Source: Mesocricetibacter intestinalis (GTDB lineage Bacteria > Pseudomonadota > Gammaproteobacteria > Enterobacterales > Pasteurellaceae). Taken from it: 64,000 bases of DNA. The stretch is taken from assembly GCF_004363295.1 (NCBI RefSeq), contig NZ_SNYQ01000002.1, positions 1-64,000 of the forward strand, given 5' to 3'. The position numbers and the translations under genes were made by a program. The notes under the pieces are model-generated. The model saw only the letters and a list, made by a program, of their open reading frames with translations. It was not told the origin of the DNA and did not search any database. Below, one piece after another: positions 1-64,000 of this stretch (positions are counted from its first letter, which is position 1; every line of letters starts with the position of its first letter).

Positions 1-185
1 TAAAACGTTATATGGATGTCTTATTTACATATGAAAAATATGCCCAATTGAAGATAGAGAAGACGACAAATCGCATAGAAGGATTATTCAAAGAATTAAA
101 ATTGAAATTACACGTTCATAATGGGCTGAGCAGAAAGCATAAGATTATGTTTATAAAAGATTTTTTAAACAAAAAGAGTGGGTAA
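1..185 (+). pseudogene. 3' end of an IS transposase gene, cut by the window edge
   Basis: An open frame enters from the left edge and stops at TAA 183-185. Its last ~60 residues include NRIEGLFKELKLKLHVHNGL followed by a basic tail ending in FIKDFLNKKSG. This pattern is like the C-terminus of mutator-type (IS256/MULE, IS1249-like) DDE transposases, where an N-x-IEG block precedes the last helix. The rest of the gene lies outside the window, so I cannot tell whether the element is intact. A short hairpin (GTGGGT-AAA-ACCCAC, 178-192) overlaps the stop codon. The family assignment rests on the C-terminal pattern only. Confidence 0.6.
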
Positions 186-187
186 AA

Positions 188-257
188 CCCACACTTTTGT
201 CTATTAAACTAGGGATATGTGGAAAATCAATGAAAATCCCCACACTTTTGTCCATTA
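188..257. repeat. 19-bp direct repeat at the IS end
   Basis: CCCACACTTTTGTCTATTA at 188-206 recurs at 239-257 with one mismatch (T to C). The copies flank a 32 bp spacer just after the transposase stop. One or both are probably the terminal repeat of the element at 1-185. The other end is outside the window. Confidence 0.5.
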
Positions 258-500
258 TGCCAAAAACTTTCGATTTTTTAACCGCACTTTTCGGGGTTAC
301 TCCTGCTATCGGTATTCGCTCCTTGCAAAAACTTTCGGTTTTTTAACCGCACTTTTCAGGGATAATTCTGCCGGTGGTATTTGCTCCTTGAAAAAAACTT
401 TCGGTTTTTTTAACCGCACTTTTCAGGGTTACTCCTGCTATCGGTATTCGCTCCTCGCAAAAACTTTCGATTTTTTAACCGCACTTGGGGGGTAATTCTG
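258..500. repeat. Tandem array of four ~66 bp repeats, each with a DNA uptake core
   Basis: Four imperfect copies each carry an AAAAACTTTCGRTTTTTTAACCGCACTT-type block followed by a TCGGTATTCGCTCC-like segment. The uptake cores ACCGCACTT (minus-strand AAGTGCGGT) lie at 281-289, 346-354, 413-421 and 478-486, spaced 65, 67 and 65 bp. On the minus strand each core is followed by two AT-rich tracts one helical turn apart, as in the extended Haemophilus uptake sequence. The stretch between the IS end and letB holds nothing else that I recognise; the short plus-strand open frame over it is just the repeat translated. Confidence 0.85.
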
Positions 501-541
501 CTGTAGGTATTCGGTTGTCAGAAATATTAAGCCGATTAAAT

Positions 542-569
542 AATTAAGCCCGGTATACCGGGCTTAATT
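542..569 (-). terminator. Probable terminator of letAB
   Basis: A perfect 28 bp palindrome (AATTAAGCCCGG, TATA centre, then its complement) begins 7 bp past the letB stop. The T-run is interrupted, so efficiency is uncertain. Confidence 0.6.
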
Positions 570-575
570 TTATCT

Positions 576-3242
576 TTATGGTGAATTTGGTATTGCTCCC
601 GAAGTCCATTGTTTTGCCTGTTCCGGGCGTTTGATTTGCAGCAGGAAGCGTTGATGAGGTTTCGCCTGCGGCTGAACAATGGTTGCGTCGGGAGTCGAGA
701 AGGAAATACCGCCTTTCAACAGTTGTTGTACGCTACCCGTATTTACCGCCAGTCCGGACCAACCTAATTCCGCACTATAACCGGAAGAAACCCAGAATTC
801 CGAATTATTACGTACCAAATGCTGATATTTGGTGGCGATTAGAATGCGGATCAACACACGATCTCCCAGTTTGTTCAACCCTATATCATGGATTTTGCCC
901 ACTTCTACGCCGCGATACAGTATCGGCGCGCCGATACTGAGATTGGAGGCGTCATTTGTTTCCAGGATTAGCGGGAAGCCTTTATGATATTTGTTATTTT
1001 CCGGCATATTATTATCGGATAAATGGAATTGATTTCTGAATTTTCCCGTACCCGCACTAATATCAATATAGGGTTGTAACAGGCTGCCCAGATTTTCGAT
1101 ACCTCCGGCGGAGATTTGTGGCGAAATGACGCTGAAGGTACTGCCTTCTTTAGCTAGCAGCTGCATATAGGCCGGATTCATCAGTGCGGTGGCGATAATC
1201 TTATTATTAGTCTGATCCAAGCGAATATTATCGATTTCGCCCACATCAAGACCCATATAGCGCAATGCCATACCCTTGCTCAGATTGGTGGCGTTTTCTG
1301 CTCTCAGCGTTATGATCTGGCCGGCGGATTTCGCCCGCAGTTCATTGGCGTACAAGGTTTTATTATTGCCGCCGCCGCTGTTATCGAAGCTGATGGCGCC
1401 TTTCAGAGAACGCCCGATAGGCGTGGCCTGAATACTAATCCCTTTCGGTGAAATATCGATTTGCGCCGCACTTTCTACCCAGAACAGGCTTTTGTCGCTG
1501 AGTAAATGGCGGTATTTAGGATAAATCGCCACATCTATTTCAAACTTGCTCTGGGTCGGTCGTACTTCCAGAATTTTACCCACTTCATACTGGCGGTAAA
1601 GCACTAGGGAACCTTTACTGATACTCGGCAGATTCTGTGCGGTTAGCGTAAGGGTAGGGCGCAGACGGTTATCGGTAATACCGGCTTCCGCACTGGAAAG
1701 ATCTTTATACAGAGGATAGCTTGATAGAGCTTTACCCTGATTTTTATTTTCAATAACCCTTATTCCGCCCTGTAGCCATTTTTCCGGTGTTGCCGCTTCA
1801 AAACGCAGCCCCTCCGCATTGAGATTGATTTCTAAATTGGCTGCGGCGACAAACTGGGTGTCGGCATAGATCAGATGGCGATATTTTGCCGCAATTGCCG
1901 CTTTAAAGTTCACGCCTTCGATATCAATATGTTGTCCGACTAATTCGCCGATAAGAATATTGTTGTAATAAATGGGTTGACCTTCGCTCAAACCGTAGGT
2001 TTCCGCGGCTTTCAGCTCCAATACCAAGGTATCCGGCTGTTGCAATAGCAGTTCGTTTTCTTTCAGCACCTGGAAACTGTCGCTTGCTTCGCCCTCACCG
2101 GGAATAATTTCCAGATATTCGCCGCGAAATACCCGCGGCAGATCCGCCAGATTGGCTAAGTTGACTTTAGGTTTACGCAGAACGATTTTAGTGCCTGTTG
2201 TGAGTAAATCGGCAATATTGGGGTTGAGTAATAATTTGCCGGAAACCTGATTTTCCTTAATGTCTTCGCCCTGCAACAATTGCGATAGGGTACCGACTTC
2301 AATATTCTGATAATACACCGCAGTTTTATTCGCCTGCAGACCGGCGCTGTTCGGCACGCTGATATTTACCTGAATGCCGCGTTTAGCCGCCGCCAGGCTG
2401 GTGTATAGCTGGTAATCCTGATTTTCCGTTGCCGCCGGGCTGTTTTCCGGCGAGTCAAAGGCGATGGCCCCCTGTACCACGGCATTTAAACTGTCCATAT
2501 TGACATGAACTCCGGAAGGGCCGACGGTGGCGTTAATTCCGCTAATATTCCAGAAACGGGAATCTTTTTTAACCAGATTCACATAGGGCTTTTCGATGAC
2601 CACCTGAATTTCCACTTTTTTCTGATCCTTGGTGAAACGGTAATCATAAACCTTACCTACAGGTAATTTTTTAAAGTAAACCGAGGCGCCGGCGGAAATG
2701 GAACCCAAATCATCGGCCAGCAGCCGAATCAGCAGATCTCCGTCGTCCACCTGAGCTATAGGCCCTTCGCTTTCCGCCTTGAACTCATAGCTGTACTCGC
2801 CGTCGCCCGGCTGTAGCGTGATGTAATTACCGGAAATCAGCGTATCCAACCCGGAAATCCCCGCCAAAGAGGCGCTGGGTTGTACCAGCCAAAAACGGGT
2901 GTTTTTACGCAATACGGTTTTTGCTTCGGGATAAATATTGGCTTCCACTTCGACTTTTTTTAAGTCATCGGTAAAGTTAACTTTTTTAACCACACCTATT
3001 TGTAATCCCTGGTAACGGATCTGGGTTTTATTCGCAACCAAGCCGTCGCCGTTGGCAAAGGTAATTTTGACCGTATAACCCTGCTCTTTGATGATCTGAA
3101 AAAACAGCAGAGCACAGATACAAAATGCAATCAGCGGCAACAGCCAGAAAGGAGAAATCCGTTTCAGCCGGCTGATTTCGGCACTTTTCAGTGTCGACGA
3201 ATCATCGTTGCGGGGGAGGTTATTTTGCTTGTTGTCTGTCAT
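576..3242 (-). CDS. letB: LetB (YebT), seven-MCE-domain lipid transport tunnel protein
   Basis: This 888-residue protein has one N-terminal membrane anchor (about residues 30-50, FWLLPLIAFCICALLFF) followed by seven MCE repeats. Each repeat shows an L-x-x-G-x-x-(I/V)-x-Y-x-x-x-x-V-G core, for example IRYQGLQIGVV and LRYMGLDVGEI. Seven repeats and this length match LetB/YebT (about 880 residues) and not PqiB (three MCE domains, about 546 residues). LetB forms a periplasm-spanning hydrophobic tunnel moving lipids between inner and outer membranes. I start at ATG 3242 (MTDNKQ), which follows GGAATATTT; an in-frame ATG 42 bp further upstream is less likely. The gene overlaps the end of letA by 23 bp, so the two are probably translationally coupled. 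Confidence 0.92.
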   Translation of the reverse strand: MTDNKQNNLPRNDDSSTLKSAEISRLKRISPFWLLPLIAFCICALLFFQIIKEQGYTVKITFANGDGLVANKTQIRYQGLQIGVVKKVNFTDDLKKVEVEANIYPEAKTVLRKNTRFWLVQPSASLAGISGLDTLISGNYITLQPGDGEYSYEFKAESEGPIAQVDDGDLLIRLLADDLGSISAGASVYFKKLPVGKVYDYRFTKDQKKVEIQVVIEKPYVNLVKKDSRFWNISGINATVGPSGVHVNMDSLNAVVQGAIAFDSPENSPAATENQDYQLYTSLAAAKRGIQVNISVPNSAGLQANKTAVYYQNIEVGTLSQLLQGEDIKENQVSGKLLLNPNIADLLTTGTKIVLRKPKVNLANLADLPRVFRGEYLEIIPGEGEASDSFQVLKENELLLQQPDTLVLELKAAETYGLSEGQPIYYNNILIGELVGQHIDIEGVNFKAAIAAKYRHLIYADTQFVAAANLEINLNAEGLRFEAATPEKWLQGGIRVIENKNQGKALSSYPLYKDLSSAEAGITDNRLRPTLTLTAQNLPSISKGSLVLYRQYEVGKILEVRPTQSKFEIDVAIYPKYRHLLSDKSLFWVESAAQIDISPKGISIQATPIGRSLKGAISFDNSGGGNNKTLYANELRAKSAGQIITLRAENATNLSKGMALRYMGLDVGEIDNIRLDQTNNKIIATALMNPAYMQLLAKEGSTFSVISPQISAGGIENLGSLLQPYIDISAGTGKFRNQFHLSDNNMPENNKYHKGFPLILETNDASNLSIGAPILYRGVEVGKIHDIGLNKLGDRVLIRILIATKYQHLVRNNSEFWVSSGYSAELGWSGLAVNTGSVQQLLKGGISFSTPDATIVQPQAKPHQRFLLQIKRPEQAKQWTSGAIPNSP

Positions 3243-4473
3243 AAATATTCCAAAGTAAACGACTGTCAAAAAACGAGGTTGCAATCATCGTGAGAAAAAC
3301 GGCGGCACCGAAATAAAAAGCGGCGGGACCCACGGAAAAATTAATGATTTGTCCGCGCGTTACCAATGACATCATCAGTGCCAGCACGAATAAATCCAGC
3401 ATGGACCAGCGTCCGACAAAATGCACGATATGCAACAGACGCATCTGCCATTTTATTGAATGGCGCCAGTTAAAGTGAATACAACACAGCAAATAAAGCA
3501 TAATGATAATTTTGCTGATAGGTACGAAGATACTGGCCACAAACACGATAAAGGCGACGAAATAGCTGCCCATGCCGATAAAGGTAATTACCCCGGAAAA
3601 CAGGGTGTCGCCGTTACCGATATTATTCATATAGGTATAGGAAATGGGAAAAATATTGGCGGGAAACAGCATGATTATCCCGGCAATTAAGGCGGCCCAA
3701 GTTTGCTGCAGCGTCATTGCCGGCGTTTTATTCAGCAGGCTGTGGCAACGCGGACAGCGGGTTCGCAGTTTGAGATCCCGCATCGGTTGCATAAAGGTAT
3801 AGCGGCAGTTCGGACAAAAGTGCGGCGAATGTGTCGCTGAAATATTGCTCGGATGGGTATGCTGCGGATAGAAATCATTCCATAATTCGTTGGGATTGAT
3901 TTTGATAAATAATAAGGTGGTCAGAATTGCGGTCAGAATAAAAGCGATCGCGTAAATATCGATGCTGATAGCCGCATAATCCCTGACCTTAAAGGCACTA
4001 ACCCCTAAAGCGACCAAATAAACATCGAACATAACCCAGGGCTTGATATAACCCAAGGCAAGTAACAGATTACGGGGTTTTTTGTTCAGTAAACGAGCGA
4101 ACTGCAACAGAATAACCAAAACGGCAAAGGAAATCGGCATAAAAATGGCACAAATAAATACCAGAAAGGCGGTATAAGGGTAGCCTTCCGTCGCCATTTT
4201 CCATACGCCGCCCCAGACCGAGGCGTCGATTTTGGTTCCGAGCAGTTCCACACTGAGCAGAGGATAATTTAATGCAAAGGGGATAAGCAGCAGGATGGAA
4301 AAAGCGATAATCGAGCAACGTTTCAGGCTCCAACGATCTTTATTACGCAATACCCCGTGGCAGCGCGGACATTGGGCCAGTTCGCCTTTCTTCAGCGGCG
4401 GTAAGGATAGCAGCGCATTACAGTCGCCGCAGCGGGCGACTGTATTTTCCTGTGCTGTTAAGGTTTCTTGCAT
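3220..4473 (-). CDS. letA: LetA (YebS), PqiA-family inner-membrane partner of LetB
   Basis: The 417-residue product has two PqiA-type halves. Each begins with a pair of zinc-ribbon knuckles (CGDC...CPRC near residue 15, CPNC...CPRC near residue 220) and continues with four or so hydrophobic membrane spans. This matches YebS/LetA, the multipass partner thought to feed lipid into the LetB tunnel. In enterobacteria letAB likewise lies beside proQ and prc. It is the first gene of the letAB unit. The start is the ATG of MQETLTAQENTVARCGDCN. Confidence 0.9.
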   Translation of the reverse strand: MQETLTAQENTVARCGDCNALLSLPPLKKGELAQCPRCHGVLRNKDRWSLKRCSIIAFSILLLIPFALNYPLLSVELLGTKIDASVWGGVWKMATEGYPYTAFLVFICAIFMPISFAVLVILLQFARLLNKKPRNLLLALGYIKPWVMFDVYLVALGVSAFKVRDYAAISIDIYAIAFILTAILTTLLFIKINPNELWNDFYPQHTHPSNISATHSPHFCPNCRYTFMQPMRDLKLRTRCPRCHSLLNKTPAMTLQQTWAALIAGIIMLFPANIFPISYTYMNNIGNGDTLFSGVITFIGMGSYFVAFIVFVASIFVPISKIIIMLYLLCCIHFNWRHSIKWQMRLLHIVHFVGRWSMLDLFVLALMMSLVTRGQIINFSVGPAAFYFGAAVFLTMIATSFFDSRLLWNIYDRQQAK

Positions 4474-4802
4474 ATGCTCGTCTATATTCTTTTGTTAATT
4501 GTCGGTTGCGATGAGTAAAATTCAGATTGCCAATTTTATACTTTAATCGCCGAAGTTTAAAATAAAAAACGTCCTTATATGCGCTTTAGCGGAAATAGGT
4601 CGTAATCGGGGGAGAGCCATTGGGGCGAGCCGAAACAGGTCTGATCTGTCCGATACGGTACTTAGCCGCTACAAGACCCGAGGAGCGCCCGCATCTGCCA
4701 TTGTTCGCCGGCCTGTTACTGCGGGGCGGAGACAAAGGAATGCTATCCTGAGTTTAAGTTATCTGAAAATAGATTTTCCCCCTCCGCGACATTGATTAGA
4801 GA
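4474..4802. other. Intergenic region with an unexplained GC-rich block
   Basis: Between the divergent letA and proQ lies ~400 bp. An AT-rich stretch borders letA. Then 4600-4740 is distinctly GC-rich, with no initiated reading frame on either strand and no protein similarity I recognise. It could be a structured RNA or the remnant of a lost gene (in E. coli msrC/yebR occupies this position). Confidence 0.4.
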
Positions 4803-4832
4803 TTGTCATTATTGAATAAAATACGCTAAAAT
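4803..4832 (+). promoter_or_regulatory. Candidate sigma-70 promoter of proQ
   Basis: TTGTCA (4803-4808), an 18 bp spacer and TAAAAT (4827-4832) lie 44 bp upstream of the proQ ATG. The same GCTAAAATACG context occurs upstream of plsB. Confidence 0.5.
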
Positions 4833-4876
4833 ACGGGCATTTTTATCTTTAAGACCTATAGGCAGGAAAATTAGTA

Positions 4877-5560
4877 ATGACAGAAGTCCAATCAGAAGTT
4901 CAACCGGTAGCGCAGGAAACGCAGAAATTAGCAAATAATAAGGAAATTATTGCCTATCTGGCTGAAAAATTTCCCCTTTGCTTTTCTCTGGAAGGCGAAG
5001 CGAAACCGTTGAAAATCGGCCTTTTTCAGGATTTGGCGGAAGCCCTGAAAGATGACGAGCGCGTAAGTAAAACTCAGTTACGTCAGGCGTTACGGCAATA
5101 TACTTCTAACTGGCGCTATCTGCATGGCTGTCGTGCCGGCGCAGAGCGTGTGGATTTACAAGGAAATTCTGCCGGTTTGTTGGAAGAGGAGCATGTTTTG
5201 CACGCTCAGCAACAGCTGGCCGAGGCAAAAGCGAAACTGGCTCAGCAGCGTGCCGCACAACGCGCGGAGCGTGCGGAAAAAGCTAAAAATAATAAAAAAC
5301 GTTATATGCGCAAAAATAAGGGCGCTCAGGCCGGTGCAGGCGTTGAAAAAAATACGGCGCTGAAAAAAGAGGCAAAATCGGAAGCGCCTTTACAAGCGGC
5401 GGATTTAGCTTCTTTGCATAAAGAGGCTCGGGTTAAAGTTAAAATCTCCGATACGGTGAAAGGTGCGGTGGTTTTGGATATTGTTAAAGACGGCGCCCGT
5501 GTTCAGCTTGATAACGGTTTGGTCATTAACGTTTCGGCAGAAAGCCTGTTCTTAGGCTGA
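4877..5560 (+). CDS. proQ: ProQ, FinO-domain RNA chaperone
   Basis: The 227-residue protein has the N-terminal FinO/ProQ RNA-binding domain (about residues 25-140, including IAYLAEKFPLCFSLEGEAKPLKIGLFQDL-type sequence and the RYLHGCRAGAERVDL block). A Lys/Arg/Ala-rich linker and a small C-terminal SH3/Tudor-like domain (VKISDTVKGAVVLDIVKDGA) follow. Length and order match E. coli ProQ (232 residues), which binds structured sRNAs and mRNA 3' ends. The prc gene follows 100 bp downstream, as in E. coli, so they may be co-transcribed. Confidence 0.95.
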   Translation: MTEVQSEVQPVAQETQKLANNKEIIAYLAEKFPLCFSLEGEAKPLKIGLFQDLAEALKDDERVSKTQLRQALRQYTSNWRYLHGCRAGAERVDLQGNSAGLLEEEHVLHAQQQLAEAKAKLAQQRAAQRAERAEKAKNNKKRYMRKNKGAQAGAGVEKNTALKKEAKSEAPLQAADLASLHKEARVKVKISDTVKGAVVLDIVKDGARVQLDNGLVINVSAESLFLG

Positions 5561-5565
5561 AAAGA

Positions 5566-5598
5566 CTGCGCCGCCCCGTTTTGCGGCCTGCGCAGCCC
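5566..5598 (+). terminator. GC-rich hairpin between proQ and prc (possible attenuator)
   Basis: CTGCGC...GCGCAG encloses GCCGC...GCGGC just after the proQ stop. No T-run follows, so partial attenuation or mRNA processing is as likely as termination. Confidence 0.35.
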
Positions 5599-5660
5599 TT
5601 CGCCACATCGGTAGGCAGACGCCCGGGCGATGTTTTTGTTTTATTGGGAAAGTTTAACTA

Positions 5661-7760
5661 ATGAAGTCGAATAAATCTAAATCCTCTCTGGCGCTGTTGC
5701 TGGCGGGAATATTGTTCAGCACGACGGTAAGCGCCGTGCAACCGGCCTTGAAAGCAAGTGAAATTCAGATTCCGCAGCCGACGGAAGAAAACGCATTGGC
5801 CGCTAAAAGGGTAACGACCCGGCTGACCCAATATCATTATCGTAAATTTCAGCTCGATGACGAGTTTTCTCGTAAGATTTTCGATCGTTATCTGGATTTA
5901 TTGGATTTTACCCATAGTCTGTTCCTGCAGTCCGATGTAGATGAAATGCGCAGCCAATACGCCGATTTGCTGGATAACCAGTTAAACGAAGGTAAACTGG
6001 TCGCCGCCTTTGATATGTACGAACGTATGGCGAAACGGCGCTATGAACGCTATGCCTATGCCTTATCCTTGCTGAATAAAGCGCCGGATTTATCCGATGA
6101 TGATCAGATCGAGATCGATCGTAAAAAAGCCCCTTGGCCGAAAACAACGGAAGATGCCAATAAGCTCTGGGAACAACGGGTTAAGAACGATATTATCGAT
6201 TTAAAACTGAAAGATAAAAAATGGCCGGAAATTAAGAAAACCCTAACCAAACGTTATAATTTGGCCATTCGTCGTTTAACTCAGATAAAAGCCGATGATA
6301 TTACTCAGCTTTTCTTAAATTCCTTTGCGCGCGAAATCGATCCTCATACCAGTTATCTTGCGCCGCGCGCGGCCAAAAGTTTTAATGAAAGTATGAATCT
6401 GTCTTTGGAAGGCATAGGGGCGACCTTGCAGCAGGAAGACGACGAAACCATTATTAAATCCTTGGTTCCCGGCGCACCTGCGGAACGAAGCCGAAAAATT
6501 AAGGCCGGAGATAAAATCGTTGGTGTAGGCCAGGGCGCTAAAGGAGAAATCGAAGAGGTGGTCGGCTGGCGTCTGGAAGACGTGGTTGACAAAATCAAAG
6601 GGAAAAAAGGCTCTAAGGTTCGTTTAGAAATTGAGCCGGCAAAGGGCGGCAAAACCAAAGTGATTACTTTAATACGCGATAAAGTGCGTATTGAAGACAG
6701 TGCGGCAAAGCTGACTGTGGAGAAAGTGAACGGCGAGAATGTGGCCGTAATTAAAATTTCCACCTTTTATATCGGACTGACGGCTGATGTGCGTAAATTG
6801 CTGACCCAGATGAAAGAGAAAAAAGCCACTTCTCTGATTATTGATTTACGCGAAAATGGCGGCGGCGCACTGACCGAAGCGGTGGAACTAAGCGGGCTCT
6901 TTATTAGCGACGGGCCTATTGTTCAGGTACGAGATCCTTATAATCGTATTCGGGTAAATGAAGATCCGGATAATGCGCAGGTGTATTCCGGGCCTTTAAT
7001 CGTATTGATTAACCGCTTCAGCGCCTCCGCATCGGAAATTTTTGCTGCGGCGATGCAGGATTATAACCGCGGGGTTGTTATCGGGCAGAATACTTTCGGT
7101 AAAGGCACCGTACAACAGAGCCGTTCTTTAAACTTTGTTTATGATTTGGATCAGGAACCTCTAGGCTTTATTCAATATACGATCCAGAAATTTTATCGGA
7201 TTAACGGCGGCAGTACCCAGCTGAAAGGGGTCGCTCCGGATATTCAATTGGCCTCTTCCATCGATGCCAAAGAATACGGTGAAGAAAAAGAAGATAACGC
7301 CTTGCCTTGGGATAAAATTCCCGCCGCCAACTATGCTCAGGCGGGAGAGGCAAAAGCCGTTATTGAAGAGCTGGCGGAAAAACATCATGCACGTATAGCG
7401 AAAAATCCGGAATTTATTTCTCTTAACGAAGAGATAAAAATTCGGGACGAGCGTAGCGAACGAAAATTCTTAACCTTGAATTATGCGAAACGGAAAGCGG
7501 AAAACGATAAAGACGATGCCAGACATCTGAAAGATCTGAATGCGCGTTTTGCCCGAGAGGGAAAGAAACCGTTAAAAGATATTGACGATTTGCCTAAAGA
7601 TTATGAAGCGCCTGATTTTCTGCTGAAAGAGGTGCGTAATATCGCTGCCGATTATGTAAAATATGAGGCGAAGAAAGGCAAAACCATGGAGAAAAATGCA
7701 AAGGATAGCACCCGTTCGGTAACTTCTCAGAAGACAGAGAATAAAACCGAAATCAAATAA
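5661..7760 (+). CDS. prc: Prc (Tsp), periplasmic tail-specific protease
   Basis: This 699-residue S41 peptidase has an N-terminal signal peptide (LALLLAGILFSTTVSA), a helical N-terminal domain, a PDZ domain (about residues 240-330) and the S41 catalytic core. The Ser-Lys dyad is visible: the SASASE block at residues 454-458 (S456 by spacing) and K481 in TFGKGTVQ. Prc degrades misfolded periplasmic proteins and trims lipoprotein-linked peptidoglycan hydrolases. Length agrees with E. coli Prc (682). The 72 bp gap to ldtD holds an AACACCG/CGGTGTT hairpin at 7765-7789. Confidence 0.95.
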   Translation: MKSNKSKSSLALLLAGILFSTTVSAVQPALKASEIQIPQPTEENALAAKRVTTRLTQYHYRKFQLDDEFSRKIFDRYLDLLDFTHSLFLQSDVDEMRSQYADLLDNQLNEGKLVAAFDMYERMAKRRYERYAYALSLLNKAPDLSDDDQIEIDRKKAPWPKTTEDANKLWEQRVKNDIIDLKLKDKKWPEIKKTLTKRYNLAIRRLTQIKADDITQLFLNSFAREIDPHTSYLAPRAAKSFNESMNLSLEGIGATLQQEDDETIIKSLVPGAPAERSRKIKAGDKIVGVGQGAKGEIEEVVGWRLEDVVDKIKGKKGSKVRLEIEPAKGGKTKVITLIRDKVRIEDSAAKLTVEKVNGENVAVIKISTFYIGLTADVRKLLTQMKEKKATSLIIDLRENGGGALTEAVELSGLFISDGPIVQVRDPYNRIRVNEDPDNAQVYSGPLIVLINRFSASASEIFAAAMQDYNRGVVIGQNTFGKGTVQQSRSLNFVYDLDQEPLGFIQYTIQKFYRINGGSTQLKGVAPDIQLASSIDAKEYGEEKEDNALPWDKIPAANYAQAGEAKAVIEELAEKHHARIAKNPEFISLNEEIKIRDERSERKFLTLNYAKRKAENDKDDARHLKDLNARFAREGKKPLKDIDDLPKDYEAPDFLLKEVRNIAADYVKYEAKKGKTMEKNAKDSTRSVTSQKTENKTEIK

Positions 7761-7832
7761 ATTCGAACACCGGGAAATTTTCTCGGTGTTTGCCCTTTAG
7801 CACAGGATTTTATACAGATTCTCGGGAACCTT

Positions 7833-9248
7833 ATGCACAAAAAATCTATTTTAAAACCGATCCAATTGGCATTGCTTATTGCCGGATTATGCAGCAGTTG
7901 CGCATTTAGCGGACAACCCGCCGCCAATATGGCGAAAGGTGCGCTTGAAACGCAAATTACCGTGATGGATATGGCTCGGGAAATGCAGGCGGAAGCTAAA
8001 TTAGAGGAGATACTTGCCGGTCGACCGTTGCGCTTTAAGGCGGTTATCAGCAAGATTTACGGTGCTAACGATTTTGCGCTTTTATGGACGGAAGAGGAGG
8101 CTCGACGCCACTTTTTGCATGAATATGCGGCAATGGCCGCCAGTGGTATTTCTGCCGATGCGATAAAATCCTTACGTCAGATTGATGAAGCCGAGTCGGC
8201 ACAGCAGCCTTTATTGCAAGATATATTATTGACCGACGCTTTTTTAGATTATAGCTATTATGTAAAAAATCTGTCTCTTTATGCCCAGCGTTGGTTATAT
8301 TCGGCCAATAAATACAAAGCCAAACAACCGGAAGAAAGCGCCGTTGAGCAATGGTTGAGCGCTCTGAATAACGGAAAGGGTACGGAGTATATTCAAAACC
8401 TGGCTTCACAAAATCCGATCTATCGTCAGACCATTGAACGGGTTGGCGAGATTTTACATGCTCAGGGCGGTCATCCGGGGGAATTGTATAAATTAGCGCT
8501 TAATGCTCAGCGTTTACGTTTAATTCCGGATTTTAACAATGGTATATTCGTTAATATTCCGACTTACCAGCTAAATTATTACCGCGATGGCAAATTGGTA
8601 TTAAATTCCAAAGTTATTGTGGGTAAAAATAAGCGCCGTACCCCGGTGATGTACAGTAAATTAAGTAATGTTGTCGTTAATCCGCCGTGGAATGCACCCG
8701 TACGTTTGATTAATGAAGATATTATTCCGAAGGTAAAACAGGATCCGGGCTATTTAAGCCGCAACGGTTACAGCATTATTGATCGTAATGGCAATACCAT
8801 TGATCCTTATAGCATCGACTGGGCTTCGGTGGGTTCCCGTTTCCCTTATCATTTGCGTCAGGCGGCGGGAGATCACAGCGCCTTGGGTCGTTATAAGTTT
8901 AATATGCCGAGTTCCGATGCGATTTACCTGCATGATACGCCGTCCCGTCATCTGTTTAAGAAGAAAGACAGGGCTTTAAGTTCCGGTTGTGTGCGGGTTG
9001 AAAAATCCGATCAGCTGGCGGGAATGTTATTGCAGGAAGCGGGTTGGTCAACGGATAAAAAACAAAAAGTGTTGAACAGTCGTAAAACCACTTCGGCCAC
9101 CGTCCGTTCGGATAATCCGGTATATTTGTATTATGTAACCGCCTGGATGGAAAACGGTAAATTACATACGGCGCCGGATATTTATGGTTACGATGCCGGG
9201 CAGGTACCAAATTATATCGACTGGAACCTGATCGGAAAATATTTGTAA
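7833..9248 (+). CDS. ldtD: LdtD (YcbB)-type L,D-transpeptidase
   Basis: The 471-residue exported protein has an N-terminal hydrophobic signal (LALLIAGLCSSCAF), a long N-terminal region and a C-terminal YkuD domain. The catalytic signature is HD...SSGCVRVE with nucleophile Cys386. LdtD makes 3-3 (mDAP-mDAP) crosslinks in peptidoglycan. It is shorter than E. coli YcbB (615 residues), a trait I believe is shared with Haemophilus orthologues. The next gene encodes MepK, which cuts the same bond. The Cys residues near the signal end do not form a convincing lipobox. Confidence 0.88.
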   Translation: MHKKSILKPIQLALLIAGLCSSCAFSGQPAANMAKGALETQITVMDMAREMQAEAKLEEILAGRPLRFKAVISKIYGANDFALLWTEEEARRHFLHEYAAMAASGISADAIKSLRQIDEAESAQQPLLQDILLTDAFLDYSYYVKNLSLYAQRWLYSANKYKAKQPEESAVEQWLSALNNGKGTEYIQNLASQNPIYRQTIERVGEILHAQGGHPGELYKLALNAQRLRLIPDFNNGIFVNIPTYQLNYYRDGKLVLNSKVIVGKNKRRTPVMYSKLSNVVVNPPWNAPVRLINEDIIPKVKQDPGYLSRNGYSIIDRNGNTIDPYSIDWASVGSRFPYHLRQAAGDHSALGRYKFNMPSSDAIYLHDTPSRHLFKKKDRALSSGCVRVEKSDQLAGMLLQEAGWSTDKKQKVLNSRKTTSATVRSDNPVYLYYVTAWMENGKLHTAPDIYGYDAGQVPNYIDWNLIGKYL

Positions 9249-9265
9249 AAACTTTTGTTTTTTCG

Positions 9266-9274
9266 ACCGCACTT
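9266..9274 (-). repeat. DNA uptake core between ldtD and mepK
   Basis: ACCGCACTT on the plus strand (AAGTGCGGT on minus), flanked by T-tracts that match the extended Haemophilus uptake pattern. Confidence 0.85.
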
Positions 9275-9354
9275 TTTTCGGCCGGAGAAGGAATTAAAAA
9301 CAATTCTATTTGTCTGTAGTTAGGGACAATTTAAATTTAACAGGGAATGAATAA

Positions 9355-9915
9355 ATGAGTGAAATTAACCTTACCCGGCGTAAATGGTTATCTTTAGGCG
9401 GCATTATGCTCGGTGCGACCATATTACCTAACAGCGTATTAGCTTTGGTTTCTACGCCTCAGCCGAGAATTTTGCGCCTTAGAAATATTAATACCGGGGA
9501 GCGTTTTAGTTCCGAATTCAGCGAGTCGAAAGGATTCTCCGCTGCGGCATTGCGTAAATTGGATTGGCTGCTTAGAGATAAACGTAATAATCAGGTGGCG
9601 AAAATCGATCCGCACCTGTTTTCCAAGTTATACCGTATTCAGGGCAATTTAGGTTTGCGTAATACGGAAATTCAGATTATCTGCGGATACCGCTCGCCGG
9701 CCAGTAATGCGATGATGCGTCGTCGCAGCCGCGGTGTTGCCAGCAATAGTTATCATATGCGCGGACAGGCCATTGATTTTCGTATTGACGCGGCGGCCTT
9801 ATCGAAGGTGAAGCAATCGGCGGAAAGCCTGAAAAACGGCGGGGTCGGGTTTTATCCGAGAAGTAATTTTGTCCATATTGATACCGGACCTGTGCGCACA
9901 TGGCGCGGCAGCTGA
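9355..9915 (+). CDS. mepK: MepK (YcbK), Tat-exported murein L,D-endopeptidase
   Basis: The 186-residue protein starts with a clear twin-arginine signal (LTRRKWLSLGG, then a hydrophobic stretch ending NSVLA). The rest is a peptidase M15A/DUF882 domain: GYRSPASNAMMR, then SYHMRGQAIDF with His and Asp metal ligands, and the final FVHIDTG with a second His. In E. coli MepK hydrolyses 3-3 crosslinks. Its position right after ldtD puts the enzymes that form and cleave the same crosslink side by side. Confidence 0.9.
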   Translation: MSEINLTRRKWLSLGGIMLGATILPNSVLALVSTPQPRILRLRNINTGERFSSEFSESKGFSAAALRKLDWLLRDKRNNQVAKIDPHLFSKLYRIQGNLGLRNTEIQIICGYRSPASNAMMRRRSRGVASNSYHMRGQAIDFRIDAAALSKVKQSAESLKNGGVGFYPRSNFVHIDTGPVRTWRGS

Positions 9916-9939
9916 ACCCTTAATCAAGTTTGAAACCAT

Positions 9940-10569
9940 ATGAATATTGAAATTATTCCGGTAACCTCTTTTCAGCAAAACTGCTCTTTAATCTGGGACG
10001 ATAATAAGAATGCGGCGATTATTGATCCCGGTGGCGAAGCTCCTAAGCTGATTAAGCGGATCGAAGCCTTGGAACTGAATCTACAGGCGATTTTGCTGAC
10101 GCACGGCCACTTGGATCATGTGGGCGCTGCGGCTAAACTTAAAGCCCGCTTCGACGTGCCTATCAGCGGCCCGCATTGTGCCGACGAATTTTTATTCGAC
10201 AGCCTGCCGCAACAATCCCGTCAGTTCGGATTATTTGAAGTTGAGCGCTTTTTACCGGACCAATGGTTGAATAAGGAAGGGGAAAAGCTGAATATCGGTG
10301 CTTTTGAATTTGAAATTCTGCATTTGCCGGGGCATACGCCGGGGCATATCGGCTTTATTGAACATAAGTTCAAAATCGCTTTTAGCGGCGATGTATTATT
10401 TCACGGCAGTATCGGCAGAACGGATTTTCCGCAGGGGAATCATCAGGATTTACTCGATTCCATCCGTAATAAACTGTTCCCCCTACAGGACGATATGGTG
10501 GTAATCGCCGGTCATGGTCCCTATACCACTATCGGTCGAGAGAAACAAAGCAACCCTTATTTGAGTTAA
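9940..10569 (+). CDS. gloC: GloC (YcbL), type II glyoxalase-like metallo-beta-lactamase-fold hydrolase
   Basis: The 209-residue protein has the metallo-beta-lactamase signature THGHLDHVG (about residues 49-57), LPGHTPGH, FSGDVLF and a C-terminal IAGHGP. These supply the His and Asp ligands of a dinuclear metal centre. Family members hydrolyse S-D-lactoylglutathione in methylglyoxal detoxification. In E. coli, ycbB-ycbK-ycbL are adjacent as here, which supports the name. It lies 24 bp after mepK and is probably the last gene of the prc/ldtD-side transcription unit. Confidence 0.88.
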   Translation: MNIEIIPVTSFQQNCSLIWDDNKNAAIIDPGGEAPKLIKRIEALELNLQAILLTHGHLDHVGAAAKLKARFDVPISGPHCADEFLFDSLPQQSRQFGLFEVERFLPDQWLNKEGEKLNIGAFEFEILHLPGHTPGHIGFIEHKFKIAFSGDVLFHGSIGRTDFPQGNHQDLLDSIRNKLFPLQDDMVVIAGHGPYTTIGREKQSNPYLS

Positions 10570-10638
10570 ATGATGCCCCAAGGGAACAAAGCACTAAGGG
10601 AATAGAAGCAAGGGAAATGGGAAAAGCTTTTTCTTCCC

Positions 10639-10663
10639 GCACATAAAAAGTATTTTTATGTGC
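10639..10663 (+). terminator. Hairpin downstream of gloC
   Basis: An 11 bp stem (GCACATAAAAA / TTTTTATGTGC) with a 3 nt loop is followed by TTTTA. It is the first of two hairpins after gloC. Confidence 0.6.
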
Positions 10664-10681
10664 TTTTACCGGGTAAAAGAA

Positions 10682-10728
10682 ATAACAAAGGGGCTAATCT
10701 TTGTTATAAAGATTAGCCCCTTTGTTAT
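10682..10728. terminator. Bidirectional terminator between gloC and lexA
   Basis: A perfect 21 bp stem (around AAAGGGGCTAATCTTT) with loop GTTAT lies between two convergent genes. A-rich and T-rich stem ends let it act in both directions. Confidence 0.85.
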
Positions 10729-10741
10729 GGGCGAGATTCGG

Positions 10742-11377
10742 TTACATCCAAGCGTTATTGCGAATAATACCGACGGCAATCCCCTCGATTTCAAAATGCG
10801 GCTGCTCATTTAAATTGACGACGATAGGCTCAAATTCTTCGTTTTCGGCATGCAGATAAATGATATGACCTTTACGTTCCAATCGTTTTACCGTAACCTC
10901 GTCTTCAATTCTGGCGACAATTACCTGACCGTTGCGTACGTCTTTGGTGCTGTGTACCGCCAGCAGATCGCCGTCCAGAATACCGATATTTTTCATCGAC
11001 TGGCCGGATACCTTCAGTAAAAAGTCCGCCTGAGGTTTAAACATATTGGCATCGATTTTGTAGCTGCCTTCGATATGCTGCTCGGCCAGAATAGGCTCGC
11101 CGGCGGCTACCCGACCTATAAGGGGCAAGCCTTCCTCTTCCTGTTCTTCCTCGTTATCTACTAATAAGCGGATACCGCGGGAGGTACCCGACAGAATTTC
11201 AATCACGCCTTTACGTGCCAGGGCTTTTAAATGTTCTTCTGCGGCATTCGGGGAGCGGAAACCGAGTTCTCTGGAAATTTCCGCACGGGTAGGCGGCATA
11301 CCTGTTGTTTCAATGTGATGTTTGAGAAAGTCGAATACTTCCTGCTGGCGGGCGGTTAATGCTTTGACTGGTTTCAT
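10742..11377 (-). CDS. lexA: LexA, SOS repressor
   Basis: The 211-residue repressor has an N-terminal winged helix (residues 1-70) and a C-terminal S24 self-cleavage domain. The cleavage site is Ala92-Gly93 (RVAAGEP), with catalytic Ser127 (SGQSMKN) and Lys164 (TVKRLER). I start at ATG 11377 ([12 protein letters not shown]). The longer frame from 11413 would run through the operator and has no ribosome site. A LexA box and a sigma-70 -10 lie immediately upstream, consistent with autoregulation. It is divergent from plsB, as in E. coli. Confidence 0.96.
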
Positions 11378-11385
11378 ATTATCCC

Positions 11386-11401
11386 CTGTTTTTTTATACA
11401 G
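11386..11401 (-). promoter_or_regulatory. LexA operator (SOS box) of lexA
   Basis: On the minus strand, CTGTATAAAAAAACAG fits CTGT-N8-ACAG exactly and ends 8 bp before the lexA ATG. Confidence 0.88.
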
Positions 11402-11411
11402 AATTTTTGCC

Positions 11412-11439
11412 ATTATATACAGTCTGACAAAAGTTGCAA
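11412..11439 (-). promoter_or_regulatory. lexA promoter
   Basis: On the minus strand TTGCAA, a 16 bp spacer and a perfect TATAAT (11412-11417) precede the SOS box. A CTGT half-site overlaps the spacer and may be a second, weak LexA contact. The rest of the 308 bp gap to plsB shows only a GCTAAAATACG -10-like element near 11644. Confidence 0.7.
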
Positions 11440-11685
11440 TAGCTTTGTCCGCTTTATAATATGGCTTGCGGAATATTAATCATCTGATTTTTTTACTAAA
11501 ATCTCCAGGGGCAGAGGACTTGCTTTTTCTATTCGCTCGAAATAATATTTGGCGCTCCGCTTTTTTGTATAGTTAATTCTCTCGCACCCTTAGGGCAGAT
11601 GTAAAAACTGTGATATTCGTTCGGTAATAGGCGTAGAGTTTTATGCTAAAATACGCGGGTTTATTTAACGATATGGAAATGTATT

Positions 11686-14109
11686 ATGTCCGGTTTTTTA
11701 AATTTATACCGAAAAGTGCTTGAATTGCCTTTATCTTTCTTAGTTAAGAATAATCCTATTCCGCATAATCCCATTGAAGAGCTGAAATTGGATATTTCTC
11801 AGCCGGTGGTTTATGTGTTGCCCTACACTTCTCAAACGGATCTGGTGATTTTCCGTAAAAACTGTATAAGCTTGGGATTGCCGGATCCGGTCGTTGCCAA
11901 TAATATTCATGGAAAAAAACTGCCGCGCTTTGTGTTTCTAGACGAAGGACGCCAGATTTTTAAATCCAAAGGGGCAAAAAAAGAAACGGAAAACGTTTTT
12001 TATAATTATCTGGAATTGCATCGGGTATATCCGGATTTAGACGTACAGGTTATTCCGGTTTCCGTGCTGTGGGGCCGCTCTCCGGGACATGAAGATAAGG
12101 GTAAGCTGCCTAAATTACGTTTACTGAACGGGATTCAGAAAACCGCAGCGGCCATTTGGTTCGGGCGTGATACTTTCGTACGTTTCTCTCAGGCGGTATC
12201 TTTGCGCTATATGGTGAATGAACATGGTGCGGATAAATCCATTGCGCAAAAACTGGCGCGCGTAGCCAAAATCCACTTTTCTAAGCAACGTATTTCGGCT
12301 ACCGGTCCGCGCCTGCCTAATCGTCAGGCGATGTTTAATAAGCTGTTGCAGTCGCCGACTATTCTGAACGCCATAGCGGACGAAGCGAAAAGTAAAAATA
12401 TCAGCGAACAGAAGGCGCGCCAAGAAGCGGAGAAAATTTTAGATGAAATCGCCGCCAATGTGAGCTATGAGGGTTTGAGGGTTGCGGATCGTTTTTTACG
12501 CTGGTTATGGAATAAGCTTTATCAGGGAATTGAAGTACAGAACGCGGATAGAGTGAGAAAGCTGGCGCTGGACGGACATGAAATAGTCTATGTGCCTTGT
12601 CATCGCAGCCATATCGATTATCTGCTGCTTTCCTACGTGCTCTATCATCAGGGCTTGGTAACGCCTCATATTGCAGCGGGGATTAATCTGAATTTCTGGC
12701 CGGTAGGCGCCATGTTCCGGCGTGGCGGGGCCTTTTTTATCCGCCGTACCTTTAAGGGGAATCGCCTTTATTCTACGATTTTCCGCGAGTATCTGGCGGA
12801 ACTCTTTCACCGCGGTTATTCGGTGGAATATTTTATTGAGGGCGGACGTTCCCGTACCGGTCGTTTGTTGGCGCCGAAAACAGGTATGATGTCTATGACG
12901 CTACAGGCTCTACAGCAGCGCCAGACTCGTCCGATTACGGTGGTTCCGGTGTATGTGGGCTATGAACACGTACTGGAAGTGGATACCTATGCAAAAGAAT
13001 TACGCGGTGCGGCAAAAGAGAAAGAGAATGCGGGACTGGTCTTAAGGGTGATCAAAAAATTACGTAATTTAGGCAAGGGGTATGTGAATTTTGCCGAGCC
13101 GATTACATTGAGCAACTATTTGAATCAGCATTATCCGGAATGGAAGGAAAACCCTGATGAAGAACGCCCGCTTTGGTTCAATAAAGCCGTGGACGGAATT
13201 TCCAATCAGGTCATGATCAATATTAATAATTCCGCCGCCGTTAATGCCATGAATCTGACCGGTACGGCGCTGCTATCTTCTCGTCAGCGGGCATTGACCC
13301 GCGAGCAGTTGCTGGAGCAATTGGAAAGTTATCTGCAGTATTTACGCAATGTGCCTTATTCGCCGGATGTTATCCTGCCTTCCGATTCCGCTCAGGAAAT
13401 GCTTAAACATGTTTTAAACCTGGATCGCGTGGGTATATTGGTCGAGAAAGATAATTTCGGCGAGATCATCCGACTGGAACGTAATTCGGCAGTATTGATG
13501 ACTTATTACCGTAATAATATTCAGCATCTGTTTGTATTGCCGTCGCTGGTGGCGAGTATCGTGCTGCACTATGAAGCGATCCAGAAAAATCTGGTTCTGG
13601 ACGCGGTAAGTAAGCTTTATCCTTTCCTGAAAAAAGAACTGTTTTTACATGTTGCCGTTGAGGATTTATCCGTACGGGTCGAAGCCATTATTAACGAGTT
13701 GCATCGTCAGCAATTGATTAAATTTAATGAAAACGTACTCAGTATTAACCGTAGTCGGGTGCGTATTCTGCAACTCTGGTCGGCGGGTGTGCGCGAAATC
13801 TTACAGCGCTATGCGATTACGGCGGCTATTTTACAGAATACGCCGGATATGCCGAAAAATGCGTTGGAAAAGGAAAGTCAGTCCGTGGCTCAGCGTTTAT
13901 CCGTACTGCATGGAATTAATGCGCCGGAATTTTTTGATAAAGCGGTCTTTGCCGCCTTTATCGTCAGTTTGAAAGAAAACGGTTACTTTAATCAAGAGGG
14001 TAACGCAGATACGGAAAAACTGGATAGCTTAATGGGAATCCTAAATCATATGATTTCGGCGGAAGTGAATTTGACCATTAAAAGTGCGGTAGAAAAAGGA
14101 GAAGAATAA
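11686..14109 (+). CDS. plsB: PlsB, glycerol-3-phosphate acyltransferase
   Basis: This 807-residue membrane-associated enzyme makes 1-acylglycerol-3-phosphate, the first step of phospholipid synthesis. The acyltransferase HX4D motif is H306-RSHI-D311, at the same numbering as in E. coli PlsB. It is followed by the FIRR block and the EGGRSRTGR substrate motif (about residue 385). Length matches E. coli (807). It is divergent from lexA and followed 14 bp later by xerD. An uptake core (14082-14090) lies in its last codons. Confidence 0.96.
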
Positions 14110-14123
14110 TTCTTGCCTAAACC

Positions 14124-15017
14124 ATGAAAGATACGGGGTTAATCGAGCTTTTTCTGAGTGATCTGTGGCTGGAAAAGGGGCTTTCGGAAAATACCATTCA
14201 GTCTTATCGTCTGGACTTGTCTGCATTGTGCCGCTGGCTGGAGAAAGAATCGAAGGGGTTGTTGGTTGCGGACAGCATTGATTTGCAGCAATTTCTGGGC
14301 GAACGGGTCGCTTCCGGCTATAAGGCCAGCAGTACGGCCCGTATGCTGAGCGCCATGCGTAAATTATTTCAATACCTGTATCGGGAGAAGTACCGCACCG
14401 ATAATCCCTGTTCTGTATTAAGTTCGCCGAAGTTGCCAGGGCGTTTGCCTAAATATCTGAGCGAGCAACAGGTGGGCGAATTATTGCAGGCGCCAAGCCC
14501 GGAGATTCCCCTCGAACTGCGTGATAAAGCGATGTTGGAACTGCTGTATGCTACGGGGCTGCGCGTTAGCGAACTGGTTTCCCTGAGTACGGATAATATT
14601 AATATCGAGCAAGGGGTGGTACGGGTTATAGGTAAGGGAAATAAAGAACGCATTGTACCTATGGGGGAAGAAGCGGCCTATTGGATCGGACAGTTTTTCA
14701 GTTACGGCCGTCCTTTTTTACTGAACGGGCAAAGTTCCGATGTGGTTTTTCCGAGTAAAAGGGCGCTGCAGATGACTCGCCAGACGTTCTGGCATCGTAT
14801 CAAACATTATGCGATTTTGGCCGAAATAGATACGGACAGTCTGTCGCCCCATGTACTGCGCCATGCTTTCGCCACGCATTTGGTGAATCATGGTGCGGAT
14901 TTACGTGTAGTACAGATGCTGTTAGGCCATAGCGATTTATCCACTACGCAGATTTATACCCATGTGGCAAAGGAACGTCTGAAACGTTTACATGAAAAAT
15001 ATCACCCGCGCGGCTAG
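14124..15017 (+). CDS. xerD: XerD, site-specific tyrosine recombinase for chromosome dimer resolution
   Basis: The 297-residue protein has a SAM-like N-terminal core-binding domain (residues ~5-90) and a C-terminal tyrosine recombinase domain. Catalytic residues are visible: R147, H243 and R246 (SPHVLRHAF), H269 (GHSDLSTTQ) and nucleophile Y278 (IYTH). The ending RLKRLHEKYHPRG is typical of XerD, not XerC. With XerC it resolves chromosome dimers at dif under FtsK control. No sign of a linked mobile element. Confidence 0.94.
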   Translation: MKDTGLIELFLSDLWLEKGLSENTIQSYRLDLSALCRWLEKESKGLLVADSIDLQQFLGERVASGYKASSTARMLSAMRKLFQYLYREKYRTDNPCSVLSSPKLPGRLPKYLSEQQVGELLQAPSPEIPLELRDKAMLELLYATGLRVSELVSLSTDNINIEQGVVRVIGKGNKERIVPMGEEAAYWIGQFFSYGRPFLLNGQSSDVVFPSKRALQMTRQTFWHRIKHYAILAEIDTDSLSPHVLRHAFATHLVNHGADLRVVQMLLGHSDLSTTQIYTHVAKERLKRLHEKYHPRG

Positions 15018-15041
15018 CTGTCGCTCTTTGGCTATGCGCTG

Positions 15042-15050
15042 AAGTGCGGT
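15042..15050 (+). repeat. DNA uptake core after xerD
   Basis: AAGTGCGGT followed by a T-rich tract, in the xerD-rlmL gap. Confidence 0.85.
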
Positions 15051-15100
15051 CTGTTTTTTCCCACTTTTTAATATTTTATGTTAGGAATTTTATATAACAT

Positions 15101-17251
15101 ATGGCAATCAAAGAATTTTTTGCAACCACCGCACGCGGCTTTGAAGAGTTATTAAAGAACGAGCTGGAGGAGTTAGGCGCCGGCGAGTGCAGAGTCGCTC
15201 AGGGCGGTGTGCATTTTTCGGCTCAGGACGAAACGCTGTATCGTACTTTACTCTGGTCGCGTCTGAGCTCAAGAATTTTATTACCCCTCGTTAGTACTAA
15301 AATCTACAGTGATTCCGATCTTTATGCCGCGGTAATAGGCCTGAACTGGGCGGAATATTTCGATTATCGCACCCGTTTTATGGTGGATTTCAACGGTACT
15401 AACCGCGATATTCGACATACCCAGTTCGGAGCCATGCGGGTGAAAGACGGTATTGTCGATTATTTTGAGCGCAAGGGTAATCCTCGCCCGGACGTGGATC
15501 GGGAAAATCCGGATATTCGTATTCATGCCTATTTAAACCGGGAAACGCTGGTTATTTCACTGGATCTTAGCGGAGAGGCGCTGCATATACGCGGTTATCG
15601 TGAAGAGAGCGGGCAAGCGCCTTTACGCGAAACCTTAGCCGCCGCAATTATTTTGCGCTCCGGCTGGCGCGCGGGAACGCCGTTGTTGGATCCAATGTGC
15701 GGTTCGGGAACCTTATTAATTGAAGCAGCTCAAATGGAAGCTCGAATTGCACCGCGTCTGCATCGCCTGCACTGGGGATTTGATTATTGGTTGGGGCATA
15801 ATCGGGCGGCTTGGGAGCAAGTGAAGGAAGAAGCGCTGAAGCAGGCGGAAGAGAGCGTTAAGCTTAATCCCCAACCGCATTTCTTCGGTTTTGATTTAGA
15901 CGCACGAGTATTACGCAAAGCGGCTAAAAATGCGCAATATGCCGGTGTTGCCCATTTAATCCGCTGGAAGCAGGCGGATATCGCCGAATTAACTAATCCG
16001 TTGCCGAGTATTAAGGGAACTGTGGTTTGTAATCCTCCTTATGGCGAACGTTTAGGGACGACTCCGGCTTTGATCGCGCTATATTCCGTATTCGGGCAGC
16101 GTCTAAAACAGGAATTCGGCGGTTGGAACGCGTCGGTTTTCAGCTCTGAAGCCGGTTTGCTGGATTGTTTGCGAATGCGTTCCTACCGTCAGTTTAAAGC
16201 TAAAAATGGCCCTTTGGAATGCTTACAGAAAAACTATCAAATCAGTGAACGGCCGCAAAATGAGCAGGTTATCCGCGAATATAGCAACGGGCAGGAGGCG
16301 AATATGCCTCTTGTCGCCGCAGATTTTGCCAACCGCCTGCAGAAAAATATAAAAAAACTGGATAAGTGGGCAGGGCAGCAAAAATTGGATGCTTATCGTT
16401 TATATGATGCGGATTTGCCCGACTACAACCTGGCCGTAGATCGCTATGGAGAGCATGTCGTTATACAGGAATATGCAGCACCGAAAAATATTGACGAAAA
16501 TAAGGCAAGACAGCGTTTACTGGATGCGGTTAGTGCCACCTTGGCCGTTACCGGGGTTGAAACTAATAAGTTGATTCTAAAAGTTCGCCGCAAACAGAAA
16601 GGCAGCAATCAATATGAAAAGCTTGCCGATAAGGGCGAATATTTCTATGTGCATGAATATGGCGCGAAATTATGGGTTAACCTGACCGATTATCTGGATA
16701 CCGGGCTTTTTTTGGATCATCGCCTTACCCGAAAAATGCTCGCAGAAATGGCGAAAGGAAAAGATTTTCTTAACTTGTTCGCCTATACGGGTTCCGCTAC
16801 GGTTCATGCCGCACTGGGCGGCGCAAAGTCTACCACCAGCGTGGATATGTCGAATACTTATTTGAACTGGGCGGAACAAAATCTGTTGCTAAACGATATT
16901 GAAGGCGAACAGCATAAGCTGATTCAGGCGGATTGCCTGCAATGGCTGTCTTGTTGCGACAGAAGTTTTGATCTGATTTTTGTGGATCCTCCGACTTTCT
17001 CCAACTCGAAACGAATGGAAAGCAGCTGGGACGTACAGCGCGATCATATTATGCTGATAAGCGGGCTGAAACGTATTTTACGTTCTCAGGGCTGCATTGT
17101 TTTTTCCAATAATAAGCGCGGGTTTAAAATGGATTTCGCCGCATTGGAAGAACTGGGGTTAACCGCAACGGAAATTTCCTCGCGGACTCTACCTTTGGAT
17201 TTCGAACGTAATAAGCAGATTCATAACTGCTGGATTATCCGTTTGAATTAA
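15101..17251 (+). CDS. rlmL: RlmKL, bifunctional 23S rRNA methyltransferase (m2G2445 / m7G2069)
   Basis: This 716-residue fusion has an N-terminal THUMP domain (about 40-155) and an RlmL methyltransferase with a SAM-binding [14 protein letters not shown] motif and CNPPYGER (about residue 309). A C-terminal RlmK domain follows, with [17 protein letters not shown] and [10 protein letters not shown] (about residue 628). The size and two-domain fusion match E. coli RlmKL (702 residues), which modifies both bases of helix 74 in the 50S subunit. It is monocistronic, ending at a strong terminator. Confidence 0.95.
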
Positions 17252-17294
17252 GATTAGGTTATCGGGGCGAAAAACCGATAAGAAATAGGTAAGA

Positions 17295-17330
17295 AAAAAG
17301 ATGAGCGGAATCAAAGCTCATCTTTTTTTA
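17295..17330. terminator. Bidirectional terminator between rlmL and yciI
   Basis: AAAAGATGAGC / GCTCATCTTTTTTT stem with a 9 nt loop lies between convergent genes, with a clear T-run on the plus side. Confidence 0.8.
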
Positions 17331-17358
17331 TCTTCTATGGGATGGTTTCCCTTAAGGA

Positions 17359-17658
17359 TTAGAATACTTTTTTAAAGGGTTTAACCACAACTTCGGCATA
17401 TACGCCGGCGCTAACATAGGGATCCTGCTGCGCCCAGTGTTCAGCTTCCTGCAGAGAATTGAAACGGGCAATAAGGGTGGAACCGGTAAAGCCCGCATCT
17501 CCGGGATTTTCATCGTCCACGGCGGGATTCGGGCCGGCGGTTAGCAAGCGTCCTTCCGCTTGTAGCTGCTCTAATCTTGCCAGATGTTGGGAACGAACGG
17601 ATAAGCGTTGAGCCAGCGTACCGGGTTTATCCTGTGCAAAAATAACATAGTACATCAT
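17359..17658 (-). CDS. yciI: YciI-family protein
   Basis: The 99-residue protein starts [19 protein letters not shown] and shows the YciI fold features: [22 protein letters not shown] with the conserved His and Asp, and a closing [13 protein letters not shown]. The family is a ferredoxin-like dimer; its enzymatic role is unsettled. I start at ATG 17658, 8 nt after GGAGG; the second ATG at 17655 is equally in frame. It lies 17 bp after yciA in the same direction. Confidence 0.9.
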
Positions 17659-17675
17659 TGTTTTTTCCTCCAATA

Positions 17676-18149
17676 TTAATCGGATTGCTGCTGAAGTTGG
17701 GCAATAGAAGCTAGGGCTTTTTCCAGTTCCGGATTATTTTCCCGCGGAATTGTGCGCGATTTTCCCTCTTTATCCACAGCAACAAAGGTAAATACCGCTT
17801 CCGTAACGCAATAACGCTCGCCGATAGGCTCGCTGGCGACTTTTTTCACCCAGACTTCCATTTTTATCTGTACAGAAGAACGCCCGACTTTTAAACATTG
17901 TCCGTAGCAACATACCACATCGCCGACGGCAATGGGGCGGATAAAAGTCATACTTTCTACCGCAACGGTTACGACTCGCCCATGTGCGATTTCTTTGGCC
18001 AGAATGGCACCGCCCATATCCATCTGCGACATAATCCAGCCGCCGAAGATATCTCCGTTGGCATTGGTATCCGAAGGCATGGCCAGGGTTCTGAGTAAAG
18101 GTGAACCTTGAGACTGGCGTCCGTGTTTATCTATAAAGTTTGATGTCAT
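17676..18149 (-). CDS. yciA: YciA, acyl-CoA thioesterase
   Basis: The 157-residue hotdog-fold enzyme carries the acyl-CoA hydrolase motif [22 protein letters not shown] with the catalytic Asp/Asn region near residues 25-45. It then has [19 protein letters not shown]. influenzae YciA (HI0827) hydrolyses a wide range of acyl-CoAs. It follows yciB by 2 bp, and an AAGGATTAACT ribosome site precedes the ATG. Confidence 0.94.
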
Positions 18150-18151
18150 AG

Positions 18152-18700
18152 TTAATCCTTATCATTTGTCGTATCTTTTGCCAGATAACGATAAATGTAG
18201 ATCCCGGTGATAAGTGTAGCAGCTAAGGTTAGTCCGATAGTACCGAAGGATTTAAAATCCACCCAAGCGGCTTCGGACAGATAACGGCTGATATAGATAT
18301 TAATCAGCATACATAAAATAAAAAAGCAGGCCCAGCCGAAGTTCAGTCTGTTCCATACTTGATCGGGCAGTTGAATTTCTTTGCCCAGCAGTTTACGCAT
18401 TAGCGGCGCCTTAAAAATAAACTGGCTGATAAGTAAAATCAGCGCGAATAAGGCATATACGATGGTAACTTTCCATTGCAAATATTCCACTTGATTGAAA
18501 TAGGCGGTCATGCTGCCGAATATAACCACCGCAGCACTGATGATCAGCTGTTGCTTTTCGACTTTACGATATTTTATCGCCATAAACAATGTCTGCAGTA
18601 GCGTTGCGATGATTAAGGCAATTGCCGCTTCACGGATCCCCGAGAGCTTATAAACAATGAAAAATAAGATTAAAGGAATAAAATCAAGCAGTTGTTTCAT
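18152..18700 (-). CDS. yciB: YciB (IspZ), inner-membrane septation protein
   Basis: The 182-residue protein starts [19 protein letters not shown], the family signature, and has five or so membrane spans. YciB is linked to cell-envelope synthesis and septation, with contacts to elongasome and divisome proteins in E. coli. Its ATG is 1 bp past the yciC stop, so translation is probably coupled. Confidence 0.93.
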
Positions 18701-18701
18701 A

Positions 18702-19469
18702 TTAAGGGTTCTGAATAAATAAAGTGTAAAAGCGATAGGTAATCACCAGTGTAAACAGGTTGATAAAGGATATCGCCAGTATGGAAATAATTTCCAGCAG
18801 AATATTCATTTGGCCCAGAAAAGAAAACTGCATACTGACAAAAGGTAGAAAGAATTGCACAATCAAGCAATAGATTAATAGGGTACCTGTTCTTTTGTTA
18901 CCGATACGCCAGAAATAAGGGATAGCCTGCATGATTGGCTTATTGCCGATAAAGTAGCTGAGCGGAGCCAGACATAATCTGACATAAATAAATATGCCGA
19001 GGATAACGGCAATCAATGCGATAGATACTGCCCCCGAACCGCTTAGCATGAGGGGGAGCAAATTGGCCATCGCTGCCAGCATCGGCAACATAATCAGCAC
19101 ATTTAATATAACAATACCGGCAAGTTTGCTTAATACGACGGCAAAGCTGCCGATAAGGTTCGGCGTATTTCTTTGACTGATACGATGAATATGAATAATT
19201 CCCCAACTGGAAACCAACAGTACCAAGAATTGATTAAATAAATAACTTAGCGCACCTTTACTCTGTTGGCCTTGCTGTAGGAGCGACTCCAACTCGCTAT
19301 TATCGGCCTGGCTTATTTTGTCCATTACCGGCGCTAGAAATTCCCGAGTCAGATGATTTACCAACAATAGGGTAAGGGCGAAAATAACAAGGAAACTCAG
19401 GGTAAATTGCTTCTCGTTCCTGACGAAATTCCAACTGTTGTGAAATATCTGGGTAAAGTTTATTGGCAT
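18702..19469 (-). CDS. yciC: YciC, UPF0259 inner-membrane protein
   Basis: The 255-residue protein has six or so hydrophobic segments and belongs to the YciC/UPF0259 family by context and pattern. yciA-yciB-yciC stands next to ompW in E. coli as well. Function is unknown; a link to envelope homeostasis together with YciB has been suggested. It is the first gene of the yciCBAI unit. The FNR-type palindrome at 19550-19563 is 80 bp upstream and could act on this gene as well as on ompW. Confidence 0.85.
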
Positions 19470-19549
19470 ATTTCAACAAATTCCTATCTGTTTCTATAAT
19501 GGGTTTTATTATACCGTTTTTATTTTCAAATTCATAAAAAAGGATGAAA

Positions 19550-19563
19550 TTGATGTAGATCAA
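19550..19563. promoter_or_regulatory. FNR box between yciC and ompW
   Basis: TTGATGTAGATCAA is a perfect TTGAT-N4-ATCAA palindrome. It is 80 bp from the yciC start and 170 bp from the ompW start. Confidence 0.75.
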
Positions 19564-19633
19564 AATCCATTAAATCAAATAAGCGGTAATTTTTAAAACC
19601 GTGCAAAATTAAAATTAATCTAGTTTTTAAAAT

Positions 19634-19676
19634 TTTGACTCAGATCACAAACAAATTAGCTACAAAGTGGTATATT
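19634..19676 (+). promoter_or_regulatory. ompW promoter with overlapping CRP/FNR-type site
   Basis: TTTGACTCAGATCACA (19634-19649) fits the CRP pattern TGTGA-N6-TCACA with one mismatch. TTGACTCAGATCAC within it fits the FNR pattern at 8/10. Both are centred at 19641.5. A TATATT -10 is at 19671-19676, putting the start near 19683 and the site at about -41.5, the class II activator position. Confidence 0.6.
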
Positions 19677-19733
19677 CCCTCTAGCCAAAAATAGGCTTAA
19701 TCTTTTTAAGGGTTTTATTTAAGGAAGTTCATT

Positions 19734-20405
19734 ATGAAAAAATTAGCATTAGCAGTGGGTATCTCAGCCGCCCTATTAAGCGGAGCTGTCAGCGCGCATC
19801 AGGCAGGGGATGTTATCGTTCGTGCCGGCGGCGCATTGGTTATTGCAAACTCTCAATCAAAAACAACAACCGATACCAAAGTTAATTTAGAGGTGAATAA
19901 TAACGCTCAGTTAGGTTTAACCGGTACCTATATGTTTACCGATAACCTCGGGGTGGAATTATTGGCCGCCACACCTTTTTCACATAAAATCAGTGCAACT
20001 ATTCCTGCATTGAAAGATCATCCTCAATTAGGCGGGTTTTATGATTTAGGTAATGTAGTAAAACTAAAACAATTACCTCCAAGCTTGTATGTTCAGTACT
20101 ATTTCTTAGATAAAGATGCGGGCTCCCGTCCTTATATCGGTGCGGGTTTAAACTATACGCGCTTCTTTGATGCCGAATCAACCAATCCGGCAATCACTAA
20201 CTTAAAAGTGAAGAAACATTCTTTCGGTCCGGTAGTGAATGCGGGTATTGATATTAAATTAACCGACAATTTATACTTCAACACCGCAATGTGGTATACC
20301 CATATTCGTACTAAAGCACAATTCAGCGCACTGAATGCCGATCACGAAGTTAAAATTAAATTAGATCCGATTGTATTCTTTACCGGTTTAGCTTATCGCT
20401 TCTAA
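19734..20405 (+). CDS. ompW: OmpW-family outer-membrane protein
   Basis: The 223-residue protein has a cleavable signal peptide (ending SGAVSA), then HQAGDVIVRAGG at the mature start. Amphipathic beta strands predict an eight-stranded barrel, with the C-terminal LAYRF motif ending in Phe for Bam recognition. OmpW forms a narrow hydrophobic channel and in enterobacteria is FNR-controlled. Here two FNR/CRP-like palindromes lie upstream and a terminator follows, so it is monocistronic. Confidence 0.93.
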   Translation: MKKLALAVGISAALLSGAVSAHQAGDVIVRAGGALVIANSQSKTTTDTKVNLEVNNNAQLGLTGTYMFTDNLGVELLAATPFSHKISATIPALKDHPQLGGFYDLGNVVKLKQLPPSLYVQYYFLDKDAGSRPYIGAGLNYTRFFDAESTNPAITNLKVKKHSFGPVVNAGIDIKLTDNLYFNTAMWYTHIRTKAQFSALNADHEVKIKLDPIVFFTGLAYRF

Positions 20406-20443
20406 TTTTATTTTTTATTAAATTTATCAGGAACCAATTAATA

Positions 20444-20475
20444 GAAGACTTAGCTTTCGGCTAAGTCTTTTTTGT
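20444..20475 (+). terminator. ompW terminator
   Basis: AAGACTTAGC / GCTAAGTCTT stem with a short loop, followed by TTTTTT. Confidence 0.85.
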
Positions 20476-20583
20476 TGCGAGCGGATAACAGCTAGGCAGA
20501 TGATTAGGCAGAAATACTTCTGCTCATTTATTTGAGGATAGGGCAAAATCCGCCTAATCGCTTTTGCCGGCAGAGAGAATAGC

Positions 20584-20625
20584 AAAAAACCGATCCGCCT
20601 TATCTATCGATTGCTTGATCGGTTT
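20584..20625 (-). terminator. recN terminator
   Basis: On the minus strand, AAACCGATC and GATCGGTTTTTT form a 9 bp stem around a ~21 nt loop, downstream of the recN stop. Confidence 0.6.
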
Positions 20626-20651
20626 ATTGAATCTAATGGATTATGTATTGA

Positions 20652-22328
20652 TTAGGCTACCGCAGCCAATAATTCCCGAGCATTGGCAAGGGCGGAATCC
20701 GTTATTTTGCTACCGCCGAGCAGCCCGGCTAATGCTTTGACTCGCTGTGTAGAAGAAAGTGCGGTCATTTTTGTTTCGGTTTTTCCATCAATCAGGGATT
20801 TTTCAACCCTGAAGTGATGATGCCCCTGACAGGCTACCTGAGGTAAGTGGGTTACGCAGATTACCTGACATTTTTCCCCCAGTTTACGCAGCAGTTTACC
20901 GACAACACTTGCCGTTGCGCCGCTGATCCCCACATCAATTTCATCGAAAATCAGGGTCGGCACGGCACTTTTATCGCTGGTTAAACTTTGCAGTGCCAGA
21001 GCAATACGGGACAATTCGCCGCCCGATGCGGTTTTATTAAGGGGCTGAGGGGATTGCCCCGGGTTACTCTGCAGATAAAACACAATACTGTCCGCCCCTT
21101 TTGCACCGACTTTATCCGGGGCATGGTTGACTTCAATAAAAAATTCCGCATTTTCCATAGCAAGTTGTTTGATTAGGCCGGTTACCCTAGAGGAAAGTTT
21201 TTCCGCACCGGCACGACGGCTTTCATTGAGCTGGGTCGCAGCTTGCAACATTGTGTTATGGGCCTGGCTTTCCTGCGCCAATAATTCTTCCTCATTGGCG
21301 GAAAACTCGGTGAGGTTCGCCAATTCCTGTTTTAGGGTTTGATGCAAGGCATAGAGTTGATCCGGTTTTATATTATGTTTTCTGGCAAGTTGCAAGGCTT
21401 GTCCCATACGCTGTTCGACTTCCTGTAACTGCAAGGGATCCTGCTCAATATTTCCGGCAAGGTGTTCTATTTCGCTTTTGGCTTCCTGAACCTGAATCAG
21501 CGCATCCTGTAGCAAATTCTGGATATTGGCGTAACGGGGATCCAGTTCGTTCAATTCATCAATATATTTTGTACTGCGGTACAGCAGACTTTCCGCATTA
21601 ACGGTTTCGTTATCGCTTAGTATCTGTAGGGCCGATTGCGACAACATTGTCAGCTGTTCGCAATTGGAAAGACGGTGCTGGATTTCTTCCAGTTCCTCGT
21701 ATTCCGTCGCTTGTAGATTGAATTCGTCCAGTTCATCCACTTGGTATTGCAGTAATTGTTTTCTGGCTTCGTTTTCTTCACATTGCTGATGGAAAGCCTT
21801 AACCTGCTGTTGCAATGTTTTCCAGTTTCGGTAGGCGGATTGCATACGGCGAGATAAATCGGAATTAAGGCAGAAGCTATCCAGCAACTGCAACTGAAAT
21901 TCGTTTTTTAACAGTAATTGGGAAGAATGCTGCCCACTAACCTGAATTAGATTCTGCCCAAGTTCTTTTAATTGGGCGGCGGAAACCGGCGTACCGTTAA
22001 TAAAGGCTTTTGAACGTCCGTCATTGTTAATGATTCGGCGCAGGATACATTCTGTCGGCGCATCGGCGTCTTGTAATTCCTGCTGTTGCAGCCAGATTGC
22101 CGCCGGGCTGCCGGCTTCAAGGGTAAAGGTGGCGCAGATATCGGCACGTTCCTGACCTTCCCGTAACATACCGGCTTCCGAACGCTGACCCAGACAAAGC
22201 CCCAGGGCATCTATGGCAATGGATTTTCCTGCGCCCGTTTCTCCGGTAATAACGGACATTCCCTGCGCTAATTCGATATTCAGCTGTTTAACAATGGCAA
22301 AATTATTGATAGTCAGTTGGCTCAGCAT
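20652..22328 (-). CDS. recN: RecN, SMC-like DNA repair ATPase
   Basis: The 558-residue SMC-family protein has Walker A GETGAGKS near the N-terminus, long central coiled coils, an ABC signature (SGGELSRIALAL) and Walker B with LIFDEIDVGISG. RecN holds broken DNA ends together during RecA-dependent double-strand break repair. I start at ATG 22328 (MLSQLTINNFAIVKQ), preceded by GAGGGG; the ATG 27 bp upstream lacks a ribosome site. A LexA-like box upstream fits its SOS control elsewhere. An uptake core (20757-20765) lies within. Confidence 0.95.
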   Translation of the reverse strand: MLSQLTINNFAIVKQLNIELAQGMSVITGETGAGKSIAIDALGLCLGQRSEAGMLREGQERADICATFTLEAGSPAAIWLQQQELQDADAPTECILRRIINNDGRSKAFINGTPVSAAQLKELGQNLIQVSGQHSSQLLLKNEFQLQLLDSFCLNSDLSRRMQSAYRNWKTLQQQVKAFHQQCEENEARKQLLQYQVDELDEFNLQATEYEELEEIQHRLSNCEQLTMLSQSALQILSDNETVNAESLLYRSTKYIDELNELDPRYANIQNLLQDALIQVQEAKSEIEHLAGNIEQDPLQLQEVEQRMGQALQLARKHNIKPDQLYALHQTLKQELANLTEFSANEEELLAQESQAHNTMLQAATQLNESRRAGAEKLSSRVTGLIKQLAMENAEFFIEVNHAPDKVGAKGADSIVFYLQSNPGQSPQPLNKTASGGELSRIALALQSLTSDKSAVPTLIFDEIDVGISGATASVVGKLLRKLGEKCQVICVTHLPQVACQGHHHFRVEKSLIDGKTETKMTALSSTQRVKALAGLLGGSKITDSALANARELLAAVA

Positions 22329-22367
22329 AATAAACCCCTCGATAACTGTATGCAAATCAGTATATAT

Positions 22368-22383
22368 ATGATTTTATATACAG
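22368..22383 (-). promoter_or_regulatory. LexA-like SOS box upstream of recN
   Basis: On the minus strand, TACTGTATATAAAATCAT has a perfect left half (CTGT) and AT-rich core, with a degenerate right half (TCAT for ACAG). E. coli recN boxes look similar. Confidence 0.55.
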
Positions 22384-22405
22384 TAAAGAGGTTTTTGAGA
22401 AGAAA

Positions 22406-23317
22406 TTAGAATAATTTTTTCAGCCAGCCTAATTTTGAACTTAATACATTGTAATAATTGTAATTTTGCAAATGCAGCAAGCGTAGCTTATAAGGGCTTT
22501 TGGCCACTCTAACAATATCGTCGCTGGAAAAGCTTAAAGGGAGCTGGCTGTCGCAATTTACCTCCAGTTGCGGCGTATTATATTCGGCGAAGCTCAGCGA
22601 TATGCTGCTGTTGCCGTCAATAACCAGCGGACGCGAAGATAGAGTATGAGGAAACATAGGAACCAATGAAATCGCATTGAGTTGCGGGGTAAGAATAGGT
22701 CCGCCGGCAGAGAGCGAATAAGCGGTGGAGCCGGTCGGGGTAGCGATAATTAAACCGTCGGAACGCTGTGAAAAGGCGAATTTACCGTCAATATGCACAT
22801 GAAAATCGATCATATGAGCGATTTTAGAGGGGTGTATTACCGCTTCGTTAATGGCATTGCCGCTAGCAATAATTTTACCGTTACGCTCGATACTGGCTTG
22901 CAGCAGAAAACGTTCTTCAACAAAGAATTCGCCGTTTAGGCAAGCCTGTAACTGGGCATAGGCGTTTTTCGGATCTATATCGGTCAGAAAGCCCAGATTA
23001 CCGCGGTTGATGCCGATTAACGGAATATCGTATTTGCACAGTACCCGCGCGTGTCCGAGCATATTACCGTCGCCGCCGATAACTATCGCCAGTTGCGCCA
23101 GTTTGCCGATTTGATCCAGATTAGCCAAATGGGAAACGGAAAGGTTAAGCGCTCGGCCGATTTCTTCTTCCACCAGTACCTGATAACCGCGCTCAAGTAA
23201 CCAGTGGAAAATATTTTTATGCATCTGCAAGGTAATATCGGCACGGGGGCGACCTACCAGCCCGATGGTTTTAAAGGAGGCATGTAAGGCTTTTTCAATG
23301 TCCTTTGGGGTTTGCAT
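22406..23317 (-). CDS. nadK: NadK, NAD kinase
   Basis: The 303-residue enzyme phosphorylates NAD to NADP. It has the GGDGN motif (VIGGDGNML, about residues 77-85), the [10 protein letters not shown] block and the conserved [19 protein letters not shown] region. Length matches the family (292-307). The gene is divergent from grpE; recN lies downstream in the same direction with a 77 bp gap that contains the recN operator. Confidence 0.95.
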
Positions 23318-23325
23318 AATAATGA

Positions 23326-23353
23326 CTTGAATAAAAAAATTTATCCCTTATAT
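23326..23353 (+). promoter_or_regulatory. Probable sigma-32 heat-shock promoter of grpE
   Basis: CTTGAA (23326-23331), a 13 bp spacer and CCCTTATAT (23345-23353) resemble the sigma-32 elements CTTGAAA and CCCCATNT at the correct spacing, 93 bp upstream of the grpE start. Confidence 0.6.
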
Positions 23354-23445
23354 TACACAGAAAAGCGAATATAGCAACATTAACATTGTCGCCCGGCTTT
23401 GCTACAATGGCCCGGTTTATATTATTTTTTATCATGGAGAAAACG

Positions 23446-24060
23446 ATGTCGGAACAAATGCAGAATCAAGAACAGGAAAAAAAGGAAAACATCGGGGATA
23501 GCGTACAGGCTGAAGAGGTACAGACTGAGAATCTACAGGCGGAAGCGGAAGGGGAAACTCCGGCAGCCGAAAGCGACGCTTTGGAAGAAGCGATAGCCCG
23601 TGTTCAGGAGCTGGAAGAACAGTTGGCCGAAACCGCAAAAAAAGAGCAGGATATTTTGCTTCGTTCCCGTGCGGAAATGGACAATATCCGACGTCGCGCC
23701 GAACAGGATGTGGAGAAGGCTCATAAGTTCGCTTTGGAGAAATTTTCAAAGGATCTTTTAAATACTATCGATAACCTTGAACGCGCCTTGGCGACGCCGG
23801 CGGATAAAGAGAACGAAAGTATTAAAGCCTTATTCGACGGTGTGGAGTTAACCCTTAAAGAGTTACTGGCGACAGTGGAGCGTTTCGGTGTGAAAGCGGT
23901 AGGCGAAGTCGGCGAAACCTTTAATCCGGATCTGCACCAGGCCATTTCCATGCAACCGACGGAAGGTTTTGACACCAATCAGATTACGGTGGTTTTACAG
24001 AAAGGTTATCTGTTAAATGATCGTGTGATTCGACCGGCCATGGTTATGGTGGCTGCCTAA
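23446..24060 (+). CDS. grpE: GrpE, nucleotide exchange factor of DnaK
   Basis: The 204-residue protein has an acidic, Gln/Glu-rich N-terminus, a long coiled coil ([21 protein letters not shown]-like, about 60-90) and the C-terminal beta domain with [20 protein letters not shown]. It releases ADP from DnaK. I start at ATG 23446 (MSEQMQNQ), preceded by TGGAGAAAA. The longer frame from 23386 begins upstream of any ribosome site. The island described below begins 90 bp past its stop. Confidence 0.95.
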
Positions 24061-24150
24061 TATGTTATCCCGCTCAAGGGTAGGCGAATAAATATTCGCT
24101 AATCTGTGCCGAACCCGAGGATAACAATAGGAACAAACAGGCATAATAGC

Positions 24151-24174
24151 GGCATTATGTAGCAGTTGCACAAA
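24151..24174 (+). repeat. Left terminal inverted repeat of the island
   Basis: 24 bp whose core ATTATGTAGCAGTTGCACAA is repeated in inverse orientation at 30343-30366 (23/24 identical overall). It begins 90 bp downstream of grpE. Confidence 0.88.
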
Positions 24175-24186
24175 ACTCATTTTAAA

Positions 24187-24217
24187 GTAAGGCGACCTTT
24201 CCGTCGCCTTTATTTTT
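24187..24217 (+). terminator. Terminator just inside the island, downstream of grpE
   Basis: AAGGCGAC / GTCGCCTT stem with loop CTTTCC and a following TATTTTT. It would stop transcripts from grpE. Confidence 0.8.
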
Positions 24218-24238
24218 GTGGCTAATTCTGTCATTTTA

Positions 24239-24589
24239 TTAGTGGCGATTATTCCATTTTTGGTAATAAATCTCAACGCTATCTAAGCAGTAAACTAATA
24301 TTCTGTCAACAATCACCTCGCTTTCCCACTGCATTAAACCTTCAATTTCATTTAGCCTTTTTTGTGCTTGGTATTGGGTGTAGGCTTTTGAGTAGCGAGG
24401 TTCGACCGGCTCTATTTTTGCAGGGAATTTGGTTTCCAATAAATCGAAAAATTTGTTGATATTACGCCGCTCATTCCATCTTACCGTATGGCGTTTTATA
24501 TCATCCAAAATGGAATGGTCGCCCCATCTACAAATGTCAAAATCCTCACTAGATTCAAAATAGATCCGCATATCATAATGTAGCTTCAT
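24239..24589 (-). CDS. Hypothetical protein, 116 residues
   Basis: I do not recognise this protein. It starts MKLHYDMRIYFESSEDFDIC after a good AAGGAGCAAAA ribosome site. It is soluble, rich in charged and aromatic residues, and has no membrane segment or known motif. It follows the 62-residue gene by 12 bp on the same strand, so the pair is probably one unit. Its place just inside the left inverted repeat makes it cargo of the island. Confidence 0.6.
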   Translation of the reverse strand: MKLHYDMRIYFESSEDFDICRWGDHSILDDIKRHTVRWNERRNINKFFDLLETKFPAKIEPVEPRYSKAYTQYQAQKRLNEIEGLMQWESEVIVDRILVYCLDSVEIYYQKWNNRH

Positions 24590-24601
24590 TTTTGCTCCTT
24601 A

Positions 24602-24790
24602 TTAGGTCGTTTGTAATGAATGGATGCCAAATCGGGCTTCGGGCATTTTATTGCCTTGCCAAAACAACGGGATAAGTAGTATGTAGCAAGTTAGATCGCT
24701 AATCACCCAGAATTGTCTTCTATTATCATTCTTTACAACATATTTTGCAGGTTGTTTACGAATATCAGTCAAATTTAACACTAGCTTCAT
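24602..24790 (-). CDS. Hypothetical protein, 62 residues
   Basis: A short frame starting MKLVLNLTDIRKQPAKYVV. It contains a hydrophobic stretch (LTCYILLIPLFWQG) and ends ARFGIHSLQTT. The frame stays open upstream to 24868, but that part runs through a terminator hairpin, so I start at ATG 24790. The ribosome site is weak. I recognise no function; small size, a hydrophobic segment and pairing with another small gene are compatible with, but do not show, a toxin-antitoxin or immunity module. Confidence 0.4.
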   Translation of the reverse strand: MKLVLNLTDIRKQPAKYVVKNDNRRQFWVISDLTCYILLIPLFWQGNKMPEARFGIHSLQTT

Positions 24791-24817
24791 TCGCTTTTCT
24801 TTAGTAACAGTTTCCCA

Positions 24818-24902
24818 AAATAAAAAAGCAACTCTTTGATGAGTTGCTTCAGACCGCTGACAAACCACTAGATAAATGTCCAGAGGTTTGTCAGGGGTCT
24901 GT
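24818..24902 (-). ncRNA. Two-hairpin structured element (possible small RNA or 3' end)
   Basis: Read on the minus strand there is a 17 bp stem (CAGACCCCTGACAAACC with a partner matching at 16/17, loop ~17 nt). It is followed immediately by a classical terminator (AAGCAACTC / GAGTTGCTT then TTTTTTATTTT). No gene precedes it on this strand: the region beyond is the promoter of the plus-strand cassette. It may be the end of a lost gene or a small RNA. Confidence 0.45.
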
Positions 24903-24952
24903 AAAATAGATATTTTTTAGTGCCTCTCTCTTGTTTCACTACCCCTAATCTA

Positions 24953-24982
24953 TTTCAAAAAATAGCCAATTGTTGGTACAAT
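24953..24982 (+). promoter_or_regulatory. Candidate promoter of the ABC-3C cassette
   Basis: TTTCAA (24953-24958), an 18 bp spacer and TACAAT (24977-24982) lie 35 bp upstream of the first ATG. There is no clear ribosome site before that ATG. Confidence 0.4.
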
Positions 24983-25017
24983 AAAACTAATATTTAATGT
25001 AAAAATGAATTTTTGTT

Positions 25018-25983
25018 ATGTACCAATACTTTGACTTAGATGACTCTCGTTTTGAAAATCTTGTTATAGCCATTTGTAAAGAAATTCTTGGGCAGGGTGT
25101 TCAAGGTTTTTCTGTTGGGCGTGATGATGGAAGGGATGGGGAATTTGACGGTAAAGCTAACCTTTATCCAAGCCAACAACAGGCTTGGGACGGAAAGGTT
25201 ATTATTCAGGCTAAATGGACATCGGGAATAAATAAGCATTACACAGACTCTGACTTTTATAGTGAAGAAGGCAAGAGTAATCTTCTTGCAAAAGAATTAA
25301 TAAAAGTTAAAAGTAAAGTTGAGAATGGGGAACTTAACTATTATATGTTGTTTGCTAATCGTAGTTTAACAGGTGGAGCAAAACCAATAATTATTAATTA
25401 CATTTCAGAGAAAACAGGATTAAATCCTGAAAATATTGCGATATTTGGTAATGATGATTTAGATTATTATTTGAGTCGCTACCCCTATATCGTAAATATG
25501 GAAAATATTAATTTAGAACCACTAAATATAGCCCCAACTTTGAATCTTAATAGTTTATCAGAGGTAATTGGTCATTTATCAAAAGTGTTTGATGATAAAA
25601 ACATAGGTAAAAATTTATCCCCAATCATTAGGACGAGTTATGAGAAGAAAAACAAACTCAATAACTTGACTGATGAAATGGCAAAACAGCTTAAAAAGTA
25701 CTATATGAAGTATGTTTTTAATATTAAAGATTTTTTAAATGACCCACAAAATACTGAGTTATTAAATCATTATCAAAATACAGTTGAAGAATTTCAATTT
25801 AATTATATTCTACCAATGCAATCAAAGTTGGAGTATTTTGATGAGATATTTAATGATTTAGTAAAATATCTGACAAATAGAGACTATATTTTGGCTACCA
25901 ATACTAGGCTAACAAGAATGATGGTCTTTTATATGTATTGGAATTGTGATATAGGAAAATCAAATGATGATTCGTCCGAGTAA
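25018..25983 (+). CDS. ABC-three-component system effector with Mrr-like nuclease domain
   Basis: The 321-residue protein begins MYQYFDLDDSRFENLVIAIC. The first ~140 residues look like a PD-(D/E)xK restriction-endonuclease-like domain: E13, then GRDDGRDGEF with D40 and E42, then VIIQAKW with Q64 and K66 as the Q-x-K catalytic end. The rest is a helical C-terminal region (LKKYYMKYVFNIKDFLNDPQ...) like the C-terminal domains that ABC-3C effectors use to join the complex. Family knowledge (Krishnan, Burroughs, Iyer, Aravind) places such proteins in predicted defence systems. The next gene overlaps it by 20 bp. DNA cleavage is inferred. Confidence 0.75.
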   Translation: MYQYFDLDDSRFENLVIAICKEILGQGVQGFSVGRDDGRDGEFDGKANLYPSQQQAWDGKVIIQAKWTSGINKHYTDSDFYSEEGKSNLLAKELIKVKSKVENGELNYYMLFANRSLTGGAKPIIINYISEKTGLNPENIAIFGNDDLDYYLSRYPYIVNMENINLEPLNIAPTLNLNSLSEVIGHLSKVFDDKNIGKNLSPIIRTSYEKKNKLNNLTDEMAKQLKKYYMKYVFNIKDFLNDPQNTELLNHYQNTVEEFQFNYILPMQSKLEYFDEIFNDLVKYLTNRDYILATNTRLTRMMVFYMYWNCDIGKSNDDSSE

Positions 25984-26209
25984 GCACAATGACCCTGATA
26001 AAACTTTGATTTACGCCAGTTTCTTGATATTAAAACGGCTAAAAAAATCAAAGATCGTATCTTATGAAGAATTATTGGGCTTTATTAAAAAAGAAATTAC
26101 GAGCGGAGAATATTTATTTTTACCCGCTCTTAATTTCTTATTTTTACTTGGTTTGATAAATTATCAAGCTAAAAATGATATGATTGAATATGTTGAGCAA
26201 AAGAAATGA
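25964..26209 (+). CDS. ABC-3C middle component (MC6-like)
   Basis: The 81-residue protein starts MMIRPSKHNDPDKTLIYASF and continues with VSYEELLGFI and LFLPALNFLFLLGLINY. This RPSKH...FLPALNFLFLLG pattern is the one I associate with the MC6 class of ABC-3C middle components, a small winged-helix-like bridge between effector and ATPase. The second codon is also ATG. The gene overlaps the effector by 20 bp and shares an ATGA with the ATPase gene, so all three are translationally coupled. Confidence 0.78.
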   Translation: MMIRPSKHNDPDKTLIYASFLILKRLKKSKIVSYEELLGFIKKEITSGEYLFLPALNFLFLLGLINYQAKNDMIEYVEQKK

Positions 26210-27987
26210 AACTATCTAAATTGTACAGTAATTTACCAGATAAATTTAGTCCTATCATATTTAACAAGGGGCTAAATTTTATTTATGGTGAGATTAGACA
26301 TCCTGAAAATAAGACTAAAGATACACATAATCTTGGAAAAACTACCCTTGCTCGTCTTTTAGATTTTATGTTTTTAGCAAAAAGACATAAAGAGCAATTC
26401 TTATTCAAAAATCAAGAAATATTTAATAATTTTATTTTCTTTTTAGAAATTCAGTTATCAGTAAATGAGTATCTAACCATTAAACGTAGTGTTGAAAATA
26501 ACACCAAAATTGGTTTCTACTTACACAATTCATCAAATCAAGATTATAGATCATTGCCCGAAGATTCTTGGTATGAATTAACTTCTTTTGATAATGCAAA
26601 AATTTATCTTGATAGTAAATTAAACTTTACAGCTATTAAAAGCTGGCAATATCGCCAACTTATTGGCTATCTCATTAGAATGCAAGATGATTTTTATCAA
26701 GTATTTCAATTGCAAAAATATCGTGGTAAAGATGCGGATTGGAAACCCTATATGGCTGACTTATTGGGATTCAATGGCGAGCTTGCCAAACAACGGTATC
26801 AACTTGGCAAGCAAGTTAATGACCTAGAATTAAAAATCAAAGAACAAAATATTTCCGATGACAAAAAAGCTTTAGAAGAATTAAGTAAAGTTGATGGTCG
26901 TTTAGTGATTAGAAAAAATGAACTTTCTAAACTAAAAGAATTTGTTGAAAATTTTAATTTTCGTGAAGTAGATAGACAAACTGTTGAAGATTTAGTGTCA
27001 GAAATTGATAATCAAATTATTACTTTAAATATGAAGGAATACTCTTTAAAAAATAGTATTTATCATATTGAGCAATCCGTTTCGGAAAATAAAATAAAAT
27101 TCAATACAAACGAAGTTAAAGAATTATTTGATGAGGTTAATATTTTATTTCCAGAACAAATTCAAAAAGATTTTGAACAATTGATTACATTTAATCAAGC
27201 AATTACCCAAGAAAGAAATACTTATTTAAAACAAGAGTTGAAAGAAAGTCAAATAGAATTATCCAGCATTCAAAACCAACTTATGCAGCTTAATGAGCAA
27301 CGAGCCAGCCAACTTGATTTTTTAAAAGAAAGTGAATTGGTTGTTAAATTTAGAGAAGCAAATCAAGAAATCTCTTTAATTCAAGCGGAAATATTGGATT
27401 TTGAAAGACAGAAAGAAAATATTCAAAAAGTCTTAGAATTAAAAAAAGAACAAAGGGATTTGCAGTTATCATTAAATGATATTCGCAATAAAATGGAAGA
27501 TGACTTGGCTAATATTAACGATAGTGAAGATAGCTTATTTTCGAAAATTCGCATTTATTTTAATGAGATTATTAATAAAGTTTTAAATAAAGAAGGGGTT
27601 TTATTTGTTACATTAAACGATAGTGGTAATTTTGAGTTTAGAGCAGAATATCAAGAGTCTGGAAAAAACACCAATGAAAGCCAAGGAAATACATATAGGA
27701 AATTCTTATGTATTGCCTTTGATTTAGCTATTACAAGAGTGTATTTTGATAAAAATTTCCCTAAATTTATTTATATTGATGGTGTATTTGATGGCTTGGA
27801 TAATCGTAAAAAAGATTTATTATTAGAAGTTTTGCGAGAGTATAGCAATTTGGGTATTCAGATTATTGCAACAACAATCAATTCAGAAGTTCAGGGGTTA
27901 ACGATACCACTTACCAAACAAGAGATTGTTTTAATTTTGCACGACGATGGGCAAAATGGTCGTTTATTTAAAATGCCTGTTTGGTAG
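26206..27987 (+). CDS. ABC-3C ATPase, DUF2326-type SMC/RecN-like protein
   Basis: The 593-residue protein has an atypical Walker A near residue 45 (THNLGKTTLARLLDF) following NFIYGEIRHPENKTKD. A long coiled coil spans about residues 200-440. The C-terminal half carries the signature-like NTYRKFLCIAFDLAI and Walker B FIYIDGVFDGLDNRKK followed by IIATTINSEV. These are the marks of DUF2326-type ABC ATPases of ABC-three-component systems. Such ATPases are thought to sense foreign nucleoprotein and switch on the effector. The gene ends at a strong terminator (28018-28059). Confidence 0.85.
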   Translation: MKLSKLYSNLPDKFSPIIFNKGLNFIYGEIRHPENKTKDTHNLGKTTLARLLDFMFLAKRHKEQFLFKNQEIFNNFIFFLEIQLSVNEYLTIKRSVENNTKIGFYLHNSSNQDYRSLPEDSWYELTSFDNAKIYLDSKLNFTAIKSWQYRQLIGYLIRMQDDFYQVFQLQKYRGKDADWKPYMADLLGFNGELAKQRYQLGKQVNDLELKIKEQNISDDKKALEELSKVDGRLVIRKNELSKLKEFVENFNFREVDRQTVEDLVSEIDNQIITLNMKEYSLKNSIYHIEQSVSENKIKFNTNEVKELFDEVNILFPEQIQKDFEQLITFNQAITQERNTYLKQELKESQIELSSIQNQLMQLNEQRASQLDFLKESELVVKFREANQEISLIQAEILDFERQKENIQKVLELKKEQRDLQLSLNDIRNKMEDDLANINDSEDSLFSKIRIYFNEIINKVLNKEGVLFVTLNDSGNFEFRAEYQESGKNTNESQGNTYRKFLCIAFDLAITRVYFDKNFPKFIYIDGVFDGLDNRKKDLLLEVLREYSNLGIQIIATTINSEVQGLTIPLTKQEIVLILHDDGQNGRLFKMPVW

Positions 27988-28017
27988 TGTATTGAAGTAG
28001 GCGTAGTAGACAAAATG

Positions 28018-28059
28018 GTTGCTAAAAGTATTATTTAAATATTTTTAGCAACTCTTTTT
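28018..28059 (+). terminator. Terminator of the ABC-3C cassette
   Basis: GTTGCTAAAA / TTTTAGCAAC 10 bp stem, followed by a CTTTTT tract, 31 bp past the ATPase stop. Confidence 0.85.
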
Positions 28060-28251
28060 ATCTCATGAATTCTCAAACCAAGTGCAACGATTCTTTAAAA
28101 TAGCATTCAAAATGCTGTTTTCCATGCTACGTATTTTCGTGGTCTCAAATTCAACTTATCCACCACAGACCGGATATAATCATTGTTACACTGAAGAATA
28201 AAGCACTACACCATTAACAGTATAGCTGTTTATTAATTACATTACCATCAG

Positions 28252-28626
28252 TTAAAAAAATAATGAATCTTCATATTCTTTATATTCAATCATAAAAATC
28301 CATTCTTTTTGTTTTTCATCAATGATGCATAATCTATTATGTAGGAAAATCTCTACTCTTGCCACCTTGTGTAGATAAAGCATTTTTTAATGCGCAGTTA
28401 ATGCTTGGGTTAATTGGTGTTTGTTTAGGATATTGAGAAATATTTAACAATGAAAGCCAATCATTTCCTAATTACTCAATTAAAGGTTCAACACTTTTTT
28501 TCTTTAATTTAGCCGTTGAAACCTACAAAATATTGAATGTATCAATGTCTGAGGTATTATCTAGGCTTGCAGGCTCATTTTGCGTCCTTAATGCAAAGTA
28601 AAAGGTTGCCATCATACGTTTTCTAT
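28252..28626 (-). pseudogene. Decayed gene remnant, minus strand
   Basis: Between the ATPase gene and the transposase there is no intact gene. The minus strand reads as natural protein in pieces: MMATFYFALRTQNEPASLD, then [19 protein letters not shown], then [20 protein letters not shown] ending SLFF-stop at 28252. The pieces are separated by two in-frame stops and at least one frameshift. I do not recognise the family. 28060-28251 shows nothing I can identify. Confidence 0.5.
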
Positions 28627-29446
28627 CACATCAGGTACAATCTTTGCCAATCGTAAGCTGTCAATTCAAACTTATTTATTGGCTATTGCATTGTTTGTTA
28701 ATGCAGTCAAAGGTATTCCCGCCTTACAACTTTCCCGTGATTTAGGTGTGCAATACAAAACCGCCTATGTGTTAGCCCAAAAACTGCGTAAAGCACTTCT
28801 TGAACAACGGGAAATTCGTCAGTTTTCGGGTTTAGTCGAAATGGACGGCACTTACGTTCACCCTGCACCACGCAAGGCAAATAAGAAATCAGACCGCATT
28901 GATTATCGCTTAAAAGAAAATCAAAATCCCGATAAACGTTGTGTAATGGTAGCGCGTGAGCATTATTCTGAACAGGAAAAATCGGAAAATCACTTGTATC
29001 ATGGTGCAAAACGTTCTTATGTTTTCGTTACCTACTCCGAAACCCAATCTACCGTTAAACAGTTTGCCGACAAGTTTATCGAACGTGGCACGCGTATTCA
29101 TACGGATGAAAGCAATGCTTATTCTGTTTTAATGCCATTCTACAACCTTTATTCCGTAAATCACCAACTGGAATATCGCAACGATGAAGGCATCACCAAT
29201 AATCAGGCTGAAAGTTACTTTTCACGCTTCAAACGAATGTACTACGGACAAATGCATAAAATGAGCAATCTCTATTTATTGGGCTATGCCAATGAGGCGG
29301 CATACCGTGAAGATAATCGTAGAAAATCGAATAATTGGCAGTTCAAAGATGTACTAAGCAAATACCTAAATACCACCAACGAAAACAACGAATGGTGCGG
29401 GTACTGGCAACGTAAAATTATTCCCCAAGAAATAATTTGGCAGTAG
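28592..29446 (+). pseudogene. IS1595-family (ISXO2-like) transposase, 5' truncated
   Basis: Similarity to ISXO2-like transposases starts in the zinc-ribbon end (CKVKGCHHT) and FSITSGTIFANRKL, then runs through a helix-turn-helix (LSRDLGVQYKTAYVLAQKL). The DDE domain follows: VEMDGTYV with the first Asp, IHTDESNAYSVL with the second, and NNQAESYFSRFKRMYYG with the third acidic/Asn position. A TAA in the upstream frame at 28589 and the loss of about 70 N-terminal residues break the gene. The open part could start only at TTG 28679, which would delete the zinc ribbon. The catalytic part looks intact. Confidence 0.82.
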
Positions 29447-29454
29447 AGAAACGG

Positions 29455-29877
29455 ATGGCTTATAAACTAGACCAAAAACTTAAAGACCTTGAATTTGAGC
29501 GAAAACAGGTATTGGAACATCTCACTTTATTAGACGTTAAAATTACCACCGTTCAAAAAGCCATTGCATTAATGAAAGCCGAAGAAGATATTGCCCGTTA
29601 TAACACGGAAAACTTTACCTACCGCCAAAAACGTAAGCTATTCAAAGGCAAAATCCGCAAATACCTTGTTCAAATCCTACGCAATGAACCCAACAAAGGC
29701 TTTACCATCGCCGACCTCACCCAACGGATTTTTGAGATTGAACAAAATCAAGCGACACCTACCGAAAAACATCTAGATTCCGTCCGTAAACAACTCAATG
29801 AGTTTTACCAAAGGAATTGGCTCACCCGAACACAAATCAGCCGTAGAGAGATGCTTTGGCAATGGAGAACAAAATAG
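29455..29877 (+). CDS. Hypothetical coiled-coil / winged-helix-like passenger protein
   Basis: The 140-residue protein starts MAYKLDQKLKDLEFERKQVL, 8 bp past the transposase stop. Residues 1-45 are a predicted coiled coil. The C-terminal half (IRKYLVQILRNEPNKGFTIADLTQRIFE...) looks like a winged helix. I do not recognise a named family. Its position fits a passenger gene of an IS1595-type element. It converges on the next gene, which has the same architecture. Confidence 0.6.
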   Translation: MAYKLDQKLKDLEFERKQVLEHLTLLDVKITTVQKAIALMKAEEDIARYNTENFTYRQKRKLFKGKIRKYLVQILRNEPNKGFTIADLTQRIFEIEQNQATPTEKHLDSVRKQLNEFYQRNWLTRTQISRREMLWQWRTK

Positions 29878-29897
29878 CGGTATTGCACCGCTATTTA

Positions 29898-30278
29898 TCA
29901 TTTAGGTTTAAGTGATTTTAACCGCCAATGAATACCACCACACTGAACCAATCCTTTCTTTGCTAACCGTCGCAGCATTCTTTTTACAATCTTATAATGC
30001 TTATCGCCCACATCAACAAATTGTGGCTGACCTTGTAATTTCAGCACGGCTTCTGCGATTTCCCCGCACATCATCCAATCGCCATATTCCCTCAAAACCT
30101 TTGCCACTAACGGCATAGTAAACAGAGGTGGATCTTTAGGTGGCTTAGGCATAAAAGGCAAAGTCAGTTCGTCAATTTCTTGCGTTAAGGTATCAACCTG
30201 TTTAGCAAGTAATGCTTGCTTTTCCTTCAGTAGCAGCAACCTTTCGACCAGCTCGTGCTTTGACAGCTTTTGCGCCAT
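29898..30278 (-). CDS. Hypothetical coiled-coil / winged-helix-like passenger protein
   Basis: The 126-residue protein starts MAQKLSKHELVERLLLLKEK. An N-terminal coiled coil (about 1-40) is followed by a Pro-rich hinge (MPKPPKDPP) and a helical C-terminal half that ends KGLVQCGGIHWRLKSLKPK, like a winged helix. It is convergent with the previous gene (20 bp between stops) and faces the right inverted repeat. No function is known to me; regulation of, or help to, transposition is possible. Confidence 0.6.
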   Translation of the reverse strand: MAQKLSKHELVERLLLLKEKQALLAKQVDTLTQEIDELTLPFMPKPPKDPPLFTMPLVAKVLREYGDWMMCGEIAEAVLKLQGQPQFVDVGDKHYKIVKRMLRRLAKKGLVQCGGIHWRLKSLKPK

Positions 30279-30286
30279 AATTAAAA

Positions 30287-30320
30287 ATCCCCATTGAGTT
30301 AAAATTTCAATGAGGATTTT
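30287..30320. terminator. Hairpin between the right inverted repeat and the last passenger gene
   Basis: AAATCCCCATTGA / TCAATGAGGATTT forms a 13 bp stem with one mismatch, around a ~9 nt loop. T-runs flank both sides. On the minus strand it lies just before the start of the 126-residue gene and takes in its GGGGATTT ribosome-site region, so it could block expression from outside transcripts. Confidence 0.6.
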
Positions 30321-30342
30321 AAGACTTTTAATCGGCTAAATC

Positions 30343-30366
30343 TTTGTGCAACTGCTACATAATACC
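30343..30366 (-). repeat. Right terminal inverted repeat of the island
   Basis: Inverse of the repeat at 24151-24174 with one mismatch (C/T at the third base from the outer end). It ends 16 bp from the tmaR stop codon. Confidence 0.88.
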
Positions 30367-30382
30367 GAGATTTTCCCGCGTA

Positions 30383-30727
30383 TCAGGCGCCTTTTTTGAT
30401 CAATAACGCAGCATGGGCTTTATTCTGTTCTTTCATTCTCGCTTTGATTTCGCGACGCTGCTTAGAGAGTTCGGCATTTTTAATCATATAATCATCAACT
30501 CGGCCTTCGTAATCGTCGTGCATATTTTCGATAATGGCACGGATATCGGCGACGCTCATATCGTCAGTAATATACTGATTTAAATTATCCAGTAGCAGCA
30601 CGCGTTTCTGATTGTCGCGGATTTTACGATCATTATCGCCGATTTCGCGCAGCAATTTATTTCTCAGACGATATAAACGCACATATTCTAAAACGTCTTG
30701 AAATGATTGTTTGTTTACGTTTTCCAT
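30383..30727 (-). CDS. tmaR: TmaR (YeeX, DUF496), polar localiser of PTS enzyme I
   Basis: The 114-residue helical protein begins [20 protein letters not shown] and contains the DUF496 signature [15 protein letters not shown] and [17 protein letters not shown]. In E. coli TmaR clusters enzyme I of the sugar phosphotransferase system at the cell pole. I start at ATG 30727; an upstream in-frame ATG (30763) adds 12 unlikely residues. The 246 bp between tmaR and serC hold both promoters, with no gene. Confidence 0.9.
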
Positions 30728-30973
30728 GTTTTTCTCTCTATTGATTAAGTTAAAAAGTTTCACACAATGTAGCCGTTTTTCATCTGCTCGTCAAAGCGTT
30801 AAGCGCTTTTTTCCGGTGCGGAGCAAATTTTTTCAGCGAAATGAAGGAAATTCATTGCTTAGCCCGAAGCAAGGTGATAAAACTTAAAACATCGTTTTTC
30901 AGAAACGGCGGATAGCGGCGGCGCATAATCCCGATTATTCGCAATTCATTATTATAATATAGGAAGCAAAAGC

Positions 30974-32059
30974 ATGACTCAGATATTTAATTTCAGTGCG
31001 GGGCCGGCAATGATCGCACCGGCGGTATTGGCACAGGCGCAGGCAGAATTGTTAAACTGGCAAAATCAAGGCACTTCGGTAATGGAAGTCAGCCACCGCG
31101 GTAAGTATTTCGTTGAATTGGCGGCTCAGGCGGATAAAGATTTGCGCAATCTGTACCATATTCCGGATAACTATAAAATTTTATTTTTACAGGGCGGCGC
31201 ACGCGGTCAGTTTGCCGCTATTCCGATGAATTTAATAGGCAGCAAAGGAAAGGCTCTGTATTTGAACAGCGGACATTGGTCGGCTACGGCGGCGAAGGAA
31301 GCCCGTAATTTTTGTCAGATTGATGAAATCAATATCCTGCAGGAAAAGGAAGGAAAGCTGAGTATCGCACGAACCGATTTCAGCGATATCGCCGAACAAT
31401 ATGATTATGTACATTATTGCAGTAACGAAACCATCAGCGGGGTTGAAATTTTTGAGGTGCCTAATGTTGGTAACGGCGTGCTGGTGGCGGATATGTCCTC
31501 GGATATTCTGTCGCGAAAAATCGATATCAGCAAGTTCGGGCTGATTTATGCCGGTGCGCAAAAAAATTTAGGCCCGGCGGGGATAACCATTGTTATCGTG
31601 CGCGAGGATCTTATCGGCCATGCGCGTAAAGAAACGCCTTCTATCTGGAATTACGAGGTGCAGGCCAAAGCCGACTCCATGATTAATACGCCGCCGACAT
31701 TCGCTTGGTATTTGTGTTCGCTGGTATTTAAGGACTTACTGGCTCAGGGCGGCTTAGAGGCGGTGTCCCAACGCAATGCCCATAAGGCGAAACTCTTATA
31801 CGACTATTTGGCACAAACGAATTTCTATCATAATCAGGTAGCTCCGCAAAATCGTTCCCTGATGAACGTAACCTTTAGCACCGGTGATGATGGGCTAAAT
31901 GCAAAATTCGTAGCGGAAGCAACGGCCGCCGGTTTGCAGGCGCTCAAAGGGCATAAGGTGCTGGGCGGTATGCGCGCTTCTATCTATAATGCAATGCCGC
32001 CGGAAGGGGTGGAAAAACTGGTTGAATTTATGCGCCTATTCGAACGGGAAAATTCCTGA
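30974..32059 (+). CDS. serC: SerC, phosphoserine aminotransferase
   Basis: The 361-residue PLP enzyme starts with MTQIFNFSAGPAMIAPAVL, which is diagnostic of SerC, and has the PLP lysine in GLIYAGAQKNLGPAG (about residue 198). It converts 3-phosphohydroxypyruvate to phosphoserine, and the matching intermediate in pyridoxal phosphate synthesis. It is followed by hisC, tpx and aroA in the same direction. In enterobacteria serC and aroA form an operon; here hisC and tpx stand between them. Confidence 0.96.
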   Translation: MTQIFNFSAGPAMIAPAVLAQAQAELLNWQNQGTSVMEVSHRGKYFVELAAQADKDLRNLYHIPDNYKILFLQGGARGQFAAIPMNLIGSKGKALYLNSGHWSATAAKEARNFCQIDEINILQEKEGKLSIARTDFSDIAEQYDYVHYCSNETISGVEIFEVPNVGNGVLVADMSSDILSRKIDISKFGLIYAGAQKNLGPAGITIVIVREDLIGHARKETPSIWNYEVQAKADSMINTPPTFAWYLCSLVFKDLLAQGGLEAVSQRNAHKAKLLYDYLAQTNFYHNQVAPQNRSLMNVTFSTGDDGLNAKFVAEATAAGLQALKGHKVLGGMRASIYNAMPPEGVEKLVEFMRLFERENS

Positions 32060-32127
32060 GCGAAAATAACAAAGCGCGCCCTTTGAGGTAGCCTTATTGC
32101 ATAACAGATTAAAAGAGCGGTTAAAAT

Positions 32128-33237
32128 ATGAAATATTCCGATATCGCCAATAAAGGCGTACAGTCGCTTTCCCCTTATCAGGCGGGAAAGCCCATTGAAG
32201 AATTGGCAAGGGAACTGGGTATCGATAATGTTGGCGACATTGTCAAACTGGCTTCCAATGAAAACCCTTTCGGTTTCCCTGAAAGTGCCAAACAAGCGAT
32301 TCTGATGCAGTTGGAACAGCTGACCCGTTACCCCGATTCGAACGGTTTTGAGTTAAAAGCCGCTCTGGCGCAGAAGTTCGGATTAACGGCAGAGCAAATT
32401 ACTCTGGGGAACGGTTCTAATGACTTAATCGAACTTATTGCACATACCTTTGCGGCGGAAGGCGATGAAATTATTTTTTCGCAATATGCTTTTATCGTTT
32501 ATCCGTTGATTAGCAAAGCTATTAACGCAGTAGCCCGAGAAATACCGGCGCAAGACTGGGGGCATGATTTGGCGGGATTCCTGGCCGCGATTAACCAAAA
32601 GACCAAATTGATCTATATTGCCAATCCGAATAACCCGACCGGAAATTTCCTGAGCCATGCCCAGCTGGAAGAGTTTCTGGCACAGGTGCCGCCGCATATT
32701 ATCGTAGTGTTGGACGAAGCTTACACGGAATTTACTGCAGCCCGGGAACGGGTGGATTCTTTTGCTCTGCTAAAATCCTATCCGAATCTTATTCTTTCCC
32801 GCACCTTCTCCAAGGCCTACGGACTGGCCGGATTACGTATCGGCTATGCGGTATCCGCAGAAGAAATCGCATCTTTACTGAATCGCGTACGCCAACCTTT
32901 CAACTGTAACAGCCTTGCTCTGGCTGCGGCGCAGGCGGTTTTGCAGGACGATGCTTTTGTGGAAAAAGCGGCGCACAATAACCGAGTTGAAATGCAGCGC
33001 TACCAAGAGTTCTGTCATGAGCACGGGCTGGAATATATCCCTTCTAAGGGCAATTTTATTACCATTGATTTTAAACGGCCTGCCGCCCCTATTTATCAGG
33101 CGCTACTGCGTGAAGGCGTGATTGTGCGCCCGCTGGCCGGATACGGCATGCCGGAGCATTTGCGTATTAGTATCGGCCTGCCCGAAGAAAATACGCGTTT
33201 TTTCACCGCACTTAGCAAAGTGCTGAGTTTAGCTTAA
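32128..33237 (+). CDS. hisC: HisC, histidinol-phosphate aminotransferase
   Basis: The 369-residue class I/II aminotransferase has LASNENPFGFPESA near the N-terminus, NPNNPTGNFL and the PLP lysine in SRTFSKAYGLAGLRIGY (about residue 230). It converts imidazole acetol phosphate to histidinol phosphate. Pasteurellaceae often carry a second hisC outside the his operon; this stand-alone copy next to serC could be that one, and it may also act on aromatic substrates. An uptake core overlaps its 3' end (33205-33213). Confidence 0.93.
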   Translation: MKYSDIANKGVQSLSPYQAGKPIEELARELGIDNVGDIVKLASNENPFGFPESAKQAILMQLEQLTRYPDSNGFELKAALAQKFGLTAEQITLGNGSNDLIELIAHTFAAEGDEIIFSQYAFIVYPLISKAINAVAREIPAQDWGHDLAGFLAAINQKTKLIYIANPNNPTGNFLSHAQLEEFLAQVPPHIIVVLDEAYTEFTAARERVDSFALLKSYPNLILSRTFSKAYGLAGLRIGYAVSAEEIASLLNRVRQPFNCNSLALAAAQAVLQDDAFVEKAAHNNRVEMQRYQEFCHEHGLEYIPSKGNFITIDFKRPAAPIYQALLREGVIVRPLAGYGMPEHLRISIGLPEENTRFFTALSKVLSLA

Positions 33238-33255
33238 CGGAATTAAGGAGAATTT

Positions 33256-33753
33256 ATGAGCCAGATCACTTTAGCCGGCAACCCTGTTGAGGTCGCAGGC
33301 AATTTCCCGCAAATCGGCACGCTTGTTGCAGATATCGCTTTTACTACAACGGATCTCAGTGATATTTCTTTACAGGCCTTTGCGGCTAAGCGTAAAGTCC
33401 TGAATATTTTTCCGAGTATTGATACTGGGGTATGCGCCATGTCGGTACGTACTTTCAATCAGCGCGCAGCCGCATTGGATAATGCTGTCGTACTCTGTAT
33501 TTCCGCCGATCTGCCTTTTGCCCAGAGCCGTTTTTGCGGTGCCGAAGGCATTGAAAACGTACAAACGCTGTCCACCTTCCGCCATAAGGATACGCATCAG
33601 GCTTTAGGTGTAGATATGCTTGAGGGGCCTTTGGCCGGACTGACCGCTCGGGCGGTGATCGTACTGGATGAAAATAACCGGGTGCTGCATAGCGAACTGG
33701 TGAGCGAAATTAAAAACGAACCCGATTATGATGCGGCATTAGCGGTATTATAA
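33256..33753 (+). CDS. tpx: Tpx, thiol peroxidase
   Basis: The 165-residue atypical 2-Cys peroxiredoxin has the peroxidatic Cys in [10 protein letters not shown] (about residue 60) and the resolving Cys in [11 protein letters not shown] (about residue 94). It reduces hydrogen and lipid hydroperoxides in the periplasm or cytoplasm using thioredoxin. It lies 18 bp after hisC with an AAGGAG ribosome site. A short hairpin with T-run follows. Confidence 0.95.
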
Positions 33754-33774
33754 GTTTTAACGACGGCTAAGAAT

Positions 33775-33799
33775 GGTGGCGTACTATGCCGCCGTTTTT
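33775..33799 (+). terminator. Terminator after tpx
   Basis: GGTGGC / GCCGCC stem (one G-U pair), 7 nt loop, then GTTTTT. Confidence 0.6.
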
Positions 33800-33894
33800 A
33801 TGCCCTTTGATCCGAATTCGCTGAATACCGGCGCCGGAGCAATAGATTGAAAACTGCGGTCGGATTTTTTTACTATACTCGGAAAGGAGCAGGC

Positions 33895-35214
33895 ATGACA
33901 CAAACCGATTCAATTACCCTAGAACCTATCGCCCGTGTGGAGGGCTGCATTAATCTGCCCGGTTCCAAGAGTCTCTCGAACCGAGCCTTATTGCTGGCGG
34001 CACTGGCGGAAGGAAACACCACCTTAACCAATTTACTCGATAGCGATGATGTGCGCCATATGCTGAATGCGCTACGACAGTTGGGGGTAAATTACCAACT
34101 GTCCGAAGATAAAACCCGTTGCGAGCTACAGGGATTGGGCGGTGCATTCAAATGGGAAAGTGGCCTTAGCCTGTTTCTGGGCAATGCGGGTACGGCAATG
34201 CGCCCTTTAGCTGCGGCGCTTTGTCTTAGCGCTCCCGAGGCTCAGGCGAGCGAAATAGTACTGACCGGCGAACCGAGAATGAAAGAACGTCCTATTCGCC
34301 ATTTGGTGGAGGCTTTGCGTCAAGCCGGTGCGGAGATTGAATATCTGGAACAGGAAGGTTACCCGCCGTTGGCGATTCGGAACTGCGGTTTACGCGGCGG
34401 TCGGATTCTTATTGATGGTTCGGTTTCTTCGCAGTTTCTGACCGCTTTTTTAATGGCGGCACCGATGGCGACGGCGGATACGGAAATTGAAATTAGCGGC
34501 GAACTGGTCTCCAAACCCTATATTGATATTACCCTGAATATGATGAAAACCTTCGGCGTTGAAGTGGAAAATCATGATTATCACCGCTTTTATGTACGGG
34601 GAAACCAGCGTTACCGTTCGCCACAGCAATTTTTAGTGGAAGGGGACGCATCTTCCGCTTCGTATTTTTTAGCCGCAGGGGCGATTAAAGGTAAAGTGCG
34701 AGTAAAGGGCGTGGGGAAAAACAGTATTCAAGGGGATCGCTTGTTCGCCGAAGTATTGGAAAAAATGGGGGCGAAAATTCATTGGGGCGAAGATTATATT
34801 GAAGCCGAACAGGGCGGACTGCAAGGGATTGATATGGATATGAACCATATTCCCGACGCCGCCATGACCATTGCCACCACCGCTTTATTTGCCGAGGGAG
34901 AAACCCTTATTCGTAATATTTACAACTGGCGGGTAAAAGAAACGGATCGCCTGGCGGCCATGGCGACGGAATTACGTAAAGTGGGCGCAACGGTGGAGGA
35001 GGGCGAGGATTTTATCCGTATTCAGCCGCCGGCAAGGGAGCAATTCCGGCATGCCCAAATTGAAACCTATAATGATCACCGTATGGCAATGTGCTTCGCC
35101 CTAATCGCCTTATCGGATACGGCGGTTACGATTCTGGATCCGCAATGTACCGCAAAAACCTTTCCGACCTTTTTTGCGGAATTTGCGCGCATTGCCGCTC
35201 CCGCTGCCGAATAA
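33895..35214 (+). CDS. aroA: AroA, EPSP synthase
   Basis: The 439-residue enzyme joins shikimate-3-phosphate and PEP in the shikimate pathway. Visible motifs are [32 protein letters not shown] (PEP/glyphosate site), [11 protein letters not shown]-type and [12 protein letters not shown] near the end. I start at ATG 33895 ([12 protein letters not shown]), which has AAGGAG 7 bp upstream; the frame stays open to 33847 but lacks a ribosome site there. Length matches E. coli AroA (427). Confidence 0.96.
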
Positions 35215-35330
35215 GCTGCTGTCGGCAGGAAAAGAGCGGTCAAAAAATTAAAAGTTTTTTATTTATCCGCATCTTAATTAAATTGTCTGAATTTAGGGAA
35301 GCAGTACATGGCCCTGAATTTTTTACATAA

Positions 35331-35358
35331 AAAATGCCGCCTTAAAGGGCGGCATTTT
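35331..35358. terminator. Bidirectional terminator between aroA and dcuB
   Basis: AAAATGCCGCC / GGCGGCATTTT perfect 11 bp stem between convergent genes. Confidence 0.85.
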
Positions 35359-35371
35359 CGTATCAGAGCTA

Positions 35372-37039
35372 CTACAGATATCCGAACATTGTGGTGAACA
35401 GATAACCGAAGACACATGAAGTAATTACCCCGATTAACCCCGGAATAATAAAGCTGTGGTTAATTACGAATTTACCGATATGAGTGGTACCTGAGCGGTC
35501 GAACTGAATGGCTGCAAGGTCGCTCGGATAAGTCGGTAAAATATAATAACCGTAGCAGGCGGCGGAGAAGGCCAGAATAATCGCAGGATCCACGCCTATA
35601 CCCAAGGCTAGCGGTACGAAGGCTACCAGTGCCGCAGCCTGTGAGTTAACGAATTTGGAAATCAGCAGTAACATTACCGCATAGGTCCAAGGATGAGCTT
35701 TCACCACATCACCGAGAGCGGCTTTCATCATTGGGGTATGTACCGCAAACATGGTTTCCGCCATCCAAGAAATCCCGAATACGGCGACTAACGCAATCAT
35801 ACCGGAACGGAAAATTTCGTTTTTACTGATTTTACTGGCGTCGGTTTTGGTAAAGATAACGATCAGCGCGCCCGCCAGTAACATAAAGATCTGAATAACA
35901 TGAACCATACTTAAGGATACTTTTTTATTGGCTTTATCCTTCAACAGAATACTGGCGTTCTGTATGGTTTCGGTTTTATCGCCGTTACTGATGGTAACCT
36001 GATTATCCTGCAGGCTAAGAGTTTGGATAAGCTTGCCGGAACCGTCATAAATTTCCAGACCCTCATAAGCGGTTTTGGTTTTAGCTTTATTATCTTTAAT
36101 ATCCAGAGATACTTTGCCTTCTTTGGCTAAGGCGACGATTTTCCCTTCTTTAACATTAAAGCTTTTCACCGCTTTATCGCCGGATAAAACTTCGACCACC
36201 TGAGCAGGCGCACTTTTTTCAAAGGACGGGCGCAGCTCCTTAAAATAACCTAATAAGGCGACGACGAAAATCGCACCGAAGAAGATCCACATGGCATTCC
36301 AACTGGATTGCGGCAGTTTCTTATCTAACAGAGAAGCGGTATCGCCGTAAACGTATTTTTTGAATTCAGGATCTTTAATTTTTTCCTGGAAGACAGGGTC
36401 TTTATCCAAATCTTTACCGCGGAACCAGCTAAAGATACCTATTGCCAACACCCCACAAAGAGTGGAAGGAACGGATATTTTTAATAAATCAAGATAACCG
36501 TCGAAACCGGCAATCGGATGCTGAGCGCTAATCAGGAAAGTGGTTAAGGTAACCACGGCAACGGAAACCGGAGAAGCGATAATCCCCATTTGAGAGGCGA
36601 TGGAACTTGCCGCCATCGGACGTTCCGGACGGATATTATTCTTAATCGCAATATCGTAAATAATCGGCAACATGGTATAAACCACATGTCCGGTACCGCA
36701 CAGAATGGTTAGGAAGCAGGTAACGAAAGGGGCGAGAATACTGACGTATTTAGGATTTTTACGTAATAATTTCTCGGCGATTTGCAGCATGACGTCAAGC
36801 CCGCCACTGGCTTGTAGGGTGGCGGAGGTTACCACCACGGCCAGAATGGTCAGCATTACGTCAATGGCAGGTTTGCCCGGTTCGATGCCGAAGCCGAAAA
36901 CCAAAACGATAAGGCCGACACCGCCCAGCATACCCAGTGCGATACCGCCTTTTTTGGCACCGTAAAATAAACAGATAAGCACGATGACCAGCTGAATAAT
37001 AAACTGCGTGCTTTCACTCAGATTAGTTAAAAACTCCAT
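35372..37039 (-). CDS. dcuB: DcuB-type anaerobic C4-dicarboxylate antiporter with an inserted domain
   Basis: Residues 1-272 and 376-555 match DcuB closely: [71 protein letters not shown]. DcuB exchanges fumarate, malate or aspartate for succinate during fumarate respiration. Unlike E. coli DcuB (446 residues), this protein is 555 long. About 103 residues (273-375, nt 35915-36223) are inserted between LRPSF and LSMVHVIQ. The insert is hydrophilic and beta-rich, with no membrane span and no motif I know. The reading frame is intact, so it is a real extra domain. Confidence 0.92.
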
Positions 37040-37123
37040 AGATACTCCGAAATTATATTGTTTTAAAATTGTTCGCAGTCTAGCATAAAGTTTATTTTGG
37101 CATGAGCGCTAATTTCGCAATAT

Positions 37124-37137
37124 TTGTTTTAAGTCAA
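37124..37137 (-). promoter_or_regulatory. FNR-like site upstream of dcuB
   Basis: On the minus strand TTGACTTAAAACAA matches TTGAT-N4-ATCAA at 8/10, 85 bp upstream of the dcuB start. A TATGCT -10-like element lies at 37082-37087, which would place the site near -55. Confidence 0.35.
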
Positions 37138-37192
37138 AATATGCTAATCAGAATGGGGTAGTTCGGGGCCGAGCCTACAGCCCCGATAAGGA

Positions 37193-39157
37193 TTAATTCT
37201 TATTTTCCAACTGGAAAGGAAGAAATAAGCTAAGCGGGCGCTGACGAATAATCTGGCATATACATTTAATAATATTACACCAACTGTCCACTTCGGTACC
37301 TAAAGAACGTAGTGCGATCCATAAGGTAAGAGAGAAGCTGACAATTAAATTTACTGCGCCGATCAGCAGAACGTAGCCCATATTCAGGAAAAATACTTCG
37401 GTCGAGAGATTCCCGCTGACGGTGGCATAGCCCAGGTTGGCGGAAGAGAAGGCCACATGGCGGATATCCAGCGGTAAATCGATTAAATAGCCGAAAACCG
37501 CAGTTAAACCGAGCAACATACCGAAGCATAGATTCCCCATAATGGAACCGTAGTTTTTATGCACATAATTCGAAAACCAGGCCCGGAATTTAGAGCTGGC
37601 CACCCGTTTCAGACAAGGGTGATAATGTAAGCGCATTCTTAAGTTCAGGTAGTTACTGCGGTTATCAAAAAAACCGCTGATGATGCCCGAACAGAACAGC
37701 CATAATCCGGCAATAGCGGCAAACCACAGGGTTCCCTGAGTAGGATCAATGGAATGCAGCTGATATTCGATATCCGCTTCGCTTAACAGGGCCGTACCGG
37801 TATAACGGGCATAGCCGTAAGCGATAGCGCCGGAAAGACTGGCGGCCACAATGACGTTACCCAGCACGGCGATACTTTGCGAGCGTACCACATCCACCAA
37901 TAATTGTGCCAGTTGCATATTTACGCTACGCCCCTGTTTGCGTCCCACCGCTTCGGCAAAACGGGCGGCCGTCATTGCCGGCTGCTTGGTGGCCACGGTA
38001 AAATGCAACATAAAGATAATGACAAAGCCGATGCCGTAATTGAGTCCCGAGGCGATTCCCATCCAGACCTTATCACTGATAATACTGCCCAGATAAATTT
38101 TCAGTAATGCCATACAAGCGATAATAATGCCAGCTCCCGCGGCTGAGAAAAACATACCGAAATATTCTTTTTTATCCCGGGTAATATAATGTTCGCCGTG
38201 ATCACTGGTATGTTGAGTAATAGTACGCGAAACCATTCCCAGACTGTTTTTCCAGAGATCGGTAATACTATGCTGTTCCGCAGAGGCAACGGCGAGTTTG
38301 CCGGTCAGTAACAAAATTTCATTACTCGGCAGACGTGGCAGGGTAAAAATCTGCAGCAAGAGTTCCAGCCGGGTCAGGGTTTGTTTCAACCGCTCCAGCA
38401 AATGAGCTACATGGAGGGAAGAGCCGGCGATTGCTCCGCGTTTTTGCAGACGTTCCACCTGTTCGCATGATTGCTGATACATTACCTGTAAATGCGCATC
38501 GTCAAATTCCTTGCCCTTATGCTGGGCTTCAATCAGTTTCATAATTTCCTGATTCAGCGCCACAAAAGGCGAATCTGCATTAAGAATGGTCGGTTCCAGT
38601 CGGATTAATTCCGGTTCGAGATCTTCGGCAGCAAGCCAGATAGACAGCATTTTAACCGCTAACAGACCTTCTTCCTGTAAATGTCGGTATACCCGCTGTT
38701 TATCTTCTTCAGTGGCATAGCTGCGCAGCAAATCCAACAATTTTACCCATAATTTGAGCGGCGTGTTTTCCAACCAACGGCGATCACCACGCTCACGGAA
38801 CAGTAGGAAAAACACATCGCGCAGATCATTGGTATCTTTAAATTCGGGATTAAACTTTTCATACAGGCGTTGGCGAATTTCGCGTCCGAAGCCTTCGCGC
38901 CCAAAAATCCCGTTGCTGATAAACAAAGGGTAAAGACGTAAGCCGCAAAGCCAGCGACAGAGTTGGGCGGTTAGATTTTTAGCCAACTCCTCGTCCAGTT
39001 GCAACTCATTAATCAGTGAATTGATCTTTTGGCTCAGATCATCGGATTTACTCTGACGCAACCATTTGCATAATTCATTCAGTAAATCGAAAATATTACC
39101 GTTTTCTGCCTGTTGCAGTAAAAACGGCCTTAGTTTAATTTTATTTATTTTGCTCAT
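37193..39157 (-). CDS. Gcr-like membrane protein ('site-specific recombinase' family, PF10136)
   Basis: The 654-residue protein has a soluble, helical N-terminal third and six or so membrane spans after residue ~330 (YFGMFFSAAGAGIIIACMALL, VIVAASLSGAIAYGYA, GTLWFAAIAGLWLFCSG and others). It resembles the PF10136 family, first named for a gonococcal 'recombinase' (Gcr). I see neither a serine nor a tyrosine recombinase motif, and the membrane spans argue against that role. Function should be taken as unknown. It ends 153 bp before dcuB on the same strand. Confidence 0.65.
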   Translation of the reverse strand: MSKINKIKLRPFLLQQAENGNIFDLLNELCKWLRQSKSDDLSQKINSLINELQLDEELAKNLTAQLCRWLCGLRLYPLFISNGIFGREGFGREIRQRLYEKFNPEFKDTNDLRDVFFLLFRERGDRRWLENTPLKLWVKLLDLLRSYATEEDKQRVYRHLQEEGLLAVKMLSIWLAAEDLEPELIRLEPTILNADSPFVALNQEIMKLIEAQHKGKEFDDAHLQVMYQQSCEQVERLQKRGAIAGSSLHVAHLLERLKQTLTRLELLLQIFTLPRLPSNEILLLTGKLAVASAEQHSITDLWKNSLGMVSRTITQHTSDHGEHYITRDKKEYFGMFFSAAGAGIIIACMALLKIYLGSIISDKVWMGIASGLNYGIGFVIIFMLHFTVATKQPAMTAARFAEAVGRKQGRSVNMQLAQLLVDVVRSQSIAVLGNVIVAASLSGAIAYGYARYTGTALLSEADIEYQLHSIDPTQGTLWFAAIAGLWLFCSGIISGFFDNRSNYLNLRMRLHYHPCLKRVASSKFRAWFSNYVHKNYGSIMGNLCFGMLLGLTAVFGYLIDLPLDIRHVAFSSANLGYATVSGNLSTEVFFLNMGYVLLIGAVNLIVSFSLTLWIALRSLGTEVDSWCNIIKCICQIIRQRPLSLFLPFQLENKN

Positions 39158-40810
<1,653 letters not shown>

Positions 40811-40868
40811 TGCTCGCTGAACAATGTGAAAAGACCTTGTAAAGTAGAAAATACATAGAAAAGCCATA

Positions 40869-40877
40869 AAGTGCGGT
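40869..40877 (+). repeat. DNA uptake core after serS
   Basis: AAGTGCGGT followed by two T-rich tracts (CGTTTTTAGCAGAGTTTTTTT), a good extended match. Confidence 0.88.
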
Positions 40878-40929
40878 CGTTTTTAGCAGAGTTTTTTTAG
40901 TCTTATAAAGTTCGCACAACTTATTTTAA

Positions 40930-40955
40930 ACCGGGTTTTATACCCGGTTTTTTTG
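40930..40955 (+). terminator. serS terminator
   Basis: AAACCGGGT / ACCCGGTTT stem, 5 nt loop, followed by TTTTT. Confidence 0.85.
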
Positions 40956-40981
40956 CGCTTATAGGCGGAAAAAAGGGAGAA

Positions 40982-41008
40982 AAAAACCGTACTGTTAAGT
41001 ACGGTTTG
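40982..41008 (-). terminator. potD terminator
   Basis: On the minus strand AAACCGTAC / GTACGGTTT with a 6 nt loop, then TTTTT. Confidence 0.85.
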
Positions 41009-41024
41009 TGTATGGGTATTATGT

Positions 41025-42122
41025 TTATTTCGCCGCTTTCAGCTCTTGATAATATTTTTCGTACAGTTCGATAGCTTCGCCCACATCGTCCTGCCAGTAG
41101 CTGTTTTTCAGCACTTCCGCATTTGGATAAATGGCCTCGTCAGCGGTAATTTCCGTCGGAAGATGTTTTTTCGCTTCCAGGTTAGAGGTCGGATAGCCAA
41201 TTTCCAGGGTCAATTTTTCAGCGGTTTTCGCACCTAACAGATAGTTAATCAGCTTATGTGCGCCCTCAGGGTTTTTAGAGGTGGCAGGAATTGCTAAGGT
41301 ATCAACCCATAAAACTGGTCCCTCTTTCGGGAATACCATATCGATAACGCCCGGTTGTTCTTTTTTAGCGATACGAACCGAACCGTTCCATAGCTGACCG
41401 AGTTCCACTTCACCGGAAATAAAGGAATTGGCCGGATTGTCGGAGTTAAAGGACAATACGTTCGGACGCAGTTTCAGTAACTCTTCGTATGCCGCTTTTA
41501 TTTCGGCGGGATCCGTAGTATTCGGATTTTTGCCCAGTTTTAATAAGGCGATATTAAAGACTTCGCGCGCATCGTCAAGTAACTGTACTTTACCCGCATA
41601 TTCAGGTTTCCATAAATCGCCCCAGGCAGTGAAGTCGGAGCCTTTGTAGCTCTGGGTATTAAATGCAATACCCGGCGCGCCCAGCAGTTGCGGCAAGGAG
41701 TATTTATTGCCTTTATCATAAGGTTTATCCAGCCAGTCGGGATCCAATTCTTTGATAACCGGTAATTTGCTGTGATCCAACTCTTTCAACATGCCTTCGC
41801 GTGCCATTTTGGAAACGAAGTAGTTGGACGGTGCAATAACGTCATAACCGCCGTCGGCACCTTGGGTTTTTAGTTTCGCATACATGGTTTCGTTAGATTC
41901 CAGGCTGGAAACAATAACCTTAATTCCGGTTTCTTTGGTAAATTCATCTAATAGCCCGTCCGGTACGTATTCCGTCCAGGTATAAAGATACACAGTATCG
42001 TTCGCCGGTGCAGTCGCAGCTTCCGGGGATTTTGTTTCAGCTGTTTTGCTTTCTTTGTCGTTACAGCCGGCTACAGCGACGGTAATAAGACTTGCAGCGA
42101 AAAGACCTGCTAATTTTTTCAT
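41025..42122 (-). CDS. potD: PotD, spermidine/putrescine-binding lipoprotein
   Basis: The 365-residue substrate-binding protein has a lipoprotein signal peptide ending in VAVAGC (lipobox, modified Cys ~20), then YLYTWTEYVPDGLLDEFTKE, the usual PotD mature start. It delivers polyamines to PotABC. I start at ATG 42122 (MKKLAG), 9 nt after AGGAG; the ATG at 42131 touches the ribosome site directly. The gene is separated from potC by 139 bp containing a hairpin. Confidence 0.94.
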   Translation of the reverse strand: MKKLAGLFAASLITVAVAGCNDKESKTAETKSPEAATAPANDTVYLYTWTEYVPDGLLDEFTKETGIKVIVSSLESNETMYAKLKTQGADGGYDVIAPSNYFVSKMAREGMLKELDHSKLPVIKELDPDWLDKPYDKGNKYSLPQLLGAPGIAFNTQSYKGSDFTAWGDLWKPEYAGKVQLLDDAREVFNIALLKLGKNPNTTDPAEIKAAYEELLKLRPNVLSFNSDNPANSFISGEVELGQLWNGSVRIAKKEQPGVIDMVFPKEGPVLWVDTLAIPATSKNPEGAHKLINYLLGAKTAEKLTLEIGYPTSNLEAKKHLPTEITADEAIYPNAEVLKNSYWQDDVGEAIELYEKYYQELKAAK

Positions 42123-42184
42123 TGAGATCATCTCCTGTTGATGAATAAAAGATATCCGCCCGTATCATATCCGGGCTTAGAAAA

Positions 42185-42224
42185 ACGCCTGACTTCGGCC
42201 ATTGGCTAGCTTTGGGTCAGGCGT
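42185..42224 (-). terminator. Intercistronic hairpin between potC and potD
   Basis: On the minus strand ACGCCTGAC / GTCAGGCGT encloses ~22 nt and is followed by TTTTTC. It is a probable partial terminator splitting potABC from potD. Confidence 0.65.
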
Positions 42225-42261
42225 ATTTTATGAGTAAATACTATATTTGTGAAGCGATTAT

Positions 42262-43032
42262 TTAGCTTTTATCCTTTTTGGATATTAGCAGTCCCAGGGA
42301 TACCAATGCCAGTGAGAACAGGATCATAATTGTCGCTAGTGCATTTACTTCCGGCGTAACCCCGGTTTTTACCAATGAGAAAATCTTCAGAGGTAAAATT
42401 TCATAGCTGACGCCGCTCACAAAGGAGGATACCACCACATCATCAAGAGAAATGGTAAAGCTCAGCAACCAGCCCGAAATCACTGCCGGCAGGGCCAATG
42501 GGAAAATAATTTTGCGCAAAATGGTAACCTCTCCGGCACCCAGATCACGCGCCGCTTCCAGCATTCTGACGTCAAATCCCTTCAGGCGCGAGAATACGCT
42601 GACCACCACATAAGGTAGACAGAAGGTTACATGCGCTAACAATAACGACCAGAAGCCGAGGGAAATACCGACAATCATAAACAGCGCCAAGAGGGAAACC
42701 GCCATCACGATATCCGGAGACATCATAACGATAAACAGCATACCGCTCACCGCCTGTTTGCCGCGGAAGCGATAGCGATAGAGCGCAATTGCGGTAAGAC
42801 TACCGATTAGGGTCGCCAGTGTCGCCGCGAAGAAGGCTATGGTTACCGAATGAATGGCCGCTTGAATTAAAGTATCGTTATTGGATAAACGTTCGTACCA
42901 TCCCCAGCTGAACCCTTTCCAGCTTAGACCGTAGCGATCGGCGTTAAAAGAGTTACCGACCAGAATGATAATCGGGATGTACAAATAAGCGTACACCACC
43001 AGCATAAACAGATTACGTAGTACACGGCTCAT
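42262..43032 (-). CDS. potC: PotC, spermidine/putrescine ABC transporter permease
   Basis: The 256-residue protein has six membrane spans and the binding-protein-dependent permease EAA loop (EAARDLGAGEVTILRKIIFPLALPAVISG, about 150-180), the contact for PotA. Its ATG overlaps the potB stop by 1 bp. Length matches E. coli PotC (264). Confidence 0.94.
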   Translation of the reverse strand: MSRVLRNLFMLVVYAYLYIPIIILVGNSFNADRYGLSWKGFSWGWYERLSNNDTLIQAAIHSVTIAFFAATLATLIGSLTAIALYRYRFRGKQAVSGMLFIVMMSPDIVMAVSLLALFMIVGISLGFWSLLLAHVTFCLPYVVVSVFSRLKGFDVRMLEAARDLGAGEVTILRKIIFPLALPAVISGWLLSFTISLDDVVVSSFVSGVSYEILPLKIFSLVKTGVTPEVNALATIMILFSLALVSLGLLISKKDKS

Positions 43033-43892
43033 TATTCCAGCTCCACTTTCTTATTCAACAGTTTATTCGCTTTATAGTAAACGAAAATTAACAGGGCCAT
43101 TAAAATGGTTAAGCCGATACTGATTGCCGAGCCGAACGGCCAGTTACGGGAAATCAGGAATTCGCTCTTAATCACGTTACCCACTAACAATACTTTGGCG
43201 CCGCCTAATAAATCGGCCACATAGAACATTCCCATGGCCGGAAGTAAAACCAGCAGACAACCGGAAACGATGCCGGGCATGGTGAGCGGAATAATAATTC
43301 GGGTAAAACGATGGAATCCGTTGGCACCTAAATCTTTGGCCGCTTCAAGCAGGCGCAGATCCAGTTTTTCAATGGCCGAATAAAGCGGAAGAATCATAAA
43401 AGGCAATAGCAGGTAAACCAAACCGATGATTACCGCCGCTTCCGTATTTAAAATTCGAATGGGTTCATTGATAATTCCAAGGAACAGCAGACATTCGTTC
43501 AGAATGCCTTTTACACCGAGAAATACCTTCATCCCATAAATACGGATCAGGGAGTTAGTCCAGAAGGGCAGGACCAACAGAAACAGCAGGATCGGCCGGT
43601 ATTTCGGATTAATCTTGGCCATGATAAAGGCAAAAGGATAGCCCACCACCAGACAGATAACGGTCGCAATACAGGACATATACAATGAATTCCATACCAC
43701 CGTACCATATAAGGGTTCGAATAGTCTGGTATAGTTTTCAAAGGTGAAAGGCAAAGCATAAAAGTTGCTGCTGTCTTTGCTTAGAAAACTAACGATCAGC
43801 ACCAGAAGATTCGGTGCCAATACGAAAAAGATTAACCAAGCGAAGATGACAGTAACGGTCGTATTTTGAAATTTACGCGTCGTCATTTTCAT
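43032..43892 (-). CDS. potB: PotB, spermidine/putrescine ABC transporter permease
   Basis: The 286-residue protein has six membrane spans and the EAA loop [29 protein letters not shown]. It forms the channel with PotC. Its start overlaps the end of potA by 20 bp; a second ATG two codons in (43886) is also possible. Confidence 0.94.
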
Positions 43893-44997
43893 CGTTCAGT
43901 ACCACTTCCCATTTTTCAATCCAAGTTACGGCCACTTTTTGATCTAACGAGTGATCAATATTAGGATCATCTTCGTTGAAGAACTCGCTGACCAGTACCA
44001 TTTTGCCGTTATGTTCCAGCTCTACGGTGGATTCCAATGTCATACCCTTATAGTTACGTTCGCGGATATGACCGATAATCGCACTGGATTGTTCGTTTTC
44101 ATCCAGTTCTTCCAGCAGGATATCTTCAGGGCGGAGCAGAACCTTCAGCTTCTGTCCTTCTTGTACTTCCTGTTCAACATAAATATCACAAACCCGTCCC
44201 TCTACATTTGCGCGTACGCGCTGTTGATCGATACGGGAGAGAACGGTGGCGTCGAAAATATTAATTTCGCCGATAAATTTCGCCACGAACAGGTTACGCG
44301 GCTCTTCATAGATTTCACGCGGCGAACCGTCTTGCTGAATATTTCCTTTACGTAACACGATGATACGATCGGACATGGTCAGCGCTTCTTCCTGATCATG
44401 GGTAACGAAAATAAAGGTAATGCCCAACTGACGCTGTAAGGATTTCAGTTCGTTCTGCATTTGTTTGCGCAGTTTATAATCCAGCGCAGACAATGATTCG
44501 TCCAGCAATAATACCTTAGGTTTATTTACCACTGCTCGGGCGATGGCGATACGTTGCTGCTGACCGCCGGAAAGTTGAGCCGGTTTACGATCCGCCATTT
44601 CTTCCAGCTGAACCATACGCAGCGCTTCCAGCACGCGCGGTTTAATTTCTTCGTTCGGCACTTTTTGCATACGTAAACCGAAAGCCACGTTTTCGAAAAT
44701 CGTCATATGCGGGAACAGCGCATAGCTTTGGAACACGGTGTTTACAGGACGCTGTTCCGCCGGCAGATTGGTGATATCCTCGCCGTCGAGAATTATTTGC
44801 CCGCCGTTAGCCTCTTCGAAACCCGCAATTAAACGTAATACCGTGGTTTTTCCGCAGCCGGAAGGGCCCAGAATGGTTAAAAATTCCCCGTTGTTAATTG
44901 TTAAATTGAAATTTTCGATAACCGTATTATTGTTATACGATTTTTTCAGAGAACGCAGCTCGATAATCGCCTTGCTTTGAACAGAAGTACTTTCCAC
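43873..44997 (-). CDS. potA: PotA, spermidine/putrescine ABC transporter ATPase
   Basis: The 374-residue ATPase has Walker [10 protein letters not shown] (about 44-52), Q-loop, signature [14 protein letters not shown] and Walker [13 protein letters not shown], followed by a C-terminal TOBE-type regulatory domain (about 290-370). Residue Ser after Asp-Glu in Walker B (DESLSALD) is the usual PotA variant. First gene of potABC. Confidence 0.95.
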
Positions 44998-45289
44998 TAT
45001 CTTTGGTTTTCCCTTAATGTGCTAAAGACTGACTTTAGCGTTGAGGTGAAACAGAACGCCTGCAATATGAAATTGCCGACACCGAATATTTAAGGCTGAA
45101 TATCTTTCATTTTGTTGTTATGTAAATTTACACTACAATTTTGCAATAAAAGACAGTCAGCCCAACCCTAGATTAAGCGCTAATGATATAGCGATCGGGC
45201 GATAATTTAAAGCCATTTATTGTTTTTTGCCGAAAAAAGTATGGCTAAATGTTAAAAAAACCAATAATTATAAAATTTGATAGGAATAT
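44998..45289. other. Intergenic region between potA and pepT
   Basis: This ~290 bp stretch, with 45290-45396 beyond it, separates divergent genes. It contains a perfect 12 bp palindrome TGTAAATTTACA (45121-45132) upstream of potA that could be an operator. I cannot assign a regulator to it. No gene is visible. Confidence 0.4.
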
Positions 45290-45330
45290 TTGTTATATAT
45301 CAATAAAATAATCGGTGAAATGAGTAGACT
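45290..45330 (+). promoter_or_regulatory. pepT promoter with FNR-type site at about -41
   Basis: TTGTTATATATCAA (45290-45303) matches TTGAT-N4-ATCAA at 9/10. TAGACT (45325-45330) is a possible -10, placing the start near 45338 and the FNR centre at about -41, the class II position. pepT is FNR-activated in Salmonella, which supports the reading. Confidence 0.6.
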
Positions 45331-45396
45331 TGAAAAGAACTTGGGTTTATCCCTTGCAGGTATTATCAATAAGTCCTGAAGAATAAGAAAAATATT

Positions 45397-46623
45397 ATGC
45401 AATACACAGATCAGCTTTTAGAGCGTTTTTTGAATTATGTGGCATTTGATACGCAATCTAAGCCTAAAGCCAAAACATCGCCGAGTACACAGGGACAGTT
45501 AAAGCTTGCCAAGTATCTGGAGCAGGAACTCCGTACCCTTGGTTTACAAGATATTGAACTGACAAAGCATGGTATCCTGACCGCATTTTTGCCGGCGAAT
45601 ATTGAAAATGCGCCGACTATCGGATTGATCGCCCATTTGGATACTTCTCCGCAATGTAGCGGTAAGAACGTCCGACCGGAAGTTATTCGGGCTTATCGCG
45701 GCGGCGATATTGCCCTGGGAATCGGCGATGAATACCTTAGCCCGGTATTTTATCCCTTTATGCACCAGTTGGTGGGTAAGACCTTAATAGTTACCGATGG
45801 CAATACTCTGTTGGGCGCAGATAATAAAGCGGGAATTGCGGAAATTATGACCGCACTTTCTTTGCTTATGGCCAATGATATTCCCCATTGCAACGTTCGG
45901 GTCGCCTTTACGCCCGATGAGGAAATCGGGTTGGGTATGCAGTTTTTCCCGTTGGAGCGTTTTCCCTGCGATTGGGCCTATACCATCGACGGCGGTGAGG
46001 TCGGCGAATTGGAATATGAAAATTTTAATGCCGCAAGTGCAACTGTTACCTTTTACGGAAAAAGTATGCACACAGGTTCGGCGAAAGGCCGTATGCTGAA
46101 CGCATTAACCATAGCTTGCGCATTTCAGCAATGTTTCCCTAGCGATGAAGTGCCGGAAAAAACGGAAAATAAACAAGGTTTCTTTCATTTAAGCAGTTTT
46201 CACGGCGATATAGAAAAAACGGAACTTTGTTATTTAATCCGTGATTTTGACTATGCAGGATTTACCCGGCGCAAAGCCTTTATTGAGGAGCTGGTTGAAT
46301 CCTTTAATCGCAAAGAAAATCTGATTCGACCGATCAAATTGGAAATCAGCGACAGCTACCTGAATATGTATGATACGGTGAAAAAAGTACCGGAATCCGT
46401 GCAACTGGCGGATCGAGCCATGCAACAATGCGGTATTACGCCCTTGCATAAACCTATCCGCGGCGGTACGGACGGTGCCTGGCTGGCCGCTAAAGGATTG
46501 GCCTGTCCGAATATTTTTACCGGCGGATATAATTTCCATAGCAAGCATGAACTGATTTGTTTGGAGAATATGCAAAGTGCGGTGGAAGTGATCACCACAA
46601 TGATGCGTATGGCTGCAGAATAA
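45397..46623 (+). CDS. pepT: PepT, peptidase T (tripeptide aminopeptidase)
   Basis: The 408-residue M20 metallopeptidase has IGLIAHLDTSPQ (first Zn ligand), TLLGADNKAGIAEIM with the bridging Asp, and AFTPDEEIGLG with the catalytic Glu pair. RGGTDGAWLAAKGLACPNIFTGG lies near the end. It removes N-terminal residues from tripeptides. Length equals the E. coli enzyme (408). Two uptake cores lie within it (45850, 46575). Confidence 0.96.
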   Translation: MQYTDQLLERFLNYVAFDTQSKPKAKTSPSTQGQLKLAKYLEQELRTLGLQDIELTKHGILTAFLPANIENAPTIGLIAHLDTSPQCSGKNVRPEVIRAYRGGDIALGIGDEYLSPVFYPFMHQLVGKTLIVTDGNTLLGADNKAGIAEIMTALSLLMANDIPHCNVRVAFTPDEEIGLGMQFFPLERFPCDWAYTIDGGEVGELEYENFNAASATVTFYGKSMHTGSAKGRMLNALTIACAFQQCFPSDEVPEKTENKQGFFHLSSFHGDIEKTELCYLIRDFDYAGFTRRKAFIEELVESFNRKENLIRPIKLEISDSYLNMYDTVKKVPESVQLADRAMQQCGITPLHKPIRGGTDGAWLAAKGLACPNIFTGGYNFHSKHELICLENMQSAVEVITTMMRMAAE

Positions 46624-46670
46624 TTTTACTGCGGGGAATCTTTACGATTTCGAATCGGAAGTAGAACCGG

Positions 46671-46700
46671 CGGGGCGGTGGATACAAAGTTCACCGCCCC
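46671..46700. terminator. Hairpin between pepT and argA
   Basis: CGGGGCGGTG / CACCGCCCCG 10 bp stem between convergent genes. No strong T-run. Confidence 0.6.
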
Positions 46701-46705
46701 GATTG

Positions 46706-48016
46706 TTATTGTAGATCTTGGATTAATATTTTCGAGCGGCGTTGATAATTGTAATGGGCGCGTTTCTCCTGAGGAAGATCTTCCACTGCGGCTAAATGGA
46801 ACCCCCGTTCCTGAAACCAGTGAACGGTTCTGGTGGTTAAAACGAACAGCTTCTCAATACCGGCCGACTGGGCCCGTTTTTGGATAGCTTCAAGTAAAAT
46901 ATCGCCGCGCGAAGAATTGCGATAATCAGGATGAACGGCAACACATGCCATTTCCGCCATTTTTTCATCGGCATAAATATTCAGTGCGGCACAGGCGATA
47001 ATCACGCCGTCGCGATCAATAATCGTATAATTGGCAATATTCATTTCCAGCTGTTCACGCGAGCGTTTAACCAGAATACCCTGCTGTTCCAGCGGGTGAA
47101 TAAGTTCAAGCAGACCGGGAATATCTTTTTCGGTGGCAATACGAATATCTTCGGAATTTTGCATGGATAGCTGAGTACCGACACCATCACGGGTAAAGAG
47201 TTCCTGTAGCAGCGAGCCGTCTTCATCATAACTAATCAAATGGGCGCGCTTGACGCCGGTTCGACAGACTTCGATGGCGGCCTGTAAAAATCTGGCTTGC
47301 GGGCTGTGATAAAGCTCGTTTTTAATCAGCCCCGCCAAGATCTTTTCAGCCTCCTGCGGGCCGAGATCGGAAATTGTACAATGATTTTCATCCAGAATAC
47401 CTTGGGGAGCGGCAAAGCCGATCAGTTTTTCCGCCTGCAGTTTAACCGCCACTTGGGCGGCGATATCTTCAAAGGGCAAATTGAAGGTTTCGCCCGTTAC
47501 CGACGGGGCGATAGGGCCCATTAGCACAATACTGTTATTATCCAGATGCTGCTTTATATTTTCGACCTCAATACGCCGTATTTTTCCGCTTAGCATATAA
47601 TCGACACCCTCATCGACACCGATAGGCTGCGCTAAAACAAAATTACTGCTGACCACATTCAGAATCGGAGAATGGGGCAGGCGGACGGAAAGACGGGCGG
47701 TGATCTCATAGTTAAGCTGTCCCACCGCCTGTTTGGCCAGTTCCAAGGTTTGCATATCGGTGATGCGAATATTTTTATGATAGGTGGAACGGATATTGTG
47801 CTGAGCCAATAGTTGATCAATCTGTACCCTGGCGCCGAAAACGATAATCAATCTGATGCCAAGGCTATGTAACAGGCTGATATCGCTAATGATATTAATA
47901 AAATTAGGGCTTGCGATGGCATCGCCGTCCAGCATGATGACAAAAGTCTTGCCGCGATGCATATTGACATAGGGGGTGGATTGTCTGAACCATTGAACTA
48001 ATTCCGTACTGCGCAT
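46706..48016 (-). CDS. argA: ArgA, N-acetylglutamate synthase
   Basis: The 436-residue protein has an N-terminal amino-acid-kinase-like domain (about 20-280; [15 protein letters not shown]) that binds arginine for feedback inhibition. A C-terminal GNAT acetyltransferase domain (about 290-430; [19 protein letters not shown]) makes N-acetylglutamate. This is the first step of arginine synthesis. I start at ATG 48016 ([10 protein letters not shown]), which has AAGGTG at good spacing and matches E. coli; a GTG 9 bp upstream is in frame. Two ARG boxes precede it. Confidence 0.95.
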
Positions 48017-48027
48017 AGGTTTCACCT

Positions 48028-48062
48028 TGTATAATTATTCACACATAATGAATTTATATTCG
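48028..48062 (-). promoter_or_regulatory. Tandem ARG boxes (ArgR operator) of argA
   Basis: TGTATAATTATTCA (48028-48041) and TGAATTTATATTCG (48049-48062) each match TGAATWWWWATTCA with one mismatch. Their centres are 21 bp apart, the spacing ArgR hexamers need. They end 12 bp from the argA ATG. Confidence 0.85.
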
Positions 48063-48093
48063 TTTTAGGCAATGTGCAAGTAAAATCGGCAAC

Positions 48094-48122
48094 AAAAAAG
48101 CGGTAACTAAATTACCGCTTTA
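48094..48122 (-). terminator. grxA terminator
   Basis: On the minus strand AAAGCGGTAA / TTACCGCTTT stem, 5 nt loop, then TTTTG. Confidence 0.8.
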
Positions 48123-48130
48123 TCTATTTA

Positions 48131-48394
48131 TCAGGCCACTACGTTAAATTGCGCTTTCATCAGGGCTTCAAAATCCGTACAACCGCCAATCGGTTTTTCA
48201 TCAATAAAGATCTGAGGTACGGTTTCTACCGGTTTACCGACGGATTTGGATAAGTCCGCTTTACTGATTCCTTCGGCAATAATATCCACATAGCGATAAT
48301 CGAAATCCGCTACTGTTGTTTTAAGTTTTTCCGCAAGATTTTTGGCGCGTACGCAATAAGGGCAGCCCGGGCGACCGAAAATAACGACAAACAT
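48131..48394 (-). CDS. grxA: GrxA, glutaredoxin 1
   Basis: The 87-residue glutaredoxin starts MFVVIFGRPGCPYC, with the redox CPYC motif at residues 11-14, and has the TVPQIFID and GGCTDFEAL glutathione-binding features. It reduces ribonucleotide reductase and mixed disulfides. I start at ATG 48394, 7 nt after AAGGAG; the frame open to 48472 has no other good start. In E. coli grxA is also close to rimK. Confidence 0.95.
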   Translation of the reverse strand: MFVVIFGRPGCPYCVRAKNLAEKLKTTVADFDYRYVDIIAEGISKADLSKSVGKPVETVPQIFIDEKPIGGCTDFEALMKAQFNVVA

Positions 48395-48540
48395 AGTTTT
48401 CTCCTTATAATTTAATAAAAACCTCTGTATTCTACCCGATGGACTAAGGGGGAATAAACTGTTTTTCAGCATTATTGCGATTGGTATAATGTATCAACCC
48501 TTGGGAGTTGTGGGAATCTAAATCAGTTAGGACCGGAATC

Positions 48541-49455
48541 ATGAAATTTTTAATGCTATGCCGCGAGCCGCGCCTTTACAGCTGCCGCAGATTGCTGGAT
48601 ACCGCACGTCATTGCGGGCATCAAATGGATATTTTAGATCCCAATCGCTGCTTATTAAAACTTAGCCAAAATCCACCGCACTTTGAGGTTTATTACCAAA
48701 CGGAAAGAGGGCGCTCTCCTTATTTGTTGTCCGGATATGACGCCCTTATTCCGCGTTTTGGCAGCGCAAGCACCTATACCGGCTGTGCGCTGCTACGCCA
48801 TTTTGCTGCTCAGGGAAGCCTTTGTTTAAATGATGAAACGGCTTTTCTTAATGCAAGGGACAAATGGCGGAGTCTGCAACTATTGGCACAGGCGGGGCTG
48901 CCGGTTCCCTCCAGCTTATTTGCCGGATCCGAATATGAATCGAAAGTCGCAGTACGGCAAACGAAATCGCCTCTGGTGCTAAAAACCTTAAAGGGTTCGC
49001 AGGGAATCGGCGTTATCTTGGCGGAAAAGCCGCAAAGCGCGGTCAGTATGTTGGAAACCTTGGGGCAGGCGAATGTACCTGTATTGTTGCAGGAGTTTAT
49101 TGCGGAGGCGGGTAGCGCCGATTTGCGCTGCTTTGTTATAGGAGATCGGGTTGTGGCGGCAATGCGGCGTCAAGGGGGAGAAGAAGAGTTTCGGGCAAAT
49201 TGCCATCGCGGCGGCAGAGGGGAAAAAGTTTTACTCAATGAACAGCAAACCCGGATCGCCGTTGCGGCTAGCAGAGCGCTGGGGCTGGATGTGGCTGGCG
49301 TCGATTTGATTTTATCCGCGAATGGCCCCCTCGTACTGGAAGTCAATGCCAGCCCGGGGCTGGAGATGATAGAAAAAACCAGTGGTATTGATATTGCTTT
49401 GCAGATGATTGTTTATTTGGAAAAAAAGATTGCCGCTTCAGTAAAAATGACTTAA
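48541..49455 (+). CDS. rimK: RimK, ribosomal protein S6 glutamate ligase
   Basis: The 304-residue ATP-grasp protein starts [20 protein letters not shown] and contains [16 protein letters not shown] (P-loop-like), [20 protein letters not shown] and the metal-binding [18 protein letters not shown]. RimK adds glutamates to the C-terminus of S6. I start at ATG 48541; the longer frame from 48508 adds 11 residues with no ribosome site. An uptake core lies at 48675-48683. Confidence 0.93.
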
Positions 49456-49523
49456 TGAAGATTTTCTTTCATCATAAACTCATTTAAGATACATAAGCAC
49501 AGGGTAAATAAAGGAGTGATGTT

Positions 49524-50087
49524 ATGATTATTTATTTACATGGATTTTCATCAAGTCGTGCGGATGATCACGAGAATCTGATCCAATTGAAATTTATTGA
49601 CGAGGATATTCGCTTTATTAACTACAGTACCTTATATCCGCGTTATGATATGCAGTATATTTTAACTGAAGTACATAAATTAATTTCGGAAACTAAGGAT
49701 TCCTCGCCCCTAATCTGCGGCATCGGACTCGGCGGTTATTGGGCGGAACGGGTAGGCTTTTTATGTGGAATTAAGCAGGCGATTTTTAATCCCAATCTGT
49801 TCCCCGATGAAAATATGCAGGGCAGAATAGAGCGTCCGGAAGAATATGAGGATATCGCCACCAAATGCGTTTCTCAGTTTCGCTTAAAAAATCAGGGCAA
49901 TTGCCTGGTTTTTCTTTCTCGACATGATGAGGTGGTAGATCCGACGCGCACCGCACAAACGCTCTCCCCTTATTATGAAATAATCTGGGATGATCGCGAA
50001 ACTCACGAGTTTAAGAAAATTGCCCACCACCTGCAGCGTTTGCAATTATTTAAGCAGGAAGCAAACAATAACCGTACGGAAATATAA
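49524..50087 (+). CDS. ycfP: YcfP, UPF0227 alpha/beta-hydrolase-like protein
   Basis: The 187-residue protein starts [20 protein letters not shown], with an oxyanion-type HGF motif and [15 protein letters not shown] as the nucleophile-elbow position. The elbow has Gly-Leu-Gly and not the usual Gly-x-Ser-x-Gly, so hydrolase activity is doubtful. Matches E. coli YcfP in length (180) and start. A ribosome site GGAG precedes the ATG. Confidence 0.9.
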
Positions 50088-50099
50088 AGACGAGTGTAA

Positions 50100-50124
50100 G
50101 GGCGGCGTCTGATGCGCCGGCCCT
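50100..50124. terminator. Hairpin between ycfP and the next minus-strand gene
   Basis: GGGCGGCG / CGCCGGCCC imperfect stem between convergent genes; no clear T-run. Confidence 0.4.
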
Positions 50125-50135
50125 ATGCACATAGC

Positions 50136-50741
50136 TTAGGCGGTTACCCGAGCCGGGTTTTCTAATGGATAATGAGGCGGCAATTGCGGGTTGGCTTCTT
50201 CTTCGTTAAAGGGAATCGCTTCAGGGGCTTTCGGTCGGGTTTCGGTGGCCGGGCCTTTTTCTTTTCCGCTCAACTGCTTTTGTATTCCTTCGAAGCTGCT
50301 TTTCCCCGACAGCCAGATAGAAATAAACGCCTGATTAAAATCCGGTTCGAATTCATGGCTAAGTACCTGGTTATTTAAAATAAAATAGCCCCGGTCGGCC
50401 AGCGCAATATAACTCAGACGATCATTGGGAACAAAATCCGGTAGGGTCTGTTGTAATTCCTTTACCCATTGAGCATTTTTTTCTTTATCCACGCCCATAT
50501 TCTGCATTTCTTTCATTATCGTAATGGCAAAATTTTTGCCTTCGACCGGTTTGGCATAATCGAAAGAAATCATCAACGGCACCTGATGTGCCTGATAGTC
50601 GCCATTTTCGCTCTCTACTGATATGGTATATACCAGAAAGGGACCCCAATTATAATCAGCCCGGCCGACAGTTTGCCATTGAGCCGAAACGGCGCCGGAG
50701 AATAAACTCACCAGCAGCAAAAAAAGCGATTGAATTCTCAT
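50136..50741 (-). CDS. Exported chalcone-isomerase-like protein
   Basis: The 201-residue protein has a signal peptide (MRIQSLFLLLVSLFSGAVSA). It then has WQTVGRADYNWGPFLVYTISV, the N-terminal pattern of the periplasmic chalcone-isomerase-like family (PF16036). The middle has FDYAKPVEGKNFAITIMKEM and the last ~45 residues are Pro/Glu-rich and probably disordered. Bacterial members have no known isomerase activity. Single gene, not part of a clear operon. Confidence 0.7.
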   Translation of the reverse strand: MRIQSLFLLLVSLFSGAVSAQWQTVGRADYNWGPFLVYTISVESENGDYQAHQVPLMISFDYAKPVEGKNFAITIMKEMQNMGVDKEKNAQWVKELQQTLPDFVPNDRLSYIALADRGYFILNNQVLSHEFEPDFNQAFISIWLSGKSSFEGIQKQLSGKEKGPATETRPKAPEAIPFNEEEANPQLPPHYPLENPARVTA

Positions 50742-50837
50742 AAATAGTCCATAACTCAGGTTAATGGCGCTGATTATAGGGACTGTTTATGCCCTATTCA
50801 AGCACAAGTTCCCCTCTCGGTTAAAATAGGCGCAATA

Positions 50838-50865
50838 AAAAGGGCGAATTCATATCGCCCTTGAA
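50838..50865 (-). terminator. fumC terminator
   Basis: AAGGGCGA / TCGCCCTT stem with 7 nt loop just past the fumC stop; read on the minus strand it is followed by TTTTTATT. Confidence 0.75.
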
Positions 50866-50876
50866 TTTCACTTAGT

Positions 50877-52271
50877 TTATTTTAAGCTGCCGACCATATC
50901 TTCAGGACGAACCCATTGATCGAACTGCTCGGCGCTTACCAGTCCTAAGTTGATGGCTTCTTCTTTTAGGGTGGTACCGTTTTTATGTGCGGTTTTAGCA
51001 ATTTTCGCCGCATTTTCATAACCGATATGGGTATTAAGTGCGGTAACCAGCATTAAAGAATTTTCCAGCTGTTGTTTGATCCGCGGATAGTTAGGTTCAA
51101 TACCGGCGGCACAGTGTTCATCGAAAGAAACACAGGCATCGGCCAGTAATTGTGCGGATTGCAGGAAGTTGGCCGCCATTACCGGTTTAAATACATTTAA
51201 TTGGAAATGCCCCTGTGAACCGGCAAATGAAATGGTGGTATCATTACCCAACACCTGGGCGCATACCATGGTCAATGCTTCGCACTGGGTAGGGTTTACT
51301 TTACCCGGCATAATGGAGGAGCCCGGCTCATTTTCCGGAATAAGAATTTCACCGATACCGGAACGCGGGCCGGATGCCAGTAAGCGGATATCGTTAGCGA
51401 TTTTGAATAAAGACATGGCCAACTGTTTTAATGCGCCGTGGGTTTCAACAATCGCATCATGGGTCGCCAGCGCTTCAAATTTATTTTCGGCGGTGATAAA
51501 AGGCAAACCGGTAAATTTAGCGATATATTCCGCCACTTTCACATCATAGCCTTTAGGCGTGTTTAAACCAGTACCCACAGCGGTTCCGCCCAGGGCTAAC
51601 TGACGCAGATGCGGTAAGGTGTTTTTCAGAGCAATCAGACCGAAATGTAACTGCGCCGCATAAGCGGAGAATTCCTGTCCCAATGTTAGCGGGGTGGCGT
51701 CCATTAAGTGAGTACGGCCGATTTTGACCACATCTTTAAAGGCTTCGGATTTTTGGGCAAAGGTTTTTTGTAAACGCTCAACCGCCGGAATGGTAACCTC
51801 GACTACTTTTTTATAAGCGGCGATGTGCATAGCTGTCGGATAGGTATCGTTGGAAGACTGGGATTTATTTACATCGTCATTCGGATGGATCACTGATTTT
51901 TCACCCAATTTACCGCCATTCAGCACATGGGCGCGGTTTGCAATCACTTCGTTCAGATTCATGTTGGATTGTGTGCCGGAGCCGGTCTGCCAAATAACCA
52001 ACGGGAACTGATCATTTAATTTTGCCGCCAGAATTTCATCGCAGACTTGCGCGATTAAATCCCGTTTCGGCGCAGGCAATACGCCTAAATCCGTGTTGGC
52101 GAAAGCCGCCGCTTTTTTCAGATAGCCGAAAGCCTCGATAATTTCATGAGGCATTGAGGCTTCCGGCCCGATTTTAAAATTATTGCGGGAACGCTCGGTT
52201 TGCGCCGCCCAGTATTTATCGGCAGGAACCTGAACTTCACCCATGGTATCTTTTTCAATACGAAATGTCAT
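50877..52271 (-). CDS. fumC: FumC, class II fumarase
   Basis: The 464-residue enzyme interconverts fumarate and malate. It has [18 protein letters not shown] (about 98-115), the TAxx-type [13 protein letters not shown] block and the superfamily signature [15 protein letters not shown] (about 317-331) with the catalytic Ser. It is iron-free and oxygen-stable. A CRP/FNR-like palindrome lies ~100 bp upstream. In this organism it would feed fumarate respiration along with DcuB. Confidence 0.96.
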
Positions 52272-52364
52272 AGTTAATTACCTCATTGATAAGTAGAAAT
52301 TTGGGGCGATTCTACCACCTGTAGGGTATGAATGGAATGCGGCCGGCGGCGGAAAAGCGTTTTT

Positions 52365-52380
52365 TGTGATTTAGATCATA
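52365..52380 (-). promoter_or_regulatory. CRP/FNR-like palindrome upstream of fumC
   Basis: TGTGATTTAGATCATA matches TGTGA-N6-TCACA at 9/10. The inner GTGAT-N4-ATCAT is also FNR-like at 8/10. It is centred ~101 bp from the fumC start, on the fumC side of the divergent region. Confidence 0.5.
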
Positions 52381-52421
52381 GAGGGATAGCGGTGAGTGCG
52401 GATTTCATCACAAGTGCCGCT

Positions 52422-52450
52422 TTTACAAAGCGCAGCGGCTTATTTATAAT
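52422..52450 (+). promoter_or_regulatory. ycjF promoter
   Basis: TTTACA (52422-52427), a 17 bp spacer and a perfect TATAAT (52445-52450) lie 49 bp upstream of the ycjF ATG. Confidence 0.7.
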
Positions 52451-52498
52451 TCCGCTGGATATTAATATTTCTCGGTAACCTATAAGGAAGCAGCGAAA

Positions 52499-53596
52499 AT
52501 GAATCAAAAACGTTTTTTCGAAGCGAAGGGGCAGCAGGAGCAAGATAAGAGGGAAAATCCGCATTTTACCCCCAGACGGGAATTTAACCCCGAGAGCGGT
52601 ATACCGGATCCTGAGGCTGATAGCGGCAATCCCATCGAAGGGGAAGGGGTACTGGAAGAGGCCGTACAAATTATTAACCCGCCGAAACGCTGGCGGATGC
52701 GATTACTGATGGGGACAATATTGTTGTTTTTATTCGCTACTGTTGCCCAGTCCGTGCAATGGCTGTTGGACAGCTGGAATAATCATCAGTGGATTTATTT
52801 CGCCTTTGCCGTCGTCGCTTTTATTTTCGTGTTACTCGGGGTCACATCGATCCTTCGCGAATGGCGTCGTTTAAGCAGGTTGCGCAAAAGAATGATCTTG
52901 CAGCGTCGGAGTGCGGCCGTAGTACCTGCGGGTGGCAGTGCGCTTGATTTCGGCACCGATTTATCCTTTGAACAGAGTAAAAGCCTCTGTTTATCCGTTG
53001 CCGAAAATATGCAAATCCCTAGCAAGCATCCGCTGTTGACTGCCTGGCAAAAACAAATAAATGAAACCCATAGCGGTGCCGAGGTAGCCTATTTGTTCAG
53101 CCGCACGGTTTTACATAGTTTCGATCGTAAGGCTTTAGGGCTTATCAGTAAAAATGCACTGGAGGCGGGGGCGATTGTTGCCGTTAGCCCGTTGGCGGTG
53201 GTGGATATGTTTTTTATTGCCTGGCGTAATATCCGCTTGGTTAACCGGCTGAGTGCGATTTACGGTGTCGAATTGGGCTATATTAGCCGTTTACGTTTAA
53301 TGCGTTTGGTATTTTTGAATATTGCCTTTGCCGGTGCCAGCGAACTGGTGCAGGATATAGGTATGGACTGGCTATCGCAGGATATGGCGGCCAAGCTTTC
53401 GGCACGGGCGGCGCAGGGCATAGGCGTGGGCTTATTAACCGCGCGTTTGGGCATTAAAACCATGGAAGCCTGCCGTCCGCTTTTATTCCGGCCGGAGGAA
53501 AAACCGAGTTTGAAAGCGATTCACCGCGAATTACTGAGCAGCTTCAAAAGTACCCTATTGACCCCGGAAAAACTAAAGCGGAAACTGGAGTTGTAA
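52499..53596 (+). CDS. ycjF: YcjF, DUF697/UPF0283 inner-membrane protein
   Basis: The 365-residue protein has a charged N-terminal cytosolic segment, two close membrane spans (LLMGTILLFLFATVAQSV and IYFAFAVVAFIFVLLGV, about 65-120) and a C-terminal DUF697 domain with further hydrophobic stretches (ALEAGAIVAVSPLAVVDMFFI). It matches E. coli YcjF, which also sits directly before tyrR. The usual upstream partner ycjX is absent here; fumC lies there. Function is unknown. Confidence 0.9.
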   Translation: MNQKRFFEAKGQQEQDKRENPHFTPRREFNPESGIPDPEADSGNPIEGEGVLEEAVQIINPPKRWRMRLLMGTILLFLFATVAQSVQWLLDSWNNHQWIYFAFAVVAFIFVLLGVTSILREWRRLSRLRKRMILQRRSAAVVPAGGSALDFGTDLSFEQSKSLCLSVAENMQIPSKHPLLTAWQKQINETHSGAEVAYLFSRTVLHSFDRKALGLISKNALEAGAIVAVSPLAVVDMFFIAWRNIRLVNRLSAIYGVELGYISRLRLMRLVFLNIAFAGASELVQDIGMDWLSQDMAAKLSARAAQGIGVGLLTARLGIKTMEACRPLLFRPEEKPSLKAIHRELLSSFKSTLLTPEKLKRKLEL

Positions 53597-53671
53597 ATAA
53601 ATATTTCCGCCCGGCTTTTAATCTTTACATTGACGGGCTATGATTAGGAAGTTGTAACACAGGGAGAGCTT

Positions 53672-54637
53672 ATGAAAAATGCGAATTTAAGTCGGACTCA
53701 ATACAATGAATTCGATAATATCGTGGCACTTAGCCCGGCTATGCGAAGTCTGACGGAAAAAGCGAAGAAATTCGCTTTACAGGATGCGCCCTTATTGATC
53801 CAGGGAGAAACCGGAACAGGTAAGGATCTTATTGCTAAAGCCTGTCATGTGCTGAGCCGCAGGAAAGACAACAAATTTATTGCGGTGAACTGTGCCGGAT
53901 TGCCGACGGAAGATGCGGAAAGCGAAATGTTCGGTCGTGCCGGCACGGACAATAGCAGTCTGGGTTTTTTTGAATACGCCGGTGGCGGCACGGTGTTACT
54001 GGATGCTGTTGCCGAACTTTCCTTGGGGTTGCAGGCGAAATTACTGCGTTTTCTAAATGACGGAACCTTTCGTCGGGTAGGGGAAGAGCAGGAACATTAC
54101 GCCGATGTGAGAGTAATCTGCACCTCTCAGATCCCCTTGCATCATTATGTGGAGGAGGGGCGAGTGCGTAGCGATCTGTTTCACCGGCTTAACGTCTTAA
54201 CCCTGAATATTCCGCCCCTACGCGAACGAACGGAAGATATGGCCGCACTGACCCAATGTTTCGTGCGTCAAATCAGCGATAAACTTGCTATAAAAGAACC
54301 GCATTTTGATGAGGCTTTTATTCGCCATCTTAAAGAATATCAATGGCCGGGTAATGTGCGTGAACTCTATAACGCCCTGTACCGTGCCTGTACCCTGGCG
54401 GAGGAGGGGCGATTGAGCATTGCCGGATTAAGCCTGAATGAAAAGGAAACACAACCGCTGAGCTTGGAACAATTCGGTAACGAGAGTTTAGAGCAAATTA
54501 TGAATAGCTATGAGGCGGCGGTATTGCGTAAATTCTATCAGGAATATCCGAGTACCAGGAAGCTGGCAAGCCGGCTCGGCGTTTCGCACACGGCGATTGC
54601 GAATAAATTAAAGCAGTACGGCATTACCAAATCCTGA
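53672..54637 (+). CDS. tyrR: TyrR, short form, aromatic amino acid regulator
   Basis: The 321-residue protein has only the AAA+ domain and the C-terminal helix-turn-helix of TyrR. Walker A is GETGTGKDL (about 46-54), Walker B is GGGTVLLDAVAE, and the HTH is near TRKLASRLGVSHTAIANKL. E. coli TyrR (513 residues) also has N-terminal ACT and PAS domains, missing here as in the ~318-residue Haemophilus protein. The sigma-54-contact GAFTGA motif is absent (GRAGTDNSS instead), so it is a sigma-70 regulator. Confidence 0.92.
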   Translation: MKNANLSRTQYNEFDNIVALSPAMRSLTEKAKKFALQDAPLLIQGETGTGKDLIAKACHVLSRRKDNKFIAVNCAGLPTEDAESEMFGRAGTDNSSLGFFEYAGGGTVLLDAVAELSLGLQAKLLRFLNDGTFRRVGEEQEHYADVRVICTSQIPLHHYVEEGRVRSDLFHRLNVLTLNIPPLRERTEDMAALTQCFVRQISDKLAIKEPHFDEAFIRHLKEYQWPGNVRELYNALYRACTLAEEGRLSIAGLSLNEKETQPLSLEQFGNESLEQIMNSYEAAVLRKFYQEYPSTRKLASRLGVSHTAIANKLKQYGITKS

Positions 54638-54672
54638 TATTCCGGCGAAAATATAGGGCTATTTTAGGATTA

Positions 54673-54681
54673 AAGTGCGGT
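54673..54681 (+). repeat. DNA uptake core after tyrR
   Basis: AAGTGCGGT followed by A- and T-tracts at the spacing of the extended uptake sequence. Confidence 0.88.
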
Positions 54682-54769
54682 GAAAAAACACAAAGTTTTT
54701 TAGCGGATTCTTGTTCTGACAAGGATTGAATATGGAAAACAATAGATAAAAACGATGCTCGCCTTGTTT

Positions 54770-56158
54770 TCAGTCTTGTTCGTCGGGAATCCCTGTTTCG
54801 TCTTCATTTTTCCGCACCGCTTGTTGCAGGCAATGGGGAAAACGTTTTAACAGTTTTTGCCATTGGATTTTATCTATTTGCAACTCAAGTAAAAATTCTC
54901 CCTGCTCACCTATGGCTTCACTGCGTATGGCATTCAGAGAATACAGCTCATGGCGGATTTTACCTTGTTGCGGCATTAGCCTGATATGTAAATGATAAAT
55001 TTGGTTTTTCAGGCGCAAACGGACAGCTTCAAGTAAAAGTTCCATTCCTTCGCCGCTATGTGCCGATAAATAGACCGCAACAGGGTTGTTATGCTCATCG
55101 AATTCAATATGGGGCTGCATATTTTCCAGACGGTCGATTTTGTTATAAACCATAAGACAGGGGATATCCTCGGCATTGATTTCGGCCAACACCCGATTAA
55201 CCGCATCGATATTTTCCATACGACGTCCGTAGGCACAATCCACCACATGGAGCAGCAAGGTCGCCTCGCTGGTTTCCTGCAGCGTGGATTTAAATGCGGA
55301 TACCAAATCATGGGGCAGATCACGAACAAAACCGACGGTATCGGCCAGAATCGCAGTACCCAGATCGCGGATTTGCAGGCGGCGCAGGGTGGGATCCAAG
55401 GTGGCGAACAGCTGATCCGCCGCATAAACTTCCGCCTGAGTCAGGCGATTAAATAAGGTTGATTTGCCCGCATTGGTATAGCCCACCAGAGAGATGGTCG
55501 GAATATCCGCTTTGCGCCGAGTGTGTCGGTTTTGGTTACGCTGTTTAGCAACCTTTTCCAGACGATTCTGAAGTTGTGCAATCCGTACTTTAATTAAACG
55601 GCGATCGGTTTCCAGCTGGGTTTCTCCGGGGCCGCGCAAACCGACGGCGCCTTTTTGTTGATCCAGCCCTGTTTTACGCCGCACCAAACGGCTGGAAAGA
55701 TGTTTCAGCTGCGCCAGTTCCACCTGCAATTTTCCCTCGTAAGAACGGGCTCGCTGAGCGAAAATATCCAGAATCAATGCGGTACGATCCACTACTCGAC
55801 ATTGACACAGGCTTTCCAGATTGCGGGTTTGAGCCGGCGTCAGACTATGATTGAAGAGTAGGATATCCGCATTATGCAGGCGTACCGCATCGGCGATTTC
55901 CTGCGCTTTACCCTGGCCGATAAAATACTTGGCCTGAGGAACGCTGCGCACCGTGCTAATTACCTGTAGAATATGAACATTGGCGGAAGCGGCCAACAGA
56001 CGAAATTCATTCAGATCATCCGGAGTGCGGTTTTGCTCGAAGAAAACATGAACAACGACGGCGGTGTCGTGGTTAACGGGGGAAGATGATAAGGAAAGTG
56101 CGGTTGAATTTTGTTTATCAACCGCACTTGGCTGTTCGAACGGCGGGAAACTTTGCAA
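54770..56158 (-). CDS. hflX: HflX, ribosome-associated GTPase
   Basis: The 462-residue GTPase has an N-terminal HflX domain with the glycine-rich [19 protein letters not shown] segment (about 165-185), then G1 [12 protein letters not shown]3 [10 protein letters not shown] and G4 NKID. HflX splits stalled ribosomes after stress. It begins 2 bp after hfq. The first codons contain an inverted pair of uptake cores (56096-56129), so these add a 38 bp palindromic coding segment. Confidence 0.95.
56096..56129. repeat. Inverted pair of DNA uptake cores inside hflX
   Basis: AAGTGCGGT (56096-56104) and ACCGCACTT (56121-56129) face each other 16 bp apart, with an extra AA/TT pair (AAGTGCGGTTGA...TCAACCGCACTT). 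This forms a 12 bp stem in the 5' coding part of hflX. Confidence 0.9.
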
Positions 56159-56160
56159 AG

Positions 56161-56454
56161 TTATTCCGTTGCTGATTCGACCGAGGTTTCTGTTACTTGC
56201 GCCTGTGCAGCGGCTTGCTGTTGCTGCTGGGCGTTATTATTATGGTGAGAAACCGTACGCGCGGGAACAACGGTGGAAATTGCATGTTTGTAAACCATCT
56301 GATTAACGGTATTTTTCAGTAAAATTACAAATTGATCGAAAGATTCGATCTGACCTTGTAATTTGATTCCGTTTACCAGATAAATAGAAACCGGAATGCG
56401 TTCGCGACGTAATGCATTTAAATAAGGATCTTGTAAAGACTGCCCTTTTGCCAT
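56161..56454 (-). CDS. hfq: Hfq, RNA chaperone
   Basis: The 97-residue protein has the Sm1 motif ([20 protein letters not shown]) and Sm2 motif ([10 protein letters not shown]), and starts [20 protein letters not shown] with the proximal-face Q8 and rim Arg residues. The C-terminal tail (66-97) is Gln/Ala-rich. It pairs sRNAs with mRNAs. Flanked by miaA and hflX as in E. coli. Confidence 0.97.
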
Positions 56455-56536
56455 TTTTGTTTTCCTTCTTATATTTATAGTGAGTAAAACTGAATAGAGG
56501 AATACGAATGTCTCCCGTGGCTCAATATAGCAAGTT

Positions 56537-57484
56537 TTATTGATTTTGCATAGCTAAATCAACCGCTTGTTCGATAGTTTGTGCGCCTTCTTCGCTTTTC
56601 TGACTGTCCAAGCGGCATAGGGGCGCCTTCCAACCGCGTAGCCAAGTAATTTGCCGTTTAGCCAGCTGCCTTGTAGCACAGATTGCACGAAAAATCATTT
56701 CTTCACGGGAATAATCGCCGCGCAGATATTCCCACATCTGACGATAACCTACGCAACGAATCGAGGGCAAATCCGGATGCAGATCCGAACGTTGATAAAG
56801 TTTTTCCACTTCCTGCTGGAATCCCAGTTCAAGCATTGTATAAAATCGTTGTTCGATTCTCTGGTGCAGCAGACTACGTTGCTGCGGCTCGATGGAAAAT
56901 TGCAAAATATGATAGGGCGGGGTTTCCCTTTTTTGTTTTATCAGTTCGGTCAAGGATTTACCGCTTAGGTAAAATACCTCCAAGGCACGGTTGATGCGCT
57001 GGCTGTCATTGGGATTGATACGCTGCGCTGAAATCGGATCAATTTCGCTTAATTCTCGGTGTAATGCCGGCCAGCCGTAGCGTTGTGCTTTGTCTTCGAT
57101 TTGCCGGCGCAGCTTTTCGTCCGCCTGAGGCAAAGGCGAGATACCTTCGGCCAGCGCTTTGTAATACAGCATGGTTCCGCCCACTAACAGAGGAATTTTC
57201 CCCTGTGCGCTGATTTGAGCCATTTCCCGCAGGGCATCGCTGCGGAAATTCGCCGCTGAATAGCTATGAGCGGGATCAATAATGTCGATTAAGCGATGGG
57301 GCGCCAGCGCAAGCTCGGCTTTACTCGGCTTAGCCGTACCTATATCCATGTCCTTATAAATCAGTGCCGAATCCACACTGATAATTTCAACCGGTAGGTT
57401 ACGACGCAGACGCATTGCCAAATCGGTTTTTCCCGATGCGGTCGGCCCCATTAAAAAAATTGCGATAGGATTTTTGTTTTGCAT
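56537..57484 (-). CDS. miaA: MiaA, tRNA dimethylallyltransferase
   Basis: The 315-residue enzyme adds the isopentenyl group to A37 of UNN-reading tRNAs. It has the P-loop [13 protein letters not shown] (about 12-24), [18 protein letters not shown] and the C-terminal [13 protein letters not shown]. Its ATG directly abuts the mutL stop, suggesting translational coupling. Confidence 0.95.
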
Positions 57485-59380
57485 TTATGTATTTAAAAAT
57501 CGGTTAAAGTCGACCGGGATCAAGAGTGATTCCAGTTCCTGAGTTTGTACGCCCAGTTGTTCCACTTCGGTTAAAAGATTGACGGCATCGGCATAAACCT
57601 GTATTGCAGCGAGTTCCGCCCGTTCGCAAAGTGCGGTCAAAAATTGCGAAGTTTTTTCAATCTGTATCTGTAGCAATGAAATAATCAGGTTTTGTAGGTT
57701 TTGGCGGCGCAAACAGTTAGGGACAAGGTTTAAGGTGATATGCGAATGCCCGCTATGTTCGGCGAATTCAAATCCGGCGTCGGCAAAAAAACTTTTCAAT
57801 CTCTGCCACTGCTTGTATTGGTTCTGATCCAGACGAAATACAATCGGAATTAATAAAGGCTGGGTGGGGATATGCGCTTGAGCAAGACTAAGCCGCAGCT
57901 TTAAGCGTTGCAGAGGTTCCAACGGCAATAGATAGAAACATTGCTTGCGCTGTAGTAATAAGGCTTTATCTTCGATCAGCGCCAGGCTGCGCAAATAGAT
58001 GTCCGGAGCCGATGCCTCCTGGTGCGGCGGTTGATTATGCTCGGTTTCGGAATTTGCTAATACTCGAGTTTTGAGCGCTTCGGCCTGCAATTCTTCAGCG
58101 GGCGATTGTTTTGCAGCGCCTGCCGCCTTTTGCGGCAAGGTTGTCATTAGCTGGCGGTAGGCTTGTCGCTCGGCTTTGCTCGGAATATTAGATTCGGGCA
58201 AAAAGTGCGGTCGAAAATCCGTATTTTTTTGCGGAATCCGCGCTGAAGTTTCGGGGGCTGTAAATTTGTTTTGACCTGCTGCCGCCCGGTTGGGTTTCGG
58301 CTCCGTGCCGCTAACCAGCCAAGGCGCCCGGGTTTCTTCAATATGCTGAGTTCTGTCCCTTAGCATCGGCTGCTCCGAGGCTAAATCCGACTGCAAGGCA
58401 TTACTGACCCCCTGACTGACAAAGTCGTGAATCAGTCTGGACTGATGGAAGCGCACTTCATGTTTAGTGGGGTGGACATTGACATCCACTTCATGGGGAT
58501 TTAAATCCAGAAAGAGCACGAAAGCGGGGTATTGCTCGTTACTCAGATATTCGGCATAGGCCTGACGAATAGCATGGGTAATGACCTTATCCCGGATCAT
58601 ACGCCCGTTAATATAACAATAGGCCAAATCGTTCTGCAGGCGATAAAAGCGAGGTAGACCCACCCAACCGTAGAGATGATAATCCTCGTGCTTCCAATCG
58701 ATTTGCAGGGCATTTTGTACGAATTCTTGCCCGCAAATAGCGGCAACGCGTTTTAAGCGCTGTTCGTTGTTCGTCGCGCTTTTATACTGACGCAGGGTTT
58801 TGCCGTTATGAGTTAGCACAAAGGTAACCTGAGGTTTAGCCAGAGCGATGCGACGGATAACTTCGTCAATATGAGCGAATTCGGTTTTATCCGTACGCAA
58901 AAATTTGCGCCGCGCCGGGGTATTAAAAAATAAATTAGCCACTTCTACCGTAGTTCCAACCGGATGTGAAGCGGGCGTTAGCGTCGTTTCCATATCCCGC
59001 CCCTGCGCATATACCTGCCAGGCTTCATTTTGCTCTTGAGTGCGGGAAGTGAGCGTCAGTCGAGAAACCGAACTGATGCTGGCCAGGGCTTCGCCGCGAA
59101 AACCCAGGCTCAAAATAGCATCTAGATCTTCCAGAGAAGCGATTTTACTGGTGGCGTGGCGTGCCAATGCCAGCGCCAGTTCCTGCTTAGGGATACCTAT
59201 TCCGTTATCACGGATACGGATCAAGCCGGCACCGCCTTTTTCAATATCAATCCGGATATGCGAGGCGCCTGCATCCAGACTGTTTTCCACCAATTCTTTT
59301 ACCACCGAAGCCGGACGTTCGACCACTTCGCCTGCGGCAATCTGGTTGGCAAGTTGTGCGGACAGAATCTGAATCGGCAT
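57485..59380 (-). CDS. mutL: MutL, DNA mismatch repair ATPase
   Basis: The 631-residue protein has the GHKL ATPase domain: [11 protein letters not shown] with Glu and Asn, [10 protein letters not shown], and [13 protein letters not shown] (about 25-105). A Pro/Gln-rich linker (340-440) and a C-terminal dimerisation domain follow. The C-terminus shows no DQHA..E endonuclease motif, as expected where MutH is used. It begins 10 bp after amiB. Two uptake cores lie within (57630, 58204). Confidence 0.96.
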
Positions 59381-59390
59381 ATCTTACTTC

Positions 59391-61004
59391 CTATTCTCTG
59401 AGTTTTACTTTTTGACCTACCAGGATTTTGCCGTCTTTCAGTTTCGGATTTAATTTTATCAGGCTGTCGACGGAAATCCCGTATTCTCTGGATATGGCAT
59501 ATAGAGTTTGATTCGCTTCTACCTGATGATATTGCGGAATTTGTTTGCCTTTATCCTTGGTGCTTTTTTTATTTTTTTCCGTAGCGGAGCTATTATCCAC
59601 CGTTTGAGCCTTAGGTTTGACCGGAATTTTTAGCTGCTGACCGATGCGCAGTTCGCGCCGTTTCAGATTGTTAAGACTGACAATATCCTGCACGGACACC
59701 TGATATTTTTTAGCAATCTGGTCTAAGCGTTCGCCGGATTTTACCTGATGGCGGGTACCACTGTCCTTTGGCTGAGCGGTGGATGCGCTGTCTTTATTCT
59801 CATTTTTGGCTGCCGCCTGTTTTTGTACGGACTGCGGAATTTTAAGGGACTGACCGATCAGCAGTTCGCGCCGTTTTAGATTGTTAAGGCTGACAATATC
59901 CTGCACGGACACCTGATATTTTTTAGCAATATGGTCTAAGCGTTCGCCGGATTTTACCTGATGGCGGGTACCACTGTCCTTTGGCTGGACGGTGGGTGCG
60001 CTGTCTTTATTCTCATTTTTGGCTGCCGCCTGTTTTTGTGCGGACTGCGGAATTTTAAGGGACTGACCGATCAGCAGTTCGCGCCGTTTCAAACTGTTAA
60101 GGCTGACAATATCCTGCACGGACACCTGATATTTTTTAGCAATCTGGTCTAAGCGTTCGCCGGATTTTACTTGGTGGCGAGTGCCGCTATCCGTAATATC
60201 CGAAGCTTTGTCGGCGATGGTCGCTTTACGGGAGGTATTGGTTTCCTCCCGCAGGTTACGCTTACGGTATTCCACGATACCCTGATAAATAATATAAGCG
60301 ATACGTCGGCGATAGGCCGGACTGCTTAGTTTGGCTTCTTCATCGGCGTTGGATAAAAAACCGGTTTCCACTAGGACGGAAGGAATATCCGGTGAACGTA
60401 ATACGCCCAAGCTGGCATGTTGTGGGGTACTACGACTTAAAGGGGTTATTTTGGCAAAATTATTTAAGATAGTCCGCCCCAATTCATAACCTACCAGTTG
60501 GCTGTGTCCGAATTGCAAATCCAGTACGGTCTGGTTCAGATAGCGTTCATTATGGGTAGCCAGTACGCTGCCGGCTCCACCGAGCAATTCCGACTGTTTC
60601 TCATGATCTTCCAGCCATTGTCCCATTTCACTGTTGGCACGGCGGTTGGAAAGTACCCAGACCGAAGCTCCGCGCAGGGAAGGATTTTCCGAAGAATCGG
60701 CGTGAATGGAGATCAGATAATTGGCTTTGTTGCGGCGGGCGATTTCGGAACGATCCGGCACGGAAATATAGTAATCGCCTTTACGGGTGAGTACGGAACG
60801 AAAATTAGGATCCTTATCTAACAAGGCTTTTAATTCACGGGCAATGGAAAGAGTTACATTTTTCTCATAAATTCTCAGATTACGGCTGATGGCGCCGGGA
60901 TCTTTTCCGCCGTGCCCCGGGTCGATGGCAATTGTCCAGACTTCGGCCCGCAAGGGTGCCATCAAGGAAATAAAAATTAAAAAAAATGAAAAAATAGCTT
61001 TCAT
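59391..61004 (-). CDS. amiB: AmiB-type N-acetylmuramoyl-L-alanine amidase with four LysM domains
   Basis: The 537-residue protein has a signal peptide (ending PLRA) and, with no AMIN domain, an amidase_3 domain at residues ~22-245. Zn ligands and catalytic Glu are seen in [21 protein letters not shown] and VETGFLSN. Residues 275-535 carry four LysM domains. The first three are near-identical 71-residue units ([20 protein letters not shown]); the last is divergent. E. coli AmiB (445) has one LysM and an N-terminal AMIN. It cleaves septal peptidoglycan. Confidence 0.93.
59621..60191 (-). repeat. 213-bp tandem DNA repeats coding LysM domains in amiB
   Basis: Units begin at 60191, 59978 and 59765 (exactly 213 bp = 71 codons apart). 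The first two are complete and nearly identical. The third covers the LysM part and the start of a different linker. Recombination would change the LysM number without shifting the frame. Confidence 0.9.
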
Positions 61005-61033
61005 GTTATACCGATAATATCAATATTCGTTAT

Positions 61034-61519
61034 TTAACAGGCTAACCGGTTAAGAATATTTTCGCCCTGTGCGCTACAAGCGGTAAGCGCAATATTACGT
61101 GCCGAATCGCAATAGTCTATTTGAAGGATAAGATCCGGCGGCGGCAATATTCCTCGACCTTTTTCCGCCCATTCAATCAGGACAATACAATCGCGCTTAA
61201 AATATTCGCGGATTCCCATAAACTCCAATTCTTCCGGATCCGCCAGGCGATACAGATCGAAATGGTAAATACGCTTGTTTTGCAGCTGATATTCCTCCAC
61301 CAGCGTATAAGTGGGACTCTTTACCTTACCCTGATATCCCAACCCTTGAATCATACCGCGGCTGATGGTGGTTTTTCCGGCGCCCAGATCGCCGTTCAAA
61401 TGAATCACGACTTCTTTGGTACTGTCAAGCCGGCAAATGGCCCGGATTAATTGCCCGCCAAAATCACACATGGCGTTTTCGTCGGGAATAAATTTGTTGT
61501 AAGGTGAAAAGGTTGTCAT
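61034..61519 (-). CDS. tsaE: TsaE, tRNA threonylcarbamoyladenosine ATPase
   Basis: The 161-residue protein has Walker A GDLGAGKTTISRG (about 44-56), VKSPTYTLVEEY and the Walker B-like HFDLYRLADPEELEFMG. It works with TsaB and TsaD to make t6A37 in tRNA. First gene of the tsaE-amiB-mutL-miaA-hfq-hflX run, a conserved gene order. Confidence 0.95.
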   Translation of the reverse strand: MTTFSPYNKFIPDENAMCDFGGQLIRAICRLDSTKEVVIHLNGDLGAGKTTISRGMIQGLGYQGKVKSPTYTLVEEYQLQNKRIYHFDLYRLADPEELEFMGIREYFKRDCIVLIEWAEKGRGILPPPDLILQIDYCDSARNIALTACSAQGENILNRLAC

Positions 61520-61562
61520 GCTTTTTATCAGTCCGCTTTAATCCGAAATAGTTCCGGATTGT

Positions 61563-61571
61563 ACCGCACTT
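61563..61571 (-). repeat. DNA uptake core upstream of tsaE
   Basis: ACCGCACTT, followed by TTTATAAATT, between tsaE and the tRNA gene. Confidence 0.85.
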
Positions 61572-61711
61572 TTATAAATTTATGTAGCGATTTAAGGTTT
61601 GGGGCGCCGGTCTTTTCCAAGCAAATAAAGATATGAATAAGCCAAAAAATATTAAAGTTAAGCTAATAATAGAAAGAAACGAATTAAGAATATAAATGAT
61701 ATGAAATAAAT

Positions 61712-61787
61712 TGGAGCGGGAAACGAGGCTCGAACTCGCGACCCCAACCTTGGCAAGGTTGTGCTCTACCAACTGAGCTATTCCCGC
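61712..61787 (-). tRNA. glyV: tRNA-Gly (anticodon GCC)
   Basis: The minus strand forms a 76 nt cloverleaf: acceptor GCGGGAA/TTCCCGC pairing, D-loop AGCTCAGTTGGTAGAGC, anticodon stem ACCTT-GCC-AAGGT region and T-arm GCGAGTTCGAGCCTCG. The 3' end TCCA is encoded. Anticodon GCC reads Gly codons GGC/GGU. The symbol glyV is by analogy with the E. coli GCC genes; the copy number here is unknown. Confidence 0.95.
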
Positions 61788-61875
61788 GTCCTTTGAAGTG
61801 AGTGCCATTATACGAATATTTTTAGGGGACGCAAGCACAAAATTGGGAAAAATGTTGCGCTTGCTTGGTTTTTGC

Positions 61876-62424
61876 TCAATCCAGACGGATAAAGTGGGTA
61901 CGATAATAGGCGAGTTCGGCAATGCTTTCTTTTATATCGTCTAGCGCCAGATGCGTGTTTTTCTTTGCAAAACCTTGCAGTAATTCGGGTTTCCAACGTG
62001 CGGCCAGCTCTTTCAGGGTGCTGACATCCAGATAACGGTAATAAAAATAATCGGCCAATTCGGGCATATATTTAACTAAAAAACGTTTATCTTGGGCAAC
62101 GCTGTTACCGCAAATGGGTGAAACGCCTTTCGGAACCCAGCGTTTTAGAAAATCCAAGGTTTGCAGTTCGGCTGCCCGTTCATTTAGCGAGCTCTGTTTT
62201 ACTCGCGCCACCAAACCGTTCTGATTATGGGTTTTGACACACCAGTCGCTCATATTATTCAGCAGTTGTTCGCTTTGATGAATCGCCAAAACCGGTCCTT
62301 CGGCCAGAATATTCAGATTTTTATCCGTTACTATGGTAGCGATTTCGATAATACGTTCTTTTTCCGGATCAAGCCCGGTCATTTCCAGATCGATCCAAAT
62401 CAGATTTTGTTTATCTAATTGCAT
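61876..62424 (-). CDS. orn: Orn, oligoribonuclease
   Basis: The 182-residue DEDDh exonuclease starts [20 protein letters not shown] with D12 and E14, and has [18 protein letters not shown] near the end with the catalytic His and Asp. It degrades 2-5 nt RNAs and pGpG. Divergent from rsgA, as in E. coli, and followed by the tRNA gene on the same strand. Confidence 0.97.
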
Positions 62425-62498
62425 AATTTCAGGTATCCTATAGCATTAATTAATCGCCATATTCTATCTGAAAAACCAGCGTACTTTAAGGATTTCCT

Positions 62499-63554
62499 TT
62501 GGCCAAACGTAAATTAACCCAAAATCAGAAAAGACGAATCGCCTCAAATAATGTTAAAGCCCTAGAACGCCATCGCCGCAAACCGCAGCAGGATATTGAC
62601 TGGCAGGAAAATATGCTGGGAGATACCCAAGAAGGCTTGGTGGTTACACGCTATTCCATGCATGCGGATGTTGAAGACGGGCAGGGCTGTATTTATCGTT
62701 GTAACCTGCGTCGTACCTTGTCCGGTGTAGTGGTGGGCGATCGGGTTCTCTGGCGGCGCGGACATGAAAAGTTACAGGGCATCAGCGGTGTAATTGAAGC
62801 TATACGGCCGCGCCGTAATGAACTTTCCCGTCCGGATTATTATGACGGTATGAAGGTGATGGCTTCAAATATCGATCGTATTATTATCGTTTCGTCCGTT
62901 TTGCCCGCCTTGTCGCTGAATATTATCGACCGCTACCTGGTAATTTGCGAAACGGCGGGTATTCCGGCAATTATCGTGCTGAATAAAGCGGATTTGCTTA
63001 GCCCGGCACAGCGCAGTCAAGCGGAGGAACAGCTGGGTATCTACCGTGATATAGGTTATCAAACCCTGATACTTTCTGCCGAAAGCGGAGAAAATATGGA
63101 AAAACTGACCGCACTTTTAGCTCAGGGAACCTCGATTTTCGTAGGGCAGTCCGGGGTCGGAAAATCCAGCCTGATTCAGCATCTGTTACCGGAGCAGGAA
63201 GTAAAAACCGGCGATATTAGTGAAAATTCGGGGTTGGGGCAGCATACGACCACGGCTTCGCGCCTTTATCATTTAGCCTGCGGCGGAGATTTAATCGATT
63301 CGCCGGGTATACGTGAGTTCGGTTTATGGCATCTGGAAGAAAGCCAAATTACCCAAGGTTACCTTGAGTTTCATGCTTTTCTTGGGGGCTGTAAATTCCG
63401 CGATTGTAAGCATCTGGACGACCCCCAATGCGCACTGAGAGCGGCGGTGGAAGAGGGAAAAATTCATCCGCAGCGGTTTGAGAATTATCATCGGTTAATT
63501 AACGCCAGAACGGAAAACAGATCAAAACGTCATTTTATAGAAAATACGGACTAA
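62499..63554 (+). CDS. rsgA: RsgA, small-subunit assembly GTPase
   Basis: The 351-residue circularly permuted GTPase has an N-terminal OB domain (about 35-110). The G motifs come in the order G4 (NKAD), G1 ([10 protein letters not shown]) and G3 (DSPG). The C-terminal zinc finger includes [16 protein letters not shown]. It checks 30S maturation. The start is TTG at 62499 (reads [13 protein letters not shown]), 5 nt after AAGGA; no ATG fits. Confidence 0.93.
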
Positions 63555-63632
63555 GCCCATAAATAAGGAAACTGTTACGTTTCAGCAAAGGAATATTTGC
63601 TGGTTAAATATTGTTCGTTTTCGCTGTTTTTT

Positions 63633-63693
63633 TGTGATCGACTTCAAATTTTTTCGAGGGGCGGCTTGATTCTTCGGGCATAATATTGATACT
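63633..63693 (+). promoter_or_regulatory. Candidate CRP site and promoter of ptsH
   Basis: TGTGATCGACTTCAAA (63633-63648) matches TGTGA-N6-TCACA at 9/10. A -10-like GATACT lies at 63688-63693, putting the site at about -60 (class I). ptsHI is CRP-controlled in E. coli. Confidence 0.4.
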
Positions 63694-63844
63694 TAGCGCC
63701 AGATTTATTTTGAACTCCTTGGGGAAATGGGTTAAAGTGCCTCAGCGATCAAGCCGGCTATGATAAATTAACATCATAGGGCTGCCCGATAACGGATAAC
63801 AGAATAAAACTCATATTTTAAACATTACTTCAGAGGTAACTATT

Positions 63845-64000
63845 ATGTACGCAAAAGACGTTGAAATTACAGCACCTAACGGTTTACATACCCGCCCGGC
63901 AGCACAATTCGTAAAAGAAGCGAAAGCTTTCGCCAGCGATGTAACCGTAACCTCCGGCGGTAAAAGTGCAAGTGCGAAAAGCCTGTTTAAATTACAAACC
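63845..64000 (+). CDS. ptsH: PtsH (HPr), cut by the window edge
   Basis: The first 52 codons are present. The phospho-acceptor His15 is in [17 protein letters not shown], and Ser46 in KSLFKLQT. HPr carries phosphate from enzyme I to sugar-specific EIIA proteins. GAGGTAAC precedes the ATG. The gene runs off the right end; ptsI and crr would be expected beyond. Confidence 0.95.

Follow-up and report, generated by a model that had tools for sequence, protein, structure and literature searches.

A predicted periplasmic beta domain inserted in the DcuB-type transporter of Mesocricetibacter intestinalis, shared with Campylobacterota and probably acquired together with the gene

The window (the whole stretch of 64,000 nucleotides of Mesocricetibacter intestinalis DNA that was analysed) carries a dcuB-type gene for an anaerobic C4-dicarboxylate transporter at positions 35372-37039 of the minus strand, recognised from its open reading frame (ORF) and from family matches. 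The frame is single and uninterrupted and encodes 555 aa. It is adjoined by a 654-aa ORF (37193-39157, minus strand), the second half of which appears membrane-like by eye. The 555-aa protein matched the Pfam family DcuA_DcuB (PF03605) at 464.6 bits against a cut-off of 27, in two stretches that flank an insert, and the NCBIfam models NF009136 (714.7 bits against a cut-off of 396, residues 12-552) and TIGR00770 (561.9 bits). Judged by these matches, with both halves above curated cut-offs, the protein can be assigned to the DcuA_DcuB family of anaerobic C4-dicarboxylate transporters. An earlier interpretation made from the letters of the DNA (the sequence-only reading) had likewise called the transporter DcuB-like on both flanks of the insert, and the Pfam and NCBIfam matches on each side bear this out. 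The insert itself, a beta domain comprising residues 273-375 (35915-36223, minus strand), was delimited by alignment with the Dcu proteins of E. coli, Proteus and insertless Campylobacterota and by an AF2 model. In the alignment, residues 271-377 (107 aa) stand against 9 residues of the annotated E. coli DcuB (446 aa); residues 273-375 have no counterpart there, as had been proposed, and the coordinates agree. When the insert of the window protein was searched alone, no Pfam or NCBIfam family was found above cut-off.

The insert is flanked by two predicted membrane spans, residues 248-266 (span VIII of a 12-span model; 36242-36298, minus strand; hydropathy peak 1.95) and residues 378-396 (span IX; 35852-35908, minus strand; hydropathy peak 2.52), in keeping with its earlier placement in a loop between spans. 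The hydropathy peaks, which overlap and were sorted into spans by us, and the charges together fit 12 spans with both ends outside. Over 118 aligned rows, and with the insert excluded, the six loops assigned to the inside carry approximately 22 Lys and Arg residues per protein and the five assigned to the outside approximately 3. The Lys/Arg-rich loop at residues 204-247 (36299-36430, minus strand) has a mean of 8.67 such residues in these rows. Because this loop and the other positive loops are predicted to be cytoplasmic, the insert is predicted to lie on the periplasmic side, between spans VIII and IX. A counterpoint is that the insert is itself Lys-rich (14% K, mean net charge +2.7), which would also suit the cytoplasm. 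Both ends of E. coli DcuB lie outside. Twelve spans are reported for that protein and 12 are predicted for DcuE of Actinobacillus succinogenes in the available text of PMC10634366.

Modelling of residues 268-380 with AF2, using 23 sequences in the alignment, returned nine strands (pLDDT 73.5, pTM 0.63). Four of these form a first beta meander at residues 279-313 (36101-36205, minus strand; strands 279-286, 289-296, 300-305 and 308-313) and five a second at residues 325-369 (35933-36067, minus strand; strands 325-331, 337-344, 347-352, 355-360 and 362-369). There is no hydropathy peak between residues 266 and 378, and with the nine predicted strands this upholds the description of the insert as hydrophilic and beta-rich. 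The AF2 model of the full-length protein was poor (pLDDT 43, pTM 0.25), which leaves the junction between domain and spans outside the usable model. The two meanders may be an old internal duplication, although the comparison is suggestive only: one aligned to the other with an hhalign score of 15.2 (probability 7.5%), which was matched by 1 of 100 column shuffles.

Sequence searches of Pfam, NCBIfam and the PDB assigned the insert to no soluble domain family above cut-off. Foldseek gave no match to the insert model at E<=0.001, and the best VIA-align match, the N-terminal beta sandwich of F1-ATPase epsilon (Z 5.1, rmsd 2.9, 72 residues aligned), falls below the distinctive level, as do the NAD kinases (Z about 4 to 4.5). 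Profile searches of the PDB returned pilins (E 0.052-0.38) and one other protein (E 0.98), with MotB at E 0.099 when the full-length profile was used; a relationship to pilins or MotB was dropped, the best PDB E-value being 0.052. Of the 28 inserts searched in Pfam, 15 matched the CopK family with an E-value of 0.1 or better, the best being 0.00016, and the NCBIfam CopK model matched the window insert at E 0.066. In a rescan of 8 inserts, the three CopK rows inspected (E 0.00028, 0.033 and 0.12) cover 22, 25 and 28 residues and reach at most 20.9 bits against a cut-off of 23.8. Assignment to CopK was abandoned, since the matches are too short. CopK, a periplasmic copper protein, was the only match recurring in more than three inserts, perhaps owing to composition.

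One hundred and forty Pasteurellaceae genomes were searched for orthologues. A full-length dcuB orthologue (82-100% identical) was found in 32 of them, the window genome included, representing 7 of 43 Pasteurellaceae genera by our own count of group codes. All 32 orthologues contain the insert, with a length of 103-104 aa, and this together with the unbroken ORF shows that the insert is not an artefact. For a further 106 genomes the best match was 3.5e-72 or weaker, and 2 genomes gave no match at all; among the matches listed, these weaker ones are Dcu paralogues of 41-47% identity with frames of 438-490 aa. Of 295 genomes sampled from the order, 36 gave a match at E<=1e-75, and 3 of these are Pasteurellaceae with the insert. 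The other 33, all from other families, lack it and have frames of 446-489 aa; 4 of these are DcuB proper (72-74% identity) and the remainder are 52-56% identical. The sequence-only reading had asked whether most DcuB proteins carry the insert, and the answer divides by family, with 32 of 32 Pasteurellaceae orthologues positive and 33 of 33 matching genomes from the other families of the order negative. Across the Gammaproteobacteria, 1 of 293 genomes matched at E<=1e-70, namely the window's own.

A scan of contigs with the insert alignment recovered 22 loci, from Aggregatibacter, Haemophilus, Rodentibacter, Pasteurella, Actinobacillus, one record named 'Pseudomonas stutzeri' and one Campylobacter metagenome assembly. 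The organism name of the record titled Pseudomonas stutzeri NCTC11607 (L053) is probably wrong, because its DcuB is 88% identical to the window's and its upstream ORFs are as in the Haemophilus loci. On the Campylobacter metagenome contig the transporter is adjoined by putative flhB-, rplU- and obgE-like ORFs, and therefore the contig does not have the appearance of a stray Pasteurellaceae piece. The insert profile found matches in 17 of 48 genomes of the genus to which this metagenome assembly belongs, and a wider profile did so in 43 of 249 Campylobacterota genomes. L128, another protein with a long loop and a core 0.77 identical to the window's, was joined to the insert family by hhalign (probability 96.8%, E 2.3e-10). 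Adding it to the 43, the insert is present in at least 44 of the 109 Campylobacterota genomes (out of 249) that have a Dcu match at E<=1e-60. The insert is not specific to Pasteurellaceae.

The Campylobacterota proteins with the insert (e.g. L065, L067, L073, L100) resemble the window protein in the position, similar length and aligned strand pattern of the insert, and their cores are up to 0.88 identical to the window's. However, their inserts are only 17-52% identical to it, with length and beta pattern kept. Across all rows of this comparison, cores are 0.80-0.93 identical to the window's except in one subclade, where they are 0.64-0.70; insertless relatives (L141-L144) reach 0.79-0.81. Of the remaining 65 Campylobacterota genomes with a Dcu match, 19 were examined: 7 have a short loop (13-26 aa) and 12 a different sequence of 63-85 aa. 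This second insert type (L129-L140; WGQKM...KDKLGNP) occupies the same loop as the beta insert and has no detectable relation to it (hhalign probability 0.3%).

A 'quick' core tree was constructed from 76 of the 120 distinct rows after removal of the insert columns. The 14 Pasteurellaceae rows form one clade (support 99, starred) within a group of Campylobacterota and Pasteurellaceae (98, starred) that leaves out the Enterobacterales DcuB. In topology tests on 72 of the 120 distinct rows, also with a 'quick' tree, forcing Pasteurellaceae and Enterobacterales DcuB together was 50.5 log-likelihood units worse (p-AU 0.0036, a value weakened, like the other topology-test p-values given here, by the groups having mostly been named after the trees or identities were seen). 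Vertical orthology of the window gene with the Enterobacterales DcuB was rejected. Because the core tree places the Pasteurellaceae among the Campylobacterota and rejects their grouping with the Enterobacterales, Pasteurellaceae dcuB was probably acquired horizontally, insert already included, from a Campylobacterota-like donor. The nesting of the Pasteurellaceae within one Campylobacterota subclade has a support of 91, not starred, and the exact sister group is thus tentative. Insert-bearing and insertless cores are interleaved on the 76-row tree, where the insert label needs five changes and the 7 insertless Campylobacterota rows need 7. A single clade of all insert-bearing cores was rejected (72 rows, p = 0.025). 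With the five label changes, this points to losses, gains or exchanges of the insert having recurred.

The insert is less conserved than the transporter around it, with a mean column entropy in the 32 Pasteurellaceae proteins of 0.73 bits against 0.13 in each core half. Using the method of Nei and Gojobori on pairs with a core dS of 0.03-0.8, which are not independent of one another, median dN/dS was 0.061 for the insert and 0.017 for the core in Pasteurellaceae (71 pairs), and 0.052 and 0.026 respectively in Campylobacterota (53 pairs). By medians, dN of the insert exceeded that of the core 5.8-fold in Pasteurellaceae and 1.9-fold in Campylobacterota. The insert shows the signature of purifying selection rather than of free drift; the selection and the predicted strands both count against disorder, an outcome that the sequence-only reading had put up for checking. 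For comparison of the inserts, 69 distinct rows were chosen by a loop of at least 98 aa, with L128 set aside and compared separately. In the rows so selected, the stretch corresponding to residues 271-377 measures 104-109 aa, and none of the 69 contains a cysteine. Among 31 rows chosen from the 69, Lys318 (36086-36088, minus strand) and Ile364 are identical in all and Lys297 is present in 29. An intein or other self-removing element was rejected as a candidate, given the size of about 103 aa, the lack of cysteine in all 69 inserts and a frame that is kept while identity to the window insert spans 17-75%.

These data bear on what the domain is for. A nearly neutral loop expansion, whereby the loop takes any filler and the domain does nothing except leave the transporter undisturbed, would fit the variety of the loop (9-26 aa, 63-85 aa of apparently unrelated sequence, or 107 aa as in the window) and the scatter of insertless rows on the core tree (7 changes for 7 Campylobacterota rows). 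However, pure filler would approach a dN/dS of 1, whereas the insert stands at 0.05-0.06, keeps to a narrow 104-109 aa (in the 69 rows selected for at least 98 aa) and has Lys318 and Ile364 in 31 of 31 rows. Selection to stay folded and harmless could account for part of this constraint, and we regard the explanation as somewhat unlikely. More doubtful still is a periplasmic ligand-binding domain that binds a C4-dicarboxylate or another small anion and so regulates or feeds the transporter. The invariant Lys318, the nearly invariant Lys297 (29 of 31 rows) and the Lys-rich composition would suit such a domain, but the 31 rows contain no wider near-invariant set of polar residues that would outline a pocket, and neither Foldseek nor VIA-align gave a distinctive match to a known fold.

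The inserts of the Campylobacterota fall into two main subtypes, the grouping of which is at odds with that of the core. Within core clade X, proteins with subtype A (L073, L075, L080) and subtype B (L081, L082, L098) are 0.87 identical in the core and 0.27 in the insert. Conversely, subtype B inserts from the two core clades, X and Y (the latter represented by L100, L102 and L106), are 0.51 identical on cores of 0.67. In the insert tree (28 of the 69 rows), one branch, with a support of 88/95 (not starred), separates subtype A from the rest, and a grouping by core clade X is rejected (p = 1.05e-6). The 'quick' core tree in its turn rejects a clade made up of insert subtype A (p = 1.4e-7). Such conflict might reflect long-branch or alignment error rather than exchange of domains, as the inserts span just 111 columns and diverge strongly, and the program warns that long branches meet in the insert tree. 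This is improbable, given that the raw identities show the conflict without any tree and that the rejection runs both ways. We would put at about even the prospect that the insert is an exchangeable cassette, moved between Campylobacterota transporter cores by recombination in the flanking spans, which are nearly invariant. The same loop also hosts the second, unrelated-looking insert of 63-85 aa.

Among known systems, E. coli DcuB shares with the window protein a core that is 0.75 identical, the same Pfam and NCBIfam families and 12 spans; it differs in having a nine-residue loop in place of the 107-residue stretch. Moreover, E. coli dcuB adjoins dcuR-dcuS and fumB, which the window dcuB does not, and its product works with DcuS, which was not found in the Pasteurellaceae genomes searched. 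DcuE of A. succinogenes (Asuc_1999) is a DcuB-type protein of 555 aa (PMC6011838, in part) and is here likened to the window gene by length alone, the presence of an insert in Asuc_1999 being deduced from that length. A published Asuc_1999 primer has no match in the 64,000-nt window, and we do not equate the two genes. In the available text of PMC6011838 and PMC10634366, DcuE is a constitutively expressed fumarate/malate carrier. Expression of Asuc_1999 in E. coli gave fumarate uptake (PMC6011838, same text), and DcuE is described as preferring malate and as performing malate/C4-dicarboxylate antiport (PMC10634366, same text). By analogy with what is in print for this 555-aa homologue, the window DcuB would carry out C4-dicarboxylate antiport. 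Transport itself can probably proceed without the insert, since insertless relatives share approximately 80% core identity and a 555-aa carrier works in a foreign host. The available passages of PMC6011838 and PMC10634366 give the lengths of the proteins and do not discuss the extra length of the 555-aa DcuE as a domain. In the portions available of these two papers and of PMC1805755, PMC6978683, PMC3091790, PMC5293742 and PMC8307970 we found no description of the insert as a domain or of a transfer between phyla, and we do not claim that it is unpublished.

Taken together, we consider it likely that the insert is a horizontally acquired, dispensable, folded all-beta accessory domain of the periplasm, acting as a species-tuned cap or docking surface. 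The domain would sit in the periplasm where the two halves of the DcuB-type C4-dicarboxylate antiporter join; dcuB, already carrying it, would have entered the Pasteurellaceae from a donor resembling Campylobacterota, and the transport cycle would proceed without needing it. As a cap it may stabilise the transporter or its dimer, and as a docking surface it may hold a periplasmic partner. Taken separately, the function proposed here, a species-tuned periplasmic cap or docking surface and not a coupler to DcuS, is the least certain step and a tentative suggestion, and any choice between cap and docking surface would be made with low confidence. Gene neighbourhoods lend the docking role no genomic support: among the loci compared, no neighbour recurs throughout, and the genes that some of the loci share do not look like partners. 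Neighbours were listed for 9 of the 22 insert-profile loci, and none is common to all nine; six have three upstream ORFs in common (putative fabH, fabD and fabG), and two Aggregatibacter loci have an upstream serS-like ORF in common. In Campylobacterota 7 of 9 loci were compared, as L179 and L185 gave no Dcu ORF in the filter. With two ORFs considered on each side, L178 and L180 have two neighbours in common and no other pair has an orthologous one. The genes that loci share (fab genes, serS and flhB-like, putatively housekeeping or flagellar) suggest no functional partner.

Lastly, the sequence-only reading had suggested that the insert might be a sensor or coupling domain that alters the interplay between DcuB and a sensor kinase of the DcuS type. 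This would accord with the position of the insert in a soluble loop and with the role of DcuB as a co-regulator of DcuS in E. coli (PMC8307970, in part), but it is very unlikely because DcuS was not found in any of the 140 Pasteurellaceae genomes. A search for DcuS/MalK-family kinases at E<=1e-20 gave no match in these genomes, the window genome included, whereas the control was positive in 6 of the 14 named genomes, including E. coli; E. coli DcuS itself used as the query also gave no match in the 140, a result that carries weight only beside these controls. No DcuS partner, such as a co-regulator in the E. coli sense would have, was thus found for the window DcuB. Furthermore, the insert is predicted on the opposite side of the membrane from the mapped, cytoplasmic contact of DctA, the other co-regulator, with DcuS (PMC8307970, same part). 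Campylobacter jejuni is said to lack the known regulators of such carriers, and its dcuB to be under RacR (PMC5293742, available text). What stands of the earlier interpretation is therefore a soluble-looking beta domain in an inter-span loop that is absent from E. coli DcuB; the proposed change in DcuS coupling does not. The domain may still act as a sensor or bind a protein other than DcuS.

In fumarate respiration, including that of industrial succinate producers, succinate is exchanged by DcuB/DcuE carriers, which annotation treats as ordinary transporters of the E. coli type. Should the insert indeed be an acquired accessory domain, the family models miss a constrained periplasmic domain present in a sizeable part of the Dcu proteins sampled from two phyla, one that moved from phylum to phylum together with its gene and is exchanged as a unit. 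The cassette, if that part also holds, would lend an otherwise strongly conserved transporter a periplasmic face that varies under selection, which could serve a species-specific partner or escape from something that enters via the carrier. For the Pasteurellaceae, where DcuS was not found, these results also caution against transferring the DcuB-DcuS model of sensing.
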